A stretch of 56,326 nucleotides of DNA from the NCBI GenBank assembly GCA_024641135.1, contig JAHEDS010000004.1, forward strand, positions 12,891 through 69,216, written 5' to 3'. Positions within the stretch are counted from its first letter, which is position 1. Each line of letters begins with the position of its first letter. Source of the stretch: Flavobacteriales bacterium. GTDB taxonomy: Bacteria; Bacteroidota; Bacteroidia; Flavobacteriales; Flavobacteriaceae. A program made the position numbers and the translations under genes. Of the stretch, positions 1-56,326 are shown piece by piece. A model generated the notes under the pieces. It worked only from the letters and a program-made list of their open reading frames with translations. It was not told where the DNA came from and did no database searches.

Positions 1-2789
1 CTACGGTTATTATATTCAGGTGCAGCCCTGTCTGGATAAATATCAAACAGGTTATTTGCTCCAATAGTAATGGTCGTACTTTCCGCAACTTTATAACCGA
101 AAGATAAATCGGTTACTAATTTAGAACCAAATACTTGTTGGTTTGCAATAGTTGTAGTTGCTTCAGTTACTTCACCAAACCAAACATTTCTTAAAAAGAT
201 ATTGAAGTTACCCGAAGTTAAGCTATTTGTTAAGTTAATTTTTGTACGAGGTACCGCTTCTTCTAAATAGACGCGGCTATCTTCAGGAAAATAAGTGTCT
301 ACTAAACCTGCATCTTCCAATACTTGAGAGGCTTTAATATCACCTACTTTTTTTGTTTTGGAAAATGTACCTGATAAATCATTCTTTAATTTTGCAGAAG
401 TCCCAATTCTGGCATCATAAGTAATGACTACATCCAATCCCTTTGATTCAGTATCAATAGCATTGGCAAAAAATGAAGCAGCCGATGCATTTGCCTGAGA
501 CAATAACTTATCTAGTTCAGTACCTGTTCCAGGGCCTTTAAACTGACCTGTATACACTACTCTATCATTAATTCCTACCCAATACAAATCAGCAGTTACT
601 GTTAAATGAGCATCTGGTATTTTAGAAGTAAACCCAAAACTAACACTTGAAGAAGTTTCTTGTTTTAATTGAGGAATTCCCAATAATTTAGCTGCTTTAC
701 TATCATTTGAAAACGTTCCAACTTCTTGAGGATTTCCTAAGTTATCAAAAATAGTAGAGGTTGAATTGAAATTTAATTGATGTAATGAAGGTGCTCTGAA
801 CCCTGTATTAAAAGCTGCTCTAATATTAGTGTTTTCTCCTGCTTTTATTCTAGTGGCAATTTTACCATTTAAGGTAGAACCAAAATCTGAATAATCTTCA
901 TATCTTAAAGCCCCACTCAACAATAAACCATCTGTAACATCTGCTTCCAAATCTAAATAACCTGCTACACTACTACGTCCTCTTGATAATTCATTAGCCG
1001 GACTAAATCCTGGAAACACCTGAGAACCTCCTGGCCGTGATGCTCCAAAGAAATCTTTTGAAGGCACTTGTATAGATGTGGTAATTACATTACCATTTGC
1101 AGTATATTGAGCGTATGAAGGTTCTTCACCGGCAACAATTTCATAGTTTTCTAAACGGTATTCCGCACCAAATGCGACGTTAAAACCTGACATAATATCA
1201 TCATAAAACTTACTAACATCTAAATTGGTGGTGTTTTGCGCAAAAGAAAACCCTCCAGCATCAAAAAATGTTGGAGATGCTTTTTGCATAGATGCGTTAT
1301 AGGTATTACCAATAGTATATAAGAATGCATTTATGCCATAGGTATTACTAAAATCTACATCCCAGTCTTCTACTTTACCTTTTATACCAACGGCAAAAGA
1401 TTTATCTGTGATAGTGGAATTAATTTCAGGTAAAAATCCATTGATATAGGCAGGTGTATAAGTTCTACTTTGATTTGGCAATCTATAGAACCCTGCAGAA
1501 TTACCTTTTCTTGAACTCATACCCGCAAACGAATATAATTCAGTACCATGGTCATCCAAAGGAAGAGACATATTTGCAAAGAAACGGCCTCCACGTAAAG
1601 CAGATTGACCAACACGCATGTTAAAATCACTTCTAACCAACCCTCTAGCTCCTAATTCTACCGATGTAGCATCTGCATTTAAAATCCCTTGAAGTTCCGC
1701 TTTTGTAGCAGTAGGACTTAAACCTAGGCCAGCTTGATTACCGTATTGAATAACATCGGCTACATCATCATCTAATAATAATGATAAATCATAGCCATCA
1801 TTATTTGCATAGCGTTCAACAGTATTATACTGATTAAATATAGTGCCTTCCCATTCTTTCATTCTACTATAATCCTGTCTCACATCAAAATCACCAGTAA
1901 AGTTGATAAATCCACCTTTTTCTCCAAGGCTCAAACCATAGTTAGCACTAACGTTAGTAGTTTCTCCATCTACACCACCAGTTTGGTCGTTGGCATTTTT
2001 TGAAAAGTTTGCTCCAGTAGTAACATTTAAAATTAATTCACTGGTACTTTTCTTAAGAACAATATTAATAACTCCGGCAATGGCATCAGACCCATATTGA
2101 GCCGCTGCTCCATCACGCAAAACTTCAATTCGTTCAATAGAAGCCGCTGGGATGGCATTTAAGTCGGTTCCTACACTACCACGTCCAAAAGTTCCATTCA
2201 CATTTATTAAAGAAGAGTTATGTCTTCTTTTTCCATTGATTAAAACTAATACTTGATCTGGTCCTAATCCTCTTAATGAAGCTGGATCAATATGGTCTGT
2301 ACCATCAGAAATAGTTTGTGTATTAGAGGTAAATGAAGGCGCCACATAATTTAAAATCTGATTTAAATTTACTTGTGGACCAGCTGTAACCAATTCGGTT
2401 ACGTCAATAACATCAACAGGCACCGCCGTATCTATGGAAGATCGGTTAGGGTTACGTGTTCCAATAAGCATCACTTCATCTAAAGCTACACCCTCTGTAA
2501 GAGAAATAGAAATTTTTTGTTCAGAAGTTACTGTAATTTCCTGGGTATTATACCCCAAAGAGGACACTACAATAGTTACCGGAAAACTCGAAACGTTTAA
2601 ACTAAAATTACCATCAAAATCGGTAACCGTTCCAGTTGTCGTCCCTTTAACAATTACGTTTGCCCCGGGAATAGGGTTTTTCGAACTGGTTTCTGTTACT
2701 GTACCTGATACCGTTGCCTGAGCAAAAATAAACGCAGGAAACAAAAGCAACAAAAACAAATAAATGTTACATTGTAAAGTTTTTTTCAT
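1..2789 (-). CDS. TonB-dependent receptor, 3' end cut by window edge
   Basis: Outer-membrane TonB-dependent receptor that would import a ligand using the TonB-ExbBD proton-motive system. About 929 codons are visible from the ATG at 2789; the frame stays open to base 1. The translation starts with a hydrophobic signal peptide ending near ...FPAFIFAQA (about residue 23). A carboxypeptidase-regulatory-like beta domain follows (GTVTETSSKNPIPGANVIVK, TDFDGNFSLN), then a plug domain (LRGLGPDQVLVLINGKRRHN, ERIEVLRDGAAAQYGSDAIA, GVINIVLKKS). The long barrel holds typical motifs such as NTGFRAPSLHQLNF and, near the edge, GANNLFDIYPD. From the family only the last strands should be missing. No SusD partner or siderophore gene is visible, so the substrate is unknown; a downstream partner could lie beyond the edge. 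The family call is firm. Confidence 0.93.
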   Translation of the reverse strand, partial: MKKTLQCNIYLFLLLLFPAFIFAQATVSGTVTETSSKNPIPGANVIVKGTTTGTVTDFDGNFSLNVSSFPVTIVVSSLGYNTQEITVTSEQKISISLTEGVALDEVMLIGTRNPNRSSIDTAVPVDVIDVTELVTAGPQVNLNQILNYVAPSFTSNTQTISDGTDHIDPASLRGLGPDQVLVLINGKRRHNSSLINVNGTFGRGSVGTDLNAIPAASIERIEVLRDGAAAQYGSDAIAGVINIVLKKSTSELILNVTTGANFSKNANDQTGGVDGETTNVSANYGLSLGEKGGFINFTGDFDVRQDYSRMKEWEGTIFNQYNTVERYANNDGYDLSLLLDDDVADVIQYGNQAGLGLSPTATKAELQGILNADATSVELGARGLVRSDFNMRVGQSALRGGRFFANMSLPLDDHGTELYSFAGMSSRKGNSAGFYRLPNQSRTYTPAYINGFLPEINSTITDKSFAVGIKGKVEDWDVDFSNTYGINAFLYTIGNTYNASMQKASPTFFDAGGFSFAQNTTNLDVSKFYDDIMSGFNVAFGAEYRLENYEIVAGEEPSYAQYTANGNVITTSIQVPSKDFFGASRPGGSQVFPGFSPANELSRGRSSVAGYLDLEADVTDGLLLSGALRYEDYSDFGSTLNGKIATRIKAGENTNIRAAFNTGFRAPSLHQLNFNSTSTIFDNLGNPQEVGTFSNDSKAAKLLGIPQLKQETSSSVSFGFTSKIPDAHLTVTADLYWVGINDRVVYTGQFKGPGTGTELDKLLSQANASAASFFANAIDTESKGLDVVITYDARIGTSAKLKNDLSGTFSKTKKVGDIKASQVLEDAGLVDTYFPEDSRVYLEEAVPRTKINLTNSLTSGNFNIFLRNVWFGEVTEATTTIANQQVFGSKLVTDLSFGYKVAESTTITIGANNLFDIYPDRAAPEYNNR

Positions 2790-2984
2790 AATAAAATGGA
2801 TTAATTAATATTTGAATATTTAAAGTATTAACAAACAAAATACAATTTTTTTACCTATATATCAATATTTTTATTAAATCTTTAGAATAACATTAAGATT
2901 TGTTTTATTTGTTTAAATTTTAATCAATAAATTTATTTCTTTAATTTATAAGGGAAATGATACTTATGTAATTAGTTATCTTCC

Positions 2985-2992
2985 TAAATTTG
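2985..2992 (+). promoter_or_regulatory. Putative -7 promoter element for aspS
   Basis: TAAATTTG matches the Bacteroidota sigma-ABfr -7 consensus TAnnTTTG. It lies 63 nt before the aspS ATG, so the leader would be about 57 nt. I see no clear -33 TTTG. The rest of the 266-nt spacer between the divergent receptor gene and aspS is AT-rich, and I see nothing else in it. Confidence 0.45.
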
Positions 2993-3055
2993 CACCTAAT
3001 TTAACATCTAATAACTATTTAATAATTAGATGAAAAAATTATAATTTTTACTGAT

Positions 3056-4810
3056 ATGTACAGAAGTCATAATTGCGGTGAGTTAAATGCCTCACATATA
3101 AATAAAGAAGTTACACTTGCTGGATGGGTGCAAAAATCTCGTGATAAAGGATTTATGATTTGGGTAGATCTTCGTGATCGCTATGGGATTACTCAACTTA
3201 TTTTTGATGAAGAGCGCACTTCAAAATCTATCTTTCAAAACGCCAAAACTTTAGGCAGAGAGTTTGTAATTCAGGTAAAAGGAAAGGTTATTGAGCGTAG
3301 TTCAAAAAACCCCAATCTTTCAACAGGTGACATCGAAATTTTAGTTTCTGAATTAACCATTCTAAATAAAGCCATATTGCCCCCTTTTACGATTGAAGAT
3401 GATACCGATGGTGGCGAAGAATTACGTATGAAATATCGTTATTTAGACATTCGTCGTAATCCAGTAAAAAACAGTCTTATATTTAGACATAAGGTTGCAC
3501 AAGCTGTTAGAAACTATTTGTCTAAAGAGGGTTTCATTGAAGTAGAAACACCTTATTTAATTAAATCTACGCCAGAGGGCGCAAGAGATTTTGTTGTGCC
3601 AAGCCGAATGAATGCCGGGCAATTTTATGCGTTACCACAGTCGCCACAAACCTTTAAGCAACTGCTTATGGTTGGTGGTATGGACAAGTATTTTCAAATT
3701 GTAAAATGCTTTAGAGATGAAGATTTACGTGCCGACAGACAACCAGAATTCACACAAATTGACTGTGAAATGGCCTTTGTAGAACAGGAGGATATTTTAA
3801 ATGCTTTTGAAGGACTTACGCGTCATTTATTAAAAGAAATTAATGGTATTGAAATAGAAAAATTCCCTAGAATGCTTTATGACGATGCGATGCGTTTATA
3901 TGGAAATGACAAACCAGATATTCGTTTCGGCATGAAATTTGGCGAACTAAACAGTGTAACTCAACATAAAGATTTTGGAGTATTTAATGCTGCTGAATTA
4001 GTTGTTGGTATTGCTGTTCCTGGTGGAAATAATTTTACAAGAAAAGAAATTGATCAATTAATTGATTGGATAAAACGACCTCAAGTTGGTGCTTTAGGAA
4101 TGGTTTATTGTCGTTACAACGAAGATGGCTCATTTAAATCATCGGTTGATAAATTTTTCGATGAAGCTGATTTGGCAAAATGGGCCGATATTACTGGTGC
4201 AAAACCAGGCGATTTAATATGTGTTCTTTCGGGTGAAACTGATAAAGTAAGAGGACAATTAAGTTCCTTAAGAATGGAACTCGCAACACGATTAGGTTTA
4301 AGAAAACCTAATGAGTTTGCTCCGCTTTGGGTGATTGATTTTCCACTCTTAGAATGGGATGAAGAAACTAAACGTTACCATGCCATGCACCATCCGTTTA
4401 CTTCACCTAAACCTGGACAAATTGAATTACTTGCAACCAATCCTGGAGAGGTAAAAGCCAATGCTTACGATTTAGTTTTAAATGGAAATGAAATTGGCGG
4501 TGGTTCAATAAGAATTCACGATAAAAAAACACAATCTTTAATGTTTGATTATTTAGGCTTTACTCCAGAAGAAGCAAAAGCACAATTCGGATTCCTAATG
4601 GATGCTTTTCAATATGGTGCGCCCCCTCACGGAGGCTTAGCATTTGGGCTAGACCGATTAGTTGCTATTTTAGCCGGACAGGAAATTATCAGAGATTTTA
4701 TTGCATTTCCAAAAAACAACTCTGGTAGAGATGTTATGATTGATGCGCCTGCCACAATAGATAACAAACAACTTGAAGAATTAAGTTTAAAATTACATCT
4801 TAAACAATAA
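3056..4810 (+). CDS. aspS: Aspartyl-tRNA synthetase
   Basis: Charges tRNA-Asp with aspartate in the cytoplasm; class II aminoacyl-tRNA synthetase. The 584 residues match the usual bacterial length. An N-terminal OB-fold anticodon-binding domain (residues about 1-105, [20 protein letters not shown]) comes first. The class II core follows, with motif 2 ([20 protein letters not shown]) and motif 3 ([14 protein letters not shown]) near the C-terminus. The insert between the core motifs (about residues 280-410) fits the bacterial GAD domain. It is transcribed alone: a TAnnTTTG element lies upstream and a strong hairpin directly follows the stop. The call is certain; I did not try to decide whether it also charges tRNA-Asn. 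Confidence 0.98.
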
Positions 4811-4814
4811 TACT

Positions 4815-4839
4815 AAATCCTGCCTTTGCAGGATTTTTT
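4815..4839 (+). terminator. Rho-independent terminator of aspS
   Basis: A 9-bp perfect stem (AAATCCTGC / GCAGGATTT) with a 4-nt CTTT loop is followed by a T-run. It begins 5 nt after the aspS stop and ends 15 nt before the next gene. Confidence 0.85.
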
Positions 4840-4854
4840 AGTAATTTTATTATT

Positions 4855-6642
4855 ATGCCAAAAGAAACCATTTTAAAACGCATCTTAATTTGGCGAGCAA
4901 AACACATTTCTCATAGACAATTTGTTTATTTGCTTAGCATTATTATTGGTTTCACATCGGGTGTTGGTGCCGTTGTTTTAAAAAATTTAACGCATTTTAT
5001 ACAACATTTATTAGAAGGCAATGTCATCAAATATTACCATCACGCTTTTTACTTTTTATTCCCAATTCTTGGTCTTAGTATCGTTTATTTATCTATTAAA
5101 TATATTATTAGGAATAAAGTAAGTCATGGTATTCCTTCAACCTTATTTGCAATTTCAAAACGTAAAGGTATTATTAAACAATACCAAATGTTTGGCTCTA
5201 TTTTAACGGCTCCATTAACCGTGGGTTTTGGTGGCTCAGTAGGATTAGAGGGTCCAACTGTAGCAACCGGAGCAGCCATTGGCTCAAATATTTCGAGAAT
5301 GTTTCATATGAACCAAACTACTCGAAATTTATTAATTGGTTGTGCCGCAGCAGGTGCTATGTCTTCTATTTTTAAAGCACCGATTGCTGCCATTATTTTT
5401 GCTATAGAAGTGTTTAGTTTAGATTTAACTATCGCATCGATGCTTCCTTTATTATTAGCATCGCTATCTGCCATTTTAACCTCTTATTTTTTCTTCGGTG
5501 ATGATATTTTATTGCCATTTAGAATAGAAGATAAATTTATAATTGCAGATGCACCATTCTATATTATTCTTGGAGTTTTTGCAGCCATTACTTCCATTTA
5601 CTTTACACAGGTATATGATATAGTCAATAAATTTTTTGATAAATTAAGTTCTCCTATAAAACGATTATTAGTAGGTGGATTAGGACTAGGGGTTTTAGTA
5701 TATTTTATTCCTCCTCTTTATGGGGAAGGATTTGACATTATAAATAACCTCATTGCCGGTAACCCTGAAAAAGCCTTAGAGAATAATATTTTTCAAATGG
5801 ATTTATCCAATACATGGACCATTATTTTTTTACTTGCAGGATTGGTGTTTTTTAAAATTATTGCTAGTTCTTTAACCTTCGGGGCTGGAGGTGTTGGTGG
5901 TATTTTTGCCCCAACTCTTTTTATGGGAAGTATTATGGGTAATTGTATTGCCTTAATAATAAACAATTGTGGGTTATTTAACAATCCTGTATCTGTTAGT
6001 AATTTTACGCTAGTTGGAATGGCTGGCCTATTAGCTGGCGTTTTACATGCTCCCTTAACGGCCATTTTCTTAATTGCTGAACTTACAGGTGGATATGAGT
6101 TATTTATTCCTTTAATGTTAACCGCAACCATTTCCTTCAGTCTTACTAAACATTTTAGTCCACATTCAGTTTATAATATGGAACTTGGCAGAAAAGGAGA
6201 ATTAATTACTCACGATAAAGATCATGCGGTTCTTACTTTAATGGAAATTGATAAAGTTATTGAAACAAATTTTTCCGTTATATCATCAAATATGAATTTA
6301 GGTGAAATTGTAAATACAGCAGTCATCCAATCTAATAGAAATATTTTCCCAGTCATTGATTATGCAACCAAAGAGTTGGTTGGTGTCATATTATTAGATG
6401 ACTTAAGACCTATTATGTTTGATCAAGATTTATATGGAGAAGTCGTTGCTCATGACATCATGCAACCACCGCCAGAAGTGATTGATATTGAAAAAGATAA
6501 AATGACTGACATTATGAAGAAATTTCAGGACAGTAGTGCTTGGAATTTACCAGTTGTAAAAAATGATGTTTATATTGGATTCATATCAAAATCAAAACTA
6601 TTAACGGCTTATAGAAGACAGCTCATTAATTTTACTAAATAA
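4855..6642 (+). CDS. ClC-family chloride channel/transporter with C-terminal CBS pair
   Basis: Inner-membrane anion channel or H+/anion exchanger of the ClC family, 595 residues. The membrane part (about 1-435) carries the three selectivity-filter motifs: SHGIP (90-94), GLEGP (130-134, with the gating glutamate E132) and GIFAP (349-353). Residues about 450-595 form two CBS modules, a common regulatory tail. At the position of the E. coli internal proton glutamate E203 this protein has valine (V186, in FAIEVF, after the conserved E185). That is the channel-like state and makes coupled proton exchange doubtful. The gene lies 15 nt after the aspS terminator, and a small membrane-protein gene starts 1 nt after its stop, so those two are probably co-transcribed. 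Family sure; mechanism open. Confidence 0.93.
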   Translation: MPKETILKRILIWRAKHISHRQFVYLLSIIIGFTSGVGAVVLKNLTHFIQHLLEGNVIKYYHHAFYFLFPILGLSIVYLSIKYIIRNKVSHGIPSTLFAISKRKGIIKQYQMFGSILTAPLTVGFGGSVGLEGPTVATGAAIGSNISRMFHMNQTTRNLLIGCAAAGAMSSIFKAPIAAIIFAIEVFSLDLTIASMLPLLLASLSAILTSYFFFGDDILLPFRIEDKFIIADAPFYIILGVFAAITSIYFTQVYDIVNKFFDKLSSPIKRLLVGGLGLGVLVYFIPPLYGEGFDIINNLIAGNPEKALENNIFQMDLSNTWTIIFLLAGLVFFKIIASSLTFGAGGVGGIFAPTLFMGSIMGNCIALIINNCGLFNNPVSVSNFTLVGMAGLLAGVLHAPLTAIFLIAELTGGYELFIPLMLTATISFSLTKHFSPHSVYNMELGRKGELITHDKDHAVLTLMEIDKVIETNFSVISSNMNLGEIVNTAVIQSNRNIFPVIDYATKELVGVILLDDLRPIMFDQDLYGEVVAHDIMQPPPEVIDIEKDKMTDIMKKFQDSSAWNLPVVKNDVYIGFISKSKLLTAYRRQLINFTK

Positions 6643-6643
6643 C

Positions 6644-6880
6644 ATGAAATACCTTATTACCTTTTTTCTTGTACTATCTCTAGGAAGTATTTTAGCGGGA
6701 TATCTCATGGATTTTAATAACTCAGAAAAACTAATTGGATTTGGAGTTCTAGGTCTATTTTTTATTGTATTTCCATTATTTTCTTATCATAGATGGAAAG
6801 ATAAAAATGTCAAAGATTATTTGCTGACCAAAGAAAATTTAGACAAAATGAATGAAAACCAAAAGAGCAAAAAATATTAG
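6644..6880 (+). CDS. Small membrane protein, unknown function
   Basis: 78 residues with two predicted membrane helices (about 3-22 and 31-49) and a charged, lysine-rich C-terminal tail (DKMNENQKSKKY). The ATG begins one base after the ClC stop codon, which suggests translational coupling and possibly a role as an accessory or neighbour of the ClC protein. I recognise no family. The tight spacing and sensible topology support it as a real gene. Confidence 0.7.
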   Translation: MKYLITFFLVLSLGSILAGYLMDFNNSEKLIGFGVLGLFFIVFPLFSYHRWKDKNVKDYLLTKENLDKMNENQKSKKY

Positions 6881-6899
6881 ATTCTATTCTCTTCTAAAA

Positions 6900-7349
6900 T
6901 CAATTTAAATTTCTTCTTTGTATAAAAAATCGCTTTAATAGATCTGACGCTTCTGTTTCCATTACTCCCCCTTTCATAACTGTTTTAGGATGAAGTTTCG
7001 TGCTTAAATTAATACAGCCTCGCTCCAAATCGCGGGCTCCATAAACAATATTCGAGATTTGACTCCAGTATAAGGCACCGGCACACATTTGACAAGGTTC
7101 TAAAGTCACATATAAAGTACAATTCTGAAGATATTTACCTCCCAAAAAATTTGCCGCCGCAGTAATTGCTTGCATTTCGGCATGTGCTGTAACATCATTT
7201 AAGGTTTCTGTTAGGTTATGACCCTTAGCAATAATTCTGTTTTCAATTACAATAACAGCACCAACCGGAATTTCGCCTTTTTCAAAAGCTATTTCGGCTT
7301 CTAAAAGCGCTTTTTTCATGAAATAAGTGTCGTCAAAAGGATTTAACAT
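6900..7349 (-). CDS. tadA: tRNA-adenosine (wobble A34) deaminase / nucleoside deaminase
   Basis: Zinc deaminase of the cytidine/deoxycytidylate family, 149 residues. It has the zinc and catalytic motif H56-A57-E58 and the PCxxC motif at 85-89 (EPCQMCAGA). Length, the start (ALLEAEIAFEKGEIPVGAVI) and CAGALYWSQI are those of TadA, which makes inosine at the wobble base of tRNA-Arg(ACG). A guanine-deaminase-like paralogue is less likely. It converges on the small membrane gene (19 nt between stops) and is divergent from dxs. Confidence 0.9.
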   Translation of the reverse strand: MLNPFDDTYFMKKALLEAEIAFEKGEIPVGAVIVIENRIIAKGHNLTETLNDVTAHAEMQAITAAANFLGGKYLQNCTLYVTLEPCQMCAGALYWSQISNIVYGARDLERGCINLSTKLHPKTVMKGGVMETEASDLLKRFFIQRRNLN

Positions 7350-7424
7350 TTTAAAACAAATTATTAAGCTGGCAAATTACTAATTGAATTTTTACTTGGT
7401 CTTCAAAAATACAATTTCAAGTGG

Positions 7425-7432
7425 TACATTTG
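7425..7432 (+). promoter_or_regulatory. -7 promoter element of dxs, probably leaderless
   Basis: TACATTTG matches TAnnTTTG exactly. Only 7 nt separate it from the dxs ATG at 7440, so transcription would begin at or next to the start codon. No good -33 element is seen at 19-21 nt upstream. Confidence 0.5.
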
Positions 7433-7439
7433 TACCCTG

Positions 7440-9203
7440 ATGAGCAAAATTTTAAATAGAATTAATTCGCCTGTAGATATAAAACATCTTTCGCAAGAAG
7501 AATTACTTCAACTTGCAAAAGAATTACGAGAATTTATAATTAATATAGTTGCAACAAAAGAAGGACACTTAGGCGCTAGTTTAGGAGTAGTCGAATTAAC
7601 AATTGCCCTTCATTATGTATTTAATACTCCAGAAGACTTACTTATCTGGGATGTAGGCCACCAAGCTTATGGACATAAAATATTAACCGGAAGACGCGAT
7701 ATTTTTGAGACTAATCGACAATTGGGTGGAATAAGTGGTTTCCCCAATCGAGAAGAAAGCATCTATGATCCGTTTGGAGTTGGCCATGCCTCAACTTCTA
7801 TTTCTGCTGCATTAGGAATGGCTATTGCCTCAAAACTACATGGAAATTATAAAAGACATCATATTGCCGTTATTGGGGATGCCTCCATTGCGGGTGGAAT
7901 GGCTTTTGAAGGATTGAATCATGCAGGTGTAACTGATGCAAATTTATTAGTCATTTTAAATGATAATGCCATTGGTATTGACCCCAGTGTTGGCGCTTTA
8001 AAACAGTATCTAACCAATGTTAAAAAAGGTACCGAAAAGCAAGATAATATCTTTGAAGCTTTAAATTTTGATTACTCAGGTCCAATCGATGGTCATGATA
8101 TTAAGAAAATTATTTCTGAATTAGTGCGATTAAAAACAGTAAAAGGCCCAAAATTTTTACACATCATTACCACTAAAGGTAAAGGCCTTAAACAAGCTGA
8201 AGAAAACCAGGTAAAATATCATGCTCCTGGAAAATTTGATGCCCATACAGGAGATGTATATTCTAAATCTGAAACCCAACAACCTCCAAAATATCAAGAC
8301 GTTTTTGGCTATACCCTTGTTGAACTTGCCAAAGAAAATAAAAACATTGTAGGTATTACTCCTGCCATGCCAACTGGTAGTTCTTTAAAATTTATGATGG
8401 ATGAAATTCCTGAACGTGCATTTGACGTTGGGATTGCCGAACAACATGCGGTGACTTTAGCTGCAGGTATGACAACGCAAGGATTGATTCCTTTTTGTAA
8501 TATCTATTCCACATTTTTACAACGTGCTTACGATCAGATAATCCATGATGTGGCACTGCAAAATCTACCAGTTATTTTTTGTTTGGATCGCGCCGGACTA
8601 GTAGGTGAAGATGGAGCGACTCATCACGGCGTATTCGATTTGTCTTATTTAAGATGCATTCCTAACCTTATCATATTTGCACCTAGAAATGAAGTGGAAC
8701 TCAGAAACATCATGTATACCGCTCAACTTGGTTTACAACATCCTATTGCGATTAGATATCCACGTGGTAGAGGTATAACTATTGACTGGAAACAAGCTTT
8801 TCAAAAAATTGAAATTGGAACAGGAATTGAACTTAGAAATGGTAGTAACAAAGCTGTTTTAAGTATAGGAACAATCTCTAAAAACGCGGAAGAAGCCATA
8901 GAAAGACTGGATAATTCAGAAACTTTCTCTCTATATGACATGCGCTTCGTTAAACCTTTGGATGAAAATTTATTACATCAAATTTTCAAAAAAAATAATC
9001 AAATTATCACCATCGAAGACAATAGTGTAAAGGGGGGATTTGGAACCACCATTCTTGAATTTGCTTCAAAACATAATTACAAAAATCCTATAACCCTTTT
9101 AGGAATTCCAGATAAGTTTATTGAACAAGGCAGCATAGAAGAATTACAAAAATCTGTCGGATTGGATGTTGAAAGTTTAACCTTATTGTTTTCTGAATTC
9201 TGA
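7440..9203 (+). CDS. dxs: 1-deoxy-D-xylulose-5-phosphate synthase
   Basis: First enzyme of the MEP isoprenoid pathway; a ThDP-dependent transketolase-like enzyme that joins pyruvate and glyceraldehyde 3-phosphate. At 587 residues it is about 30 shorter than the E. coli enzyme; the gap falls in the linker after the ThDP domain. Visible motifs: H43 (KEGHLGASLG), GHQAYGHKILTGRR, the ThDP/Mg motif starting GDAS (146-149) and ending NDN (174-176), and DVGIAEQHAVTLAAGM with the catalytic glutamate. The motif has GDA instead of the more common GDG; I recall this as frequent in Bacteroidota. It converges on dgt with 3 nt between stops and no room for a terminator. Confidence 0.96.
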   Translation: MSKILNRINSPVDIKHLSQEELLQLAKELREFIINIVATKEGHLGASLGVVELTIALHYVFNTPEDLLIWDVGHQAYGHKILTGRRDIFETNRQLGGISGFPNREESIYDPFGVGHASTSISAALGMAIASKLHGNYKRHHIAVIGDASIAGGMAFEGLNHAGVTDANLLVILNDNAIGIDPSVGALKQYLTNVKKGTEKQDNIFEALNFDYSGPIDGHDIKKIISELVRLKTVKGPKFLHIITTKGKGLKQAEENQVKYHAPGKFDAHTGDVYSKSETQQPPKYQDVFGYTLVELAKENKNIVGITPAMPTGSSLKFMMDEIPERAFDVGIAEQHAVTLAAGMTTQGLIPFCNIYSTFLQRAYDQIIHDVALQNLPVIFCLDRAGLVGEDGATHHGVFDLSYLRCIPNLIIFAPRNEVELRNIMYTAQLGLQHPIAIRYPRGRGITIDWKQAFQKIEIGTGIELRNGSNKAVLSIGTISKNAEEAIERLDNSETFSLYDMRFVKPLDENLLHQIFKKNNQIITIEDNSVKGGFGTTILEFASKHNYKNPITLLGIPDKFIEQGSIEELQKSVGLDVESLTLLFSEF

Positions 9204-9206
9204 TTT

Positions 9207-10547
9207 TTAAAAGTGAGTCCCTTTAATCTTTTTATAACTAAGAATCGCATTACTATCTGAAAGTAGCGAAACATGATTACAAACAGATAACAAACGGAAA
9301 TACAAACTTTCCTGGTTAACCTTCATTGTTTTTGGCAACCTGTTTAATATAAGCCTGTCATAATTCGAAGCATTTCCATTAAAACTATTATTAACGGCCA
9401 TGGTATAAACCCCTAAAAGCCCTTTTAAAATTTCATAACCAGCAATTTCCTTATCAATTACCTCATCAGACTTATACACCTTTTCAACACTAACCTTTAT
9501 TATGTCATTTATTTGAGCTTCATACCTACTTTTGTCTAATAAAGCTGTTTGAAATTCTCCTTTTAAAATAGCTTCTTCATTATTCATAAAAAGCAAAACA
9601 ACTTCATTTATTAAGGTATTAATTGCCAAGGCTCTTAAATAACTAATTCTGTCTTTTGTGTTTTGTAATTGATGATACTTTTTAGTATTAATAGTATCCC
9701 GAACCAAATTAATTAAATATTCGAGGGCAAATTCTTCTTGGATGAGCCCTAAGTTAATACCATCTTCAAAGTCAATTATCGTATAACAAATATCGTCTGC
9801 TGCCTCTACTAAAAAAGCTAAAGGATGGCGAGAAAAACTTAGGTCTTTTTTACTTCGCCTTTCTAGACCTAACTCAGTTGCAATATTTAAAAAAGAGGCT
9901 TTCTCTTCTTGAAAAAACCCGTATTTCTTATCAGCAATATGTGCAGTTGGTTTTTTAGGCAAAGACTCCTTAGGGTATTTCATAAAAGCTCCTAGCGTTG
10001 CATAACTTAACCGCAATCCGCCTTCTCTTCCTTCTCTGCTTTCGGTTAAAATTTTAAACCCATTAGCGTTTCCTTCAAAATCACACAAGTCCTGATATTC
10101 TTTATCAGATAGCTGTGATTTAAATTCTTTTCCTTTTCCAGTTTTAAAAAATTCACCAATGGCCTTTTCACCTGAATGTCCAAATGGCGGGTTTCCAATA
10201 TCATGTGCTAAAGCAGCAGCAGCAACAATAGCCCCAAAATCATTGGCTTGATAGCCATGAATGGTCTGCAAATGCGGATGCTTTTCAATTAATTTCTGCC
10301 CAACTTTACGGCCTATTGAACGACCAACCACACTAACTTCTAAACTATGAGTTAAACGCGTATGAACAAAATCTGTTTGAGATAATGGAATGACCTGAGT
10401 TTTATCTTGAAGGCTTCTAAATTCAGAAGAAAAAATAACCCGATCATAATCTACCTCAAAACCAAGACGGGTTTCATCCTGCTCTTTTCGTAATCTTTTG
10501 TTTGTATCTCCAAATCGTTTTAACGACAGTAATTGTTCCCAGTTCAT
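9207..10547 (-). CDS. dgt: Deoxyguanosinetriphosphate triphosphohydrolase (dGTPase)
   Basis: HD-superfamily metal hydrolase that splits dNTPs into deoxynucleoside and triphosphate, so it trims dNTP pools and opposes the ribonucleotide reductases found elsewhere in the window. It shows H67 (TRLTHSLEVS), the HD doublet H115-D116 (LAHDIGNPPFGHSGEKAI) and the late aspartate motif EAADDICYTIIDFEDGI. I take the ATG at 10547 (446 residues, MNWEQLLSLKRFGD). A TTG codon two positions upstream is possible but less likely. It was read on the minus strand, ends against dxs, and is divergent from the phosphate block. Confidence 0.93.
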   Translation of the reverse strand: MNWEQLLSLKRFGDTNKRLRKEQDETRLGFEVDYDRVIFSSEFRSLQDKTQVIPLSQTDFVHTRLTHSLEVSVVGRSIGRKVGQKLIEKHPHLQTIHGYQANDFGAIVAAAALAHDIGNPPFGHSGEKAIGEFFKTGKGKEFKSQLSDKEYQDLCDFEGNANGFKILTESREGREGGLRLSYATLGAFMKYPKESLPKKPTAHIADKKYGFFQEEKASFLNIATELGLERRSKKDLSFSRHPLAFLVEAADDICYTIIDFEDGINLGLIQEEFALEYLINLVRDTINTKKYHQLQNTKDRISYLRALAINTLINEVVLLFMNNEEAILKGEFQTALLDKSRYEAQINDIIKVSVEKVYKSDEVIDKEIAGYEILKGLLGVYTMAVNNSFNGNASNYDRLILNRLPKTMKVNQESLYFRLLSVCNHVSLLSDSNAILSYKKIKGTHF

Positions 10548-10605
10548 ATTCAAAATTTATTAATTGCAAGATATGCCAATTTCTTAATCTACACGAAATA
10601 TTTAA

Positions 10606-10628
10606 TTAACATTAATGCATGTCATTTG
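10606..10628 (+). promoter_or_regulatory. Candidate Pho half-box plus -7-like element of first porin gene
   Basis: TTAACAT (10606-10612), then 8 nt, then GTCATTTG (10621-10628, two mismatches to TAnnTTTG). The same motif and the same 8-nt spacing occur in front of the second porin gene at 11732-11754. The partner heptamer 11 bp upstream (GAAATAT) is poorly conserved. If this is the promoter, the ATG at 10615 lies inside it and cannot be the start. Confidence 0.4.
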
Positions 10629-10653
10629 TCCCTATAAAATTAAAATGAATATT

Positions 10654-11679
10654 ATGAAACTAAAATTAATTAGTACAGCTATTTTCCTTTTCGGATTTTA
10701 TCTGTCTCAAGCCCAAGAACCAACTGATTTTCCAAGTGGAAAAATTACTGGTAAAGTATTTTTTAATCATCATCTTGATATCTCTAAAGATTCTGAACAG
10801 AAAAGTAACTTTGAATTACAGAGGGTTTACTTAGGTTATAAGTATAAATTTAATGATAAATTTTCTTCAACAATTATGTTGGATGCTGGTAACGGTTCTG
10901 GAGCAAGTGATTATAGTGTGTTTGTTAAAAATGCACTGTTAGACTACAAGGCCAATGAATGGTTAACACTTACTGCAGGATTATTTGGAATGATTCAATT
11001 TGATGACCAAGAAAAATTTTGGGGTTACCGTTATCTTTATAAAACTTTAGATGATGAATATAAATTAGGGACAAGTGCAGACTTAGGTGTTGGAGCCGAT
11101 GTTAAAATAACCGATCAATTAAATATGTCGTTTATAATTGTGAATGGAGACGGCTATAAAAGAGTTCAAGACCCAAAAGGAAATAACAGATATGGAGCCA
11201 AGATAGTTTATGAACCAAATAAAAGTTTGATGTTAAAAGCCTATATCGACGTTATGAATGGGACTGATGTTGATAATCCAAACCAACTAACCACTTCAAG
11301 TAATATGGCCTTATTTGCAGGTTATAAATTGAAGGATCTTATTCGAATTGGTGCAGAATACAATATTCTTTTAAATGGAGAAACCTTTAGTGATCCAGCA
11401 GCCGATAAAAACTTGAATGGTCTATCTTTTTATTCAACATATAATTTTAATGCAAAGTGGAATCTATTTGGTAGATATGATAAGCTTTCATCAAATAAAC
11501 TAGCTGGACAACAAAATTCTTGGCATTTTTCAGAAGATTCCAATAATTTTCTTTTAGGTTTTGAATACAGGGCAAACAAAAACATTAATACCTCAGTAAA
11601 CTACAGATATACTGATTTTATGGATCCTTTAAATACAAATGCATCTTTAATATATTTTAACCTAGAGTTTAGTTTCTAA
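10654..11679 (+). CDS. Outer-membrane porin-like beta-barrel, probably for phosphate
   Basis: 341 residues from the ATG at 10654, giving a clean signal peptide MKLKLISTAIFLFGFYLSQA followed by QE. The body alternates hydrophobic and polar residues with many aromatic girdle residues (FELQRVYLGYKYKFND, IRIGAEYNILLNGE) and ends in a C-terminal aromatic strand (LIYFNLEFSF), typical of outer-membrane barrels. ATGs at 10645 and 10615 are in frame, but the latter would lie within the probable promoter. The position directly before an OprP-like porin and the pst genes, and the shared promoter layout, suggest induction on phosphate shortage. The substrate is inferred from context only. Confidence 0.8.
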   Translation: MKLKLISTAIFLFGFYLSQAQEPTDFPSGKITGKVFFNHHLDISKDSEQKSNFELQRVYLGYKYKFNDKFSSTIMLDAGNGSGASDYSVFVKNALLDYKANEWLTLTAGLFGMIQFDDQEKFWGYRYLYKTLDDEYKLGTSADLGVGADVKITDQLNMSFIIVNGDGYKRVQDPKGNNRYGAKIVYEPNKSLMLKAYIDVMNGTDVDNPNQLTTSSNMALFAGYKLKDLIRIGAEYNILLNGETFSDPAADKNLNGLSFYSTYNFNAKWNLFGRYDKLSSNKLAGQQNSWHFSEDSNNFLLGFEYRANKNINTSVNYRYTDFMDPLNTNASLIYFNLEFSF

Positions 11680-11720
11680 ATCTGGTTGGTTAAAATAAAT
11701 AGCTTTTTATTTATTTTAAG

Positions 11721-11754
11721 TTAACATTAACTTAACATTGCTGAGGTACTTTTG
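11721..11754 (+). promoter_or_regulatory. Candidate Pho box and -7 element of the porin-pstS unit
   Basis: Two exact TTAACAT heptamers at 11721-11727 and 11732-11738 (4-nt spacer, 11-bp period) form an 18-bp box. After 8 nt comes TACTTTTG (11747-11754), a perfect TAnnTTTG. The 7-4-7 layout directly upstream of the -7/-10 region is that of E. coli PhoB and B. subtilis PhoP boxes. The start codon follows 21 nt later. Confidence 0.6.
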
Positions 11755-11775
11755 CATCATTAAAAATTAATAAAC

Positions 11776-12966
11776 ATGAAACAAAAAATTATTTTAGGAC
11801 TCATCATTTTATTTTCAATAAATTTTGCGAATAGTCAAGAAACAGAAGCTCCTAAATTTGGAAAAGGAATTCTTAATCTTAAAGGGCAAGACAGTAGCTG
11901 GACTATGAAAGTAGGTGCTAGGTTTCAATTTTTAGCAACTTCGCTTATGAGTGATGGAGAAAGCCCTGAAACAAGCTTTTTAATACGCCGTGCAAGATTG
12001 AAATTTGATGGATATGCAGTCTCTCCAAAGCTAGAATATAAACTAGAGTTAGGTTTGTCTAACAGAGATATGTCGGGCGTGTCTGCATTTACAGGAAACA
12101 CACCCCTGTATGTCATGGATGCGGTCTTAAAATATAATTTTTATCAAAATTTTGAACTTTGGGTAGGTCAGACAAAACTTCCTGGCAACAGAGAACGTGT
12201 TATATCATCAGCAAATATGCAACAGGTTGATCGTTCTATCCTAAACGCTAGATTTAATATAGATCGTGATATGGGTTTTCAATTGAGACACCATTTTACA
12301 ATTTCTGATCATTTTGTAGTCAAGGAAATATTTGCACTTTCACAAGGTGAAGGCAGGAATGTGGTAACTGGCAACTTAGGTGGTCATCAATATACCGGAC
12401 GTATTGAATTGTTGCCAATGGGCAATTTTACCGGTAAAGGCGACTATTCTGGATCAGATTTAAAAAGAGAACAAACGCCGAAACTTGCTTTAGGGGTTAC
12501 GTACGATCACAATAATAATGCTGTAAAAACAAGAAGTAACCAAGGGTCTTATATGGTAACTGATAATGGATTTTATGAGACAAACATCAATACGTTATTT
12601 ATTGATGCCATGTTTAAATATAAAGGATTTAGTTTAATGGCTGAATATGCAGACAGAGACGCTAAAGATCCTATTGCAAAAAATTCAGATGGTTCAGAAA
12701 CTGGTGCAATTGTTCAGGTTGGTAAAGGTCTGAATCTTCAAAGCGGTTATTTATTTAAAAATAATTGGGAAGTTTCAGGAAGGTATTCAACTGTAGAATT
12801 AGATAAAGCCATTACTGGAGTTGACCCTGAAAAGCAATATACGCTTGGACTTTCAAAATTTATAGTTGGACATAGTTTAAAAGTGCAAACTGATGTTAGC
12901 CTTATTGATGTGGCTAATAGAGGAGATGAAGTTTTATATCGTCTACAGTTTGATATTCATTTCTAA
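11776..12966 (+). CDS. Phosphate-selective porin (OprP/OprO family)
   Basis: 396 residues with signal peptide MKQKIILGLIILFSINFANS, then QE. The segment WTMKVGARFQFLATSLMSDG and the motifs FLIRRARLKFDGYAVSPKLE, LWVGQTKLPGNRERVISSAN and FNIDRDMGFQLRHHF are typical of the Porin_O_P family, trimeric outer-membrane channels for phosphate or polyphosphate. The last residues (LYRLQFDIHF) form a barrel-closing strand. pstS starts 25 nt after the stop, so both are probably one transcript from the Pho-box promoter. Family call firm; phosphate selectivity supported by context. Confidence 0.9.
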   Translation: MKQKIILGLIILFSINFANSQETEAPKFGKGILNLKGQDSSWTMKVGARFQFLATSLMSDGESPETSFLIRRARLKFDGYAVSPKLEYKLELGLSNRDMSGVSAFTGNTPLYVMDAVLKYNFYQNFELWVGQTKLPGNRERVISSANMQQVDRSILNARFNIDRDMGFQLRHHFTISDHFVVKEIFALSQGEGRNVVTGNLGGHQYTGRIELLPMGNFTGKGDYSGSDLKREQTPKLALGVTYDHNNNAVKTRSNQGSYMVTDNGFYETNINTLFIDAMFKYKGFSLMAEYADRDAKDPIAKNSDGSETGAIVQVGKGLNLQSGYLFKNNWEVSGRYSTVELDKAITGVDPEKQYTLGLSKFIVGHSLKVQTDVSLIDVANRGDEVLYRLQFDIHF

Positions 12967-12991
12967 TCAATAAAATTTAAAATTAAAAACC

Positions 12992-13933
12992 ATGAAAAAA
13001 AGTATTCTAATTATTGCAGTAGTATTACTTAGTGTTGCATGTGGTAACAAAAAATCAAACGATGCAAGTAGTGAAACTGTTGAATTGACTGGGTCTGTAG
13101 CTATTGATGGTTCAGGAACTGTGTTTCCTGTATCTGAAGCGGTAGCTGAAGAATTTTTAAAAGTAGAACCTAGAGTTAAAGTAACAGTCGGCGAAAGCGG
13201 TACTGGAGGCGGATTTAAAAAATTTGGTGCTGGAGTTACAGATATTAGTGATGCCTCAAGAGACATTAAAGGCAAAGAGATTGAATTATGTAAAGAAAAC
13301 GGTATTGAATATGTTCAACTAACTGTTGCTTTAGATGGTATTACTATTGTTGTAAATAAAGACAATACTTGGGCAACTTCAATGACTACTGAAGAATTAA
13401 AAAAATTATGGGAACCAAATAGTAAAATAACTAAATGGAACCAGATAAGAGCAGAATGGCCTAATGAAGAAATTCATTTATATGGACCAAATACCTCTCA
13501 TGGAACATATGATTTCTTTACAGAAGTTATAATGGGTGAATCTGGCGCAAGCAGAACAGATTATAATGCTGTATCAGATTATAATGTTGCTGTACAAGGT
13601 ATTGAAAAAGACAAAAATGCTTTAGGATACTTCGGGTTATCTTACTACGAAGAAAACAAAGACAAGCTAGGTGTGGTTGGTATCGACAATGGTGCTGGAG
13701 TAATACTTCCAAGTATTGAAACCGTAGCTAATAATACTTATGCTCCTTTATCTCGTTCTTTATTTATCTTTGTTAGTAAAAAATCGGCTCAAAGACCAGA
13801 GGTTAAAAAATTCGTGGAGTTTTATCTTGATAATGCTCCTGAATTATGTAAAGAAGTTGGTTATGTTCCAATGCCAAAAAGTGGATATGACGCTCAAAAA
13901 GAAACATTCAAGAATGCTCTTGGTGGGTTATAA
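12992..13933 (+). CDS. pstS: Phosphate ABC transporter substrate-binding lipoprotein
   Basis: High-affinity phosphate-binding protein of the Pst transporter, 313 residues. The signal peptide ends in a lipobox (LLSVACGNKKS, Cys at about residue 17), so it should be a lipid-anchored periplasmic protein. Phosphate-site motifs are visible: IDGSGTVFPVSEAVAEEF, GESGTGGGFKKFGAG and ISDASRDIK. It sits 25 nt after the porin gene and is separated from pstC by 144 nt containing a 14-bp hairpin, a layout that favours more PstS than permease. Confidence 0.95.
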   Translation: MKKSILIIAVVLLSVACGNKKSNDASSETVELTGSVAIDGSGTVFPVSEAVAEEFLKVEPRVKVTVGESGTGGGFKKFGAGVTDISDASRDIKGKEIELCKENGIEYVQLTVALDGITIVVNKDNTWATSMTTEELKKLWEPNSKITKWNQIRAEWPNEEIHLYGPNTSHGTYDFFTEVIMGESGASRTDYNAVSDYNVAVQGIEKDKNALGYFGLSYYEENKDKLGVVGIDNGAGVILPSIETVANNTYAPLSRSLFIFVSKKSAQRPEVKKFVEFYLDNAPELCKEVGYVPMPKSGYDAQKETFKNALGGL

Positions 13934-13953
13934 AAATAAATAAGTTAATTTGG

Positions 13954-13984
13954 ATTGCCGATAAGAATTATTCTTGTCGGCAAT
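13954..13984 (+). other. Strong hairpin between pstS and pstC
   Basis: A 14-bp stem with one T-G wobble: left arm ATTGCCGATAAGAA, loop TTA, right arm TTCTTGTCGGCAAT. It starts 20 nt after the pstS stop. No T-run follows (next bases TCTGG), so it looks more like a 3'-end stabiliser or partial attenuator than a full terminator. Confidence 0.7.
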
Positions 13985-14077
13985 TCTGGTTAATATTATT
14001 TGCTGTTAAAAATAGATGCTTTTAATTATGAAACATAGTGAAATAAAATCTGATTTTCATCAATTAATTACATTCGG

Positions 14078-14953
14078 ATGAAATTAAAAGAAAAAATTAT
14101 TGAGGCCTTTTTGTTTTTATGTGCCTCCGTTACTATACTAACTACAATAGGTATTATTATTATCCTATTGTATGAAAGCATTTCGTTTTTTAAAAACGTT
14201 TCCATTTTTGAGTTCTTTACAGACACCCAATGGACACCTTTATTCAGCGAACAACATTTTGGAATTTTACCTCTAGTATCAGGAACATTTTTAACCTCTG
14301 CAATTGCTATTGCAGTGGCACTTCCAATTGGGTTAACAATTGCGATTTATTTAAATATGTATGCCCCTAAAGGTTTTAGAAAAACCTTAAAACCTCTTTT
14401 AGAAATTTTAGCGGCAATTCCTACCGTTGTTTATGGCTTTTTTGCCTTAACTATTGTTACCCCATTTTTACAAACTATATATCCGGATTTAGAAACTTTT
14501 AATTCATTATCTGCTGGTCTTGTAATGGGTATTATGATAATTCCTTTTATTTCCTCATTAAGTGAAGACGCCTTATACGCTGTGCCAAAATCATTAAAAG
14601 AAGCGGCTTTCGGTATGGGATCTACGCGTTTTCAAACATCAATTAAAGTAATGGTTCCTGCAGCTTCATCTGGGATAATCGTATCCGTTATTTTAGCAAT
14701 ATCAAGAGCCATTGGAGAAACAATGATTGTTGCAATAGCAGCAGGGCAACAAGCACAGTTATCATTAAATCCAACGATACCAACACAGACAATAACCTCA
14801 TATATAGTACAGGTTAGCATGGGAGATGCACCGCAAGGCTCAATTGAGTACAAAACAATCTTTGCAGCCGGATTAACCCTGTTTTTATTTACCTTTTCAT
14901 TGAACACTTTTAGTTTTTGGATTAAGAAAAAGTACCAGGAGAAATATGAATAA
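14078..14953 (+). CDS. pstC: Phosphate ABC transporter permease PstC
   Basis: One of the two membrane subunits of the Pst phosphate importer, 291 residues with about six membrane helices. The N-terminal helix ([20 protein letters not shown]) and the EAA cytoplasmic loop ([20 protein letters not shown], then [16 protein letters not shown]) that contacts PstB are clear. The spacer upstream shows no clear TAnnTTTG, so it may rely on read-through from pstS. The stop overlaps the pstA start by 8 nt. Confidence 0.95.
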
Positions 14954-15800
14954 TTTAAAAAAAAATAAAATCATTGATTCATCATTTAAGGTATTTGGTG
15001 TATTGTTTACTTTATTAGGAGTCTTTATTTTAATTATTTTAATCTACAACATTATCAAGGTAGGTTATACAAGAATAAATTGGGACTTTTTATCAAGCTT
15101 ACCTTCAAGAAAACCAGAAAATGCAGGTATTTACACCGCAATTATTGGGACTTTAGATTTAATGCTTTTAACAATCGTATTTGCAATTCCAATTGGGGTA
15201 GGAGCTGGTCTTTATTTAGAAGAATATGCGCATAAATCCCGATTATCAAGACTTTTAGAAATCAATATAGCTAACTTAGCAGGTGTACCTTCCATTATTT
15301 ACGGATTATTAGGATTGGGTATATTTGTTCGCTTTTTTGGATTTGGAGGAAGCATCTTATCGGGAGCCTTAACGATGTCTTTATTAATTTTACCAATTAT
15401 TATTGTTGCTACAAGAGAAGCTATTAAAGCAGTGCCGCATTCATTAAAAGAGGCTTCTTTTGCTTTGGGTGCATCGAAATGGCAAACACTTAGTAAGGTA
15501 GTCCTTCCGTCTTCCTTTGGGGGGATATTGACGGGAATAATCTTATCTTTATCAAGAGCAATTGGTGAAACAGCCCCCTTAATAGTTGTAGGAGCCATGG
15601 CGTATGTCCCATTTGTCCCTCATTCAATTTTTGATACGTTTTCAGTGTTACCAATGCAAATTTTTACCTGGACAACACGTCCACAAGCTGGATTTGCAAT
15701 AGCAGCAGCTGGTGCAATTATAATAATATTAATAATAACCTTTGTAATGAATGGAATCGCTGTTTATTTCAGAAACAAATGGCAAAGCAAATTACAATAA
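14946..15800 (+). CDS. pstA: Phosphate ABC transporter permease PstA
   Basis: Second Pst membrane subunit, 284 residues and about six helices. It shows [40 protein letters not shown] and the EAA loop [20 protein letters not shown], with [20 protein letters not shown], all typical of PstA. It starts inside the last codons of pstC (8-nt overlap), so the two are translationally coupled. Confidence 0.95.
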
Positions 15801-15802
15801 GC

Positions 15803-16618
15803 ATGGGAAAAAAATTAGAAAAACCACTTCCAATGGACAAAGTAGTAGACAAATCATTAAAAAGAACACATACCATAGAAGTAAATGATGCAAAAGTTTG
15901 GTATGATGATTTTATGGCTATAAAAGGCATAGATATGGTTATAAAACCAAACACTGTTACGGCATTTATAGGCCCTTCAGGTTGTGGAAAATCAACTTTT
16001 CTTAGACTATTCAACAGGATGAATGATTATGTTGATGGTTTTAAAATGGAGGGAAAGATAAAAGTTAATGGAAGAAACATATACAAAGACAAAATTCATG
16101 TAGAGGATTTACGAAAAGAAATTGGTATGGTATTCCAAAAGCCCAATCCTTTTCCTAAATCTATCTTTGAAAATGTTGCATATGGTTTAAAAATACAGGG
16201 CATTAAAGACAAAAAACTAATTGCTGAACGTGTTGAAAAGGCCTTAAGACAGGCCGATCTATGGGAGGATGTAAAAGACAAACTTAAAAAGTCAGCTTTA
16301 GCACTCTCTGGGGGTCAACAACAAAGGTTGTGTATTGCAAGAACTTTAGCAGTAGAGCCTTCAATTATACTAATGGATGAACCAACTTCTGCACTTGACC
16401 CTATTTCTACTTCAAAAATTGAAGAATTAATTTTTGAGTTAAAAGAAAAATACACCATTATTATTGTTACACATAACATGCAACAAGCAAGTAGAATAAG
16501 TGATTTTACAGCATTTTTCTATTTAGGAAAACTCATAGAGTTTGATAAAACAAAAAAAATATTTACAAACCCAGAAAAACAACAAACCGAAAACTACATA
16601 ACAGGTCGTTTCGGATAA
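15803..16618 (+). CDS. pstB: Phosphate ABC transporter ATP-binding protein
   Basis: ATPase of the Pst importer. Walker [11 protein letters not shown]-loop [23 protein letters not shown] signature [16 protein letters not shown], Walker [13 protein letters not shown] and switch histidine [10 protein letters not shown] are all intact. I prefer the ATG at 15803, 2 nt after the pstA stop (271 residues). An in-frame ATG at 15779 would add eight residues and overlap pstA by 22 nt. The N-terminus is longer than in E. coli PstB with either start. phoU follows after 12 nt. Confidence 0.95.
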
Positions 16619-16630
16619 AACCCAATAATT

Positions 16631-17293
16631 ATGGTTAATGCAACATACCAACGTGAAGTAATAAATCAGGCTGGATTTGATATGCTTTCAATATGTCTTT
16701 CTCAAATTGAAAAAGCAAAAGAAGCATTTATAAATCATGACAGTGATTTAGCTGAAGAAGTGATGAACATTGAAAATCGAGTGAATGCTCTTGATATAAA
16801 AATTGAAAAGGATTGTGAAAAATTTATTGCACTTTACAACCCTGTCGCTATTGACTTAAGGTTTATAATGGCCATACGTAAAATGAATTTTGATTTAGAA
16901 CGTATTGGAGATCATGCTTATGGAATTGCTAAATATGTAGTAGATGTAGACAAAGACATTCCAACACATTTAATTGATGCTGTACAGTTTAACGAAATGT
17001 TCGATACAATCATAGCGATGTTCGAAAATGTACACGATGCCTATGAGAACAAAAATGTGAAAATAGCCAGAAAAGTATTTAAAAAAGATAAAATTTTAGA
17101 TACCATAAACTTTAATTCATTTAAAATAATCGAAGAAGAAATTTTAAAAGATAATGCCATTATTTCTGAAGCATTAGTGTTATTTTCTGTAATTAAAAAA
17201 TTTGAGCGTGTTGGCGATTTACTTAAAAATATTGCCGAGGAAATAATTTTTTACATCGATGCAGAAATTTTAAAACATCGTAAAAAGAAATAA
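16631..17293 (+). CDS. phoU: Phosphate transport system regulator PhoU
   Basis: 220 residues, all-helical, with two PhoU repeats. The metal-binding signature is seen as IRKMNFDLERIGDHAYGIAK in the first half and IKKFERVGDLLKNIAEEII in the second. PhoU links Pst to PhoR and damps phosphate uptake and signalling in the cytoplasm. It is the last gene of the pst run. No phoR or phoB is present in the window, so the sensor pair must be elsewhere. Confidence 0.95.
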   Translation: MVNATYQREVINQAGFDMLSICLSQIEKAKEAFINHDSDLAEEVMNIENRVNALDIKIEKDCEKFIALYNPVAIDLRFIMAIRKMNFDLERIGDHAYGIAKYVVDVDKDIPTHLIDAVQFNEMFDTIIAMFENVHDAYENKNVKIARKVFKKDKILDTINFNSFKIIEEEILKDNAIISEALVLFSVIKKFERVGDLLKNIAEEIIFYIDAEILKHRKKK

Positions 17294-17418
17294 AAAAGGA
17301 TTCTAAATACCATAAACCTTTAATAATTATACAATGTTTTTGCTTTATCTTTTTTAGATATAAAGAAAAAATAAATATTATTTAAGTATTTTTACCCGAT
17401 ATTATCAAAACTTTTTTT

Positions 17419-19737
17419 ATGGACAATATTTACTTATTAATGATTGTTGCCTTAGCGGTATTAGCTGTAGCTGACTTGGTTGTTGGGGTGAGCAATGATG
17501 CTGTTAACTTTTTAAATTCTGCTATTGGATCTAAAGCTATTTCATTTAGAACCATTATGATTGTTGCAAGTTTAGGTATTGCAATTGGGGCCATCTTTTC
17601 CAGTGGTATGATGGAAGTTGCTAGAAAAGGTATTTTCAATCCAGGAGAATTTATGTTTAGTGAAATCATGATCATCTTCATGGCAGTAATGATAACAGAC
17701 ATTCTTTTATTAGATTTTTTCAATTCTGTAGGTATGCCTACATCAACAACAGTTTCTATAGTTTTTGAATTATTAGGAGCAGCTGTTGCCATGTCATTAA
17801 TTAAAATCGGTCATGATGGTGGTACCTTTAGTGACCTTCTTAATTATATTAATACTTCTAAAGCATCAGAAATTATTTTTGGAATTCTGCTCTCTGTCAT
17901 AGTCTCCTTTACCATTGGGGCTTTAGTTCAGTGGGTAGCCAGACTCCTATTATCTTATGATTTCGAAAAGAAAGCACAATGGGTTGGAGCATTATTTGGT
18001 GGTTTCGCTTTAACTTCTATTACTTACTTCATTTTTATGAAAGGAATAGGTGGAACTAATTTTGCAAAACAAAGTATTGATTTTATTGGAGGAGAAACCA
18101 TACAATCTTATTTAGAACACAATGTATTATCAATTGTAGGAGTAAGTTTTCTATTTTGGTCATTATTATCTATTGCATTAATAAAATTTGCAAAAACTAA
18201 CATATACAAATTAGTCATCCTTATAGGAACTTTTGCTTTAGCTCTAGCTTTTGCCGGTAATGATTTAGTTAATTTTATAGGCCCATCAACCGGAGCATAT
18301 CAAGCTTATTTAGATTTTATGAATCCGGAAATTAATACTCTTGGATTATCTGCATCAGAATTTTCAATGCATAGTCTTAGTTCTAAAGCAGCTACACCAA
18401 CTATATTATTACTTATCGCTGGCTTAATTATGGTTTTAACACTTTGGTTTTCAACGAAAGCACAAAATGTAGTTAAAACATCTCTGGATTTAGCTAGTCA
18501 AGGAAACACAAAAGAAAGGTTTCAGCCCAATTTTTTATCACGTGTATTTGTTAGGTCTGCAGTTTTAATGTCTCAATTATCAGCATACATTTTACCAGAA
18601 TCATGGCAAGCAAAAATTGACAAACAATTTGAGGTTCCAGTAATTAAAATTAGTAAGGATAAAACTTATGAATTACCGGCTTTTGATTTAGTTAGAGCAG
18701 CTGTTAACTTAATGGTTGCTGCTGTTTTAATTTCAATTGCAACATCTTACAAATTACCATTATCAACTACATATGTAACCTTTATGGTTGCGATGGGAAC
18801 ATCCTTAGCGGATAGAGCTTGGGGTGCTGAAAGTGCTGTATACAGAGTTGCAGGAGTAATAAATGTTATCGGAGGATGGTTTTTTACTGCGTTCAGTGCC
18901 TTCTTTGCGGCAGCTTTAGTGGCTTATCTTTTAAATATAAATATAAATGTGATGTTTCCTCTTTTATTAGTAATTGCCTTCGCAATATTAATTAGAAGTA
19001 CAATGTCTCATAATAAAAAAAATAAAGAAGCAAAAGCTGAAGACAGTCTAATTAAAGCTGAAAGCAGTTCAATACAAGGTGTTATTCATGAAAGTGCTGC
19101 AAATATTGCTAATGTGGTTAAACGTGGCAATAGAATATATACAAATGCCATTAATGGACTTGCTAAGCAAGATTTAACCTTACTAAAAAAGAATAAAAAA
19201 CAAATTAATAAACTTTCTGAAGAGGTTGATGAATTAAGAGATAATATCTTTTATTTTATTAAAAATTTAGACGATTCCAGTATAGGAGCCAGTAACTTCT
19301 ATATACATATTTTAGGTTATTTACAAGATATGATTCAATCATTAGAATACATAACTAAAGTAAGTCATAAACATGTCCTTAATAATCACAAAAAACTGAA
19401 ATTCAACCAAATTAAAGAATTAAAAGAGGTTGATGAGCGTTTTGAACGCCTATTTGAAAATACCAGAAAAGCATTTGAATCGCGTTCTTTTGAAGAAATA
19501 GGTGATATCCTAACTAGAAAAGCAGAAATTTTAAAATTAGTTAGTGATAAAATTCATAAGCAAGTTGAGCGGACAAGAACCGAAGAATCTAGTCCAAAAA
19601 ACACTACTTTATATTTTAGTATTTTATTAGAAACAAAGGATTTATTAAAAACAACAATGAATCTATTGGAAGAATATCATAACTCACATGATAGTTCTGT
19701 AAAACCAGCTACTGTTAAAGGTCCTGATGAAGAATAA
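17419..19737 (+). CDS. Pit-type inorganic phosphate transporter with PhoU-like C-terminal domain
   Basis: 772 residues. The first 540 form the Pho4/PiT permease with its duplicated signature, seen as VGVSNDAVNFLNSAIGSKA at about 23-41 and FAGNDLVNFIGPSTGAY in the second half, plus the later SYKLPLSTTYVTFMVAMGTS. After the last membrane helix (about 510-530) a hydrophilic helical region (about 545-772, VDELRDNIFYFIKNLDD, VDERFERLFENTRKAFESR) resembles PhoU-like/DUF47 domains. Bacterial PiT proteins are usually 400-550 residues with a separate DUF47 partner; here the parts are fused. It lies 125 nt after phoU and probably has its own promoter. It imports phosphate with H+ or Na+. Confidence 0.9.
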   Translation: MDNIYLLMIVALAVLAVADLVVGVSNDAVNFLNSAIGSKAISFRTIMIVASLGIAIGAIFSSGMMEVARKGIFNPGEFMFSEIMIIFMAVMITDILLLDFFNSVGMPTSTTVSIVFELLGAAVAMSLIKIGHDGGTFSDLLNYINTSKASEIIFGILLSVIVSFTIGALVQWVARLLLSYDFEKKAQWVGALFGGFALTSITYFIFMKGIGGTNFAKQSIDFIGGETIQSYLEHNVLSIVGVSFLFWSLLSIALIKFAKTNIYKLVILIGTFALALAFAGNDLVNFIGPSTGAYQAYLDFMNPEINTLGLSASEFSMHSLSSKAATPTILLLIAGLIMVLTLWFSTKAQNVVKTSLDLASQGNTKERFQPNFLSRVFVRSAVLMSQLSAYILPESWQAKIDKQFEVPVIKISKDKTYELPAFDLVRAAVNLMVAAVLISIATSYKLPLSTTYVTFMVAMGTSLADRAWGAESAVYRVAGVINVIGGWFFTAFSAFFAAALVAYLLNININVMFPLLLVIAFAILIRSTMSHNKKNKEAKAEDSLIKAESSSIQGVIHESAANIANVVKRGNRIYTNAINGLAKQDLTLLKKNKKQINKLSEEVDELRDNIFYFIKNLDDSSIGASNFYIHILGYLQDMIQSLEYITKVSHKHVLNNHKKLKFNQIKELKEVDERFERLFENTRKAFESRSFEEIGDILTRKAEILKLVSDKIHKQVERTRTEESSPKNTTLYFSILLETKDLLKTTMNLLEEYHNSHDSSVKPATVKGPDEE

Positions 19738-19764
19738 AATGCGGATTTACAAAAACTAATGATT

Positions 19765-19796
19765 AAAAAAACCTCCTAAATTAAGGAGGTTTTTTT
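19765..19796. terminator. Bidirectional terminator after the phosphate block
   Basis: ACCTCCT / AGGAGGT stem with a 6-nt loop, flanked by an A6 tract on the left and a T7 tract on the right, 27 nt after the Pit stop. It should work from both sides. Confidence 0.85.
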
Positions 19797-19826
19797 ATGT
19801 TTTATTATAAGATTAATAGTCATGAT

Positions 19827-19850
19827 AAAAGCGCCTTAAAAGGCGCTTTT
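19827..19850. terminator. Second bidirectional terminator, between pit and nrdA
   Basis: Near-perfect palindrome AAAAGCGCCTT / AAGGCGCTTTT with a 2-nt centre. It faces the 3' end of nrdA (stop at 19893, minus) and probably ends that transcript; the T-stretch on the minus strand is TTTTATCA. Confidence 0.75.
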
Positions 19851-19892
19851 ATTTATATTTAATTAATCCCTTTTCATTGTAAATATCCGCCT

Positions 19893-22364
19893 TTAAGACC
19901 CGCACATTAAACAATCATCACCACCTGAAGACTCTTTTGCCTGTGCGATTAAAGCTTTCATTTCTTCAGCAGTCATAGGTTCCACTTCCTTCGTTTGTTG
20001 GGCAAATTTTGCCGCTGCTTGAACTGCTGATTTTTTTTGTTGTATTAATTGCGTCTCATCAGTGGGTATGGTTTCTTCAGTTGGCTCTTCAGCTTTTACT
20101 TTATCTAATGTAAATTTAATAGCATCAACAGCGCTCTTAGTACGTAAATAGTACATTCCTGTTTTTAAACCGCTTTTCCAGGCATAAAAATGCATTGAAG
20201 TTAATTTTGCCATAGTGGCTCCTTCTAAAAACAAGTTTAGAGATTGTGACTGATCTATAAAATATCCTCTGTGGCGAGACATATCAATTATGTCTTTCAT
20301 ACTCAGTTCCCAAACCGTTTTATACAACTCTTTAATATCTTGAGGAATGACATCTATTCCCTGAATAGAACCATTGGCTCTCATGACTTCCTGTTTTAAA
20401 CTATCATTCCATAATCCTAGTTCTACCAAGTCTTCTAACAAATGTTTGTTTACTACAATAAACTCACCAGATAATACTCTACGTGTATAAATGTTAGAAG
20501 TATAAGGCTCAAAACACTCATTATTCCCAAGAATTTGAGATGTTGATGCTGTTGGCATTGGAGCCACCAACAAAGAGTTACGCACACCATGTTTCATGAC
20601 TTGTTTACGTAATTTTGCCCAATCCCAAAGACCACTTAAATCTTCATCTTTTAATCCCCATAAATTATATTGAAACTCACCTTTACTAATTGGTGAACCT
20701 TTAAACGTTTGGTAAGGACCATCCACTTTAGATTCTTCCATACTCGCTGTAACTGCCGCGAAGTAGATGGTTTCAAAAATATCTTGATTTAACTTTTTAG
20801 CTTCATCACTTGTAAATGGCATACGCAATTGGATAAAGGTATCTGCCAATCCTTGAACACCAAGCCCTATTGGACGATGGCGAACATTGGAATTTTCTGC
20901 CTCTTTAACCGGGTAATAATTTCTATCAATAACTTTATTCAGATTTTTTGTAACTCTTTTAGTTACACGGAATAATTCCTTATGATCAAAAGCCCCATTT
21001 TTTACAAACATTGGTAGGGCAATGGATGCTAAATTACAAACAGCGATTTCATCTGGCGAGGTATATTCCAAAATTTCTGTACATAAATTTGAGGATCTAA
21101 TAGTCCCTAAGTTTTGTTGATTTGATTTTCGGTTAGCCGCATCTTTATACAACATATATGGCGTGCCTGTTTCTATTTGAGATTCTATGATTTTTTCCCA
21201 AAGTTCACGAGCCTTTATTGTTTTTCTGCCTTTTCCAGCCGCTTCATATTTTAAGTAAAGTGCTTCAAATTCTTCACTATGTACATCACATAATCCAGGA
21301 CATTCATTTGGACACATTAATGTCCAAGGTCCATCTTCCTGTACACGTTTCATGAATAAATCAGATATCCACATGGCATAAAATAAATCTCGTGCACGCA
21401 TTTCTTCCTTACCATGGTTCTTCTTTAATTCCAAGAAATCAAAAATATCGGCATGCCAAGGTTCTAAGTAAATGGCAAAACTTCCTTTACGCTTTCCTCC
21501 ACCTTGATCTACATAACGCGCTGTATCATTAAACACTTGCAACATGGGAACAATACCATTACTTGTTCCATTTGTGCCCGCAATATAACTACCTGTAGCA
21601 CGAACATTGTGGATAGACAGACCTATACCTCCAGCAGATTGCGATATTTTGGCCGTTTGCTTTAACGTGTCATAAATACCATCAATACTATCATCTTTCA
21701 TGGTTAATAAAAAACATGATGACATTTGTGGCTTTGGCGTACCTGCGTTAAATAAAGTTGGTGTCGCATGCGTGAAGTATTTTTTTGACATGAGCTCATA
21801 AGTTTCAATGACTGACTCCATGTCTTTTAAATGAATACCAACTGCCACACGCATTAGCATATGTTGCGGGCGCTCGGCAATTTGTCCGTTTAATTTTAGT
21901 AAATACGACCGTTCTAGTGTTTTAAAACCAAAATAGTCATAGCCAAAATCACGATTATATATAATAGTAGAATCTAGGGTTTCTTTATTTTCCATGATAA
22001 CCTCGTAAACATCATCAGCCAAAAGAGGAGCTTTTTTACCAGTTCGAGGGTTAACATAGGTATAGAGGTCATGCATTACCTCACTAAATGTTTTTTTGGT
22101 GTTTTTATGCAAGTTTGAAACCGATATTCTGGCAGCTAAACGCGCATAATCTGGATGTGCAGTAGTCATGGTGGCAGCAATTTCTGCAGCAAGATTATCA
22201 AGTTCACTCGTGGTTACGCCATCATATAATCCTTCAATAACTCGCATTGTTACTTTAAGCGGATCTACTAATTCATTCAATCCATAACAAAGTTTACGAA
22301 CTCTTGCTGTAATTTTGTCGAACATTATCTGTTCTTTTCTGCCATCTCTTTTTACTACATACAT
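19893..22364 (-). CDS. nrdA: Class Ia ribonucleoside-diphosphate reductase alpha subunit
   Basis: Large catalytic subunit of the aerobic RNR, 823 residues; reduces NDPs to dNDPs in the cytoplasm. An N-terminal ATP-cone (residues 1-90, [18 protein letters not shown]) gives allosteric activity control. The active site shows [12 protein letters not shown] (redox Cys), SSNLCTEI (Asn, thiyl-radical Cys, Glu) and [10 protein letters not shown] (second redox Cys). The C-terminal shuttle pair is CLMCGS. The insert of about 60 residues before the tail is rich in E, T, Q and A. nrdB lies upstream on the same strand with a 199-nt spacer. Confidence 0.97.
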
Positions 22365-22563
22365 GCTTTTTAATGGTTTTTAATTTTTTCTGAAACACCC
22401 TCAGAAAAATGGTTAATTAGTTATTCTAATTTTATCTATCAATACATTGTTAGATAAAAACTCAGTCGGTTTACTATAATTTTTATTAGTTGAAACCTTG
22501 ATGTCTGATAATTCAGAATCAATATTGTATACTATCGATTGTGATAATTAATTTTAGTACTGA

Positions 22564-23544
22564 TTAAAAATCAGCATCAAAATTAAATTTATCTTTATCC
22601 TCTTCTTTGTTAAGAACTCCTGCTTTCTGGTATTCTGACACTCGTTTCTCAAAGAAATTTGTCTTTCCTTGAAGCGAAATCATGTCCATAAAATCAAATG
22701 GATTTGTTGCGTTATAAACTTTATCGCAGCCAAATTCGCCTAATAATCTGTCAGTAACAAACTCTAAATATTGCGTCATCAATTTTGAGTTCATTCCAAT
22801 TAAACTTACAGGCAACGATTCCGTAATAAAGAGTCTTTCAATATCTAAGGCATTCGTTAATATCTGGGTAATTCTTTCTTTTGGAACTTTATTTATGATA
22901 TGATTTTGGTGTAAATGCACAGCAAAATCACAATGTAATCCTTCGTCTCTTGAAATCAACTCATTTGAAAAGGTTAACCCAGGTAGTAATCCACGTTTTT
23001 TAAGCCAGAAAATAGAGCAAAAACTACCTGAAAAAAAGATGCCTTCAACAGCAGCAAAAGCAATTAATCGTTCAGCAAAACTAGGAGAATCGATCCATTT
23101 TAAAGCCCAATCTGCCTTTTCTTTAATGGCCGGAAATACTTCAATTGCTTTAAATAATTGATCCTTTTCTTTATCGTCTTTCACATAGGTATCAATTAAT
23201 AAAGAATAAACCTCAGAATGAATATTCTCCATCATAATTTGAAATCCATAAAAGAATTTAGCTTCAGTATATTGTACTTCCGAAACAAAATTCTCTGCTA
23301 GGTTTTCATTTACTATACCATCACTTGCAGCGAAAAATGCCAATACGTGTTTTATAAAATAACGCTCATCATCATTTAATTTTGTATTCCAATCACTAAG
23401 ATCTTGATGTAAATCTATTTCTTCAGCTGTCCAAATACTCGCCTCTTGTTTTTTATACCATTCCCATATATCATGATGTTTAATTGGAAAAATAACAAAC
23501 CGATCTTTATTCTCTTGTAAAATGGGCTCCACTGTCTGCGACAT
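22564..23544 (-). CDS. nrdB: Class Ia ribonucleotide reductase beta (radical) subunit
   Basis: 326 residues; carries the diiron/tyrosyl radical cofactor that starts catalysis in NrdA. Metal ligands are visible: D75 (FAASDGIV), E106 and H109 ([10 protein letters not shown]), the glutamate in [15 protein letters not shown], and the E..H pair in [10 protein letters not shown]. The radical tyrosine Y113 (E. coli Y122) is present, so this is a standard tyrosyl enzyme. It is first in an nrdB-nrdA order, the reverse of E. coli. No ferredoxin gene (nrdI or yfaE type) is adjacent. Confidence 0.96.
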
Positions 23545-23849
23545 TATTTTGATTCTTTTTTAAAAAATTAGACGAAATTTTGGTTCGATTTGGGATTAAC
23601 AAAGATTCAAAATTGAAGTTGAAAATGAAAGGTATAGTTATAAACATTGTCAACAAGTTTTTAACAAAAAACAACAATTAAAATTTTTAACAGGAATTTT
23701 ACGATAAACTCAATATATTGATTATCAGTATTTTAAAAATGCAGATATTCGCTCACACCCCATTAAATAAGGGTTTCTATTTTAATAAAAAAAATGAAAT
23801 ATGAGTATGAAATTAAAATGTTAAGAAGCTAATTTTTAATTAATAAAGT
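23545..23849. other. 305-nt gene-free spacer upstream of nrdB
   Basis: AT-rich region that must hold the nrdB promoter. The one notable sequence is a 12-bp perfect palindrome TCAATATATTGA at 23710-23721, about 165 nt before the nrdB start. It faintly recalls AT-rich NrdR-type boxes, but I see no second copy at a suitable distance. I see no gene or RNA here. Confidence 0.4.
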
Positions 23850-24416
23850 CTATTTATAAGTGATAGCGACTTTTTCCAATTCAGAATACCAATCTTCACC
23901 AAATTTTCTAATTAAAGCTTCTTTTACAAATTTATAAATGGGTACTTGCAATTCTTTTCCTAGAGCGCAGGCGTCATCGCAAATATTCCATCGTTCATAA
24001 TTAACTGCAGAAAACTCACTGTAATCTTTTACTCTTACCGGATACAAATGACATGAAACAGGTTTTTTCCAAGAAATTTCGCCTTGATTGTATGCTTCTT
24101 CAATAGCGCAAAGAGCCGTTCCTTTTTTGTCAAAAATCACATATGCACAATCAGCTCCATTAATAAGAGGCGTTTCCATATCTCCAAAATCAGAAACTGT
24201 ATAAACTCCTTGTTTTTCGATAGCTTCAATACCCTCTTTTCTTAAAAATGGTTTTACTTTTGGATAAATAGATTTAAGTATTTCTGTTTCTTCTTGAGTT
24301 AACGGTGCTCCAGCTTCACCATCAATACAACATGCTCCCTTACATGCTGAAAGGTTACACATGAAATCTTTCTGAATAATTTCCTCTGAAACAATAGTTT
24401 TTCCAATTTGAAACAT
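23850..24416 (-). CDS. DUF3109 family cysteine-rich protein
   Basis: 188 residues. Cysteines occur in clusters: CNLSACKGACC near residues 20-30, then CAYVIF and CAIEEA, CHLYPVR, and NICDDAC. This pattern, with a start near VSEEIIQKDF, is that of the DUF3109 proteins of Bacteroidota, relatives of YkgJ-type zinc/iron-sulfur proteins. The clusters suggest a bound metal or Fe-S centre, but no biochemical role is known to me. It is monocistronic, divergent from marC, with the start 108 nt from the latter. Confidence 0.85.
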   Translation of the reverse strand: MFQIGKTIVSEEIIQKDFMCNLSACKGACCIDGEAGAPLTQEETEILKSIYPKVKPFLRKEGIEAIEKQGVYTVSDFGDMETPLINGADCAYVIFDKKGTALCAIEEAYNQGEISWKKPVSCHLYPVRVKDYSEFSAVNYERWNICDDACALGKELQVPIYKFVKEALIRKFGEDWYSELEKVAITYK

Positions 24417-24494
24417 AATAGAAGCTTGGCTTTAAGACGGCAAAATTAATGAAACTTTAGCGTAATTTAATCGTATAGATAATTATTAATACTA

Positions 24495-24502
24495 TACTTT
24501 TG
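24495..24502 (+). promoter_or_regulatory. -7 promoter element of the marC unit
   Basis: TACTTTTG fits TAnnTTTG exactly; the start codon of the MarC-family gene is 22 nt downstream. No convincing -33 TTTG is seen. Confidence 0.5.
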
Positions 24503-24524
24503 CAAAAAATTAAAACCTCTTGCG

Positions 24525-25106
24525 ATGCACTTAGATTTTAAAGAAATATTTACTGTTTTTATGGTTTTGTTCGCCGTTATAGACATTGTTGGTAACATTC
24601 CTATTGTTATTGATCTAAGAAAAAAGGTTGGTCATATTCAAAGCGAAAAAGCTTCCATAATTGCCGGAGTCATTATGGTTTTATTCTTGTTTTTAGGTAA
24701 AAGTATTTTAAACCTTATTGGTATTGATGTCAGCTCATTCGCGGTTGCTGGAGCTTTTATTCTGTTTTTTATAGCCTTAGAAATGATATTGGGAATAACA
24801 CTGTATAAAGAAGAGGAAAATAGCGCTATGACTGCCTCCGTATTTCCGCTAGCATTCCCTTTAATAGCAGGACCTGGAAGTTTAACAACACTTTTATCCT
24901 TGCGCGCCGAATACCAGCTAGAAAATATAATTATTGCCATTATTATGAATGTTTTTGTTATTTTTATTGTACTAAAAACTTCAACGAAAATTGAAAATTT
25001 CTTAGGCCCTAATGGTATTAATATTATAAGAAAGATTTTTGGAGTTGTTTTATTAGCTATTGCGGTAAAATTATTTGCTCATAACATTAAAATCCTGTTT
25101 ATATAA
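24525..25106 (+). CDS. MarC family integral membrane protein
   Basis: 193 residues, about six membrane helices. Family hallmarks: a start in FKEIFTVFMVLFAVIDIVGN followed by IPIVIDL, the central FPLAFPLIAGPGSLTTLLSL, and the closing GINIIRKIFGVVLLAIAVKL. MarC (UPF0056) was once linked to multiple antibiotic resistance in E. coli; its transport role is unproven. It is followed after 2 nt by a small membrane-protein gene and then by a flavoprotein gene overlapping by one base, so the three form one operon. Confidence 0.9.
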   Translation: MHLDFKEIFTVFMVLFAVIDIVGNIPIVIDLRKKVGHIQSEKASIIAGVIMVLFLFLGKSILNLIGIDVSSFAVAGAFILFFIALEMILGITLYKEEENSAMTASVFPLAFPLIAGPGSLTTLLSLRAEYQLENIIIAIIMNVFVIFIVLKTSTKIENFLGPNGINIIRKIFGVVLLAIAVKLFAHNIKILFI

Positions 25107-25108
25107 TC

Positions 25109-25312
25109 ATGAAAATTTTTACCATCGTACTAAGCATCATGGCTTTAGCCCTAATTGTTTTTAATGGCACAAAAATAGATTTAAACAATCCTTTTTCTGG
25201 AGAAAGCGCTCTCGCATTAATTACCATTTTAGCTGCATTATGTGCTTTATTATTATTACAAATTTTAAGAATCTCCAAAAACATAGAGGCTCAAGTTAAA
25301 AAGAAAAAATAA
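25109..25312 (+). CDS. Small two-helix membrane protein, unknown
   Basis: 67 residues: helix 1 about 3-20 (FTIVLSIMALALIVFNGT), a short hydrophilic loop (KIDLNNPFSGES), helix 2 about 31-52, and a basic tail (EAQVKKKK). It starts 2 nt after marC, and its stop shares one base with the next ATG, which supports it as real. I recognise no family. Confidence 0.75.
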   Translation: MKIFTIVLSIMALALIVFNGTKIDLNNPFSGESALALITILAALCALLLLQILRISKNIEAQVKKKK

Positions 25313-25917
25313 TGTTTAATGTCTTAATAATAGGTGGAGGGGCAGCTGGATTATCTTGTGCCTTAGTTTTGGGTTCTGGGGGTAAATTTGAATTTTCACA
25401 AAACAAAAAGATTGGCATTATTACGCATCAAAAATCTTCTGACTTACAAAATGCTTTGTTTAATAATGTTTTAGGGCTACCTATTGGAACCACTGGATCT
25501 TCAATATTAACTAGTGGAAAAGAACAGTTAGAAAAATTATATCCACAGATTGAACAAATAGATGGTGAGAAAGTTATTGAAATTCTAAAAATTGACAAGT
25601 GCTTTCAAATTAAAACTAATAAAAATATATATCAAACTGAGTTAGTTGTTATTGCCGTTGGATACAGTAATTTAATAAACATTAAAGGACTTGAGCCCTA
25701 TACTGAACCTCATCCTAGAGCCGCCAAAGAAAAGAATAGAATTTGGTTAAAAAATACTGATCATTTAATTAAGAAGGGGCTTTATGTTGCCGGTACTCTT
25801 GCAGGATGGCGAAGCCAGTTTGCTATAGCCTGTGGAAGTGGTGCTCAAGTAGCAACAGACATTTTAACTTTATGGAATAACGGTAATCACATTAAGGTTC
25901 ATGATAAGATGTATTAA
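25312..25917 (+). CDS. Single-domain FAD-binding oxidoreductase, thioredoxin-reductase-like
   Basis: 201 residues. The N-terminal dinucleotide fold is clear (VLIIGGGAAGLSCALVLGSG), and the C-terminal FAD motif GLYVAGTLAGWRSQFAIACG is like that of thioredoxin reductases. The middle NAD(P)H domain and the CxxC pair of normal enzymes (about 310 residues) are absent, although the reading frame is intact and both FAD halves join smoothly. It could be a minimal flavoprotein taking electrons from a partner. It overlaps the previous gene by 1 nt and the convergent protease gene by 4 nt. Confidence 0.8.
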   Translation: MFNVLIIGGGAAGLSCALVLGSGGKFEFSQNKKIGIITHQKSSDLQNALFNNVLGLPIGTTGSSILTSGKEQLEKLYPQIEQIDGEKVIEILKIDKCFQIKTNKNIYQTELVVIAVGYSNLINIKGLEPYTEPHPRAAKEKNRIWLKNTDHLIKKGLYVAGTLAGWRSQFAIACGSGAQVATDILTLWNNGNHIKVHDKMY

Positions 25918-27503
25918 TGATGTTTGCTTATTTTCTTAACCTCATCAATCATTGGGTCGTTTTGATTAAATATTTCATCAAAAGCGCCATCTCCATACAA
26001 TTGATCTCCTAAAGTTGCTTTTATATAGTGCTTGACCTCATCGTGATAATCAGCAAATGATGTTTTTAAATTGGCCTTAGAATTAATAAAATCTTCAAAA
26101 GCAAAAATAAACTCATCCCCTACCACATAATTATCAATAAAATCTTGTTTTGAAATGTTTTTGAATACATTTCTATCTTTCTCTAATTCTTCAAATATAA
26201 ATTTAGCTATAAAACCTCTCTTAAATAAAAAACTTAAGGTTTCATTTTGCAATCCATTTTCAAGAGGAACAAATATATCTGGAATAATTCCACCACCACC
26301 GTAAACAATTTTACCTTTTGGTGTGGTAAATTTTAAAGAGTCTGCCAAATGAATTTTCGCAGAATCTACTAACTCTCCACTATCTAAACGCTCGTAATAA
26401 TCATCGTTATAATCCTGCACTCCATTTTCATAAGAGCGCTGAATTGATCTTCCTGTAGGGGTATAATACCTCGAAACAGTTAAGCGAATTGCACTACCAT
26501 CTCCCAATTCCATTTCACGTTGAACAAGGCCCTTTCCATAGGAGCGTCTACCAACAATAGTCCCTTTGTCATTATCTTGAAGGGCGCCAGCTACAATCTC
26601 ACTAGCCGAAGCAGAGTTTTCATTTATTAAAACAAAAACATCTCCAGTTTCAAAATCACCTTTTTTAGTCGCATAACTTTTTTCAATAGCTCCGCTTTTA
26701 TTTTTAGTAAACAAAATAAGCTTGTTATCTTCTAAAAATTCATCTGCAATTTGTTCTGCGATTCCCAGAAACCCACCAGGATTATCTCTTAAATCAAGTG
26801 TTATTTTTGTAGCTCCGAGTTTTTTTAATTTATTGAGAGCTTCTTTAAATTCCTTATAGGTTGTTTCTGCAAACCTGTTAATTTTAATATAACCTAAATC
26901 ATTGCTTAACATATAGGCTGCATCAACACTTTTTAATGGGATATTAGCTCTTTTAACTTTAAAATTTAAAAGTTTTGGTTCTCCTTTTCTATATATTTTT
27001 AATTCTACTTTAGAGTCTAATGGCCCTTTTAATTTATTAACAATATCGTCCTCTTTTAAATACTTGCCAGTAAGAGAATCTCCATCTGCCATTACAATTC
27101 TGTCCCCTCCTTTTATTCCGGCTTTATCGCTAGGTCCTCCTTCTAGCGATCGAATAACAGCAATGGAATCATTATAAGTATAAAAACTAATACCAATTCC
27201 AACAAAATCACCCTTCATACTTTCTGTAACACGCTGTAAGTCTTCTTTTGGTATATAAACGGAATGTGGATCGAGATTTTCTAAAATTCCATTTACAGTA
27301 ACATCTACAATACTATCGGTATTGACCTTATCTACATAATCATAATCTATATAATCAATAAGTCTGTTAAGTTTATCCTTTTTACTATTGGTTGAAAACA
27401 ATCTATCTGGTGAATCGGAAAAATTTAATTTTCCACCAATAAAAACTCCAAAAGCAATCGCAATTCCAAACAATAATGGTAAATATTTTTTTTCCATCTT
27501 CAT
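25914..27503 (-). CDS. S41 family C-terminal processing peptidase
   Basis: 529 residues; periplasmic Ctp/Prc-type serine protease. An N-terminal membrane anchor or signal (LPLLFGIAIAFGVFIGGKL) comes first, then a PDZ domain (about 95-185, GIGISFYTYNDSIAVIRSLE). The catalytic core has NENSASASEIVAGALQDND, with Ser299 as probable nucleophile, and Lys324 in RRSYGKGLVQ. Such proteases trim or degrade envelope proteins recognised by their C-termini. Its start codon overlaps the last base of the upstream dCMP deaminase gene, so the two are co-transcribed. An ATG two codons in is an equally good start. Confidence 0.93.
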   Translation of the reverse strand: MKMEKKYLPLLFGIAIAFGVFIGGKLNFSDSPDRLFSTNSKKDKLNRLIDYIDYDYVDKVNTDSIVDVTVNGILENLDPHSVYIPKEDLQRVTESMKGDFVGIGISFYTYNDSIAVIRSLEGGPSDKAGIKGGDRIVMADGDSLTGKYLKEDDIVNKLKGPLDSKVELKIYRKGEPKLLNFKVKRANIPLKSVDAAYMLSNDLGYIKINRFAETTYKEFKEALNKLKKLGATKITLDLRDNPGGFLGIAEQIADEFLEDNKLILFTKNKSGAIEKSYATKKGDFETGDVFVLINENSASASEIVAGALQDNDKGTIVGRRSYGKGLVQREMELGDGSAIRLTVSRYYTPTGRSIQRSYENGVQDYNDDYYERLDSGELVDSAKIHLADSLKFTTPKGKIVYGGGGIIPDIFVPLENGLQNETLSFLFKRGFIAKFIFEELEKDRNVFKNISKQDFIDNYVVGDEFIFAFEDFINSKANLKTSFADYHDEVKHYIKATLGDQLYGDGAFDEIFNQNDPMIDEVKKISKHH

Positions 27504-27934
27504 TATATGCTTATGTCTTCAATCAAAACCAATTCAATGCCTGCCTTTTTTAAAAATTGTAATCCAGAATCATCTCGATATGCCTTGGCGTAAACCACTT
27601 TGATAATACCCGCTTGATGTATTAATTTACTACATTCTTTACAAGGAGACAAAGTGATATAAAGTGTGGCTCCTTGGCATGATTGCGTAGAACCAGCTAC
27701 TTTTAAAATAGCGTTAGCTTCAGCATGTAAAACATACCATTTTGTATAGCCATTTTCATCTTCGCAAAAGTTTTCAAAACCAGAGGGAGTACCGTTGTAA
27801 CCATCTGAAATTATCATTTTATCTTTAACTATTAAAGCACCAACTTGTTTGCGTTTACAATACGATAATTTACCCCATTCTTCAGCAATTCTTAAGTATG
27901 CCTTATCGTATTTAAGTTGTTTCTTTTTTGACAT
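27503..27934 (-). CDS. comEB: Deoxycytidylate (dCMP) deaminase
   Basis: 143 residues. Zinc sites H70-A71-E72 (VLHAEANAIL) and P97-C98-xx-C101 (SPCKECSKLI), with the long dCMP-deaminase N-terminal part (IAEEWGKLSYCKRKQVGALI) and a GYNGTPSGFENFCED substrate loop. It turns dCMP to dUMP for thymidylate synthesis and so joins the other dNTP enzymes in the window. It is first in a two-gene operon with the S41 protease, a pairing I recall from other Flavobacteria. Confidence 0.92.
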   Translation of the reverse strand: MSKKKQLKYDKAYLRIAEEWGKLSYCKRKQVGALIVKDKMIISDGYNGTPSGFENFCEDENGYTKWYVLHAEANAILKVAGSTQSCQGATLYITLSPCKECSKLIHQAGIIKVVYAKAYRDDSGLQFLKKAGIELVLIEDISI

Positions 27935-28062
27935 TTATTATGATAAAATGAATTGTTTGTTAAAACAATATAACGAAGATAATTGGTTGAAATTTCAATT
28001 ACAATGCTATTAAGTTAAAGTTTTATGAAATTTATAGGTTTAAAACACTAATTAAAAATATG

Positions 28063-28653
28063 TTAAGCTAAAAAATCACTTTTTAAAATCATTGGAATAA
28101 CTAGTCCGACAACCATAGCCGAAATAACCATGACCCAATCACGTTTAGAAAACCTAAATAAAGTTTGCGCAAGAAACCCTAAAAATAACACACTAAATAC
28201 TATTATAACCTGTGATATTTCAATACCTAAGGCAAACTCTAATAGTAATAAGAATTTATTGTCTGATTTTCCAACAAGCATATGAAACTCACGCGCAAAA
28301 CCTAACCCATGTATTAGTCCAAAAAATAAAGTAGAAAAAAACAAGACTCCCACTTTTTCTTTTTGAGCGCCTTTTCCAGCAGTAAACACGTTAAATAGAG
28401 CCACAATTAAAATCGTTACAGGAATTAAAAACTCTATTATTTGCCCATCAATTTTAACAACATCATAGGCAGCTAAAACTAATGATAGCGTGTGCCCCAA
28501 GGTAAAGATTGAAACTAATAAAAGAACCCGTTTCCAATCTTTAAACATATAAGGAACAGTCAGTGCAATAAGAAATAACACATGATCATACGCGTTAATG
28601 TTTAGTACATGGTTTATACCATACTCTACGTTGAACCAAATATTTTCAAGCAT
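28063..28653 (-). CDS. HupE/UreJ family membrane protein
   Basis: 196 residues with about six membrane helices. The signature is the first part, INHVLNINAYDHVLFLIALT, then LLLVSIFTLGHTLSLVLAAY and FFGLIHGLGFAREFHM. Conserved histidines inside the helices suggest metal handling. HupE/UreJ proteins are linked to nickel supply for hydrogenase or urease, but a Bacteroidota branch without those enzymes exists, and no nickel enzyme is visible here. It lies 50 nt downstream of the threonine dehydrogenase-like gene on the same strand and may share its transcript. Confidence 0.85.
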   Translation of the reverse strand: MLENIWFNVEYGINHVLNINAYDHVLFLIALTVPYMFKDWKRVLLLVSIFTLGHTLSLVLAAYDVVKIDGQIIEFLIPVTILIVALFNVFTAGKGAQKEKVGVLFFSTLFFGLIHGLGFAREFHMLVGKSDNKFLLLLEFALGIEISQVIIVFSVLFLGFLAQTLFRFSKRDWVMVISAMVVGLVIPMILKSDFLA

Positions 28654-28703
28654 ATAATTTGGGGTTTGAGTTTTTCAAATATACAATTATAAAGTATTTT
28701 TTA

Positions 28704-29660
28704 TTAGGCCTTCTTATATTTTTCACCCAACTGCGTAAGCATTTCTTTAGTAATCTGTTCAAGAGAAAAGTCATGTTTCCAATTCCAATCTTCTCTAGCG
28801 CAAGAATCATCGATACTTTTAGGCCAACTATCAGCAATATCCTGCCTGAAATCTGGTTTATAAGTAATAGTAAAATCTGATATTTGATGTTTTATTGATT
28901 CCGCTTGTTCTTTCGGTGTAAAACTTATACCGGCTAAATTATAGGACGATCTAATCTTGACATCTTCATCTTTAGCACTCATAATGTCGACCGTTGCTTT
29001 AATGGCATCATCCATAAACATCATAGGTAACTCTGTGTTTTCATTCAAAAAACATTCATATTTTTTTTCTGTGATAGCTTTATGATAAATTTCAATGGCG
29101 TAATCAGTAGTTCCTCCGCCAGGTAAAGTTTTCCAACTTATAATTCCTGGATAACGTAGGCTTCTTACATCAACTCCATATTTATTATGATAGTATTCGC
29201 ACCAACGTTCACCGACTTGTTTAGTAATTCCATAAACTGTTGACGGCTCCATTACTGTATATTGCGGCGTATTTTCTTTTGGCGTTGTTGTGCCATAAAC
29301 TGCAATACTTGAAGGCCAAAATACTTTTTTTATAAACTTTGCCTTAGCAAGATTTAACACGTGAAACAGGGAGTTCATATTCAAATCCCATGCTTTCATT
29401 GGGTACTTTTCGCCTGTTGCACTTAAAATAGCAGCCATTAAATAAATAGTATTTATTCGATGTTTCTCAACACAAATCTTAATTGCTGCATAATCTTGGG
29501 CATCTACAATTTCAAAAATTCCAGAATTGACTATATCTATATTACTATAACTTATATCGCTCGCAATAACTTTTTCTTCTCCATATAAAGCTCTTAATTT
29601 ATAGGTAAGTTCAGAGCCAATTTGTCCACAAGCTCCAATAATTAATATTTTAGGGTTCAT
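28704..29660 (-). CDS. NAD-dependent epimerase-type L-threonine 3-dehydrogenase
   Basis: 318 residues of the extended short-chain dehydrogenase fold. The Rossmann motif GACGQIG is at 9-15 and the catalytic Y143-xxx-K147 is in TVYGITKQVGE, with a serine in WPSSIAVYG. The sequence closely follows the short-chain threonine dehydrogenases first described in Flavobacterium and Cytophaga (start KILIIGACGQIGSEL, MEPSTVYGITK, LRYPGIISW), which turn L-threonine to 2-amino-3-oxobutyrate. A nucleotide-sugar epimerase is the alternative. No kbl partner is adjacent. Confidence 0.85.
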   Translation of the reverse strand: MNPKILIIGACGQIGSELTYKLRALYGEEKVIASDISYSNIDIVNSGIFEIVDAQDYAAIKICVEKHRINTIYLMAAILSATGEKYPMKAWDLNMNSLFHVLNLAKAKFIKKVFWPSSIAVYGTTTPKENTPQYTVMEPSTVYGITKQVGERWCEYYHNKYGVDVRSLRYPGIISWKTLPGGGTTDYAIEIYHKAITEKKYECFLNENTELPMMFMDDAIKATVDIMSAKDEDVKIRSSYNLAGISFTPKEQAESIKHQISDFTITYKPDFRQDIADSWPKSIDDSCAREDWNWKHDFSLEQITKEMLTQLGEKYKKA

Positions 29661-29773
29661 TAATTTGTATTTTATCAGAATTTGTCAAAATTACTAAGAA
29701 TTCATCAATGAAATTATATTAAATTGAAAAATAATAAAAACCAATTACACATTATATAAATAATGTATTCTAT

Positions 29774-29781
29774 TATATTTG
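29774..29781 (+). promoter_or_regulatory. -7 promoter element of lipoprotein-T9SS unit
   Basis: TATATTTG is an exact TAnnTTTG. It lies downstream of an in-frame ATG at 29763, so that codon is not used. The ATG at 29808 follows by 26 nt. Confidence 0.55.
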
Positions 29782-29807
29782 TAAATCTCATTTCAAAAAA
29801 TTTAACC

Positions 29808-30326
29808 ATGAAAACTTATTTTTCAGTTGCCATATTAATATGTTTCTACTTACTTTCATGTGGCAAGAAAAAAGAGGACGTTAATAAAATAGTGATTGAA
29901 GAACCGGCAATTACAAAAATCACCGAAAAGGATATTTCAAATTTCAAGTTTATAGAATATAATTTAGATTCTAAAACAAAAAAAGAAATAGAAAACTGGA
30001 GCCAGTATAAAGAACTTGAAGCTTTGGTAACTCAAATTAAAAAAGGTGATTTATCTTATTTTAAAAATAACAATGAGGCAATTACAACTTTTGCCAAAGA
30101 TTTTAAAGAAAAAATCCCAGATACCATTAAAACGCTATCTGTAAATGCACGAGTTACTGCTTTAGAAACAAAGCTATTTAAACTTGAAAATATATATAAC
30201 TTATCGTCCACCTCTAAAGACGAATTAAGCCAAGCTATTAAAGAGTTTTTGGAGTCAGTGTCCAACTTAAATTTACAAATGAATAAAAAATTAGAAAAAG
30301 ATTCTCAAATTATAGAAGTACCATAA
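29808..30326 (+). CDS. Small lipoprotein of unknown function
   Basis: 172 residues from the ATG at 29808. The signal peptide MKTYFSVAILICFYLLSCGK ends in the lipobox LLSC, so the protein is lipid-anchored. The rest is hydrophilic and largely helical, with possible coiled-coil stretches (ALETKLFKLENIYNL, NLQMNKKLEKDSQIIEV). I recognise no family. The stop codon is directly followed by the ATG of the large T9SS-exported protein (no gap), so they form an operon and may act together at the cell surface. Confidence 0.8.
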   Translation: MKTYFSVAILICFYLLSCGKKKEDVNKIVIEEPAITKITEKDISNFKFIEYNLDSKTKKEIENWSQYKELEALVTQIKKGDLSYFKNNNEAITTFAKDFKEKIPDTIKTLSVNARVTALETKLFKLENIYNLSSTSKDELSQAIKEFLESVSNLNLQMNKKLEKDSQIIEVP

Positions 30327-33300
30327 ATGAAAAACCTATTATTAATTCTCATTTTTTTAAGCTCCTCAGCCATTTATGCACAATTTAATCAAGATGCGCC
30401 ATGGATGGAGTCAATAAACACAAAACAGGCAAAGTCTACAAGACCTATCACATTTAAAGAAATTGTTGATGCGTTTGATGACTATTGGGAAACCAGAAAC
30501 CCCAATGTGCGAGGTAGCGGTTACAAACCATTTAAACGATGGGAAAATCACTGGAAAAATTATGTTAAAGAAGATGGAACATTACCATCTGCTGCTGAAA
30601 TTTGGCAAGCAACTATTGATGCGAAACAGGCTAAATCAAGCGCAGCAGATTTAAGTAATTGGATTTCATTAGGCCCATCTGATTTTGCCAACCGCTCAAC
30701 TTCATACCTTAATATAGGAAGAGTCAATGCCATTTGTGTTGATCCCAATAACCCCAATATTTATTATGCTGGAGCTCCTGCCGGAGGGATCTGGAAGTCA
30801 ACAGATTCAGGTTTAACATGGGAACCTAAGGGAGACTTTTTACCCCAAATAGGTGTTTCTGGAATTGCCGTTGATTATAATAATTCAAATATTATTTATA
30901 TAGCAACAGGAGATGATGATGCTGGGGACACGAGTAGTGTAGGTGTTTTAAAATCGATAGATGGAGGCTTAACTTGGAATGCCACTGGTTTGAACATTGC
31001 AAATTCTCCTTCTTCTATGAATGATATTTACATTAGTTCAACTAATCCTAACACTTTATGGGTGGCAACCAATAATGGTGTTTTTATAACTACTGATGGA
31101 GGAACGAATTGGTCGAATACAAATAATACGGCCGGTTTAAACATTAAAGACATTAAAATTAAGCCTGGAAACACAAATACTATTTATGCCGTAACTCCAA
31201 AAGCTTTTTATGTGTCAAATAATGGTGGCGCTTCATTTTCATTATCAGGTTCTGGTTTACCAGCATCATCTAGTAGATTGGTTTTAGAAGTTACCCCTGC
31301 TAACCCAAATGCTGTGTTTGTTTTAAGTGCCGACAATAGTTATGAATTCCAAGGACTATACAAATCTACCAATTCAGGTAGTTCATTCACTGCCCAGTCT
31401 ACAAAATCAACGATTGGAAATATTTTTGGTTCTTCACAAACTTGGTATGATATGGCATTGGCAGTATCAACTACTAACGAGAATGAAATTTACACAGGTG
31501 TTTTAGATATTAATAAATCTACAAATGGTGGGAGTTCCTTTTCTAAAATTAACACTTGGTATATTCGTAATGTCGCATATACTCATGCCGATATTCATTT
31601 ACTTCGTTTTTTTAATGGTGCATTATTTGCTGGAACAGATGGCGGCTTTTTTAAATCAACTGACAAGGGAATTAGCTTTTCAGACCTAACAACTGGTATG
31701 GAAATAAGTCAGTTTTATAAAATTTCAGTTTCAAAATCGACATCAGGTAAAATAGCTGGTGGATTACAGGACAACGGAGGGTTTGGCTATTCCAATAATC
31801 AATGGAATAATTATCATGGGGGTGATGGTATGGAAGCTGCTATTGATCCTAATAATGATAATTTTTACTATGGATTTATGCAAAGAGGAGAGACTTTATT
31901 TATTTCATCAAATTCTGGTCAAGGAGACAATATTACCGTTAGCGGCCCTGAACCCGGCACCTGGGTAACTCCGTTAGCAATTAATAGTGAAAGTGAAGTA
32001 TATGCTGGATTTAGTAGTCTTTACAAATTATGTGGCACCAATTGGGAATCTATTTCTCCTAATTTTGGACAGACTGCAGATATTTTAGAAATTGATGATT
32101 TAAACCCGGATATTATTTTTGTTGCCTATGATAATATATTAGCAAAAAGTACTGACAAAGGATTAAACTTTACAGAAATAGGCTCGTTTGCAACAGATGT
32201 TACATCCATAGAAATTAATCATAATAATAGTGACATTGTTTATATCACAACTAGTGGCATAAATGGTCAAGTTTTAAGATCTAAAGATGGAGGACTTACA
32301 TTTCCTGATAACCTCTCTAAAGGAATCGCAGGTGTGACTAAAAACAAAATAATACACCAAGATTTACATTCACAAAACCCCTTATATTTAGGAACTAATA
32401 TTGGCGTTTATAGATTCAGTGATTCCAATATTGCTTGGGAATTATTTGATAATAATTTACCTAATGCGCCAGTAACAGATCTTGAAATTAATTTAGTTGA
32501 TGGAAATATTACTGCCGGAACCTATGGAAGAGGTGTTTGGAGGTCGGCTATTCAAATGGAAACAATATCTAACGAAATTGCTCTTGAATCAATTGAAGGA
32601 TTTACACCAATTTGTGGAGATATTACTAATTTAAAGGCTAAAGTTAAAAATATTGGAACGAACCCTGTCAATGCTGTTAATGTTGAATATACATTAAATG
32701 GAGTGTCCAATAATTTAGATTGGTCAGGCACAATTGCTTCTGGGTCATCAGCTTTAATTAACCTTCCTACATTCACACCAAATATTGGATCGCAAAAGTT
32801 GAAAGTTGTTTTAACTTCTTCTTCCGACACATATAGTTCTAATAACAATTTAACCAAATATTTTTCTTCAAATTCCTTCGGGGATTTAAATTCTGTTAAT
32901 GATTTTGAAAATGCTAGTGATGAACTTTTAGTGGTTGATGGAATAGTTAGTTTATGCGAAACCTCGGGTTACTGGGAAAGGGGTACTGCCACTGGATTGG
33001 TTATAAATAGTTCAGGAAACAATGTTTATGGAACAAATCTAGATGGGGAATATGACCCTGACACCACAAGTTATTTACTTTCTTCGTGTTATGATTTATC
33101 TCAAATAATAAATCCAGTTATAAGATTTGATATGGCTTATGACCTTGAAGAAAACTGGGATGTATTTTATGTTGAATATTCAACTGATGGTACTAACTGG
33201 TTTGTTCTTGGAACTTCAAATGATCCTAATTGGTATAATAGCGACAGAACTTTGGAGTCTTCAGGCGGAACCGATTGTTATAACTGTCCTGGCGCACAAT

Positions 33301-33719
33301 GGACTGGGACTAATAGTTCAATACAACAATACAGTCATGAACTTTCATCATTAGGAAATCCATCTAATATTAGTTTTAGGTTTGTCTTCCAATCGGATCA
33401 GGCTGTTGAACAAGAAGGGGTTCTGATAGATAATTTAATAATAAGAGGAACAACGCTATCTAATAAAGATTTCGATAAAACAGACGTTGCAATTTATCCA
33501 AACCCATCAAAAAACATATTTAACATCAAAACAAAAACAATTTTTAACTTTGATTTTAATGTAACCGACATTACAGGTAAAATAATACTTCAAAAAAGAA
33601 ATGTTGATATTAAACGAAACCTATATCAATTAGATATGACTTCATTTTCACCGGGTATTTACTTTTTGAATATTACATCAAATGGTGGTAGATTATCAAA
33701 AAAACTAGTTTTAAATTAA
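30327..33719 (+). CDS. Large T9SS-exported protein with BNR/Asp-box repeats
   Basis: 1130 residues, signal peptide MKNLLLILIFLSSSAIYAQF. Residues about 100-750 hold at least nine Asp-box-like repeats (STDSGLTWE, SIDGGLTWN, TTDGGTNWS, STNGGSSFS, STDKGLNFT, SKDGGLTFP and others), as in sialidase/VPS10-type beta-propellers. A CARDB-like beta domain (about 755-850) follows. Next is a jelly-roll/MAM-like domain (about 860-1045, FDMAYDLEENWDVFYVEYS, several Cys). Last comes a type A T9SS sorting domain (about 1055-1130, VAIYPNPSKNIFNIK ... GIYFLNITSNGGRLSKKLVL). No protease or sialidase active site is evident, so I would call it a surface adhesin or scaffold, function unknown. Confidence 0.88.
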   Translation: MKNLLLILIFLSSSAIYAQFNQDAPWMESINTKQAKSTRPITFKEIVDAFDDYWETRNPNVRGSGYKPFKRWENHWKNYVKEDGTLPSAAEIWQATIDAKQAKSSAADLSNWISLGPSDFANRSTSYLNIGRVNAICVDPNNPNIYYAGAPAGGIWKSTDSGLTWEPKGDFLPQIGVSGIAVDYNNSNIIYIATGDDDAGDTSSVGVLKSIDGGLTWNATGLNIANSPSSMNDIYISSTNPNTLWVATNNGVFITTDGGTNWSNTNNTAGLNIKDIKIKPGNTNTIYAVTPKAFYVSNNGGASFSLSGSGLPASSSRLVLEVTPANPNAVFVLSADNSYEFQGLYKSTNSGSSFTAQSTKSTIGNIFGSSQTWYDMALAVSTTNENEIYTGVLDINKSTNGGSSFSKINTWYIRNVAYTHADIHLLRFFNGALFAGTDGGFFKSTDKGISFSDLTTGMEISQFYKISVSKSTSGKIAGGLQDNGGFGYSNNQWNNYHGGDGMEAAIDPNNDNFYYGFMQRGETLFISSNSGQGDNITVSGPEPGTWVTPLAINSESEVYAGFSSLYKLCGTNWESISPNFGQTADILEIDDLNPDIIFVAYDNILAKSTDKGLNFTEIGSFATDVTSIEINHNNSDIVYITTSGINGQVLRSKDGGLTFPDNLSKGIAGVTKNKIIHQDLHSQNPLYLGTNIGVYRFSDSNIAWELFDNNLPNAPVTDLEINLVDGNITAGTYGRGVWRSAIQMETISNEIALESIEGFTPICGDITNLKAKVKNIGTNPVNAVNVEYTLNGVSNNLDWSGTIASGSSALINLPTFTPNIGSQKLKVVLTSSSDTYSSNNNLTKYFSSNSFGDLNSVNDFENASDELLVVDGIVSLCETSGYWERGTATGLVINSSGNNVYGTNLDGEYDPDTTSYLLSSCYDLSQIINPVIRFDMAYDLEENWDVFYVEYSTDGTNWFVLGTSNDPNWYNSDRTLESSGGTDCYNCPGAQWTGTNSSIQQYSHELSSLGNPSNISFRFVFQSDQAVEQEGVLIDNLIIRGTTLSNKDFDKTDVAIYPNPSKNIFNIKTKTIFNFDFNVTDITGKIILQKRNVDIKRNLYQLDMTSFSPGIYFLNITSNGGRLSKKLVLN

Positions 33720-33742
33720 AAATATACTCCGTTATTTAAAAT

Positions 33743-33780
33743 AAAAAAAGGGCATTTTCAATTGAAAATGCCCTTTTTTT
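33743..33780. terminator. Perfect 38-bp bidirectional terminator
   Basis: Palindrome with 19-bp arms: seven A, GGGCATTTTCAA, then the exact complement ending in seven T. It separates the convergent T9SS gene (stop 33719) and the TPR gene (stop 33793) and can serve both. Confidence 0.9.
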
Positions 33781-33792
33781 ATTTTATAATCT

Positions 33793-34509
33793 TTAATTTT
33801 TTGGTGGAGCGGCTTGCTGCGCTTGTAATGCCTGTTTTTGTCTTAATAATTCATTCTTGGTTAATTGAATCATATTGAAATTAGGAGCCGTTTTTAATGC
33901 CGAATCTAAAATATCTACAGCAGCATCAATATTTGCTTTTTTATCTTTATTATACGTAACCAACGCATTTAAATACATGAAAGCAGATTTTAATGGCACT
34001 TGATATGGTGTTTGCATTTCGTAAAAAGATTTTGTCATATCTTCTTTTGAATTAGCAATGCCATAAGCAATATGTTTTTCAGATTCAGGCAAATTTTGTA
34101 TTTGTAAATTTAATTCAGCTAATTCAAAAGCAATTAGCGGATTTGGGTTTCTTTTAAAAATATCTTCAAAAAATCCGATGGCTAACTTTGCTTGACCAAC
34201 AGATTTTAACGACACAGCTTTTACTTGAAGTGCAATATCTGAATCATTTGCAATTTTATCAATTCCAATTGTGTTTAATGCTTGCGAATATTGACCCTCG
34301 CTCATATAAATATAACCTAAAGTATCAAGCCTTTCACGAGAAGGTGAAATTACATTTAAATGAGTTAATGCATTAATTATCCCATTAACATCTCCTTGCT
34401 TTTTCATTTGTTTATAATAAGCCTCATAATGCTTTAATAAATCAGAGTTCGTTTGAGCGTTTATTTGAGAACCGGTTACTATTAGTAACAATACTATTAA
34501 TCGTTTCAT
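33793..34509 (-). CDS. Exported TPR-like protein
   Basis: 238 residues with signal peptide MKRLIVLLLIVTGSQINAQT. The rest is helical, with degenerate TPR units (LDTLGYIYMSEGQYSQALNT, AKLAIGFFEDIFKRNPNPLI, VDILDSALKTAPNFNMI). The tail is rich in Q and A and ends in PPKN. It is probably a periplasmic scaffold; I know no specific function. It is monocistronic, divergent from the CBS gene with 229 nt between starts. Confidence 0.75.
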   Translation of the reverse strand: MKRLIVLLLIVTGSQINAQTNSDLLKHYEAYYKQMKKQGDVNGIINALTHLNVISPSRERLDTLGYIYMSEGQYSQALNTIGIDKIANDSDIALQVKAVSLKSVGQAKLAIGFFEDIFKRNPNPLIAFELAELNLQIQNLPESEKHIAYGIANSKEDMTKSFYEMQTPYQVPLKSAFMYLNALVTYNKDKKANIDAAVDILDSALKTAPNFNMIQLTKNELLRQKQALQAQQAAPPKN

Positions 34510-34738
34510 ATTTTATTATTTAATTTGAATGCGCTAAATCTACCAAAAATTAATTTTTAATATCTTAAAAGAATGCTAATTATTTTTAGTGCTTTTATTA
34601 TGATTTGAATTGTGATCATTGATGTTTAGGACTTCAATTTTCTGTTCAAATTAATTAATAACGAAATCTTACAACTAAGTATACTTTAGGAAAACTCAAA
34701 AAAAATAATTACATTTAATTTTCTTAAACAAAAATCTT

Positions 34739-35209
34739 ATGGGAATAAAAAGTTTTCTTGCCGCCAGACGTACTACAAAAAAAACTACAGGTGATGCACC
34801 TTTGAGGGTAAGTGACTATATGACCAGAAAATTGGTGACTTTTAAGGCTAATCAACCCATTGAAGAAGTCATCAATGCTATTATTAAGCATCGTATTTCG
34901 GGAGGCCCAGTGGTAAATGAAAAACATGAATTAATTGGTGTGATTTCAGAAGGTGATTGTATAAAAGAAATAAGTGAAAGCAGATACCACAATATGCCAA
35001 TGCCAAACCATACTGTCGAAAACTATATGGTTAAAAATGTCGAAACTATTGATGGTAATATGAATATTTTTGATGCTGCCAACAAATTTTTAGAGTCTAA
35101 ACGCAGACGTTTTCCAATTGTAGAAAATGGTAAATTAGTAGGTCAAATTAGCCAAAAAGATATTCTTAAAGCAGCCTTATCTTTAAAAGGAGACACCTGG
35201 AAAAAATAA
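34739..35209 (+). CDS. CBS-pair protein
   Basis: 156 residues consisting almost wholly of two CBS modules (VSDYMTRKLVTFKANQPIEE, ISGGPVVNEKHELIGVISEG; then VENYMVKNVETIDGNMNIFD, RRFPIVENGKLVGQISQKDI) after a short basic N-terminus. Stand-alone CBS pairs bind adenosine nucleotides and regulate other proteins; no partner is adjacent. A weak -7-like element TACATTTA lies at 34710-34717. It converges on the zinc-finger gene with an 8-nt gap. Confidence 0.88.
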   Translation: MGIKSFLAARRTTKKTTGDAPLRVSDYMTRKLVTFKANQPIEEVINAIIKHRISGGPVVNEKHELIGVISEGDCIKEISESRYHNMPMPNHTVENYMVKNVETIDGNMNIFDAANKFLESKRRRFPIVENGKLVGQISQKDILKAALSLKGDTWKK

Positions 35210-35217
35210 CTGTGAGT

Positions 35218-35568
35218 TTATTTTTCGCGTTTTACTAAAGCATAATAATTATTGTCTATATCTAGATACCCCTGGTCATATACAAAAAAATATACTGTAC
35301 CAGCCTTAGTAGTATATATGCTTGTAAAATAATTAAAATCAAATCCCATTTCAATAAGTTTAGCACGCGATGTTTTTGTCTTTTGTTCAGGATTAAGGTC
35401 TTCTAAAATTCTGTAGTTTTTACGCAACCTGTTATTAGTATTTCTAATTAAGTTTTTACTATCCTTATTAACATTATTATTGTAGGCATTTCTGCAAGCA
35501 TCGCTACAGAATTTCTTATCGATTCTTCCAACTATTTTTTCACTACACTCTAAACATTCTTTTGCCAT
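35218..35568 (-). CDS. Zinc-ribbon protein divergent from ssb
   Basis: 116 residues from the ATG at 35568; an in-frame GTG two codons upstream is less likely. The N-terminus has CLEC, then after about 14 residues CSDAC, a treble-clef or zinc-ribbon site. A basic helical middle (NLIRNTNNRLRKNYRILEDL) and a beta-rich C-terminal half (TTKAGTVYFFVYDQGYLDID) follow. The basic segment and the divergent ssb suggest DNA or RNA contact, but this is inference. I know similar hypothetical proteins from other Flavobacteria, without function. Confidence 0.75.
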   Translation of the reverse strand: MAKECLECSEKIVGRIDKKFCSDACRNAYNNNVNKDSKNLIRNTNNRLRKNYRILEDLNPEQKTKTSRAKLIEMGFDFNYFTSIYTTKAGTVYFFVYDQGYLDIDNNYYALVKREK

Positions 35569-35610
35569 AACCACTCAATTATATAGGCAATATACAAAAA
35601 GTTTATTCGT

Positions 35611-35640
35611 TTACAAACGACTACAAACATTTACAAACGA
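35611..35640. repeat. Three 10-bp direct repeats between the zinc-ribbon gene and ssb
   Basis: TTACAAACGA, CTACAAACAT, TTACAAACGA in tandem; the core TACAAAC recurs at 35612, 35622 and 35632, exactly one helical turn apart. It lies 43 nt before the zinc-ribbon ATG and 106 nt before the ssb ATG. It may be a cooperative regulator site. On the minus strand each copy reads GTTTGTA, which could also supply the -33 TTTG of the zinc-ribbon promoter. Confidence 0.55.
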
Positions 35641-35745
35641 TTTTAAGTATTTAGTAACCGAATAATTTTTTATTGTAGTTGCATCTTTGCCTCGTCGAAA
35701 CATTAGAACTCGATAGTATTAACTGTTTAACGAAAAATAAAAATT

Positions 35746-36081
35746 ATGAACACACTTAGAAACAAAGTACAGTTGATTGGTAACTTAGGAAATGATCCAG
35801 AAATCATCAATCTTGAATCAGGAAAAACTTTAGCAAAATTTTCTATTGCAACGAATGAGAGTTATAGAAATGCAAAAGGCGAAAAAATTACGGATACACA
35901 ATGGCATAATGTCGTTGCTTGGGGAAATACCGCAAAAATTGCTGAAAACTATTTAACAAAAGGCAAAGAAGTTGCTATTGAGGGCAAACTCACTTCACGA
36001 AGTTATGAAACTAAAGAAGGTGAAAAACGATACATCACAGAGGTAGTTTGTAATGAATTAATGATGCTAGGAAATAAATAG
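35746..36081 (+). CDS. Single-stranded DNA-binding protein, short form without acidic tail
   Basis: 111 residues, essentially one OB fold (VQLIGNLGNDPEIINLESGK, FSIATNESYRN, WHNVVAWGNTAKIAENYLTK, GKEVAIEGKLTSRSY). It ends directly after the last strand (VCNELMMLGNK), with no glycine/proline-rich linker and no acidic DDxxPF-type tail that normally recruits repair and replication proteins. This makes it a probable second SSB rather than the essential one. A -7-like CATCTTTG lies at 35682-35689. Confidence 0.9.
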   Translation: MNTLRNKVQLIGNLGNDPEIINLESGKTLAKFSIATNESYRNAKGEKITDTQWHNVVAWGNTAKIAENYLTKGKEVAIEGKLTSRSYETKEGEKRYITEVVCNELMMLGNK

Positions 36082-36100
36082 AAAATTGAAATTGAAATTG

Positions 36101-36131
36101 AAAAAGCCATCAATTGAATTGATGGCTTTTT
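36101..36131. terminator. Bidirectional terminator after ssb
   Basis: AAAAAGCCATCAATT / AATTGATGGCTTTTT palindrome with a 1-nt centre, A-tract left and T-tract right, between ssb and the convergent TPR gene. A short run of ATTGAA units (36085-36099) precedes it. Confidence 0.85.
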
Positions 36132-36136
36132 TTTAT

Positions 36137-38146
36137 TTATAAAAATTGATTCCAGTAATTTAAAATATCATCAAATTCTTTTGTGTCTCTATAAATTAAA
36201 AAATGCGGATCATTTTGAAAAGTTGTATTAATAAACCATCTACCTGAGGCCACCGCCTTTCTCAAATAATTAAAGGTGTTTTCTTTATCCTTGAGTACCG
36301 CAAAATATTGTGCAAAGGCATAATCTATAGTGCCAAATTGGTAGTCGGTTCTTAATGCTTCTAATCTTTTAAGATATTGATTTGACTCTGAAAAATTTCC
36401 ATTTTTATAATTTGAGATTGCTAGTTTTACAACAACATCTATATTACTTGGATCCGTATTATGTAATTCTTCTAATAGGTCTTGGGCTGTTTTATAGTCT
36501 TGTTTATAATAATAGGAATTGGCTACCTCACTGGTTTTTTTTATTGAGTTCTTTTCATTTATAACTTTACTAAAAAAAGCATTGGCATTTTCTTTTTCAT
36601 TGGCAAGTAAATATTCATTTCCTGTGAACATATACAAATTCAAAAGATCTTCTTTATTCGTAAGTTCCCATAATTTATATTGTTCTTTAAGCGCATCACT
36701 ATCCCCTAATCGTACATAGGCCATAATAAGTGGCTTTTTAAGATAGGCTTTCCCAATGATTTTTGATATGGGTAATAGTTCATCAATGACTTGAGTGTAT
36801 TTTTTTTGTTCTATATCCGCCAATCCTTTTAAGTAATATCTATTACCGCAATTGTAACAATTGTCTAGATTCATGCCATCCATAGGTATTTCATTATAGA
36901 TGTCATCGATGTCTTTGGGACGATTTACAAAATTTAAAGCTACTACCATTGTACTCTGGTTTGTAGGCATGTCCAAGTAAGCAATTTTATATTCTTTTTT
37001 TATCGCCGTATAGGCTTTGTCGTATTTTCCTTTTATTAGTGACTCATATTCAAAGAGGTAATTTTTTTGTCTTGAACTCAATTTAGAGTTCATATCTATT
37101 TTTTTTATTAACGAATCTGTTGTTCGATAATCAGATATATTAAAATAATAAGTGATTAAAAGAATTTTAGGTTCAAAGTAATTGGGATCGGCTTTTATAG
37201 CTTTGTTTAGAAAATCGAGATGCAGACTATCATTATCTATATGATTTAATGCACTTAAATTATATTGATAAGCTTCAAATTTTGGAGGTGTTTCTTCAAA
37301 ATAGGCCTCTTTTTGATTATCCTCTTTATTTAAATAGCCTAAATTATCTTTTTTCTCTTCTATTGCTAAATAACCTAATATTTTTTGTTTTAGCTCTTCA
37401 ATGCAATTCAATGGCGAGTCTGAGTCGCATTCAATAGTTTCAAATGAAATAAGCGTTTTATCCATTAACCCATCCGTAATAGAGGACTGAAGCAATAGTT
37501 TGTTGTTTTCTTTATAAAATCCTCCTGTAATAACTTTTCCTGGCTTAAAATATGTTTTAATTAAATTTTTAACATCTGCTACCGCTCCAGCTTGAGATTT
37601 AATAATACTTGTATAATCATTTACAACTTTTGGAGAAATTACCTGGGCTACAGTATTTTCGGTAATACCATGCACAATCCAACTGGAAGCCATATCCCCT
37701 ATAACTTCTAATTCTTTATCACCTGTATAGTCTTCAAATTTTAAAACAGCAATTTTATCATTGCTATTTGCTTCGGGAAAATTAAAACTACTTAAAAGGT
37801 TACTATTGATAATAAACCCTGCGGATATCGTGCAAATTATAATTATTACAAATAATGCACTGAAATACATTTTATGAAAGGGACTTTTGTAAAAAACAAT
37901 TGATTCGCTCTTAGTTTGGGGAGGTTCTAATTTTTCTAAACGAAATTTCCAGATGTAATAAATATGAAATGGAAACCCAATAATCAATATCAAAATTAAA
38001 AACGTTAGGCTCTTTTGTGGAAAATTTAAAGGCTCGGCAATCAAAGCCAACACTTGAAGAATTAACCAACTAGACACCAAATAAATGGAAATATATTTAA
38101 ACACTTCCTTTTCTCGACATTCTTTAAAAAACCCTTTTAGGTACAT
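36137..38146 (-). CDS. Membrane protein with TolB-like domain and TPR repeats
   Basis: 669 residues. Three membrane helices lie in the first 120 residues (YISIYLVSSWLILQVLALIA, LTFLILILIIGFPFHIYYIW, ALFVIIIICTISAGFII). A TolB-like/FlgO-type domain follows (about 130-255, IAVLKFEDYTGDKELEVIGD, VVNDYTSI, VKNLIKTYFKPGKVITGGFY). The rest is TPR-type helical repeats (about 275-669, LNKAIKADPNYFEPKILLIT, AQDLLEELHNTDPSNIDVVV). This plan is known from Bacteroidota proteins where a cyclase or HTH domain sits at the N-terminus; here that part is a membrane anchor. Probably a sensor or scaffold; function unknown. Confidence 0.75.
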   Translation of the reverse strand: MYLKGFFKECREKEVFKYISIYLVSSWLILQVLALIAEPLNFPQKSLTFLILILIIGFPFHIYYIWKFRLEKLEPPQTKSESIVFYKSPFHKMYFSALFVIIIICTISAGFIINSNLLSSFNFPEANSNDKIAVLKFEDYTGDKELEVIGDMASSWIVHGITENTVAQVISPKVVNDYTSIIKSQAGAVADVKNLIKTYFKPGKVITGGFYKENNKLLLQSSITDGLMDKTLISFETIECDSDSPLNCIEELKQKILGYLAIEEKKDNLGYLNKEDNQKEAYFEETPPKFEAYQYNLSALNHIDNDSLHLDFLNKAIKADPNYFEPKILLITYYFNISDYRTTDSLIKKIDMNSKLSSRQKNYLFEYESLIKGKYDKAYTAIKKEYKIAYLDMPTNQSTMVVALNFVNRPKDIDDIYNEIPMDGMNLDNCYNCGNRYYLKGLADIEQKKYTQVIDELLPISKIIGKAYLKKPLIMAYVRLGDSDALKEQYKLWELTNKEDLLNLYMFTGNEYLLANEKENANAFFSKVINEKNSIKKTSEVANSYYYKQDYKTAQDLLEELHNTDPSNIDVVVKLAISNYKNGNFSESNQYLKRLEALRTDYQFGTIDYAFAQYFAVLKDKENTFNYLRKAVASGRWFINTTFQNDPHFLIYRDTKEFDDILNYWNQFL

Positions 38147-38212
38147 AAATGCTATTTAAGATGGTTAGTGAAATATAAAAAGCTATAAATACAATAATTG
38201 TTGACTCTTTAT

Positions 38213-40606
38213 TTAATTAATATTTAAAATTTTAGTTTCAGAAATAAAACTACCATTATTAGCCATTCCTTCAATAAACAGCTTAATATTTGACTCCTCC
38301 TGATTTCTTATTTTAAATGATATGTTCCCTTTTTCATCGATACTCTTTTTTGGGAGCCACTGTACAACTCCGTATTCTTTGTAAAAACGATTTTGATAAG
38401 AACTGTATTTAGGCACGTAAAATGTTTTAGGTTTTGAAAAGGTTAATGGGATTTCAAATTCTTGAAAAGTTCTCATTTCTGGGTTGTTTTTATATAACAA
38501 CCTATAGTCTGTAAAAATTTTTATCACTCCTCCAGCACCCCTAAATCCTTGTCCAAATCCAGATTTATCCAAAACAATATAATCAATTATATCCATGTTA
38601 TAAAAACTTAATTCATTATCAAAAACTTCTCTGTTATCAATATAAACTATTGGGGATTTATTGCCGGATGAAGATCTATTATCCGTAATCTTAAATTCAT
38701 TATTCATTTGATTAACCGTGTAACCTCTACTTCTAAGATAAGAGGCAAAATCTATATAAGTTTTTCTTTTGTTATCATCAAAAATATCAACTTGTCCATA
38801 AATTGATTTTTGTAACTTTTCGAATTTATCTTGAGTTTTATTAACTTCTATTAGGACTTCTGCTAATTGTTCATATTCTTTCCAGGATGTTGTGAGCAAT
38901 GGTTGTAACAAGTCCGAATCAAAATAAACATTTTCTTTTAAGGGTAATGTTTTATCGTAATTTTCAATACCTGGAACTTTTGACGGATAAAATTGAACAA
39001 ATACATTAGACTTTTTTACTTCATCATTTTTTTTAATTTCACTTAAGTTAATTTTATCGTTATCGAAAGGAAATAACCCCTCCTTTTCAAAGGTGTTTTT
39101 ATTGTCACTAATTTCAAATATTTCTAAATGATTAAAAGTGGACGGATACAATATAAATTTTAATGTCTTAGAATTATTAACTGTTGCCTTAAAACTTATT
39201 CCAAACTCGAAATCATAATTAATTTTTGGTGGATTATTAAAAATTGTCTGCCAGTTATAGCTGCTCCATCCTTGAGTAAGTAATAAATTATCTAATTCAA
39301 ATTGTTTACTTCTATTAATATCAGTAAAATAATACGAAGCATTTTCAATAAACCCTTTAACATAGGGCTGCAAATAAGCTGAAGAAATAATATTGCTATG
39401 ATGATTATACGATATTGTGTCTTCAGGAAGAACTGAAATACTGAAATTATTTTGAATAGTTGAATCTATATCCTTAAATGCCAGAACAACCTCTGTGGAA
39501 TCTATTGCTTTTTTAAATGAAATTTTATTTGTCTTTATTAAATTAATCCCTTCATAATTAAAATATAGTCTTTCTATTATAGGCTCATTGTTTTCATTAA
39601 ATAAAGTAAAAATATTAATGCCGGGATTTAAATCCGTGTACTTAAGATATTTTATAATTTTTAAATCATTAGCAAATTCAATATCTATATATTTAAACTC
39701 AGAACCATTATGAATTGTTAATTTGTACTTTTTTTTTCTTATTGATTTTAATGTATTTTCATTAGTATTAATTTCAACTCCTATTGTCTCTTTATTGTAT
39801 ATGTTTTTTATTGAAATTGTAATTCCATATAATTCAGCAGTACTAAGATTAAACTCTTGTTCAGTATCTTCGAAATTAATAATGACTTTGTATTTAGCTA
39901 GACCTATTGGAGTAAATGAGAATTTACCTATTCCCAAATGATTTGTATTAAAAATAGTAACAACATCATTATTATCATTGACTAAACGACCTTCTAAATT
40001 TGGAATTCCGAAACCCAATTCATCTTTAAAAACAGCACCAATATTGTTTTCTGTACCTGTTATAAGATGACCACCTTCAGGAAGGAACTGTGCGTCTATT
40101 TTGGGGCTTATAACCTTTGCTGTCATATTATTTTCAACATCCGAATCAATAACTTTAATACTCTGTAAATAAAAATTTTGTTCCTCAAAATTTTTCATCC
40201 AATTAGTATAGCTTTTAAATTTATAGTTGCCAGAAGTAAACAAACTATCAATAAAAATATTACCATTTGCTACTCCCTCATTGACTAAAACTAATGTGCT
40301 TTTTATTGTTTTACCGCTCTCGTCTTCAATTGAACAATATAAATTAGTTGTTAATTTAGATAATCGCTTATCATTTTTATCTAAAACATAAGCCGTATAA
40401 GCAAGTGTTTCTCCCTTTATAAAAACTGATTTGTTTATATGCGTATAAACTAGCTCTCTAGGCTCCTGAAAGTAATCTTTAAATGACTCAATAAGGTCTT
40501 CATTATTTAAGTTTTGAGCAAAACTTGAAATAATTGCTAAAAACAAAAATAAGTTAAGTGTATACAGTTTAGATTTGGCTGTTTTGGAGATGATTCTTAA
40601 AAACAT
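38213..40606 (-). CDS. Large exported protein with MG2-like domains and a TonB-plug-like motif
   Basis: 797 residues from the ATG at 40606; a TTG two codons upstream is less likely. The signal region is SKLYTLNLFLFLAIISSFAQ. The N-terminal part (EPRELVYTHINKSVFIKGET, LAYTAYVLDKNDKRLSKLTT) resembles the macroglobulin-like MG2 domain found in Bacteroidota outer-membrane proteins. Near the C-terminus the sequence VYIDNREVFDNELSFYNMDI followed by DYIVLDKSG and GAGGVIKIFTD looks like a TonB-receptor plug core, but no 22-strand barrel follows. A role in envelope binding or uptake is possible; I cannot name a substrate. It lies 66 nt upstream of the TPR gene on the same strand. Confidence 0.75.
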   Translation of the reverse strand: MFLRIISKTAKSKLYTLNLFLFLAIISSFAQNLNNEDLIESFKDYFQEPRELVYTHINKSVFIKGETLAYTAYVLDKNDKRLSKLTTNLYCSIEDESGKTIKSTLVLVNEGVANGNIFIDSLFTSGNYKFKSYTNWMKNFEEQNFYLQSIKVIDSDVENNMTAKVISPKIDAQFLPEGGHLITGTENNIGAVFKDELGFGIPNLEGRLVNDNNDVVTIFNTNHLGIGKFSFTPIGLAKYKVIINFEDTEQEFNLSTAELYGITISIKNIYNKETIGVEINTNENTLKSIRKKKYKLTIHNGSEFKYIDIEFANDLKIIKYLKYTDLNPGINIFTLFNENNEPIIERLYFNYEGINLIKTNKISFKKAIDSTEVVLAFKDIDSTIQNNFSISVLPEDTISYNHHSNIISSAYLQPYVKGFIENASYYFTDINRSKQFELDNLLLTQGWSSYNWQTIFNNPPKINYDFEFGISFKATVNNSKTLKFILYPSTFNHLEIFEISDNKNTFEKEGLFPFDNDKINLSEIKKNDEVKKSNVFVQFYPSKVPGIENYDKTLPLKENVYFDSDLLQPLLTTSWKEYEQLAEVLIEVNKTQDKFEKLQKSIYGQVDIFDDNKRKTYIDFASYLRSRGYTVNQMNNEFKITDNRSSSGNKSPIVYIDNREVFDNELSFYNMDIIDYIVLDKSGFGQGFRGAGGVIKIFTDYRLLYKNNPEMRTFQEFEIPLTFSKPKTFYVPKYSSYQNRFYKEYGVVQWLPKKSIDEKGNISFKIRNQEESNIKLFIEGMANNGSFISETKILNIN

Positions 40607-40612
40607 ATTCAA

Positions 40613-40962
40613 ACGGTTGGTTGGTTGGTAACTTTCAAAAAGAAAAAATAGACAAAAATCATATGATAACCAATTTTTTAAATTAAAACAATTAATTGAT
40701 TCAAAAATCTCTTCACAATCAAGACAATATAAATGGTATATTTTATCGTCACACTAAAGCTATCTATTTAAACAATATTCTAGAGTTTCTGGATTTACAG
40801 GCTCCAAAACCAAAGAAAAATACTTTTTAATAAAACCTATCAATTCATAAATAATAATAATTTAGTATTAAATTGTGAAGGGGTTTTTTACTCAGGATAA
40901 GAACATTATTTTAAACTAATGGTTTGAAATCCCACATTTCAACTAATTAATTCGGAATTAAT
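40613..40962. other. 350-nt gene-free divergent spacer
   Basis: Very AT-rich. It holds a short GGTTGGTTGGTTGGT run (40616-40629) next to the minus-strand gene start and must contain promoters for both flanking genes, but I cannot point to a good TAnnTTTG element. I see no gene or RNA in it. Confidence 0.4.
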
Positions 40963-42414
40963 ATGAAGTTTACCAAACAACAAATGGGTCTAGTTCTCGG
41001 ACCAGTTATGTTTATTATCATATTGATTTTCTTTCACCCGGAAGGTTTAACCAATCCTGCAAATGCCATTTTAGCAACTGCCGTTTGGATTGCTATTTGG
41101 TGGATTACAGAGGCAATAAATATCGCCATGACTGCTTTATTACCTATTGTTCTTTTTCCTATAAGTGGTGGTTTGTCCTTAACTGAAACCACAGCCTCCT
41201 ATGGACATAAATATGTGTTTTTATATGTTGGTGGGTTTATTTTGGCACTCGCTATTGAAAAATGGAAGTTGCATAGAAGGATTGCCCTTACCATTATAAA
41301 AGTGGTTGGAACGAATATCACTAATATAATCCTTGGATTTATGATTGCCACGGCCTTTTTATCCATGTGGATTTCCAATACGGCTACTGCAGTCATGATT
41401 TTACCAGTTGGAATGGCCATTGTTTCTCATTTAAAAGATAATCCACGCACGATTGAAAACGAAAATTTAGTGTTCGGCAAAGCCTTAATGCTATCTATTG
41501 CTTATAGTGCATCCATTGGAGGTATGGCTACACTAATAGGAACACCTCCTAACCTCGTGCTTGCCGGTGTTGTAAAACAAGCCTATAATATTGAGATTTC
41601 ATTTTCAAAATGGTTTATGTTTGGATTCCCAATATCTGTTATTCTATTATTGATTTGCTGGATTTATTTGACGCGGTTCGCTTTTAAGTTCGAACAAAAA
41701 GAATTTCCTGGAGGTAGTCAAGAAATTAAAAAACAATTAAAGGAGCTAGGACCCATTTCTTATGAAGAAAGAACTGTCTTTTTAGTTTTCATGTTAACAG
41801 CTTTTGCCTGGATAACAAGGTCCTTTTTATTAAAAAAGATTATTCCTGAAATTGATGATACTATCATTGCCGTTTTCTTTGCCATCCTCTTATTTATTAT
41901 TCCTGCTAAGGGAAAAAATGAAAAAATTATGACTTGGGAAGACGCCGTTAAATTACCGTGGGGTATAGTTTTATTATTTGGAGGAGGTATGGCTTTAGCA
42001 CTTGGTTTTGAGTCTAGTGGACTGGCCGTATGGATAGGTTCGCAAATGACATCCTTGGGTGGCTTACCACTAATTGTATTGCTGTTAATTTTAATTGCTT
42101 CGGTTAACTTTTTAACAGAAATAACGTCAAATTTAGCTACAACTGCCATGCTATTACCTGTACTTGTCTCCTTAGCATCTGCAATAGGAATACACCCTTA
42201 TTTTTTACTCGTTGGGGCTACTTTGGCTGCTTCCTGTGCCTTCATGTTACCTGTTGCAACCCCACCAAATGCAGTAGTCTTTGGTTCTGGTTACCTAAAA
42301 ATCGAAGATATGGCAAAAAAAGGATTTTGGATGAATATTATTTCTATCCTAATTTTAACCTCAATTGTATATTATATACTGCCTTTACTTTGGGATATGA
42401 CTTCAAGTTTTTAA
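40963..42414 (+). CDS. DASS/SLC13 family sodium-coupled anion (dicarboxylate or sulfate) symporter
   Basis: 483 residues and about 12 membrane helices. The two DASS substrate/Na+ motifs are present: MWISNTATAVMILPVG around residue 138, and EITSNLATTAMLLPVLVSLA around residue 388. The typical GGMATLIGTPPNLVLAG and ATPPNAVVFGSGYLKIEDMA also occur. Members take up succinate, malate, citrate or sulfate with Na+. The motif alone does not settle the substrate. The Rrf2 gene follows on the same strand after 71 nt and may be read from the same transcript. Confidence 0.9.
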   Translation: MKFTKQQMGLVLGPVMFIIILIFFHPEGLTNPANAILATAVWIAIWWITEAINIAMTALLPIVLFPISGGLSLTETTASYGHKYVFLYVGGFILALAIEKWKLHRRIALTIIKVVGTNITNIILGFMIATAFLSMWISNTATAVMILPVGMAIVSHLKDNPRTIENENLVFGKALMLSIAYSASIGGMATLIGTPPNLVLAGVVKQAYNIEISFSKWFMFGFPISVILLLICWIYLTRFAFKFEQKEFPGGSQEIKKQLKELGPISYEERTVFLVFMLTAFAWITRSFLLKKIIPEIDDTIIAVFFAILLFIIPAKGKNEKIMTWEDAVKLPWGIVLLFGGGMALALGFESSGLAVWIGSQMTSLGGLPLIVLLLILIASVNFLTEITSNLATTAMLLPVLVSLASAIGIHPYFLLVGATLAASCAFMLPVATPPNAVVFGSGYLKIEDMAKKGFWMNIISILILTSIVYYILPLLWDMTSSF

Positions 42415-42485
42415 AACGAATTGGTTTTTTGAAATAAACAAAGATTAAAACATCTTTTTTTATTAAGTTTGAAAATAAAAGATCT

Positions 42486-42938
42486 ATGCTATCAAATGCT
42501 TGTAAATATGCTATTCGTTCCATTTTATATTTAGCTATTGAAACAAATGAAAATAATAAAATTGGCGTAAAAAGAATTGCAGAAGAACTGGAAACACCTC
42601 AACCGTTTTTAGCAAAATTATTGCAGCAACTTACTAAAGTAAATTTAGTGTCATCAACAAAAGGCCGTAATGGCGGTTTTTATTTGTCTAGCAATGACCA
42701 AAAAAACACAGTCTGGGATGTTATTAAAAATATTGACGGAACCTCAAAATTTGATGATTGTTATTTAGGTTTATCCAAATGTAGTGACGACACCCCTTGC
42801 CCAGTTCATTTTATAGTTGCTCCATTAAAACAAAAACTACTTGAAAATTTTAGAGATAAAACGATTGCTCAATATGTTATTGAAATTAAACAAACCGGAA
42901 AGGTTTTATCCCTAAAAGATTTAGATATTACTAACTAA
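42486..42938 (+). CDS. Rrf2 family transcriptional regulator, probably Fe-S
   Basis: 150 residues. A winged-helix N-terminus (CKYAIRSILYLAIETNENNK, VKRIAEELETPQPFLAKLLQ, STKGRNGGFYLS) is followed by the effector segment with C92, C99 and C105 (CYLGLSKCSDDTPC), a Cx6Cx5C array. IscR, NsrR and RsrR bind Fe-S clusters with comparable cysteines and sense cluster supply, NO or redox state. The gene converges on the 604-residue gene with an 8-nt overlap at the 3' ends, so it is next to the anaerobic RNR cluster but not in its operon. The likely signal is oxygen or NO (inference). Confidence 0.88.
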   Translation: MLSNACKYAIRSILYLAIETNENNKIGVKRIAEELETPQPFLAKLLQQLTKVNLVSSTKGRNGGFYLSSNDQKNTVWDVIKNIDGTSKFDDCYLGLSKCSDDTPCPVHFIVAPLKQKLLENFRDKTIAQYVIEIKQTGKVLSLKDLDITN

Positions 42939-44745
42939 TTTTAATTGGAACAAGATTTTCAATTTCAAAATGGATTCGTTCCAATGAATCAGCTATTATT
43001 TCCAAATCCTGAATAATCAATTGTTTTTTATCTTGAAAAGTATTTGAAATATTATTAAATAAATTCTGATAATATAAAATACCTTCTTTCATGTTGTTCG
43101 TAAAAGTTAGTAAGTACTTTTCTTCTTTTTTATTCATTTCCTCTTTAACCTCTAACATTTTATTTTTAAGATAGTCCAAATAAATGTAAAGTTCTTTTAT
43201 AAACATATTAGGACGATCTGTCCTTGTTATCATATTATCTCTACCATAAATATGGTCGGTAATGTTTTTTAAACTCATTATGCTAGAATAATATGCCATA
43301 TTTGGTCCTGGACAAACAGACACCCCTTCCCCTTCAACTTTTGTATCTAAATTATTAGCTAATAAAGCTGCGGTTCCTAAGCCTACGCAAGTACATGTTT
43401 TTTCTGTGATTTTATTTAATCGTTCTTGATAAGTTTTTGAAGATAATTGCAATTTATCTAACTCCTTTATCTTTAAATACTGGTATTCTCTCGAGGCGGT
43501 GCAAATACCAGTTTCTTTAAACTCCGTATTTAAGGAAACAAATTTTTTGGGACAAGAACTTCCTGGCCTTCCTTTATTTATCAAAAATTCCTTTTCTAAA
43601 TCTTTTGTGTTTTCCTTAAGGTTATTAAAAGGAACTCCCAGTGGTGAAATATCACTTAAATATAAATCTTCTTCTTTGGCGTTTGCTAGTTGCTGTAATG
43701 TTTTGTCATCAACAGTTGTTGCTTCTGGAACCAATAAAAATGGTGTTCCCCATCCAACAGAATCTAAGCTATAATGATCTAATAAAAACGAGTGCTCTTC
43801 ATGCGTACCAACACCTCCTTGTGCAGAAATCTCTAATTTTAAAGGAGCAATAGAAACTGTCCGATTTTGATTAATTAATTCTTGGTTTAATATATCTTGA
43901 ATTGAGCTTCTTAATTCCTGCCTTTTTTCTTTAAATTCTGCTAATACAGGACCTAAAAGATAACCGTCTGTAGCAAAGGCATGACCCCCACAGTTTAGGC
44001 CCGATTCTATTCTATATTCAGAAACCCAGAGTCCTTTTTTAGCTAAAAATTTCCCTTGAATTATGGCTGATCTGTAATCACTAACTTTTAAAATGATTTT
44101 CTTATTAAAATGCCCTTTTTCATTAGGATAAAATTCGTCAAACTGACTCATATAGGCATACAGTCTTGGATTCATTCCAGCAGATAGAATAACTGAAGAT
44201 TTTAACTTACTATTAGCAAAACCTCTAAGAGCCGCATGCGCATCATTATATTCAACAGGTAATTTAACATCCTTTTTATAGTTGTCTTTATCAACTTTAG
44301 TCATAATGTTAACATCGATGTTTCCCATTAATAAAACTTGTGATGCCCAGTTTTTAATTTCTGAAATATTAAATCCTTTTTCAGTTAGTTTTCTAAATTG
44401 CGCTTTTACTGTCGAACTTTCAGGAAGCATATTGATGTAAGCTTTTATTTCATCCCCTTTTTCCAAGGTGACATTTTTTAAATCATCAAATTTTTTTTCG
44501 GCCAAATCACTTATTAAGTTCAAGTAAGACGTAATTCTTTTTGCTCTAAAATCATCTATTTGATTAGTGATTTCCTGATAAGGAATTTCAAATTTTTCAC
44601 TATACATTTTTCGTAATTTCTCTAATAAAATATCATCAACTAAAGAAATAACAGAATCTATTCCATATTGGGCAACCTTTAAAGGGGTATCTATGGTAAA
44701 TCCAATTCCCATTACTGGGATGTGGAAAGAGTGTGCTTTTGTCAT
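42931..44745 (-). CDS. Unknown protein, probable FMN-dependent TIM barrel (NMO/PfaD-like)
   Basis: 604 residues that I do not recognise as a named protein. The start (HIPVMGIGFTIDTPLKVAQY) looks like the first strand of nitronate monooxygenase-type barrels. ESGLNCGGHAFATDGYLLGP at 247-266 resembles the GGH flavin/phosphate loop of PfaD and PksE enoyl reductases. ISAQGGVGTHEEHSFLLDHY at 306-325 resembles the later phosphate-binding glycine loop. The last 200 residues are unlike those families: cysteines at 398, 415, 451, 453 and 478 (also C252), with CTCVGLG at 451-457, then a long charged helical tail. The cysteines could form a cluster or redox pair. It lies downstream of nrdG-nrdD on the same strand, 174 nt from nrdD, with its own probable promoter and a large hairpin. 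Confidence 0.6.
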   Translation of the reverse strand: MTKAHSFHIPVMGIGFTIDTPLKVAQYGIDSVISLVDDILLEKLRKMYSEKFEIPYQEITNQIDDFRAKRITSYLNLISDLAEKKFDDLKNVTLEKGDEIKAYINMLPESSTVKAQFRKLTEKGFNISEIKNWASQVLLMGNIDVNIMTKVDKDNYKKDVKLPVEYNDAHAALRGFANSKLKSSVILSAGMNPRLYAYMSQFDEFYPNEKGHFNKKIILKVSDYRSAIIQGKFLAKKGLWVSEYRIESGLNCGGHAFATDGYLLGPVLAEFKEKRQELRSSIQDILNQELINQNRTVSIAPLKLEISAQGGVGTHEEHSFLLDHYSLDSVGWGTPFLLVPEATTVDDKTLQQLANAKEEDLYLSDISPLGVPFNNLKENTKDLEKEFLINKGRPGSSCPKKFVSLNTEFKETGICTASREYQYLKIKELDKLQLSSKTYQERLNKITEKTCTCVGLGTAALLANNLDTKVEGEGVSVCPGPNMAYYSSIMSLKNITDHIYGRDNMITRTDRPNMFIKELYIYLDYLKNKMLEVKEEMNKKEEKYLLTFTNNMKEGILYYQNLFNNISNTFQDKKQLIIQDLEIIADSLERIHFEIENLVPIKIS

Positions 44746-44778
44746 ATATAAATTTTAATTCATTAAGGTTATTAAAAT

Positions 44779-44820
44779 AATCATCGAACCTTTAAAATTA
44801 ATTTTAAAGGTTCGATGATT
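44779..44820. repeat. Perfect 42-bp palindrome in the leader of the 604-residue gene
   Basis: Two 21-nt arms without loop: AATCATCGAACCTTTAAAAT and T, then the exact complement. Its near edge is 33 nt before the ATG at 44745. It lacks the A-tract/T-tract flanks shared by most terminators of this window. It may form a leader hairpin (attenuator, stability element) or a double operator. It could also end the nrdD transcript. Confidence 0.8.
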
Positions 44821-44848
44821 TCAATTTACTATTACTACAATAAGTCGT

Positions 44849-44893
44849 TAAAGGTATTTGGTTAAAACCCAAAGGAATATGATATTCATCATA
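44849..44893 (-). promoter_or_regulatory. Candidate FNR-type box and -7 element of the 604-residue gene
   Basis: On the minus strand TATGAT-GAAT-ATCATA (44878-44893) is a perfect 6-bp inverted repeat. Its inner part ATGATnnnnATCAT differs from the FNR/CRP-type TTGATnnnnATCAA only at the outer base of each half. TACCTTTA (44856 to 44849; one mismatch to TAnnTTTG) puts the box centre 36.5 nt from the -7 end, about -41 from the predicted start of transcription. Confidence 0.4.
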
Positions 44894-44919
44894 CTATTAA
44901 AAACACTTTTTAAAATCCT

Positions 44920-46791
44920 TTAATCTATTTTAATAAAAACCTTTTGGTTTTCTTCATGCTGCTCGTGAAATTTTGTAATGGCATTAGCTCGAATATCAGC
45001 TAATTTATTTGTGGTTTTGTCTATATGATAATGCCTTAATTGATGCTCATTTTGCCTGCCAGAACTAAAACTTGAAACACGTTTCAAATATCCAATAACC
45101 CGTGTTGCGTGATCTACATTTGTAGATCCACATGATGTACATACATAATTAGTTTTTTTGTCGATCTCATTACAATCATTACAAATTGTAATTTTTATAT
45201 TGAAACAGAAATAATTACACCCTGCAGCAGCTGTAGCATGAATGAGCTTCGTGAAGCCTTCCGGATTAGGCGCTTCTTCTAAATTAAGATGTAGTGCCGA
45301 ACCACCATCAAGATATTTTATAATCTCTTTACCGTGTAAAATAATCTTATCTAAAGTATTTGTCTGTTGGTCTTCAACTTTATAGAAATAAGAGTTATAA
45401 CAATCTCTTGGCACCATTAAACCATCCTGCTTATCCCATTTAGCATTTTTTATTCCCAGATTTTCAGCAGGAACAAATTCGGTATTAAACATATACCCGT
45501 ATTGCTTCTTAGCTAGTTTATTTTCGTTATAAATAGATTGTAAATGCTTATTTACAAATTCTTTATAGTTATTGTTATTACCAACAGTTATACCCAGGCT
45601 TTCTGCTGCTTCTACCATACCATTAATTCCTATAGTTAAAAACTGTTTATCAAGTGAAATAAACCCTGCCTTATAAACTGGTAATAAGCCTGCCACTTCA
45701 TATTCTTCAATAAGCTTTCTATAAGCCACTTGATATTTATGTATTTTTTTTACTTCTTCAACGATATTAGCTCCTTGTTGTATAAGCCTATTCATGTTTA
45801 AAGTAATTACATTAATAGAACCAGTAGCTACACCTCCTGCTCCTAAAGAATAGCTAAAAGTATTGTCGCTTATTTCACTGCGTAACCTACAACAGGAGGC
45901 CAAACTATCAGCACTTTCCGATTGGTAAATAAAAAATGAATTGCCTTCACTTAATTCCTGAGCACACATTGAAGTAAATTCTTTGTCAACTGGTTTTCCA
46001 TCATTTACCAGCATAGCAGCTGTAACTACTGGAAAAGTTAGAATGGCTTTGCTGCGCTCTCCATTAAACCATTTCATAAAATAAGCTTGAAGTTTTTTAA
46101 CGCTTTCCCATTCAGGTTTAGTCATATCAGGAAAAACAAAATCAGCAAACATGCTGTTAAAATAAGCTTCATCATAAATGGAAATGTTCCAAAACACAGA
46201 TTGATATCCTCTCGCAGCAGCGGGTTGATTAACTGCATAAACTACATGTTGTAAATGATTAGCTATGAGTTTTTCATTTGTTTGTAAGTAATTTTTGCCA
46301 TAATCTTTCGAAGCAAAATGATCAAAATACATTAAAAATTCAACCGTTGCTAAAGCTCCCGCGAATTGTGAGCTCACCGCAAATACTAAATTTACAAACT
46401 CTCCACAAAAACTTTCCAAATGCTTCGGTGCTCTACTTTCACCTCCTACTTTGGTAAGTCCGTCAAAAAGAAAAGGATACATACTTATTGAAACGCAATA
46501 AGGTTTTAAAGAAGTTTCATCATGAACATATATTTCATGAGATTCTATTTGTCTGATATATTCGTTGGCAAATTCCTCACCAAAAAGAGATTCTATTTTA
46601 CGCTTTACCAAAGCCCTATTAACCTGTATATTAATGTCCTTATTAAGCTCGGCTTCCATAGTTGCAATGTTTTTTGAAGTAACATTTGCATTTGCATCTA
46701 CTTTAGAACCATCAGCGGCATTTGAAGAATTAATATAATGATCAATAAAATCGATTTTTTGATTTACTTGGGTGCTGGTGAGTCGTATCAT
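44920..46791 (-). CDS. nrdD: Anaerobic (class III) ribonucleoside-triphosphate reductase
   Basis: Glycyl-radical enzyme that makes dNTPs without oxygen, 623 residues. The start (IDFIDHYINSSNAADGSKVD) is the catalytic-core start; the N-terminal ATP-cone of E. coli NrdD (712 residues) is absent. C99 (KPYCVSISMYP) and C300/C301 (DSLASCCRLRSE) are active-site cysteines. The zinc site is C537/C540 and C551/C554, and the glycyl radical site is G567 in ATRVIGYLKRV. About 56 residues follow the glycine, more than in E. coli. It is 5 nt downstream of nrdG in one operon. Confidence 0.96.
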   Translation of the reverse strand: MIRLTSTQVNQKIDFIDHYINSSNAADGSKVDANANVTSKNIATMEAELNKDINIQVNRALVKRKIESLFGEEFANEYIRQIESHEIYVHDETSLKPYCVSISMYPFLFDGLTKVGGESRAPKHLESFCGEFVNLVFAVSSQFAGALATVEFLMYFDHFASKDYGKNYLQTNEKLIANHLQHVVYAVNQPAAARGYQSVFWNISIYDEAYFNSMFADFVFPDMTKPEWESVKKLQAYFMKWFNGERSKAILTFPVVTAAMLVNDGKPVDKEFTSMCAQELSEGNSFFIYQSESADSLASCCRLRSEISDNTFSYSLGAGGVATGSINVITLNMNRLIQQGANIVEEVKKIHKYQVAYRKLIEEYEVAGLLPVYKAGFISLDKQFLTIGINGMVEAAESLGITVGNNNNYKEFVNKHLQSIYNENKLAKKQYGYMFNTEFVPAENLGIKNAKWDKQDGLMVPRDCYNSYFYKVEDQQTNTLDKIILHGKEIIKYLDGGSALHLNLEEAPNPEGFTKLIHATAAAGCNYFCFNIKITICNDCNEIDKKTNYVCTSCGSTNVDHATRVIGYLKRVSSFSSGRQNEHQLRHYHIDKTTNKLADIRANAITKFHEQHEENQKVFIKID

Positions 46792-46796
46792 ATAGG

Positions 46797-47246
46797 TTAA
46801 TTTTTAATAAATAAATTGTTTTTTATAGTATTTGATTGAATCTCTATAAATTTTTGATTGGTTCTCTCACTGCCTAATCCACCTAATTCATGATTCCATT
46901 TTCCTGTTTTTATCCAATTAAGTTCATTTAAAATTTCTTGAGAAACTGCATCATGCCCTGTATAAAGACATGTTTTGTAACACTTTTTTCGAGCTAATTT
47001 TAACATATTAACCAATTGGTCTTCATGCCATTCTCCTCCCATAAAAAGAACGCAAGTTGCAAGGTTTTCATATTGATGTAATAATTCTAAAAATTTTTCT
47101 GTGGTTAGTGGATCTCCGTTAAATTCTTTCCATAAATAGGGAGAATGACATCCATCACATTTTAAAGGGCAACCACAAATGGAAAAACATAAGCTTATTT
47201 CTCCGGGTACTTCTTGAAATACGACTTGAAAATCGTAAAAATTCAT
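46797..47246 (-). CDS. nrdG: Anaerobic RNR activating protein (radical SAM)
   Basis: 149 residues. Radical-SAM cluster motif C26-xxx-C30-xx-C33 in GCPLKCDGCHSPYLW, followed by FMGGEWHEDQ, the region that binds S-adenosylmethionine. It makes the glycyl radical on NrdD under anoxic conditions with electrons from a flavodoxin or ferredoxin. The order nrdG-nrdD is the reverse of E. coli, with a 5-nt gap. The C-terminal part (SERTNQKFIEIQSNTIKNN) is normal for the family. Confidence 0.94.
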   Translation of the reverse strand: MNFYDFQVVFQEVPGEISLCFSICGCPLKCDGCHSPYLWKEFNGDPLTTEKFLELLHQYENLATCVLFMGGEWHEDQLVNMLKLARKKCYKTCLYTGHDAVSQEILNELNWIKTGKWNHELGGLGSERTNQKFIEIQSNTIKNNLFIKN

Positions 47247-47630
47247 ATATCAATAAAATTTACAGGATTAAAAGGTCTTTTTATAGTTTATAAAAATAGA
47301 AACTATTTATTTTCATTTAAACGAAGTCCAAATGAGTTATTAAAAATGTTATTAACAATCTTAATCCGTATCAATTATTTATGTGCAATTGACCAATAAA
47401 ATAGGTAGTTTTTTATTTTAGTGTATAAAAACAAAACAATGGAAGTCTATAAATAAAAATCCTTTAAAAAGGACAAATCAAATTTTAAAAGAAAGTAAAT
47501 AACCTCCCTTTTTTTTTAATTATTCACAATTAGATTTGATTATACTATATAAATTGATAAAACTTTAAAGACTAAGCAGTGATTCATTTAAGCTTCATTA
47601 CTTTTACAGTTAATTACATCAAAAAATATT
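47247..47630. other. 384-nt divergent spacer nrdG / ppc
   Basis: Besides the nrdG promoter elements it holds a weak -7-like TACTTTTA at 47599-47606, 24 nt before the ppc start. The remainder is AT-rich with long A and T runs; no gene or structured RNA seen. Confidence 0.4.
47329..47374 (-). promoter_or_regulatory. Candidate FNR-type box and -7-like element of nrdGD
   Basis: Minus strand TTGATACGGATTAA (47374 to 47361) matches TTGATnnnnATCAA with one mismatch. CTCATTTG (47336 to 47329; two mismatches to TAnnTTTG) puts the box centre 38.5 nt from the -7 end, about -42 from the predicted transcription start. That is the class II activator position used by FNR. The leader would be about 78 nt. 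Confidence 0.45.
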
Positions 47631-50219
47631 ATGTCTGTAGAGCCTAAATTATCGCGTTTTAAGCAAAACGTTTTGTCTAAATATCAAATTTACAATAGTA
47701 TATTTATGACATTGCCTTTTGACAGTATTACAAAAACCGGAGTTTTGCTTCCATTATTTCATGAAACTTGTAAAAAGGGATTTGCTAATGGAGATGACCC
47801 AACTACTATCGTTGATACTTTTTTTAAGAAATATCAAGCCAGACGAAACAAGCAAAGTCAGTTAAATTTAATGTTTCGTTTTATTCAGTACATTGAAAGA
47901 CAAGTGGTGCTATTTGACGCTGTTGAAGACGCCTCTTTTCCAATTGTAAACAACATGGAGGGTATCGGTACCCTTCGAAACCTAAAAGAATCGGCCGTTT
48001 CAGAAAATCGTTTGGATGAATTAAAAAAATATTTGGAAGAATTCAAGGTGCGAATTGTATTAACTGCACATCCAACGCAATTTTATCCAGGTTCTGTATT
48101 GGGTATCATAACAGAATTAACAGAAGCAATTAAACAAGACAATTTAAAAGAAATCACCAATTTGTTTGCTCAGCTTGGTAAAACACCCTTCATTAAACAT
48201 GAAAAACCAACGCCTTATGATGAAGCTGTTAGTTTAATATGGTATTTAGAAAATGTTTTTTATAAATCCTTTGGTGAAATATACAACTACATTCAGCAAA
48301 ATATTTATGATGACAATAAAAGACATAATGAAATTATAAATGTAGGTTTTTGGCCAGGTGGAGATCGAGATGGAAACCCCTTTGTAAAACCAGATACCAC
48401 ATTAAAAGTTGCTGAGAAATTAAAACAATCTATACTAAAAAAATATTATTTAGATCTTAAGGATTTAAGACGTAAACTTACTTTTAGAGGTATTGAAGAA
48501 CGTATTGTTCATTTAGAAACTATTATTTATAATTATAGTATTAATTTAAATTTTGACGGCCAGATTACATCTAGAGAACTTCTTCATGAGTTGTTAGATA
48601 TTAGAGATAGTATTGTAAAAGAACATCAATCATTATATGTATCTGAAATAAATATTTTAATTAATAGGATTCGCCTTTTTGGTTATCATTTTGCAACCCT
48701 TGATATTAGACAAGACAGTAGAATTCATCATTCAGTTTTCACAACAGTTATTGATTCTCTATTGAATGAAAACCACCCTTCTTTTCCGAAAAATTATCAC
48801 GATTTATCTGAAAATGATCAAATCAAAATTTTATCAGAAGCTTCAAATGTTTCAATAGACATCAATAAGTTTGAAGACGAAATGGTTTTCAATACTTTAA
48901 AAACCATAGAAGTAATAAAGCAAATCCAGGATTTCAATGGAGAAAAAGGAGCTAATAGATATATTATTAGTAATAATCAAACTGCCTTAAATGTAATTCA
49001 ACTTTTTGCCATGTTAAAAATGATTGCCTTTAAAGAGGAATTGACTGTTGATGTAGTGCCCTTATTTGAAACTATTACCGATCTGGAAAATGCACCATTA
49101 GTTATGGAACAGCTATATACTAACCCAGTTTACATGGAGCATTTAAAAAAGAGAGGTAATAAACAAACTATTATGCTGGGATTCTCAGATGGCACTAAAG
49201 ACGGTGGTTATTTAATGGCCAATTGGGGAATTTATAAGGCAAAAGAATTACTTACTGAAATGTCAAGAAAGCATAATATTGTAGCTATATTTTTTGATGG
49301 TCGTGGGGGTCCACCAGCAAGAGGTGGAGGAAAAACACATCAATTTTATGCGTCTTTAGGACCTAATATCGAAGATAAGGAAGTGCAATTAACCATTCAA
49401 GGACAAACAATAAGCTCTAATTTTGGAACTTTACATTCTTCACAATATAATTTAGAACAATTGATAAGTTCAGGGATGTTTAATCGTCTCGGAAAAGACA
49501 AACTAGCATTAAGTAACGATGATAGAATTGTAATGAGTGATCTGGCCGAAATAAGCTATAAGGCCTATAAGGATTTTAAAAACCATCCTATGTTTATTCC
49601 TTATTTAGAAAGAATGAGTACTTTAAAATATTACTCTAAGACGAATATTGGCAGCCGACCATCGAAACGATCGAATTCAGACACTTTAATTTTTTCTGAC
49701 TTAAGAGCCATTCCTTTTGTTGGTTCATGGAGTCAATTAAAACAAAATGTTCCAGGATTTTATGGGGTGGGAACAGCCTTAAAAGCCTATGAAGACAGAG
49801 GTGAGTTTCACAAAGTGGAATCCTTATATAAAAACTCTAAATTTTTTAAAACACTTTTAGAAAATAGCATGATGTCCTTAACAAAATCGTTTTTCGATTT
49901 AACACAATATATGTCGAAGGATGAGGAGTTTGGCGAATTTTGGAATATCATTTATAATGAATACTTAAATTCCAAAAACTTACTTTTAAAACTTACTGGG
50001 TATAAATCTTTAATGGAAAATGAGCCTTCTGGAAAAGCATCTATTGATGTAAGAGAAGCTATAGTATTGCCTTTACTTACCATTCAACAGTATGCTCTTA
50101 AAAAGATTCAGGAATTAGAAAAAGAAGAGGTGAGAGATGTTGAACAAATTCAAATTTTCGAAAAAATTGTAACCCGTTCTCTTTTTGGAAACATTAACGC
50201 GAGTAGAAATTCAGCATAA
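47631..50219 (+). CDS. ppc: Phosphoenolpyruvate carboxylase, divergent active-site loop
   Basis: 862 residues; carboxylates PEP to oxaloacetate, feeding the TCA cycle. Conserved: VLTAHPTQ (H147, equal to E. coli H138), GFWPGGDRDGNPFV, FATLDIRQDSRIH (R360) and FSDGTKDGGYLMANW (K523). In the glycine loop FFDGRGGPPARGGG, residue D556 replaces the histidine of HGRGG (E. coli H579). The C-terminus ends ASRNSA instead of the usual RNTG that caps the active site. The length is normal and the frame intact, so it looks functional with a modified site. It converges on amtB and shares a terminator with it. Confidence 0.93.
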   Translation: MSVEPKLSRFKQNVLSKYQIYNSIFMTLPFDSITKTGVLLPLFHETCKKGFANGDDPTTIVDTFFKKYQARRNKQSQLNLMFRFIQYIERQVVLFDAVEDASFPIVNNMEGIGTLRNLKESAVSENRLDELKKYLEEFKVRIVLTAHPTQFYPGSVLGIITELTEAIKQDNLKEITNLFAQLGKTPFIKHEKPTPYDEAVSLIWYLENVFYKSFGEIYNYIQQNIYDDNKRHNEIINVGFWPGGDRDGNPFVKPDTTLKVAEKLKQSILKKYYLDLKDLRRKLTFRGIEERIVHLETIIYNYSINLNFDGQITSRELLHELLDIRDSIVKEHQSLYVSEINILINRIRLFGYHFATLDIRQDSRIHHSVFTTVIDSLLNENHPSFPKNYHDLSENDQIKILSEASNVSIDINKFEDEMVFNTLKTIEVIKQIQDFNGEKGANRYIISNNQTALNVIQLFAMLKMIAFKEELTVDVVPLFETITDLENAPLVMEQLYTNPVYMEHLKKRGNKQTIMLGFSDGTKDGGYLMANWGIYKAKELLTEMSRKHNIVAIFFDGRGGPPARGGGKTHQFYASLGPNIEDKEVQLTIQGQTISSNFGTLHSSQYNLEQLISSGMFNRLGKDKLALSNDDRIVMSDLAEISYKAYKDFKNHPMFIPYLERMSTLKYYSKTNIGSRPSKRSNSDTLIFSDLRAIPFVGSWSQLKQNVPGFYGVGTALKAYEDRGEFHKVESLYKNSKFFKTLLENSMMSLTKSFFDLTQYMSKDEEFGEFWNIIYNEYLNSKNLLLKLTGYKSLMENEPSGKASIDVREAIVLPLLTIQQYALKKIQELEKEEVRDVEQIQIFEKIVTRSLFGNINASRNSA

Positions 50220-50239
50220 TTTTAAATTAATTTTATATA

Positions 50240-50277
50240 AAAAAAGAAAGCCTTAAATATTTAAGGCTTTCTTTTTT
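50240..50277. terminator. Bidirectional terminator between ppc and amtB
   Basis: 18-bp stem: A6 GAAAGCCTTAAA, loop TA, then the exact complement ending in a T-run. It lies 20 nt after the ppc stop and 22 nt before the amtB stop. Confidence 0.9.
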
Positions 50278-50299
50278 AAGTATTATAAATAACTAACTG

Positions 50300-51529
50300 T
50301 TAATGCTCATTTAATCTAAAGTCCGGATAGGCATTCATACCGTGTTCATGACTATCTAAACCTTCTAATTCTTCTCTTTCTGAAACTCTGATACCAACAG
50401 TTTTCTTCAATACAAAAAGAATAATAAAACTTGTTATGATGCAAAAAACAGCATAAGAACCCACTCCAATTAATTGACTTATAAACTGATCAATCCCAGC
50501 CAGAGAACCAAAAATTCCAACGGCTAAAGTCCCCCATACTCCACAAATTAAGTGAACCGCAATTGCTCCAACTGGGTCATCTAATTTAATTCTATCAACA
50601 AAAGCGACTGCAAAAACAATAATAGCGCCTGCAACTGAACCAACTAAAATGGCATCGGTTGGACTCATTTGATCTGCTCCAGCAGTAATTCCTACTAATC
50701 CGCCAAGAATACCATTCAAAAACATAGTAAGATCTAAATTTTTATACATTACACCAGAAACCATCATAGCAACAACACCACCAGCAGCAGCTGCCAAACA
50801 TGTTGTTACTAATGTTAAGGACGTTAATCCTGGATCTGCCGAAAGAACAGAACCACCATTAAATCCAAACCAGCCTAACCATAAGATTAAGACCCCTGCA
50901 GTAGCTAACGGAAGATTATGACCAGGAATGGCTTGTGCTTTTCCATTTTTAAATTTGCCAATACGTGGTCCCAATAACCAAACTGCTACTAATGCTGCCC
51001 ATCCACCTACTGAATGCACTAAAGTAGAACCAGCAAAATCATAAAATGGAGTATCCATTGTTTGTAAAAATCCTCCGCCCCATTTCCAAGAGCCGACAAT
51101 TGGATAAACCAATCCAACATATAAGATTGTAAAAATCATAAATGGGCCAATTTTAACACGTTCTGCAACTGCTCCCGATACGATAGTAGCTGCTGTAGCG
51201 GCAAACATCCCTTGAAATAAGAAATCTGTCCAATATGTATAACCTTCATTATAAGACAAATCTAAAGCCCCATCAACTACAGGAGATGACAATCCAAATC
51301 CGGCAAATCCAAAAAAGCCATTAAACTCACCAGGATACATAAGATTAAATCCAACCAAACAGTATAACAACAGCCCGATTGTAATAATAAATACATTTTT
51401 AAATAAAATATTAATTGTATTTTTTTGTCTCGTTAATCCGATTTCCAATAAAGAAAATCCTAGGTGCATAAAGAAAACGAGTGCTGTACAGATCATCATC
51501 CATACATTATTTATTGTAAGTAATTCCAT
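50300..51529 (-). CDS. amtB: Ammonium transporter
   Basis: 409 residues, 11 membrane helices, Amt/Rh fold. It shows the typical start (MHLGFSLLEIGLTRQKNTIN), the ammonium-channel histidines in GSTLVHSVGGWAALVAVWLL and AVHLICGVWGTLAVGIFG, and LILWLGWFGFNGGS. It conducts NH3/NH4+ through the inner membrane and is blocked by PII binding. glnK lies 24 nt upstream on the same strand, the usual pair. A short hydrophilic C-terminus (EHGMNAYPDFRLNEH) would contact GlnK. Confidence 0.96.
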   Translation of the reverse strand: MELLTINNVWMMICTALVFFMHLGFSLLEIGLTRQKNTINILFKNVFIITIGLLLYCLVGFNLMYPGEFNGFFGFAGFGLSSPVVDGALDLSYNEGYTYWTDFLFQGMFAATAATIVSGAVAERVKIGPFMIFTILYVGLVYPIVGSWKWGGGFLQTMDTPFYDFAGSTLVHSVGGWAALVAVWLLGPRIGKFKNGKAQAIPGHNLPLATAGVLILWLGWFGFNGGSVLSADPGLTSLTLVTTCLAAAAGGVVAMMVSGVMYKNLDLTMFLNGILGGLVGITAGADQMSPTDAILVGSVAGAIIVFAVAFVDRIKLDDPVGAIAVHLICGVWGTLAVGIFGSLAGIDQFISQLIGVGSYAVFCIITSFIILFVLKKTVGIRVSEREELEGLDSHEHGMNAYPDFRLNEH

Positions 51530-51553
51530 AATTATATAATTGTTTGATATCTG

Positions 51554-51892
51554 TTATTTTAAGGTCTTTCCGCCCTTTTCTCCTGTTCTAATTCTGTAAC
51601 TCTCTTCTATGTTAGAGATAAATATTTTGCCGTCTCCTACTTCACCAGTACCTGCTGATTTTAGTATGGCATTAACTGTAGCTTCTGCAAAATCATCATT
51701 AACTACAATTGATAAATACCTTCGTTGAATATCGCTCGTACTATAGGATACTCCTCTGTAAACATGCCCTTCCTTTTCATTACCTACTCCGGTAACATCC
51801 CAGTAAGAGAAAAAGTTTACTCCAACAGCATGAAGCGCTTCTTTTACTTCACTATATTTGGATTTTCTAATAATTGCTTCTACTTTTTTCAT
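51554..51892 (-). CDS. glnK: PII signal transduction protein
   Basis: 112 residues, PII fold. The T-loop is GHVYRGVSYSTSDIQRRY. R47 (the AmtB plug residue) and Y51 (the E. coli uridylylation site) are kept, but the following bases differ from E. coli and K58 is replaced by arginine. The ATP site GDGKIFISNI and the TGEKG end are intact. It senses 2-oxoglutarate and ATP/ADP and closes AmtB when nitrogen is ample. It sits between the porin gene (35 nt) and amtB (24 nt) in one operon. Confidence 0.94.
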   Translation of the reverse strand: MKKVEAIIRKSKYSEVKEALHAVGVNFFSYWDVTGVGNEKEGHVYRGVSYSTSDIQRRYLSIVVNDDFAEATVNAILKSAGTGEVGDGKIFISNIEESYRIRTGEKGGKTLK

Positions 51893-51927
51893 AATATATT
51901 AATCTAGTTTTATTTCATTTTCTTTAT

Positions 51928-52956
51928 TTAGAAGCTATAAATAGCTGCTAATACAAATGAGCTTAAGCTTTTTTGTTGCGCCAAATCATTATTTAAAAAA
52001 GCATTATCTGAGGCGCTGTCAAGTCTTAACTCCGGTTTAATAGTTAAATTATCAATTACATAACTACCAGTTAATGTGGCTGCAAAAACACTACTGTCGG
52101 CAACACCAGTTCCAATTGCTCCAAAATCGCCATCTTCTACAAAATACTCTGCTCTTAAACCTATTTTAAATGAATCTGAAGTTGCATATTGTGGATACAA
52201 AGCAGCTCCATAAAAACCACCTCCGTCGTCTTCAAGGTTATAATAAGCCCCATTAATTCCTAAATAGAATGTCTCCGAAAGGTCAAACCCTCCTGTAAAA
52301 TCTATTTCGAAGAAAGATGGATCAACTAGTACATTTAAGTATTGTCCTGAATAACCCAATTGTGCACCAAAAGCATAATCACCTGTTGGATTAAATTCAG
52401 TGGCATCGGTATCATTCATGACCCCCACCATTAAACTAAAATCATCAGATAAAGTAAAATCAGCTTTTAAACCAGTATGACTAAATGGGCCATAAGAGAA
52501 TAAATAAGAAGTACTATAATTAAAGTTTCCTACTGGAGAAATAACTTCGTACCCTAAAAAAGTATTGAAGTTTCCTAATGTTAAAGTGACATTATCACTC
52601 ACTTTCCAGAAAGCATACAATTGGTTAATTATGTTACCCGTTTCTGAATACATTGGTGAAGCAAAAATAGCATCGGTTCCTCGTGGACCGAAAACTAAAT
52701 CAGCTACAAAACCTACTTTTTCTCCTTCATATGAAGCAACAACATTAGCCATTCCCAAAGCAAAACCAGGCAAGTTGGCAAATGAAGTTCCTGGTTTTGT
52801 CCAGTTATCCGCATTATTGGGAGCATTAAGATTGGCTCTATAATAAGCATCAATACTTCCGCTTAAGTTAAATTTCTTTTCCTCAACTGATGAATCTTCT
52901 TGTGCAAATGTCACCAAAGCCACCAAAAACATTGAAAGTGTAATAATTTTTTTCAT
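51928..52956 (-). CDS. Outer-membrane porin of the glnK-amtB operon
   Basis: 342 residues with signal peptide MKKIITLSMFLVALVTFAQE. The body is a beta-barrel (FNLSGSIDAYYRANLNAP, LNVLVDPSFFEIDFTGGFDL, LTGSYVIDNLTIKPELRLD) ending in a closing strand SFVLAAIYSF. It is first in the porin-glnK-amtB transcript, so it is probably an outer-membrane entry route for ammonium or small nitrogen compounds (inference). The same trio is known to me from other Flavobacteria. A -7-like TAAGTTTA lies at 53011-53004. Confidence 0.85.
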   Translation of the reverse strand: MKKIITLSMFLVALVTFAQEDSSVEEKKFNLSGSIDAYYRANLNAPNNADNWTKPGTSFANLPGFALGMANVVASYEGEKVGFVADLVFGPRGTDAIFASPMYSETGNIINQLYAFWKVSDNVTLTLGNFNTFLGYEVISPVGNFNYSTSYLFSYGPFSHTGLKADFTLSDDFSLMVGVMNDTDATEFNPTGDYAFGAQLGYSGQYLNVLVDPSFFEIDFTGGFDLSETFYLGINGAYYNLEDDGGGFYGAALYPQYATSDSFKIGLRAEYFVEDGDFGAIGTGVADSSVFAATLTGSYVIDNLTIKPELRLDSASDNAFLNNDLAQQKSLSSFVLAAIYSF

Positions 52957-53003
52957 AATTTTTAATTTTTGTTTTTAACTACTAATTCTTCATTAATTCG
53001 ACG

Positions 53004-53168
53004 TAAACTTATATAAAATATTATTTACCCCTTTTAAAAATAGGGTTGTTTGTGTTATTTTTATGTTTTATTAAATTTTACCCCAATTTTTTTAGGGTCA
53101 AAATAAATATTTTCAATTTTTTTGATTTTTTGATAATTGAATTTTTAATAATTATTAGAGTTTACCCC
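53004..53168. promoter_or_regulatory. Nitrogen-block intergenic region with three TTTACCCC repeats
   Basis: TTTACCCC occurs at 53024-53031, 53077-53084 and 53161-53168. The first two are followed after 10-11 nt by TAGGGT (53041-53046 and 53093-53098), making ACCC...GGGT inverted repeats. The first lies just upstream of the minus-strand -7-like TAAGTTTA (53011-53004), a good activator position for the porin-glnK-amtB operon. The 455-nt spacer (52957-53411) holds no gene. Confidence 0.5.
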
Positions 53169-53375
53169 TATTAGCTCCTTTTTCTTTTAATAGAATTCCT
53201 TTTTGTTGCATATAATTCACATATCTGCAATTCTTACTAATTTTTTATCATTGAATATTTAATAATATTTGCCGCTATTATTGTTATATAATTATTTTTA
53301 ACTCCCTATTACATTAAAAATCGAAATAATGAAAACGGCCTAGTTGTAATTTAAAATCAACTACATATATTCGTC

Positions 53376-53405
53376 TTGAAAAGTTATATTTCAAACTAAA
53401 ATTTG
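53376..53405 (+). promoter_or_regulatory. Promoter of gltB, probably leaderless
   Basis: TTG (53376-53378), an 18-nt spacer, then TAAAATTTG (53397-53405), a -7 element with one extra base. The ATG at 53412 comes only 6 nt later, so the transcript would start at the codon. Confidence 0.4.
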
Positions 53406-53411
53406 TTGATT

Positions 53412-56326
53412 ATGTTGAAGAAACAAGGAATGTATTTGCCGGAATTTGAACATGATAATTGTGGAGCTGGTTTTATATGTAGTTTAAAAGGAATTAAGTC
53501 AAACGACATTATTCATAAAGCTCTAGAAATTCTTGAAAAGCTAGAACATCGTGGCGCGGTTAGCTCAGATGGAAAAACTGGAGATGGAGCTGGTATTTTA
53601 ATCGATATACCTCATGATTTTTTTACAGCAAACTGTTCTTTTAAATTACCTGTGTCTGGCAAATATGCCGTGAGTAATGTTTTTTTACCAAAAAAACAGA
53701 ATCAGCAAACATTCTGTATCAATATATTTGAAAAGCACTTTAAAGAGCAGGGCCTTGAAATATTGGGGTGGAGAGATGTCCCCGTGGACAAAAATGCACT
53801 AGGCGAACTTGCCGCTAAAACACAACCCTTTATAAAACAAGTATTTATTGGAAAAGAAAACGGTAAACAAGACGATTTTCAATTTAATTTAAAAATGTTC
53901 ATTGCCAGAAAAAAGGCTGAACACGAAATTTATAACTCAAAACTATCAGAAAGTTCCTTTTTTTACCTTCCTAGCTTATCAACAAAAATCATTATATATA
54001 AAGGATTATTAGTTCCTGAAGACATTAAACGGTTTTATAAAGATTTGAATGACCCTTTATTTGTAACCAGATTAGCTTTAGTTCATCAACGATTCTCAAC
54101 AAATACCTTTCCAACATGGGATTTGGCTCAGCCCTTTAGATATATGTGCCATAACGGTGAAATAAACACTTTAAGAGGCAATGTTGCCAGAATGTTTTCT
54201 CGCGAGGAATTAATGAAAAGCGACTGGTTTGGTGATGAAATAAAAAACATATTACCTATTGTACTTTTAGGAAAATCAGATTCAGCTTCTATGGATATGG
54301 TTGTTGAATTACTTTTAATGACAGGTCGTTCTTTGCCTGAAGTTATGATGATGTTAATCCCTGAGGCCTGGGAGAAAAACCCAGAAATGTCTGAGACTAA
54401 AAAAGCCTTTTATGAATTTAACTCTTGTTTAATGGAACCTTGGGATGGCCCAGCGTCGATTCCATTTACTGATGGCAATTATATTGGAGCTGTTTTGGAT
54501 AGAAATGGTTTACGCCCGTCAAGATATTCGGTTACAAAAGACGGGTATGTTATTATGTCTTCAGAAACTGGTGTTATTGAAATTGCTCCTAAAAATATTG
54601 AATTTCATGGTCGATTAGAGCCTGGAAAAATGTTTTTAGTAGATATGAATGCAGGAAGAATCGTAAATGATGAAGAGATTAAAGAAGAAATAGCAATTAA
54701 ATATCCGTATAAAAAATGGTTGGATAAAAACTTAATTCACCTTAAAGATATTCCATATAATGACTGTCCAATATTTTTAAATGAAGAAAAACTAATTAAA
54801 CGACAGGTTATTTTTGGTTACACACAAGAAGATGTGAAAACTATAATTTTACCTATGGCCCAAGGCGGTAAAGAACCTATTGGCTCCATGGGTAACGATT
54901 CGCCCATTGCAGTTTTATCAGACAAACCACAATTAATTTATAATTATTTCAAACAACTTTTTGCGCAAGTAACCAATCCTCCATTAGATGGTATTAGAGA
55001 AGAATTAATTACAGATATTAGTTTAACCTTGGGTAGCGATTCAAATATTTTTGAAATTAATGAGCTTCACTGTAAAAAGTTAAAAATTAAAAACCCGGTA
55101 ATTTCTAAACAAGATTTAGACAAAATAAAAAGTTACCAGAATCCAGATTTTAAAATCACTTCTTTCCCCATATTATATGAAATAGCTAAAGGGCATAATG
55201 GCTTAGAGGAAGCATTACAAATACTACTTACTGATATTTTAAAAGCAATAAATGAGGGTACAAACATTGTTATTTTAACCGACAGGAATGTTAATGAGCA
55301 AAACGCTCCAATTCCCGCATTATTGGCGTGTTCATTTATTAATAGTGCCTTACGTAAACTCGGTAAACGCTCTAAATTAAGTTTAATAATAGAATCTGCC
55401 GAACCAAGAGAAGTTCATCATTTTGCTTTGTTATTTGGTTATGGCGCCAGTGCTATAAATCCTTATATGGTAAACGAAATCATTGAAGCCAACATCAATG
55501 AATTAGACGTCATTATTTCAGCAGAGCAAGCCGTGGAAAACTTTAATAAAGCAGTCGGAAAAGGAATTTTAAAGGTTATGAATAAAATTGGAATCTCAAC
55601 ACTAAATTCATACCGAGGTTCTCAACTATTTGAATGTATTGGTATCAACACAAAAGTTGTTAATCAATATTTTCCAAATACAGTAACTAGAATTCAAGGC
55701 ATCGGTTTGCATGAAATTGAAAAAGAAATCAGCAAAAGATACCTCAATGCCTATAAAGAAAAACAAATTGCAGGAGATTTAGATTTAGAAGTTGGCGGAC
55801 AATATAGATGGAGACGAAATGGCGAACAACACTTATTCAACCCTCTTACTATCGCTAAATTACAAGAGTCTGTAAGGAGTAATAAACATAGTTCTTATAA
55901 AGAATACTCTGAGTTAATAAATAATCAATCAAGTCATTTAATGACGATTAGAGGGTTATTTGAATTCACAAACTACGACCCTATTCCAATAGATGAAGTG
56001 GAGCCATGGACTGAAATAGTAAAACGTTTTAAAACAGGCGCTATGTCTTATGGCTCAATAAGCAAAGAAGCTCATGAGAATCTGGCTGTGGCAATGAATA
56101 GAATTGGTGGAAAAAGCAACTCTGGAGAAGGGGGAGAAGATGAAGAACGTTTTTATAAAGACGCCAATGGTGATTGGAAAAACAGCGCTATTAAACAGGT
56201 AGCCTCTGGAAGATTTGGTGTCACCTCAAACTACTTAACCAATGCCTCGGAAATACAAATAAAAATGGCTCAGGGAGCTAAACCAGGAGAGGGCGGACAA
56301 TTACCAGGACCAAAAGTAAATCCTAG
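53412..56326 (+). CDS. gltB: Glutamate synthase large subunit, 3' end cut by window edge
   Basis: 971 codons visible from the ATG at 53412; the frame runs past the window end. GltB makes glutamate from glutamine and 2-oxoglutarate. The N-terminal class II amidotransferase has its nucleophile C17 in HDNCGAGFICSLKG, so residues 1-16 are a propeptide removed to expose Cys. HRGAVSSDGKTGDGAGI and ALVHQRFSTNTFPTWDLAQP follow. The central domain follows, and the FMN/2-oxoglutarate domain starts with GAMSYGSISKEAHENLA and NSGEGGEDEERF; the window ends at KMAQGAKPGEGGQLPGP. The C-terminal glutaminase-channel part is missing. It is divergent from the porin-glnK-amtB operon. Confidence 0.96.
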   Translation, partial: MLKKQGMYLPEFEHDNCGAGFICSLKGIKSNDIIHKALEILEKLEHRGAVSSDGKTGDGAGILIDIPHDFFTANCSFKLPVSGKYAVSNVFLPKKQNQQTFCINIFEKHFKEQGLEILGWRDVPVDKNALGELAAKTQPFIKQVFIGKENGKQDDFQFNLKMFIARKKAEHEIYNSKLSESSFFYLPSLSTKIIIYKGLLVPEDIKRFYKDLNDPLFVTRLALVHQRFSTNTFPTWDLAQPFRYMCHNGEINTLRGNVARMFSREELMKSDWFGDEIKNILPIVLLGKSDSASMDMVVELLLMTGRSLPEVMMMLIPEAWEKNPEMSETKKAFYEFNSCLMEPWDGPASIPFTDGNYIGAVLDRNGLRPSRYSVTKDGYVIMSSETGVIEIAPKNIEFHGRLEPGKMFLVDMNAGRIVNDEEIKEEIAIKYPYKKWLDKNLIHLKDIPYNDCPIFLNEEKLIKRQVIFGYTQEDVKTIILPMAQGGKEPIGSMGNDSPIAVLSDKPQLIYNYFKQLFAQVTNPPLDGIREELITDISLTLGSDSNIFEINELHCKKLKIKNPVISKQDLDKIKSYQNPDFKITSFPILYEIAKGHNGLEEALQILLTDILKAINEGTNIVILTDRNVNEQNAPIPALLACSFINSALRKLGKRSKLSLIIESAEPREVHHFALLFGYGASAINPYMVNEIIEANINELDVIISAEQAVENFNKAVGKGILKVMNKIGISTLNSYRGSQLFECIGINTKVVNQYFPNTVTRIQGIGLHEIEKEISKRYLNAYKEKQIAGDLDLEVGGQYRWRRNGEQHLFNPLTIAKLQESVRSNKHSSYKEYSELINNQSSHLMTIRGLFEFTNYDPIPIDEVEPWTEIVKRFKTGAMSYGSISKEAHENLAVAMNRIGGKSNSGEGGEDEERFYKDANGDWKNSAIKQVASGRFGVTSNYLTNASEIQIKMAQGAKPGEGGQLPGPKVNP

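Follow-up and report, generated by a model that had tools for sequence, protein, structure and literature searches.

The PhoB regulator of Escherichia coli controls pst and porin genes among its targets, a likeness to the site described here, and the PhoP box of Bacillus subtilis consists of TT(A/T/C)ACA repeats. The enterobacterial small RNAs MicF and MicA repress porins by pairing near the start of the porin mRNA; to our knowledge, no Hfq is known in Bacteroidota. Flavobacteriaceae make up a large share of the marine plankton, a setting in which growth is often limited by phosphate. In the accessible text on Bacteroides fragilis, PhoB shifted the mobility of the pst promoter and was needed for pstC expression at low phosphate, and neither a box sequence nor a porin-linked RNA was found in that text (PMC3547664). 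For Flavobacterium johnsoniae, low phosphate induced phoB and a TonB-dependent transporter gene of the phoBR cluster, and pstS was reported in 26 of 102 Flavobacterium strains; the main text, as available, lacks the terms motif, promoter, binding site and Pho box (PMC8115612). Pho boxes were predicted computationally near plcP in marine heterotrophs, the flavobacterium Dokdonia sp. MED134 being among the strains, and the available portion of that study contained neither a box sequence nor a statement on whether any predicted box is flavobacterial (PMC4796936). Porins are absent from the main text of a small-RNA paper on F. psychrophilum, the available part of which is our source for the TAnnTTTG promoter consensus and its position at -12 to -5 (PMC9723704). 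Searches of the open-access literature (Flavobacterium, Flavobacteriaceae, Bacteroidetes) revealed no Flavobacteriaceae Pho box sequence, and no porin-linked RNA of the matching kind was found in the open-access literature either, which is not proof of absence.

The window, i.e. the whole 56,326-nucleotide stretch of Flavobacteriaceae DNA analysed here, carries the following features around the site under study.

9207..10553, minus strand: HD-domain gene (PF01966), an upstream neighbour common to some relatives
10585..10628, plus strand: second promoter, with lattice TAAT at -40, AAAT at -29 and TAAC at -18 and TTTG at 10625-10628
10615..11679, plus strand: second outer-membrane barrel ORF, BBP2/OmpL-like (PF13505, PF07642)
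11711..11714, plus strand: putative weak third half-site TTAT, at -40 from TTTG, a lattice position conserved in relatives
11721..11738, plus strand: probable Pho box, TTAACAT twice, with TAAC at -29 and -18 from TTTG and an 11-bp period, conserved in relatives
11747..11754, plus strand: -7 promoter element TACTTTTG (TAnnTTTG), read from the sequence
11759..11775, plus strand: putative 17-nt 5' leader, its start site placed from the -7 position
11776..12966, plus strand: Porin_O_P family porin (PF07396, 2.2e-09)
12992..13933, plus strand: pstS-like binding protein (PF12849, 1.1e-36), named from family and gene order
14078..14953, plus strand: pstC-like permease (PF00528), presumed pstC rather than pstA from gene order
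14946..15800, plus strand: pstA-like permease (PF00528), presumed from gene order
15779..16618, plus strand: pstB-like ATPase (PF00005), presumed from gene order
16631..17293, plus strand: phoU (PF01895, 4.2e-37)
17419..19737, plus strand: PHO4-family phosphate permease (PF01384, 1e-30), its membership in the unit being uncertain

The first-pass annotation had described two exact TTAACAT heptamers with an 11-bp period that end 8 nt before a perfect TAnnTTTG and precede a porin and pstS. The sequence bears this out: the heptamers lie at 11721-11727 and 11732-11738, the 8-nt gap leads to TACTTTTG, and a Porin_O_P gene and a substrate-binding protein gene of the pstS kind follow. The site thus contains at least two 7-nt direct repeats with an 11-bp period at a fixed spot just 5' of the promoter element, with the second TAAC at -18, likewise in relatives, and TACTTTTG provides the TAnnTTTG -7 element of a Bacteroidota sigma-A promoter. 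The strict heptamer pair did not hold as the conserved core, which consists of two or three copies of TAAC (or GAAAC) spaced with an 11-bp period. The promoter element of the second promoter overlaps the called start of the barrel ORF (window positions 10615-10653), so the true start codon probably lies past the promoter, near 10645 or 10654.

With a probability of roughly 0.85, we read the site as a Pho box, at which PhoB would bind the TTAACAT half-sites and activate porin-pstSCAB-phoU in phosphate starvation; the regulator of the starvation response very probably docks on this repeat, ahead of an operon for phosphate uptake. Upon starvation, the PhoR kinase would phosphorylate the PhoB-type response regulator, protomers of which would line up head to tail along one face of the DNA, occupying the half-sites at -29 and -18 from TTTG (and weakly that at -40), which are spaced by 11 bp. 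Bound PhoB would then bring in the Bacteroidota sigma-A polymerase to turn on the unit, and the neighbouring porin promoter at 10585-10628, built alike, would respond together with the main site.

Best matches to the PhoB model TIGR02154 were fetched from 40 genomes, 29 of which had a match at 1e-60 and none of which reached the curated cut-off. The PhoB-like regulator in the genome of the window (G000:C87:24292-24948; 5.5e-63, below the curated cut-off) is directly followed by a PhoR-like kinase frame, identified by eye. Thirty regulator loci were read and 27, from 27 genomes, were used, the remaining three (L127, L137, and L139) having the recognition helix of another subfamily. The relaxed repeat TAAC-N7-TAAC occurred upstream of phoB, pointing away from it, in 22 of the 27 genomes including that of the window (shuffle mean 0.57, maximum 4), and pointed toward phoB in two (shuffle mean 0.25, maximum 2). 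A weight matrix derived from the porin sites alone scored above the 95% shuffle level at 13 of the 27 phoB loci, 12 of them pointing away, as compared with 4 of 35 unrelated upstream regions from the genome of the window, one of which is an exact motif copy. The genes divergent to phoB, as judged by eye, were pstS, a porin followed by pstS, TonB-dependent receptors, a small sorted protein, and other secreted proteins. That the repeat beside phoB points to the divergent gene was counted against the Pho-box reading.

We further assessed the repeat at 40 PhoX or PhoA-family phosphatase genes out of 49 loci (L144-L192), leaving out weak or fragmentary PhoX rows (L158-L162), later pieces of split matches (L189, L192), and second phosphatase genes (L187, L188). 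The repeat pointed toward the gene in 5 of 40 cases and the other way in none (shuffle mean 0.29); it was not found at the other 35, nor at L187 and L188. The porin-derived weight matrix showed hardly any enrichment at the phosphatase genes, with 5 of 40 exceeding the 95% shuffle level where 2 would be expected, no more than at the unrelated upstream regions. The genome of the window contains no PF00245 or PF05787 phosphatase. A wider box pattern, chosen without regard to genes, gave 28 matches against 15 for the reversed pattern over 149 family genomes, namely 11 porin loci, two alkaline phosphatases, one PHO4 permease, one phoB, and 13 others (two TonB-dependent receptors, two cupin-like genes, two aspartyl-tRNA synthetase genes identified by eye, and seven further). 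Blastp recognised nine of the 11 porin loci, in two of which ~315 nt separate the box from the porin; the other two are L208, which has a Porin_O_P frame, and L202, which has the RNA gene described below on its downstream side. In relatives, the box therefore marks some of the phosphate genes, namely porin-pst, PHO4 and a number of phosphatases, together with the flank of phoB; a substantial share of the wider-pattern matches is due to chance. In L202 and L208 the box precedes a gene for a small CarboxypepD_reg-like protein, with this RNA gene downstream in both and the Porin_O_P frame in L208; in L200 and L215, from two genera, it lies between the aspartyl-tRNA synthetase-like gene and a divergent gene (MORN_2 in L200).

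These data bear on a proposal that we regard as improbable, namely that the lattice serves a different response regulator of the OmpR family, one that controls outer-membrane porins. Tandem half-sites spaced by 11 bp are usual across the OmpR class at large, the TIGR02154 matches stay below the cut-off, and most phosphatase genes lack the box. In contrast, the repeat flanks phoB in 22 of the 27 genomes and, in the box scan, precedes genes for PhoB, PHO4 and alkaline phosphatases; it also lies before pst genes. Of the available literature, the description of tandem 11-bp half-sites for PhoB/PhoP (PMC4415409, in the part available) was counted for this proposal, and binding of the pst promoter by PhoB in Bacteroides fragilis (PMC3547664, likewise in part) against it.

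The Pho-box reading draws further support from conservation of the site before the orthologous porin. The porin was sought in 60 relatives and matched in 35, and upstream DNA was read at 30 loci. Some variant of the block GGAAACATTaagTTAACATTagtnntaGTtcTTTGCaGCGACAAAAACTAA precedes 18 of the 21 closest orthologues (L031-L051, at least 50% identity), with a degraded second half-site in four (L043, L044, L046, and L050); the three without it are the window, which keeps the box and not the leader, L045, and L049. The leader at this position is GACAAAAACTAATA or close to it in most relatives, and that of the window differs. A search of 149 family genomes with AACATT-N5-AACATT-N11-TTTG yielded 45 matches, spread over 43 genomes, compared to seven for the reversed control. 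A related porin lies downstream, by blastp, in 26 of the 30 of these loci that were read, including the weak match at L072, which Pfam confirmed as Porin_O_P. The other four comprise a Porin_O_P paralogue (L067), the same place as L034 (L076), a locus at which the automated search returned no long porin frame but which still has leader and RNA (L078), and what looks like a chance match (L064). Near the contig ends of L074 and L067, the porin promoter stretch forms an inverted repeat, either an assembly effect or a real inversion.

When 100 loci, picked for carrying the RNA and leader described below and not for the box, were aligned on TTTG, T[AT]A[CT] appeared at -40 in 96% and at -18 in 86%, and AAC at -28 (half-site -29) in 95%. 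Their consensus -7 element is GTtcTTTG, so the perfect TAnnTTTG noted in the first-pass annotation stands for the window and not as a rule; the poorer element suggests that the promoters of relatives would depend more on an activator. This point weighs against taking the conserved block as part of the core promoter or as a structural element that needs no activator. Such a reading can appeal to the end of the block near the -7 element and to the perfect element of the window, and it is very improbable given that poorer element in relatives, of the kind an activator-dependent promoter would have, and the same repeat near phoB.

Taken alone, the motif is not significant, and it is position, register, and conservation that are. 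The only exact TTAACAT-N4-TTAACAT in the window is that at 11721-11738, and matches with up to three mismatches are at chance level there (41 against 35.6 expected from shuffles). Genome-wide, three exact copies were found, and with up to two mismatches there were 124 matches against 149 for the reversed pattern, i.e. no excess in the strict search. A genome-wide check had been proposed in the first-pass annotation; the reading failed it in the strict form and withstood it in the relaxed 11-bp TAAC form. Neither of the two other exact copies stands at a recognisable phosphate gene. One has an AraC-like regulator gene and a divergent gene for a secreted protein as neighbours, and the other precedes a small secreted protein (names assigned by eye). 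In the same genome, several AACAT repeats, partly spaced by 11 bp, lie 5' of a gene for a 212-residue secreted-looking protein (L092, G000:C34 near 13814). A chance repeat in AT-rich DNA, which these frequencies in window and genome would allow, is already refuted by conservation, the register being kept in many genera before the same gene and shared by the neighbouring porin promoter. The Pho-box layout proposed at the outset is supported by the relaxed repeat beside phoB and by its conservation before the porin.

In relatives, a conserved putative RNA gene of ~110 nt, ending in a terminator, lies just 5' of the porin promoter, after the upstream gene and within ~300 bp upstream of the porin start. 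It is present at 38 of 43 porin loci (L032-L044, L046-L048, L050, L051, and 20 of the 22 kept from L061-L090). These 43 were kept from 60 porin-type loci (L031-L090) after leaving out nine distant porins (L052-L060, none with RNA or leader core), five duplicates, the chance match L064, the paralogue L067, and L074 with its inverted repeat at the contig end. The terminator has an 8-bp stem, each pair of which is changed on both sides in at least one of the 38 sequences. The promoter of the RNA gene, aligned on TTTG at 85 loci, shows T[AT]A[CT] at -51 (86%), -40 (81%), and -29 (68%), which is the porin promoter lattice shifted up by one half-site. The RNA stretch TATTAGTTTTTGTCG matches the porin leader CGACAAAAACTAATA as its reverse complement. 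With the -7 element placed at -12 to -5 (PMC9723704, as far as available), this leader would start approximately where the mRNA does.

A model built from the 38 sequences matched 71 of 149 family genomes at E 0.01 and 66 at 1e-4, and had no match in the genome of the window; in an order-wide draw of 119 genomes it matched three at 1e-4, all Flavobacteriaceae. The combined RNA and leader pattern was found in at least 119 stretches of named genomes, and the 80 matches listed come from genera that we place in Flavobacteriaceae, from Flavobacteriales or from Bacteroidia. Rfam gave no match on 10 loci. The leader 14-mer with up to one mismatch occurred 95 times in 18 RNA-bearing genomes against 147 for the reversed sequence, with no consistent second place; at most two occurrences per genome are the leader and the RNA themselves, and two exact copies lie elsewhere, in G090 and G100. 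In one genome, box and RNA gene are both present twice, ~117 kb apart (G169:C1 near 1063418 and 1180685). A further TAACATTAAATTAACATT-like block lies 5' of the RNA promoter at 8 of 20 loci (L032-L036, L038, L042, and L043), 200-420 bp upstream of the porin start and in some near a divergent gene.

Two other interpretations of this stretch were weighed. A peptide gene is disfavoured by indels in the alignment (by eye). A two-armed DNA operator formed by the complementary stretches was rejected: from lineage to lineage, bulges displace the extended pairing (by eye), and a terminator closes the copy on the RNA side, which suits RNA pairing better.

Presence of the RNA is associated with the complementary leader. 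The core GACAAAAA was found at 37 of the 38 RNA-bearing loci, the remaining one having GGCAAAAA, and at none of the five without RNA (the window, L045, L049, L079, and L089; Fisher 6e-6, uncorrected for kinship and not from a preset test, since the core was adopted as the measure once the loci had been inspected). The first leader test, with G-U pairs counted and a run of at least 10, gave a weaker difference (37 of 38 against 2 of 5, p 0.003). HD-domain homologues adjoin the porin promoter in L079, L089, and others, and in the window the second barrel ORF, a second porin gene, stands where relatives have the RNA gene. A genome of the same genus (G002, 93% porin identity) keeps both RNA and core.

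Over the 38 loci, the duplex energy of each RNA with its own leader averaged -24.6 kcal/mol as compared with -21.9 for swapped partners (0 of 10,000 permutations as low); over 100 loci the values were -25.97 and -22.69. Because relatives share both parts, loci were also paired greedily by porin similarity and then swapped. Among 47 informative pairs, the matched combination was better in 32, worse in 8, and tied in 7 (sign test p 0.0002), with 10 to 0 below a similarity of 0.70, 22 to 8 at 0.70 or above (p 0.016), and 9 to 5 (p 0.42) for the closest pairs at 0.85 or above. Pairs of low and intermediate similarity thus carry the signal, and the closest pairs are too alike to be informative; the complementarity to the leader co-evolves, weakly among the closest pairs.

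We consider it likely that the phosphate-controlled porin-pst promoter of Flavobacteriaceae has as its partner a dedicated gene for a small RNA, and that this gene has an 11-bp half-site array of its own, set in the same helical register. The RNA stretch UAUUAGUUUUUGUCG would pair with the first ~15 nt of the porin mRNA, cover the short leader, and so block porin translation. If both RNA and porin-pst are made in starvation, they would constitute an incoherent loop that sets porin translation independently of pst transcription. The RNA would have been lost in the genome of the window and at least two other lineages, the porin leaders then drifting out of complementarity. This looks like an undescribed, putative phosphate-linked small RNA lost from the genome of the window, which most likely keeps only the PhoB-box part of the proposed scheme. 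With a defined lattice, the Pho regulon can be recognised in genomes and metagenomes, and the linked RNA (66 of 149 family genomes, E <=1e-4) offers a natural system for the co-evolution and joint loss of a small RNA and its target.

Compared with described systems, the site resembles the Pho box of E. coli PhoB in its tandem 7+4-nt direct repeats 5' of the promoter element (PMC4415409, from the text available). It differs in the half-site (TTAACAT here, CTGTCAT in E. coli) and in having a TAnnTTTG-type promoter rather than a -10 hexamer. The recognition helix reads RTIDVHIRKLR here, against what we take to be RTVDVHIRRLR in E. coli PhoB, and one helix residue, presumably number 201, differs, with Lys here for Arg. 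The B. subtilis PhoP box has a half-site nearly identical to TTAACA and the same 11-bp period but belongs to a different phylum, promoter type, and regulator, and the likeness may reflect convergence on AT-rich DNA. Bacteroides fragilis, with its PhoB-dependent pstC, shares the phylum of the window but belongs to the order Bacteroidales. In likeness to the Pho regulon of F. johnsoniae with its TonB-dependent transporter gene, four relatives have receptor-like genes (by eye) divergent to phoB, with 11-bp repeats between. The small RNA predicted here from sequence is similar to MicF and MicA in pairing with the start region of a porin mRNA; unlike them, it is encoded directly 5' of its target on the same strand, under a phosphate-type promoter array, and its pairing site would be the very 5' end of the mRNA.
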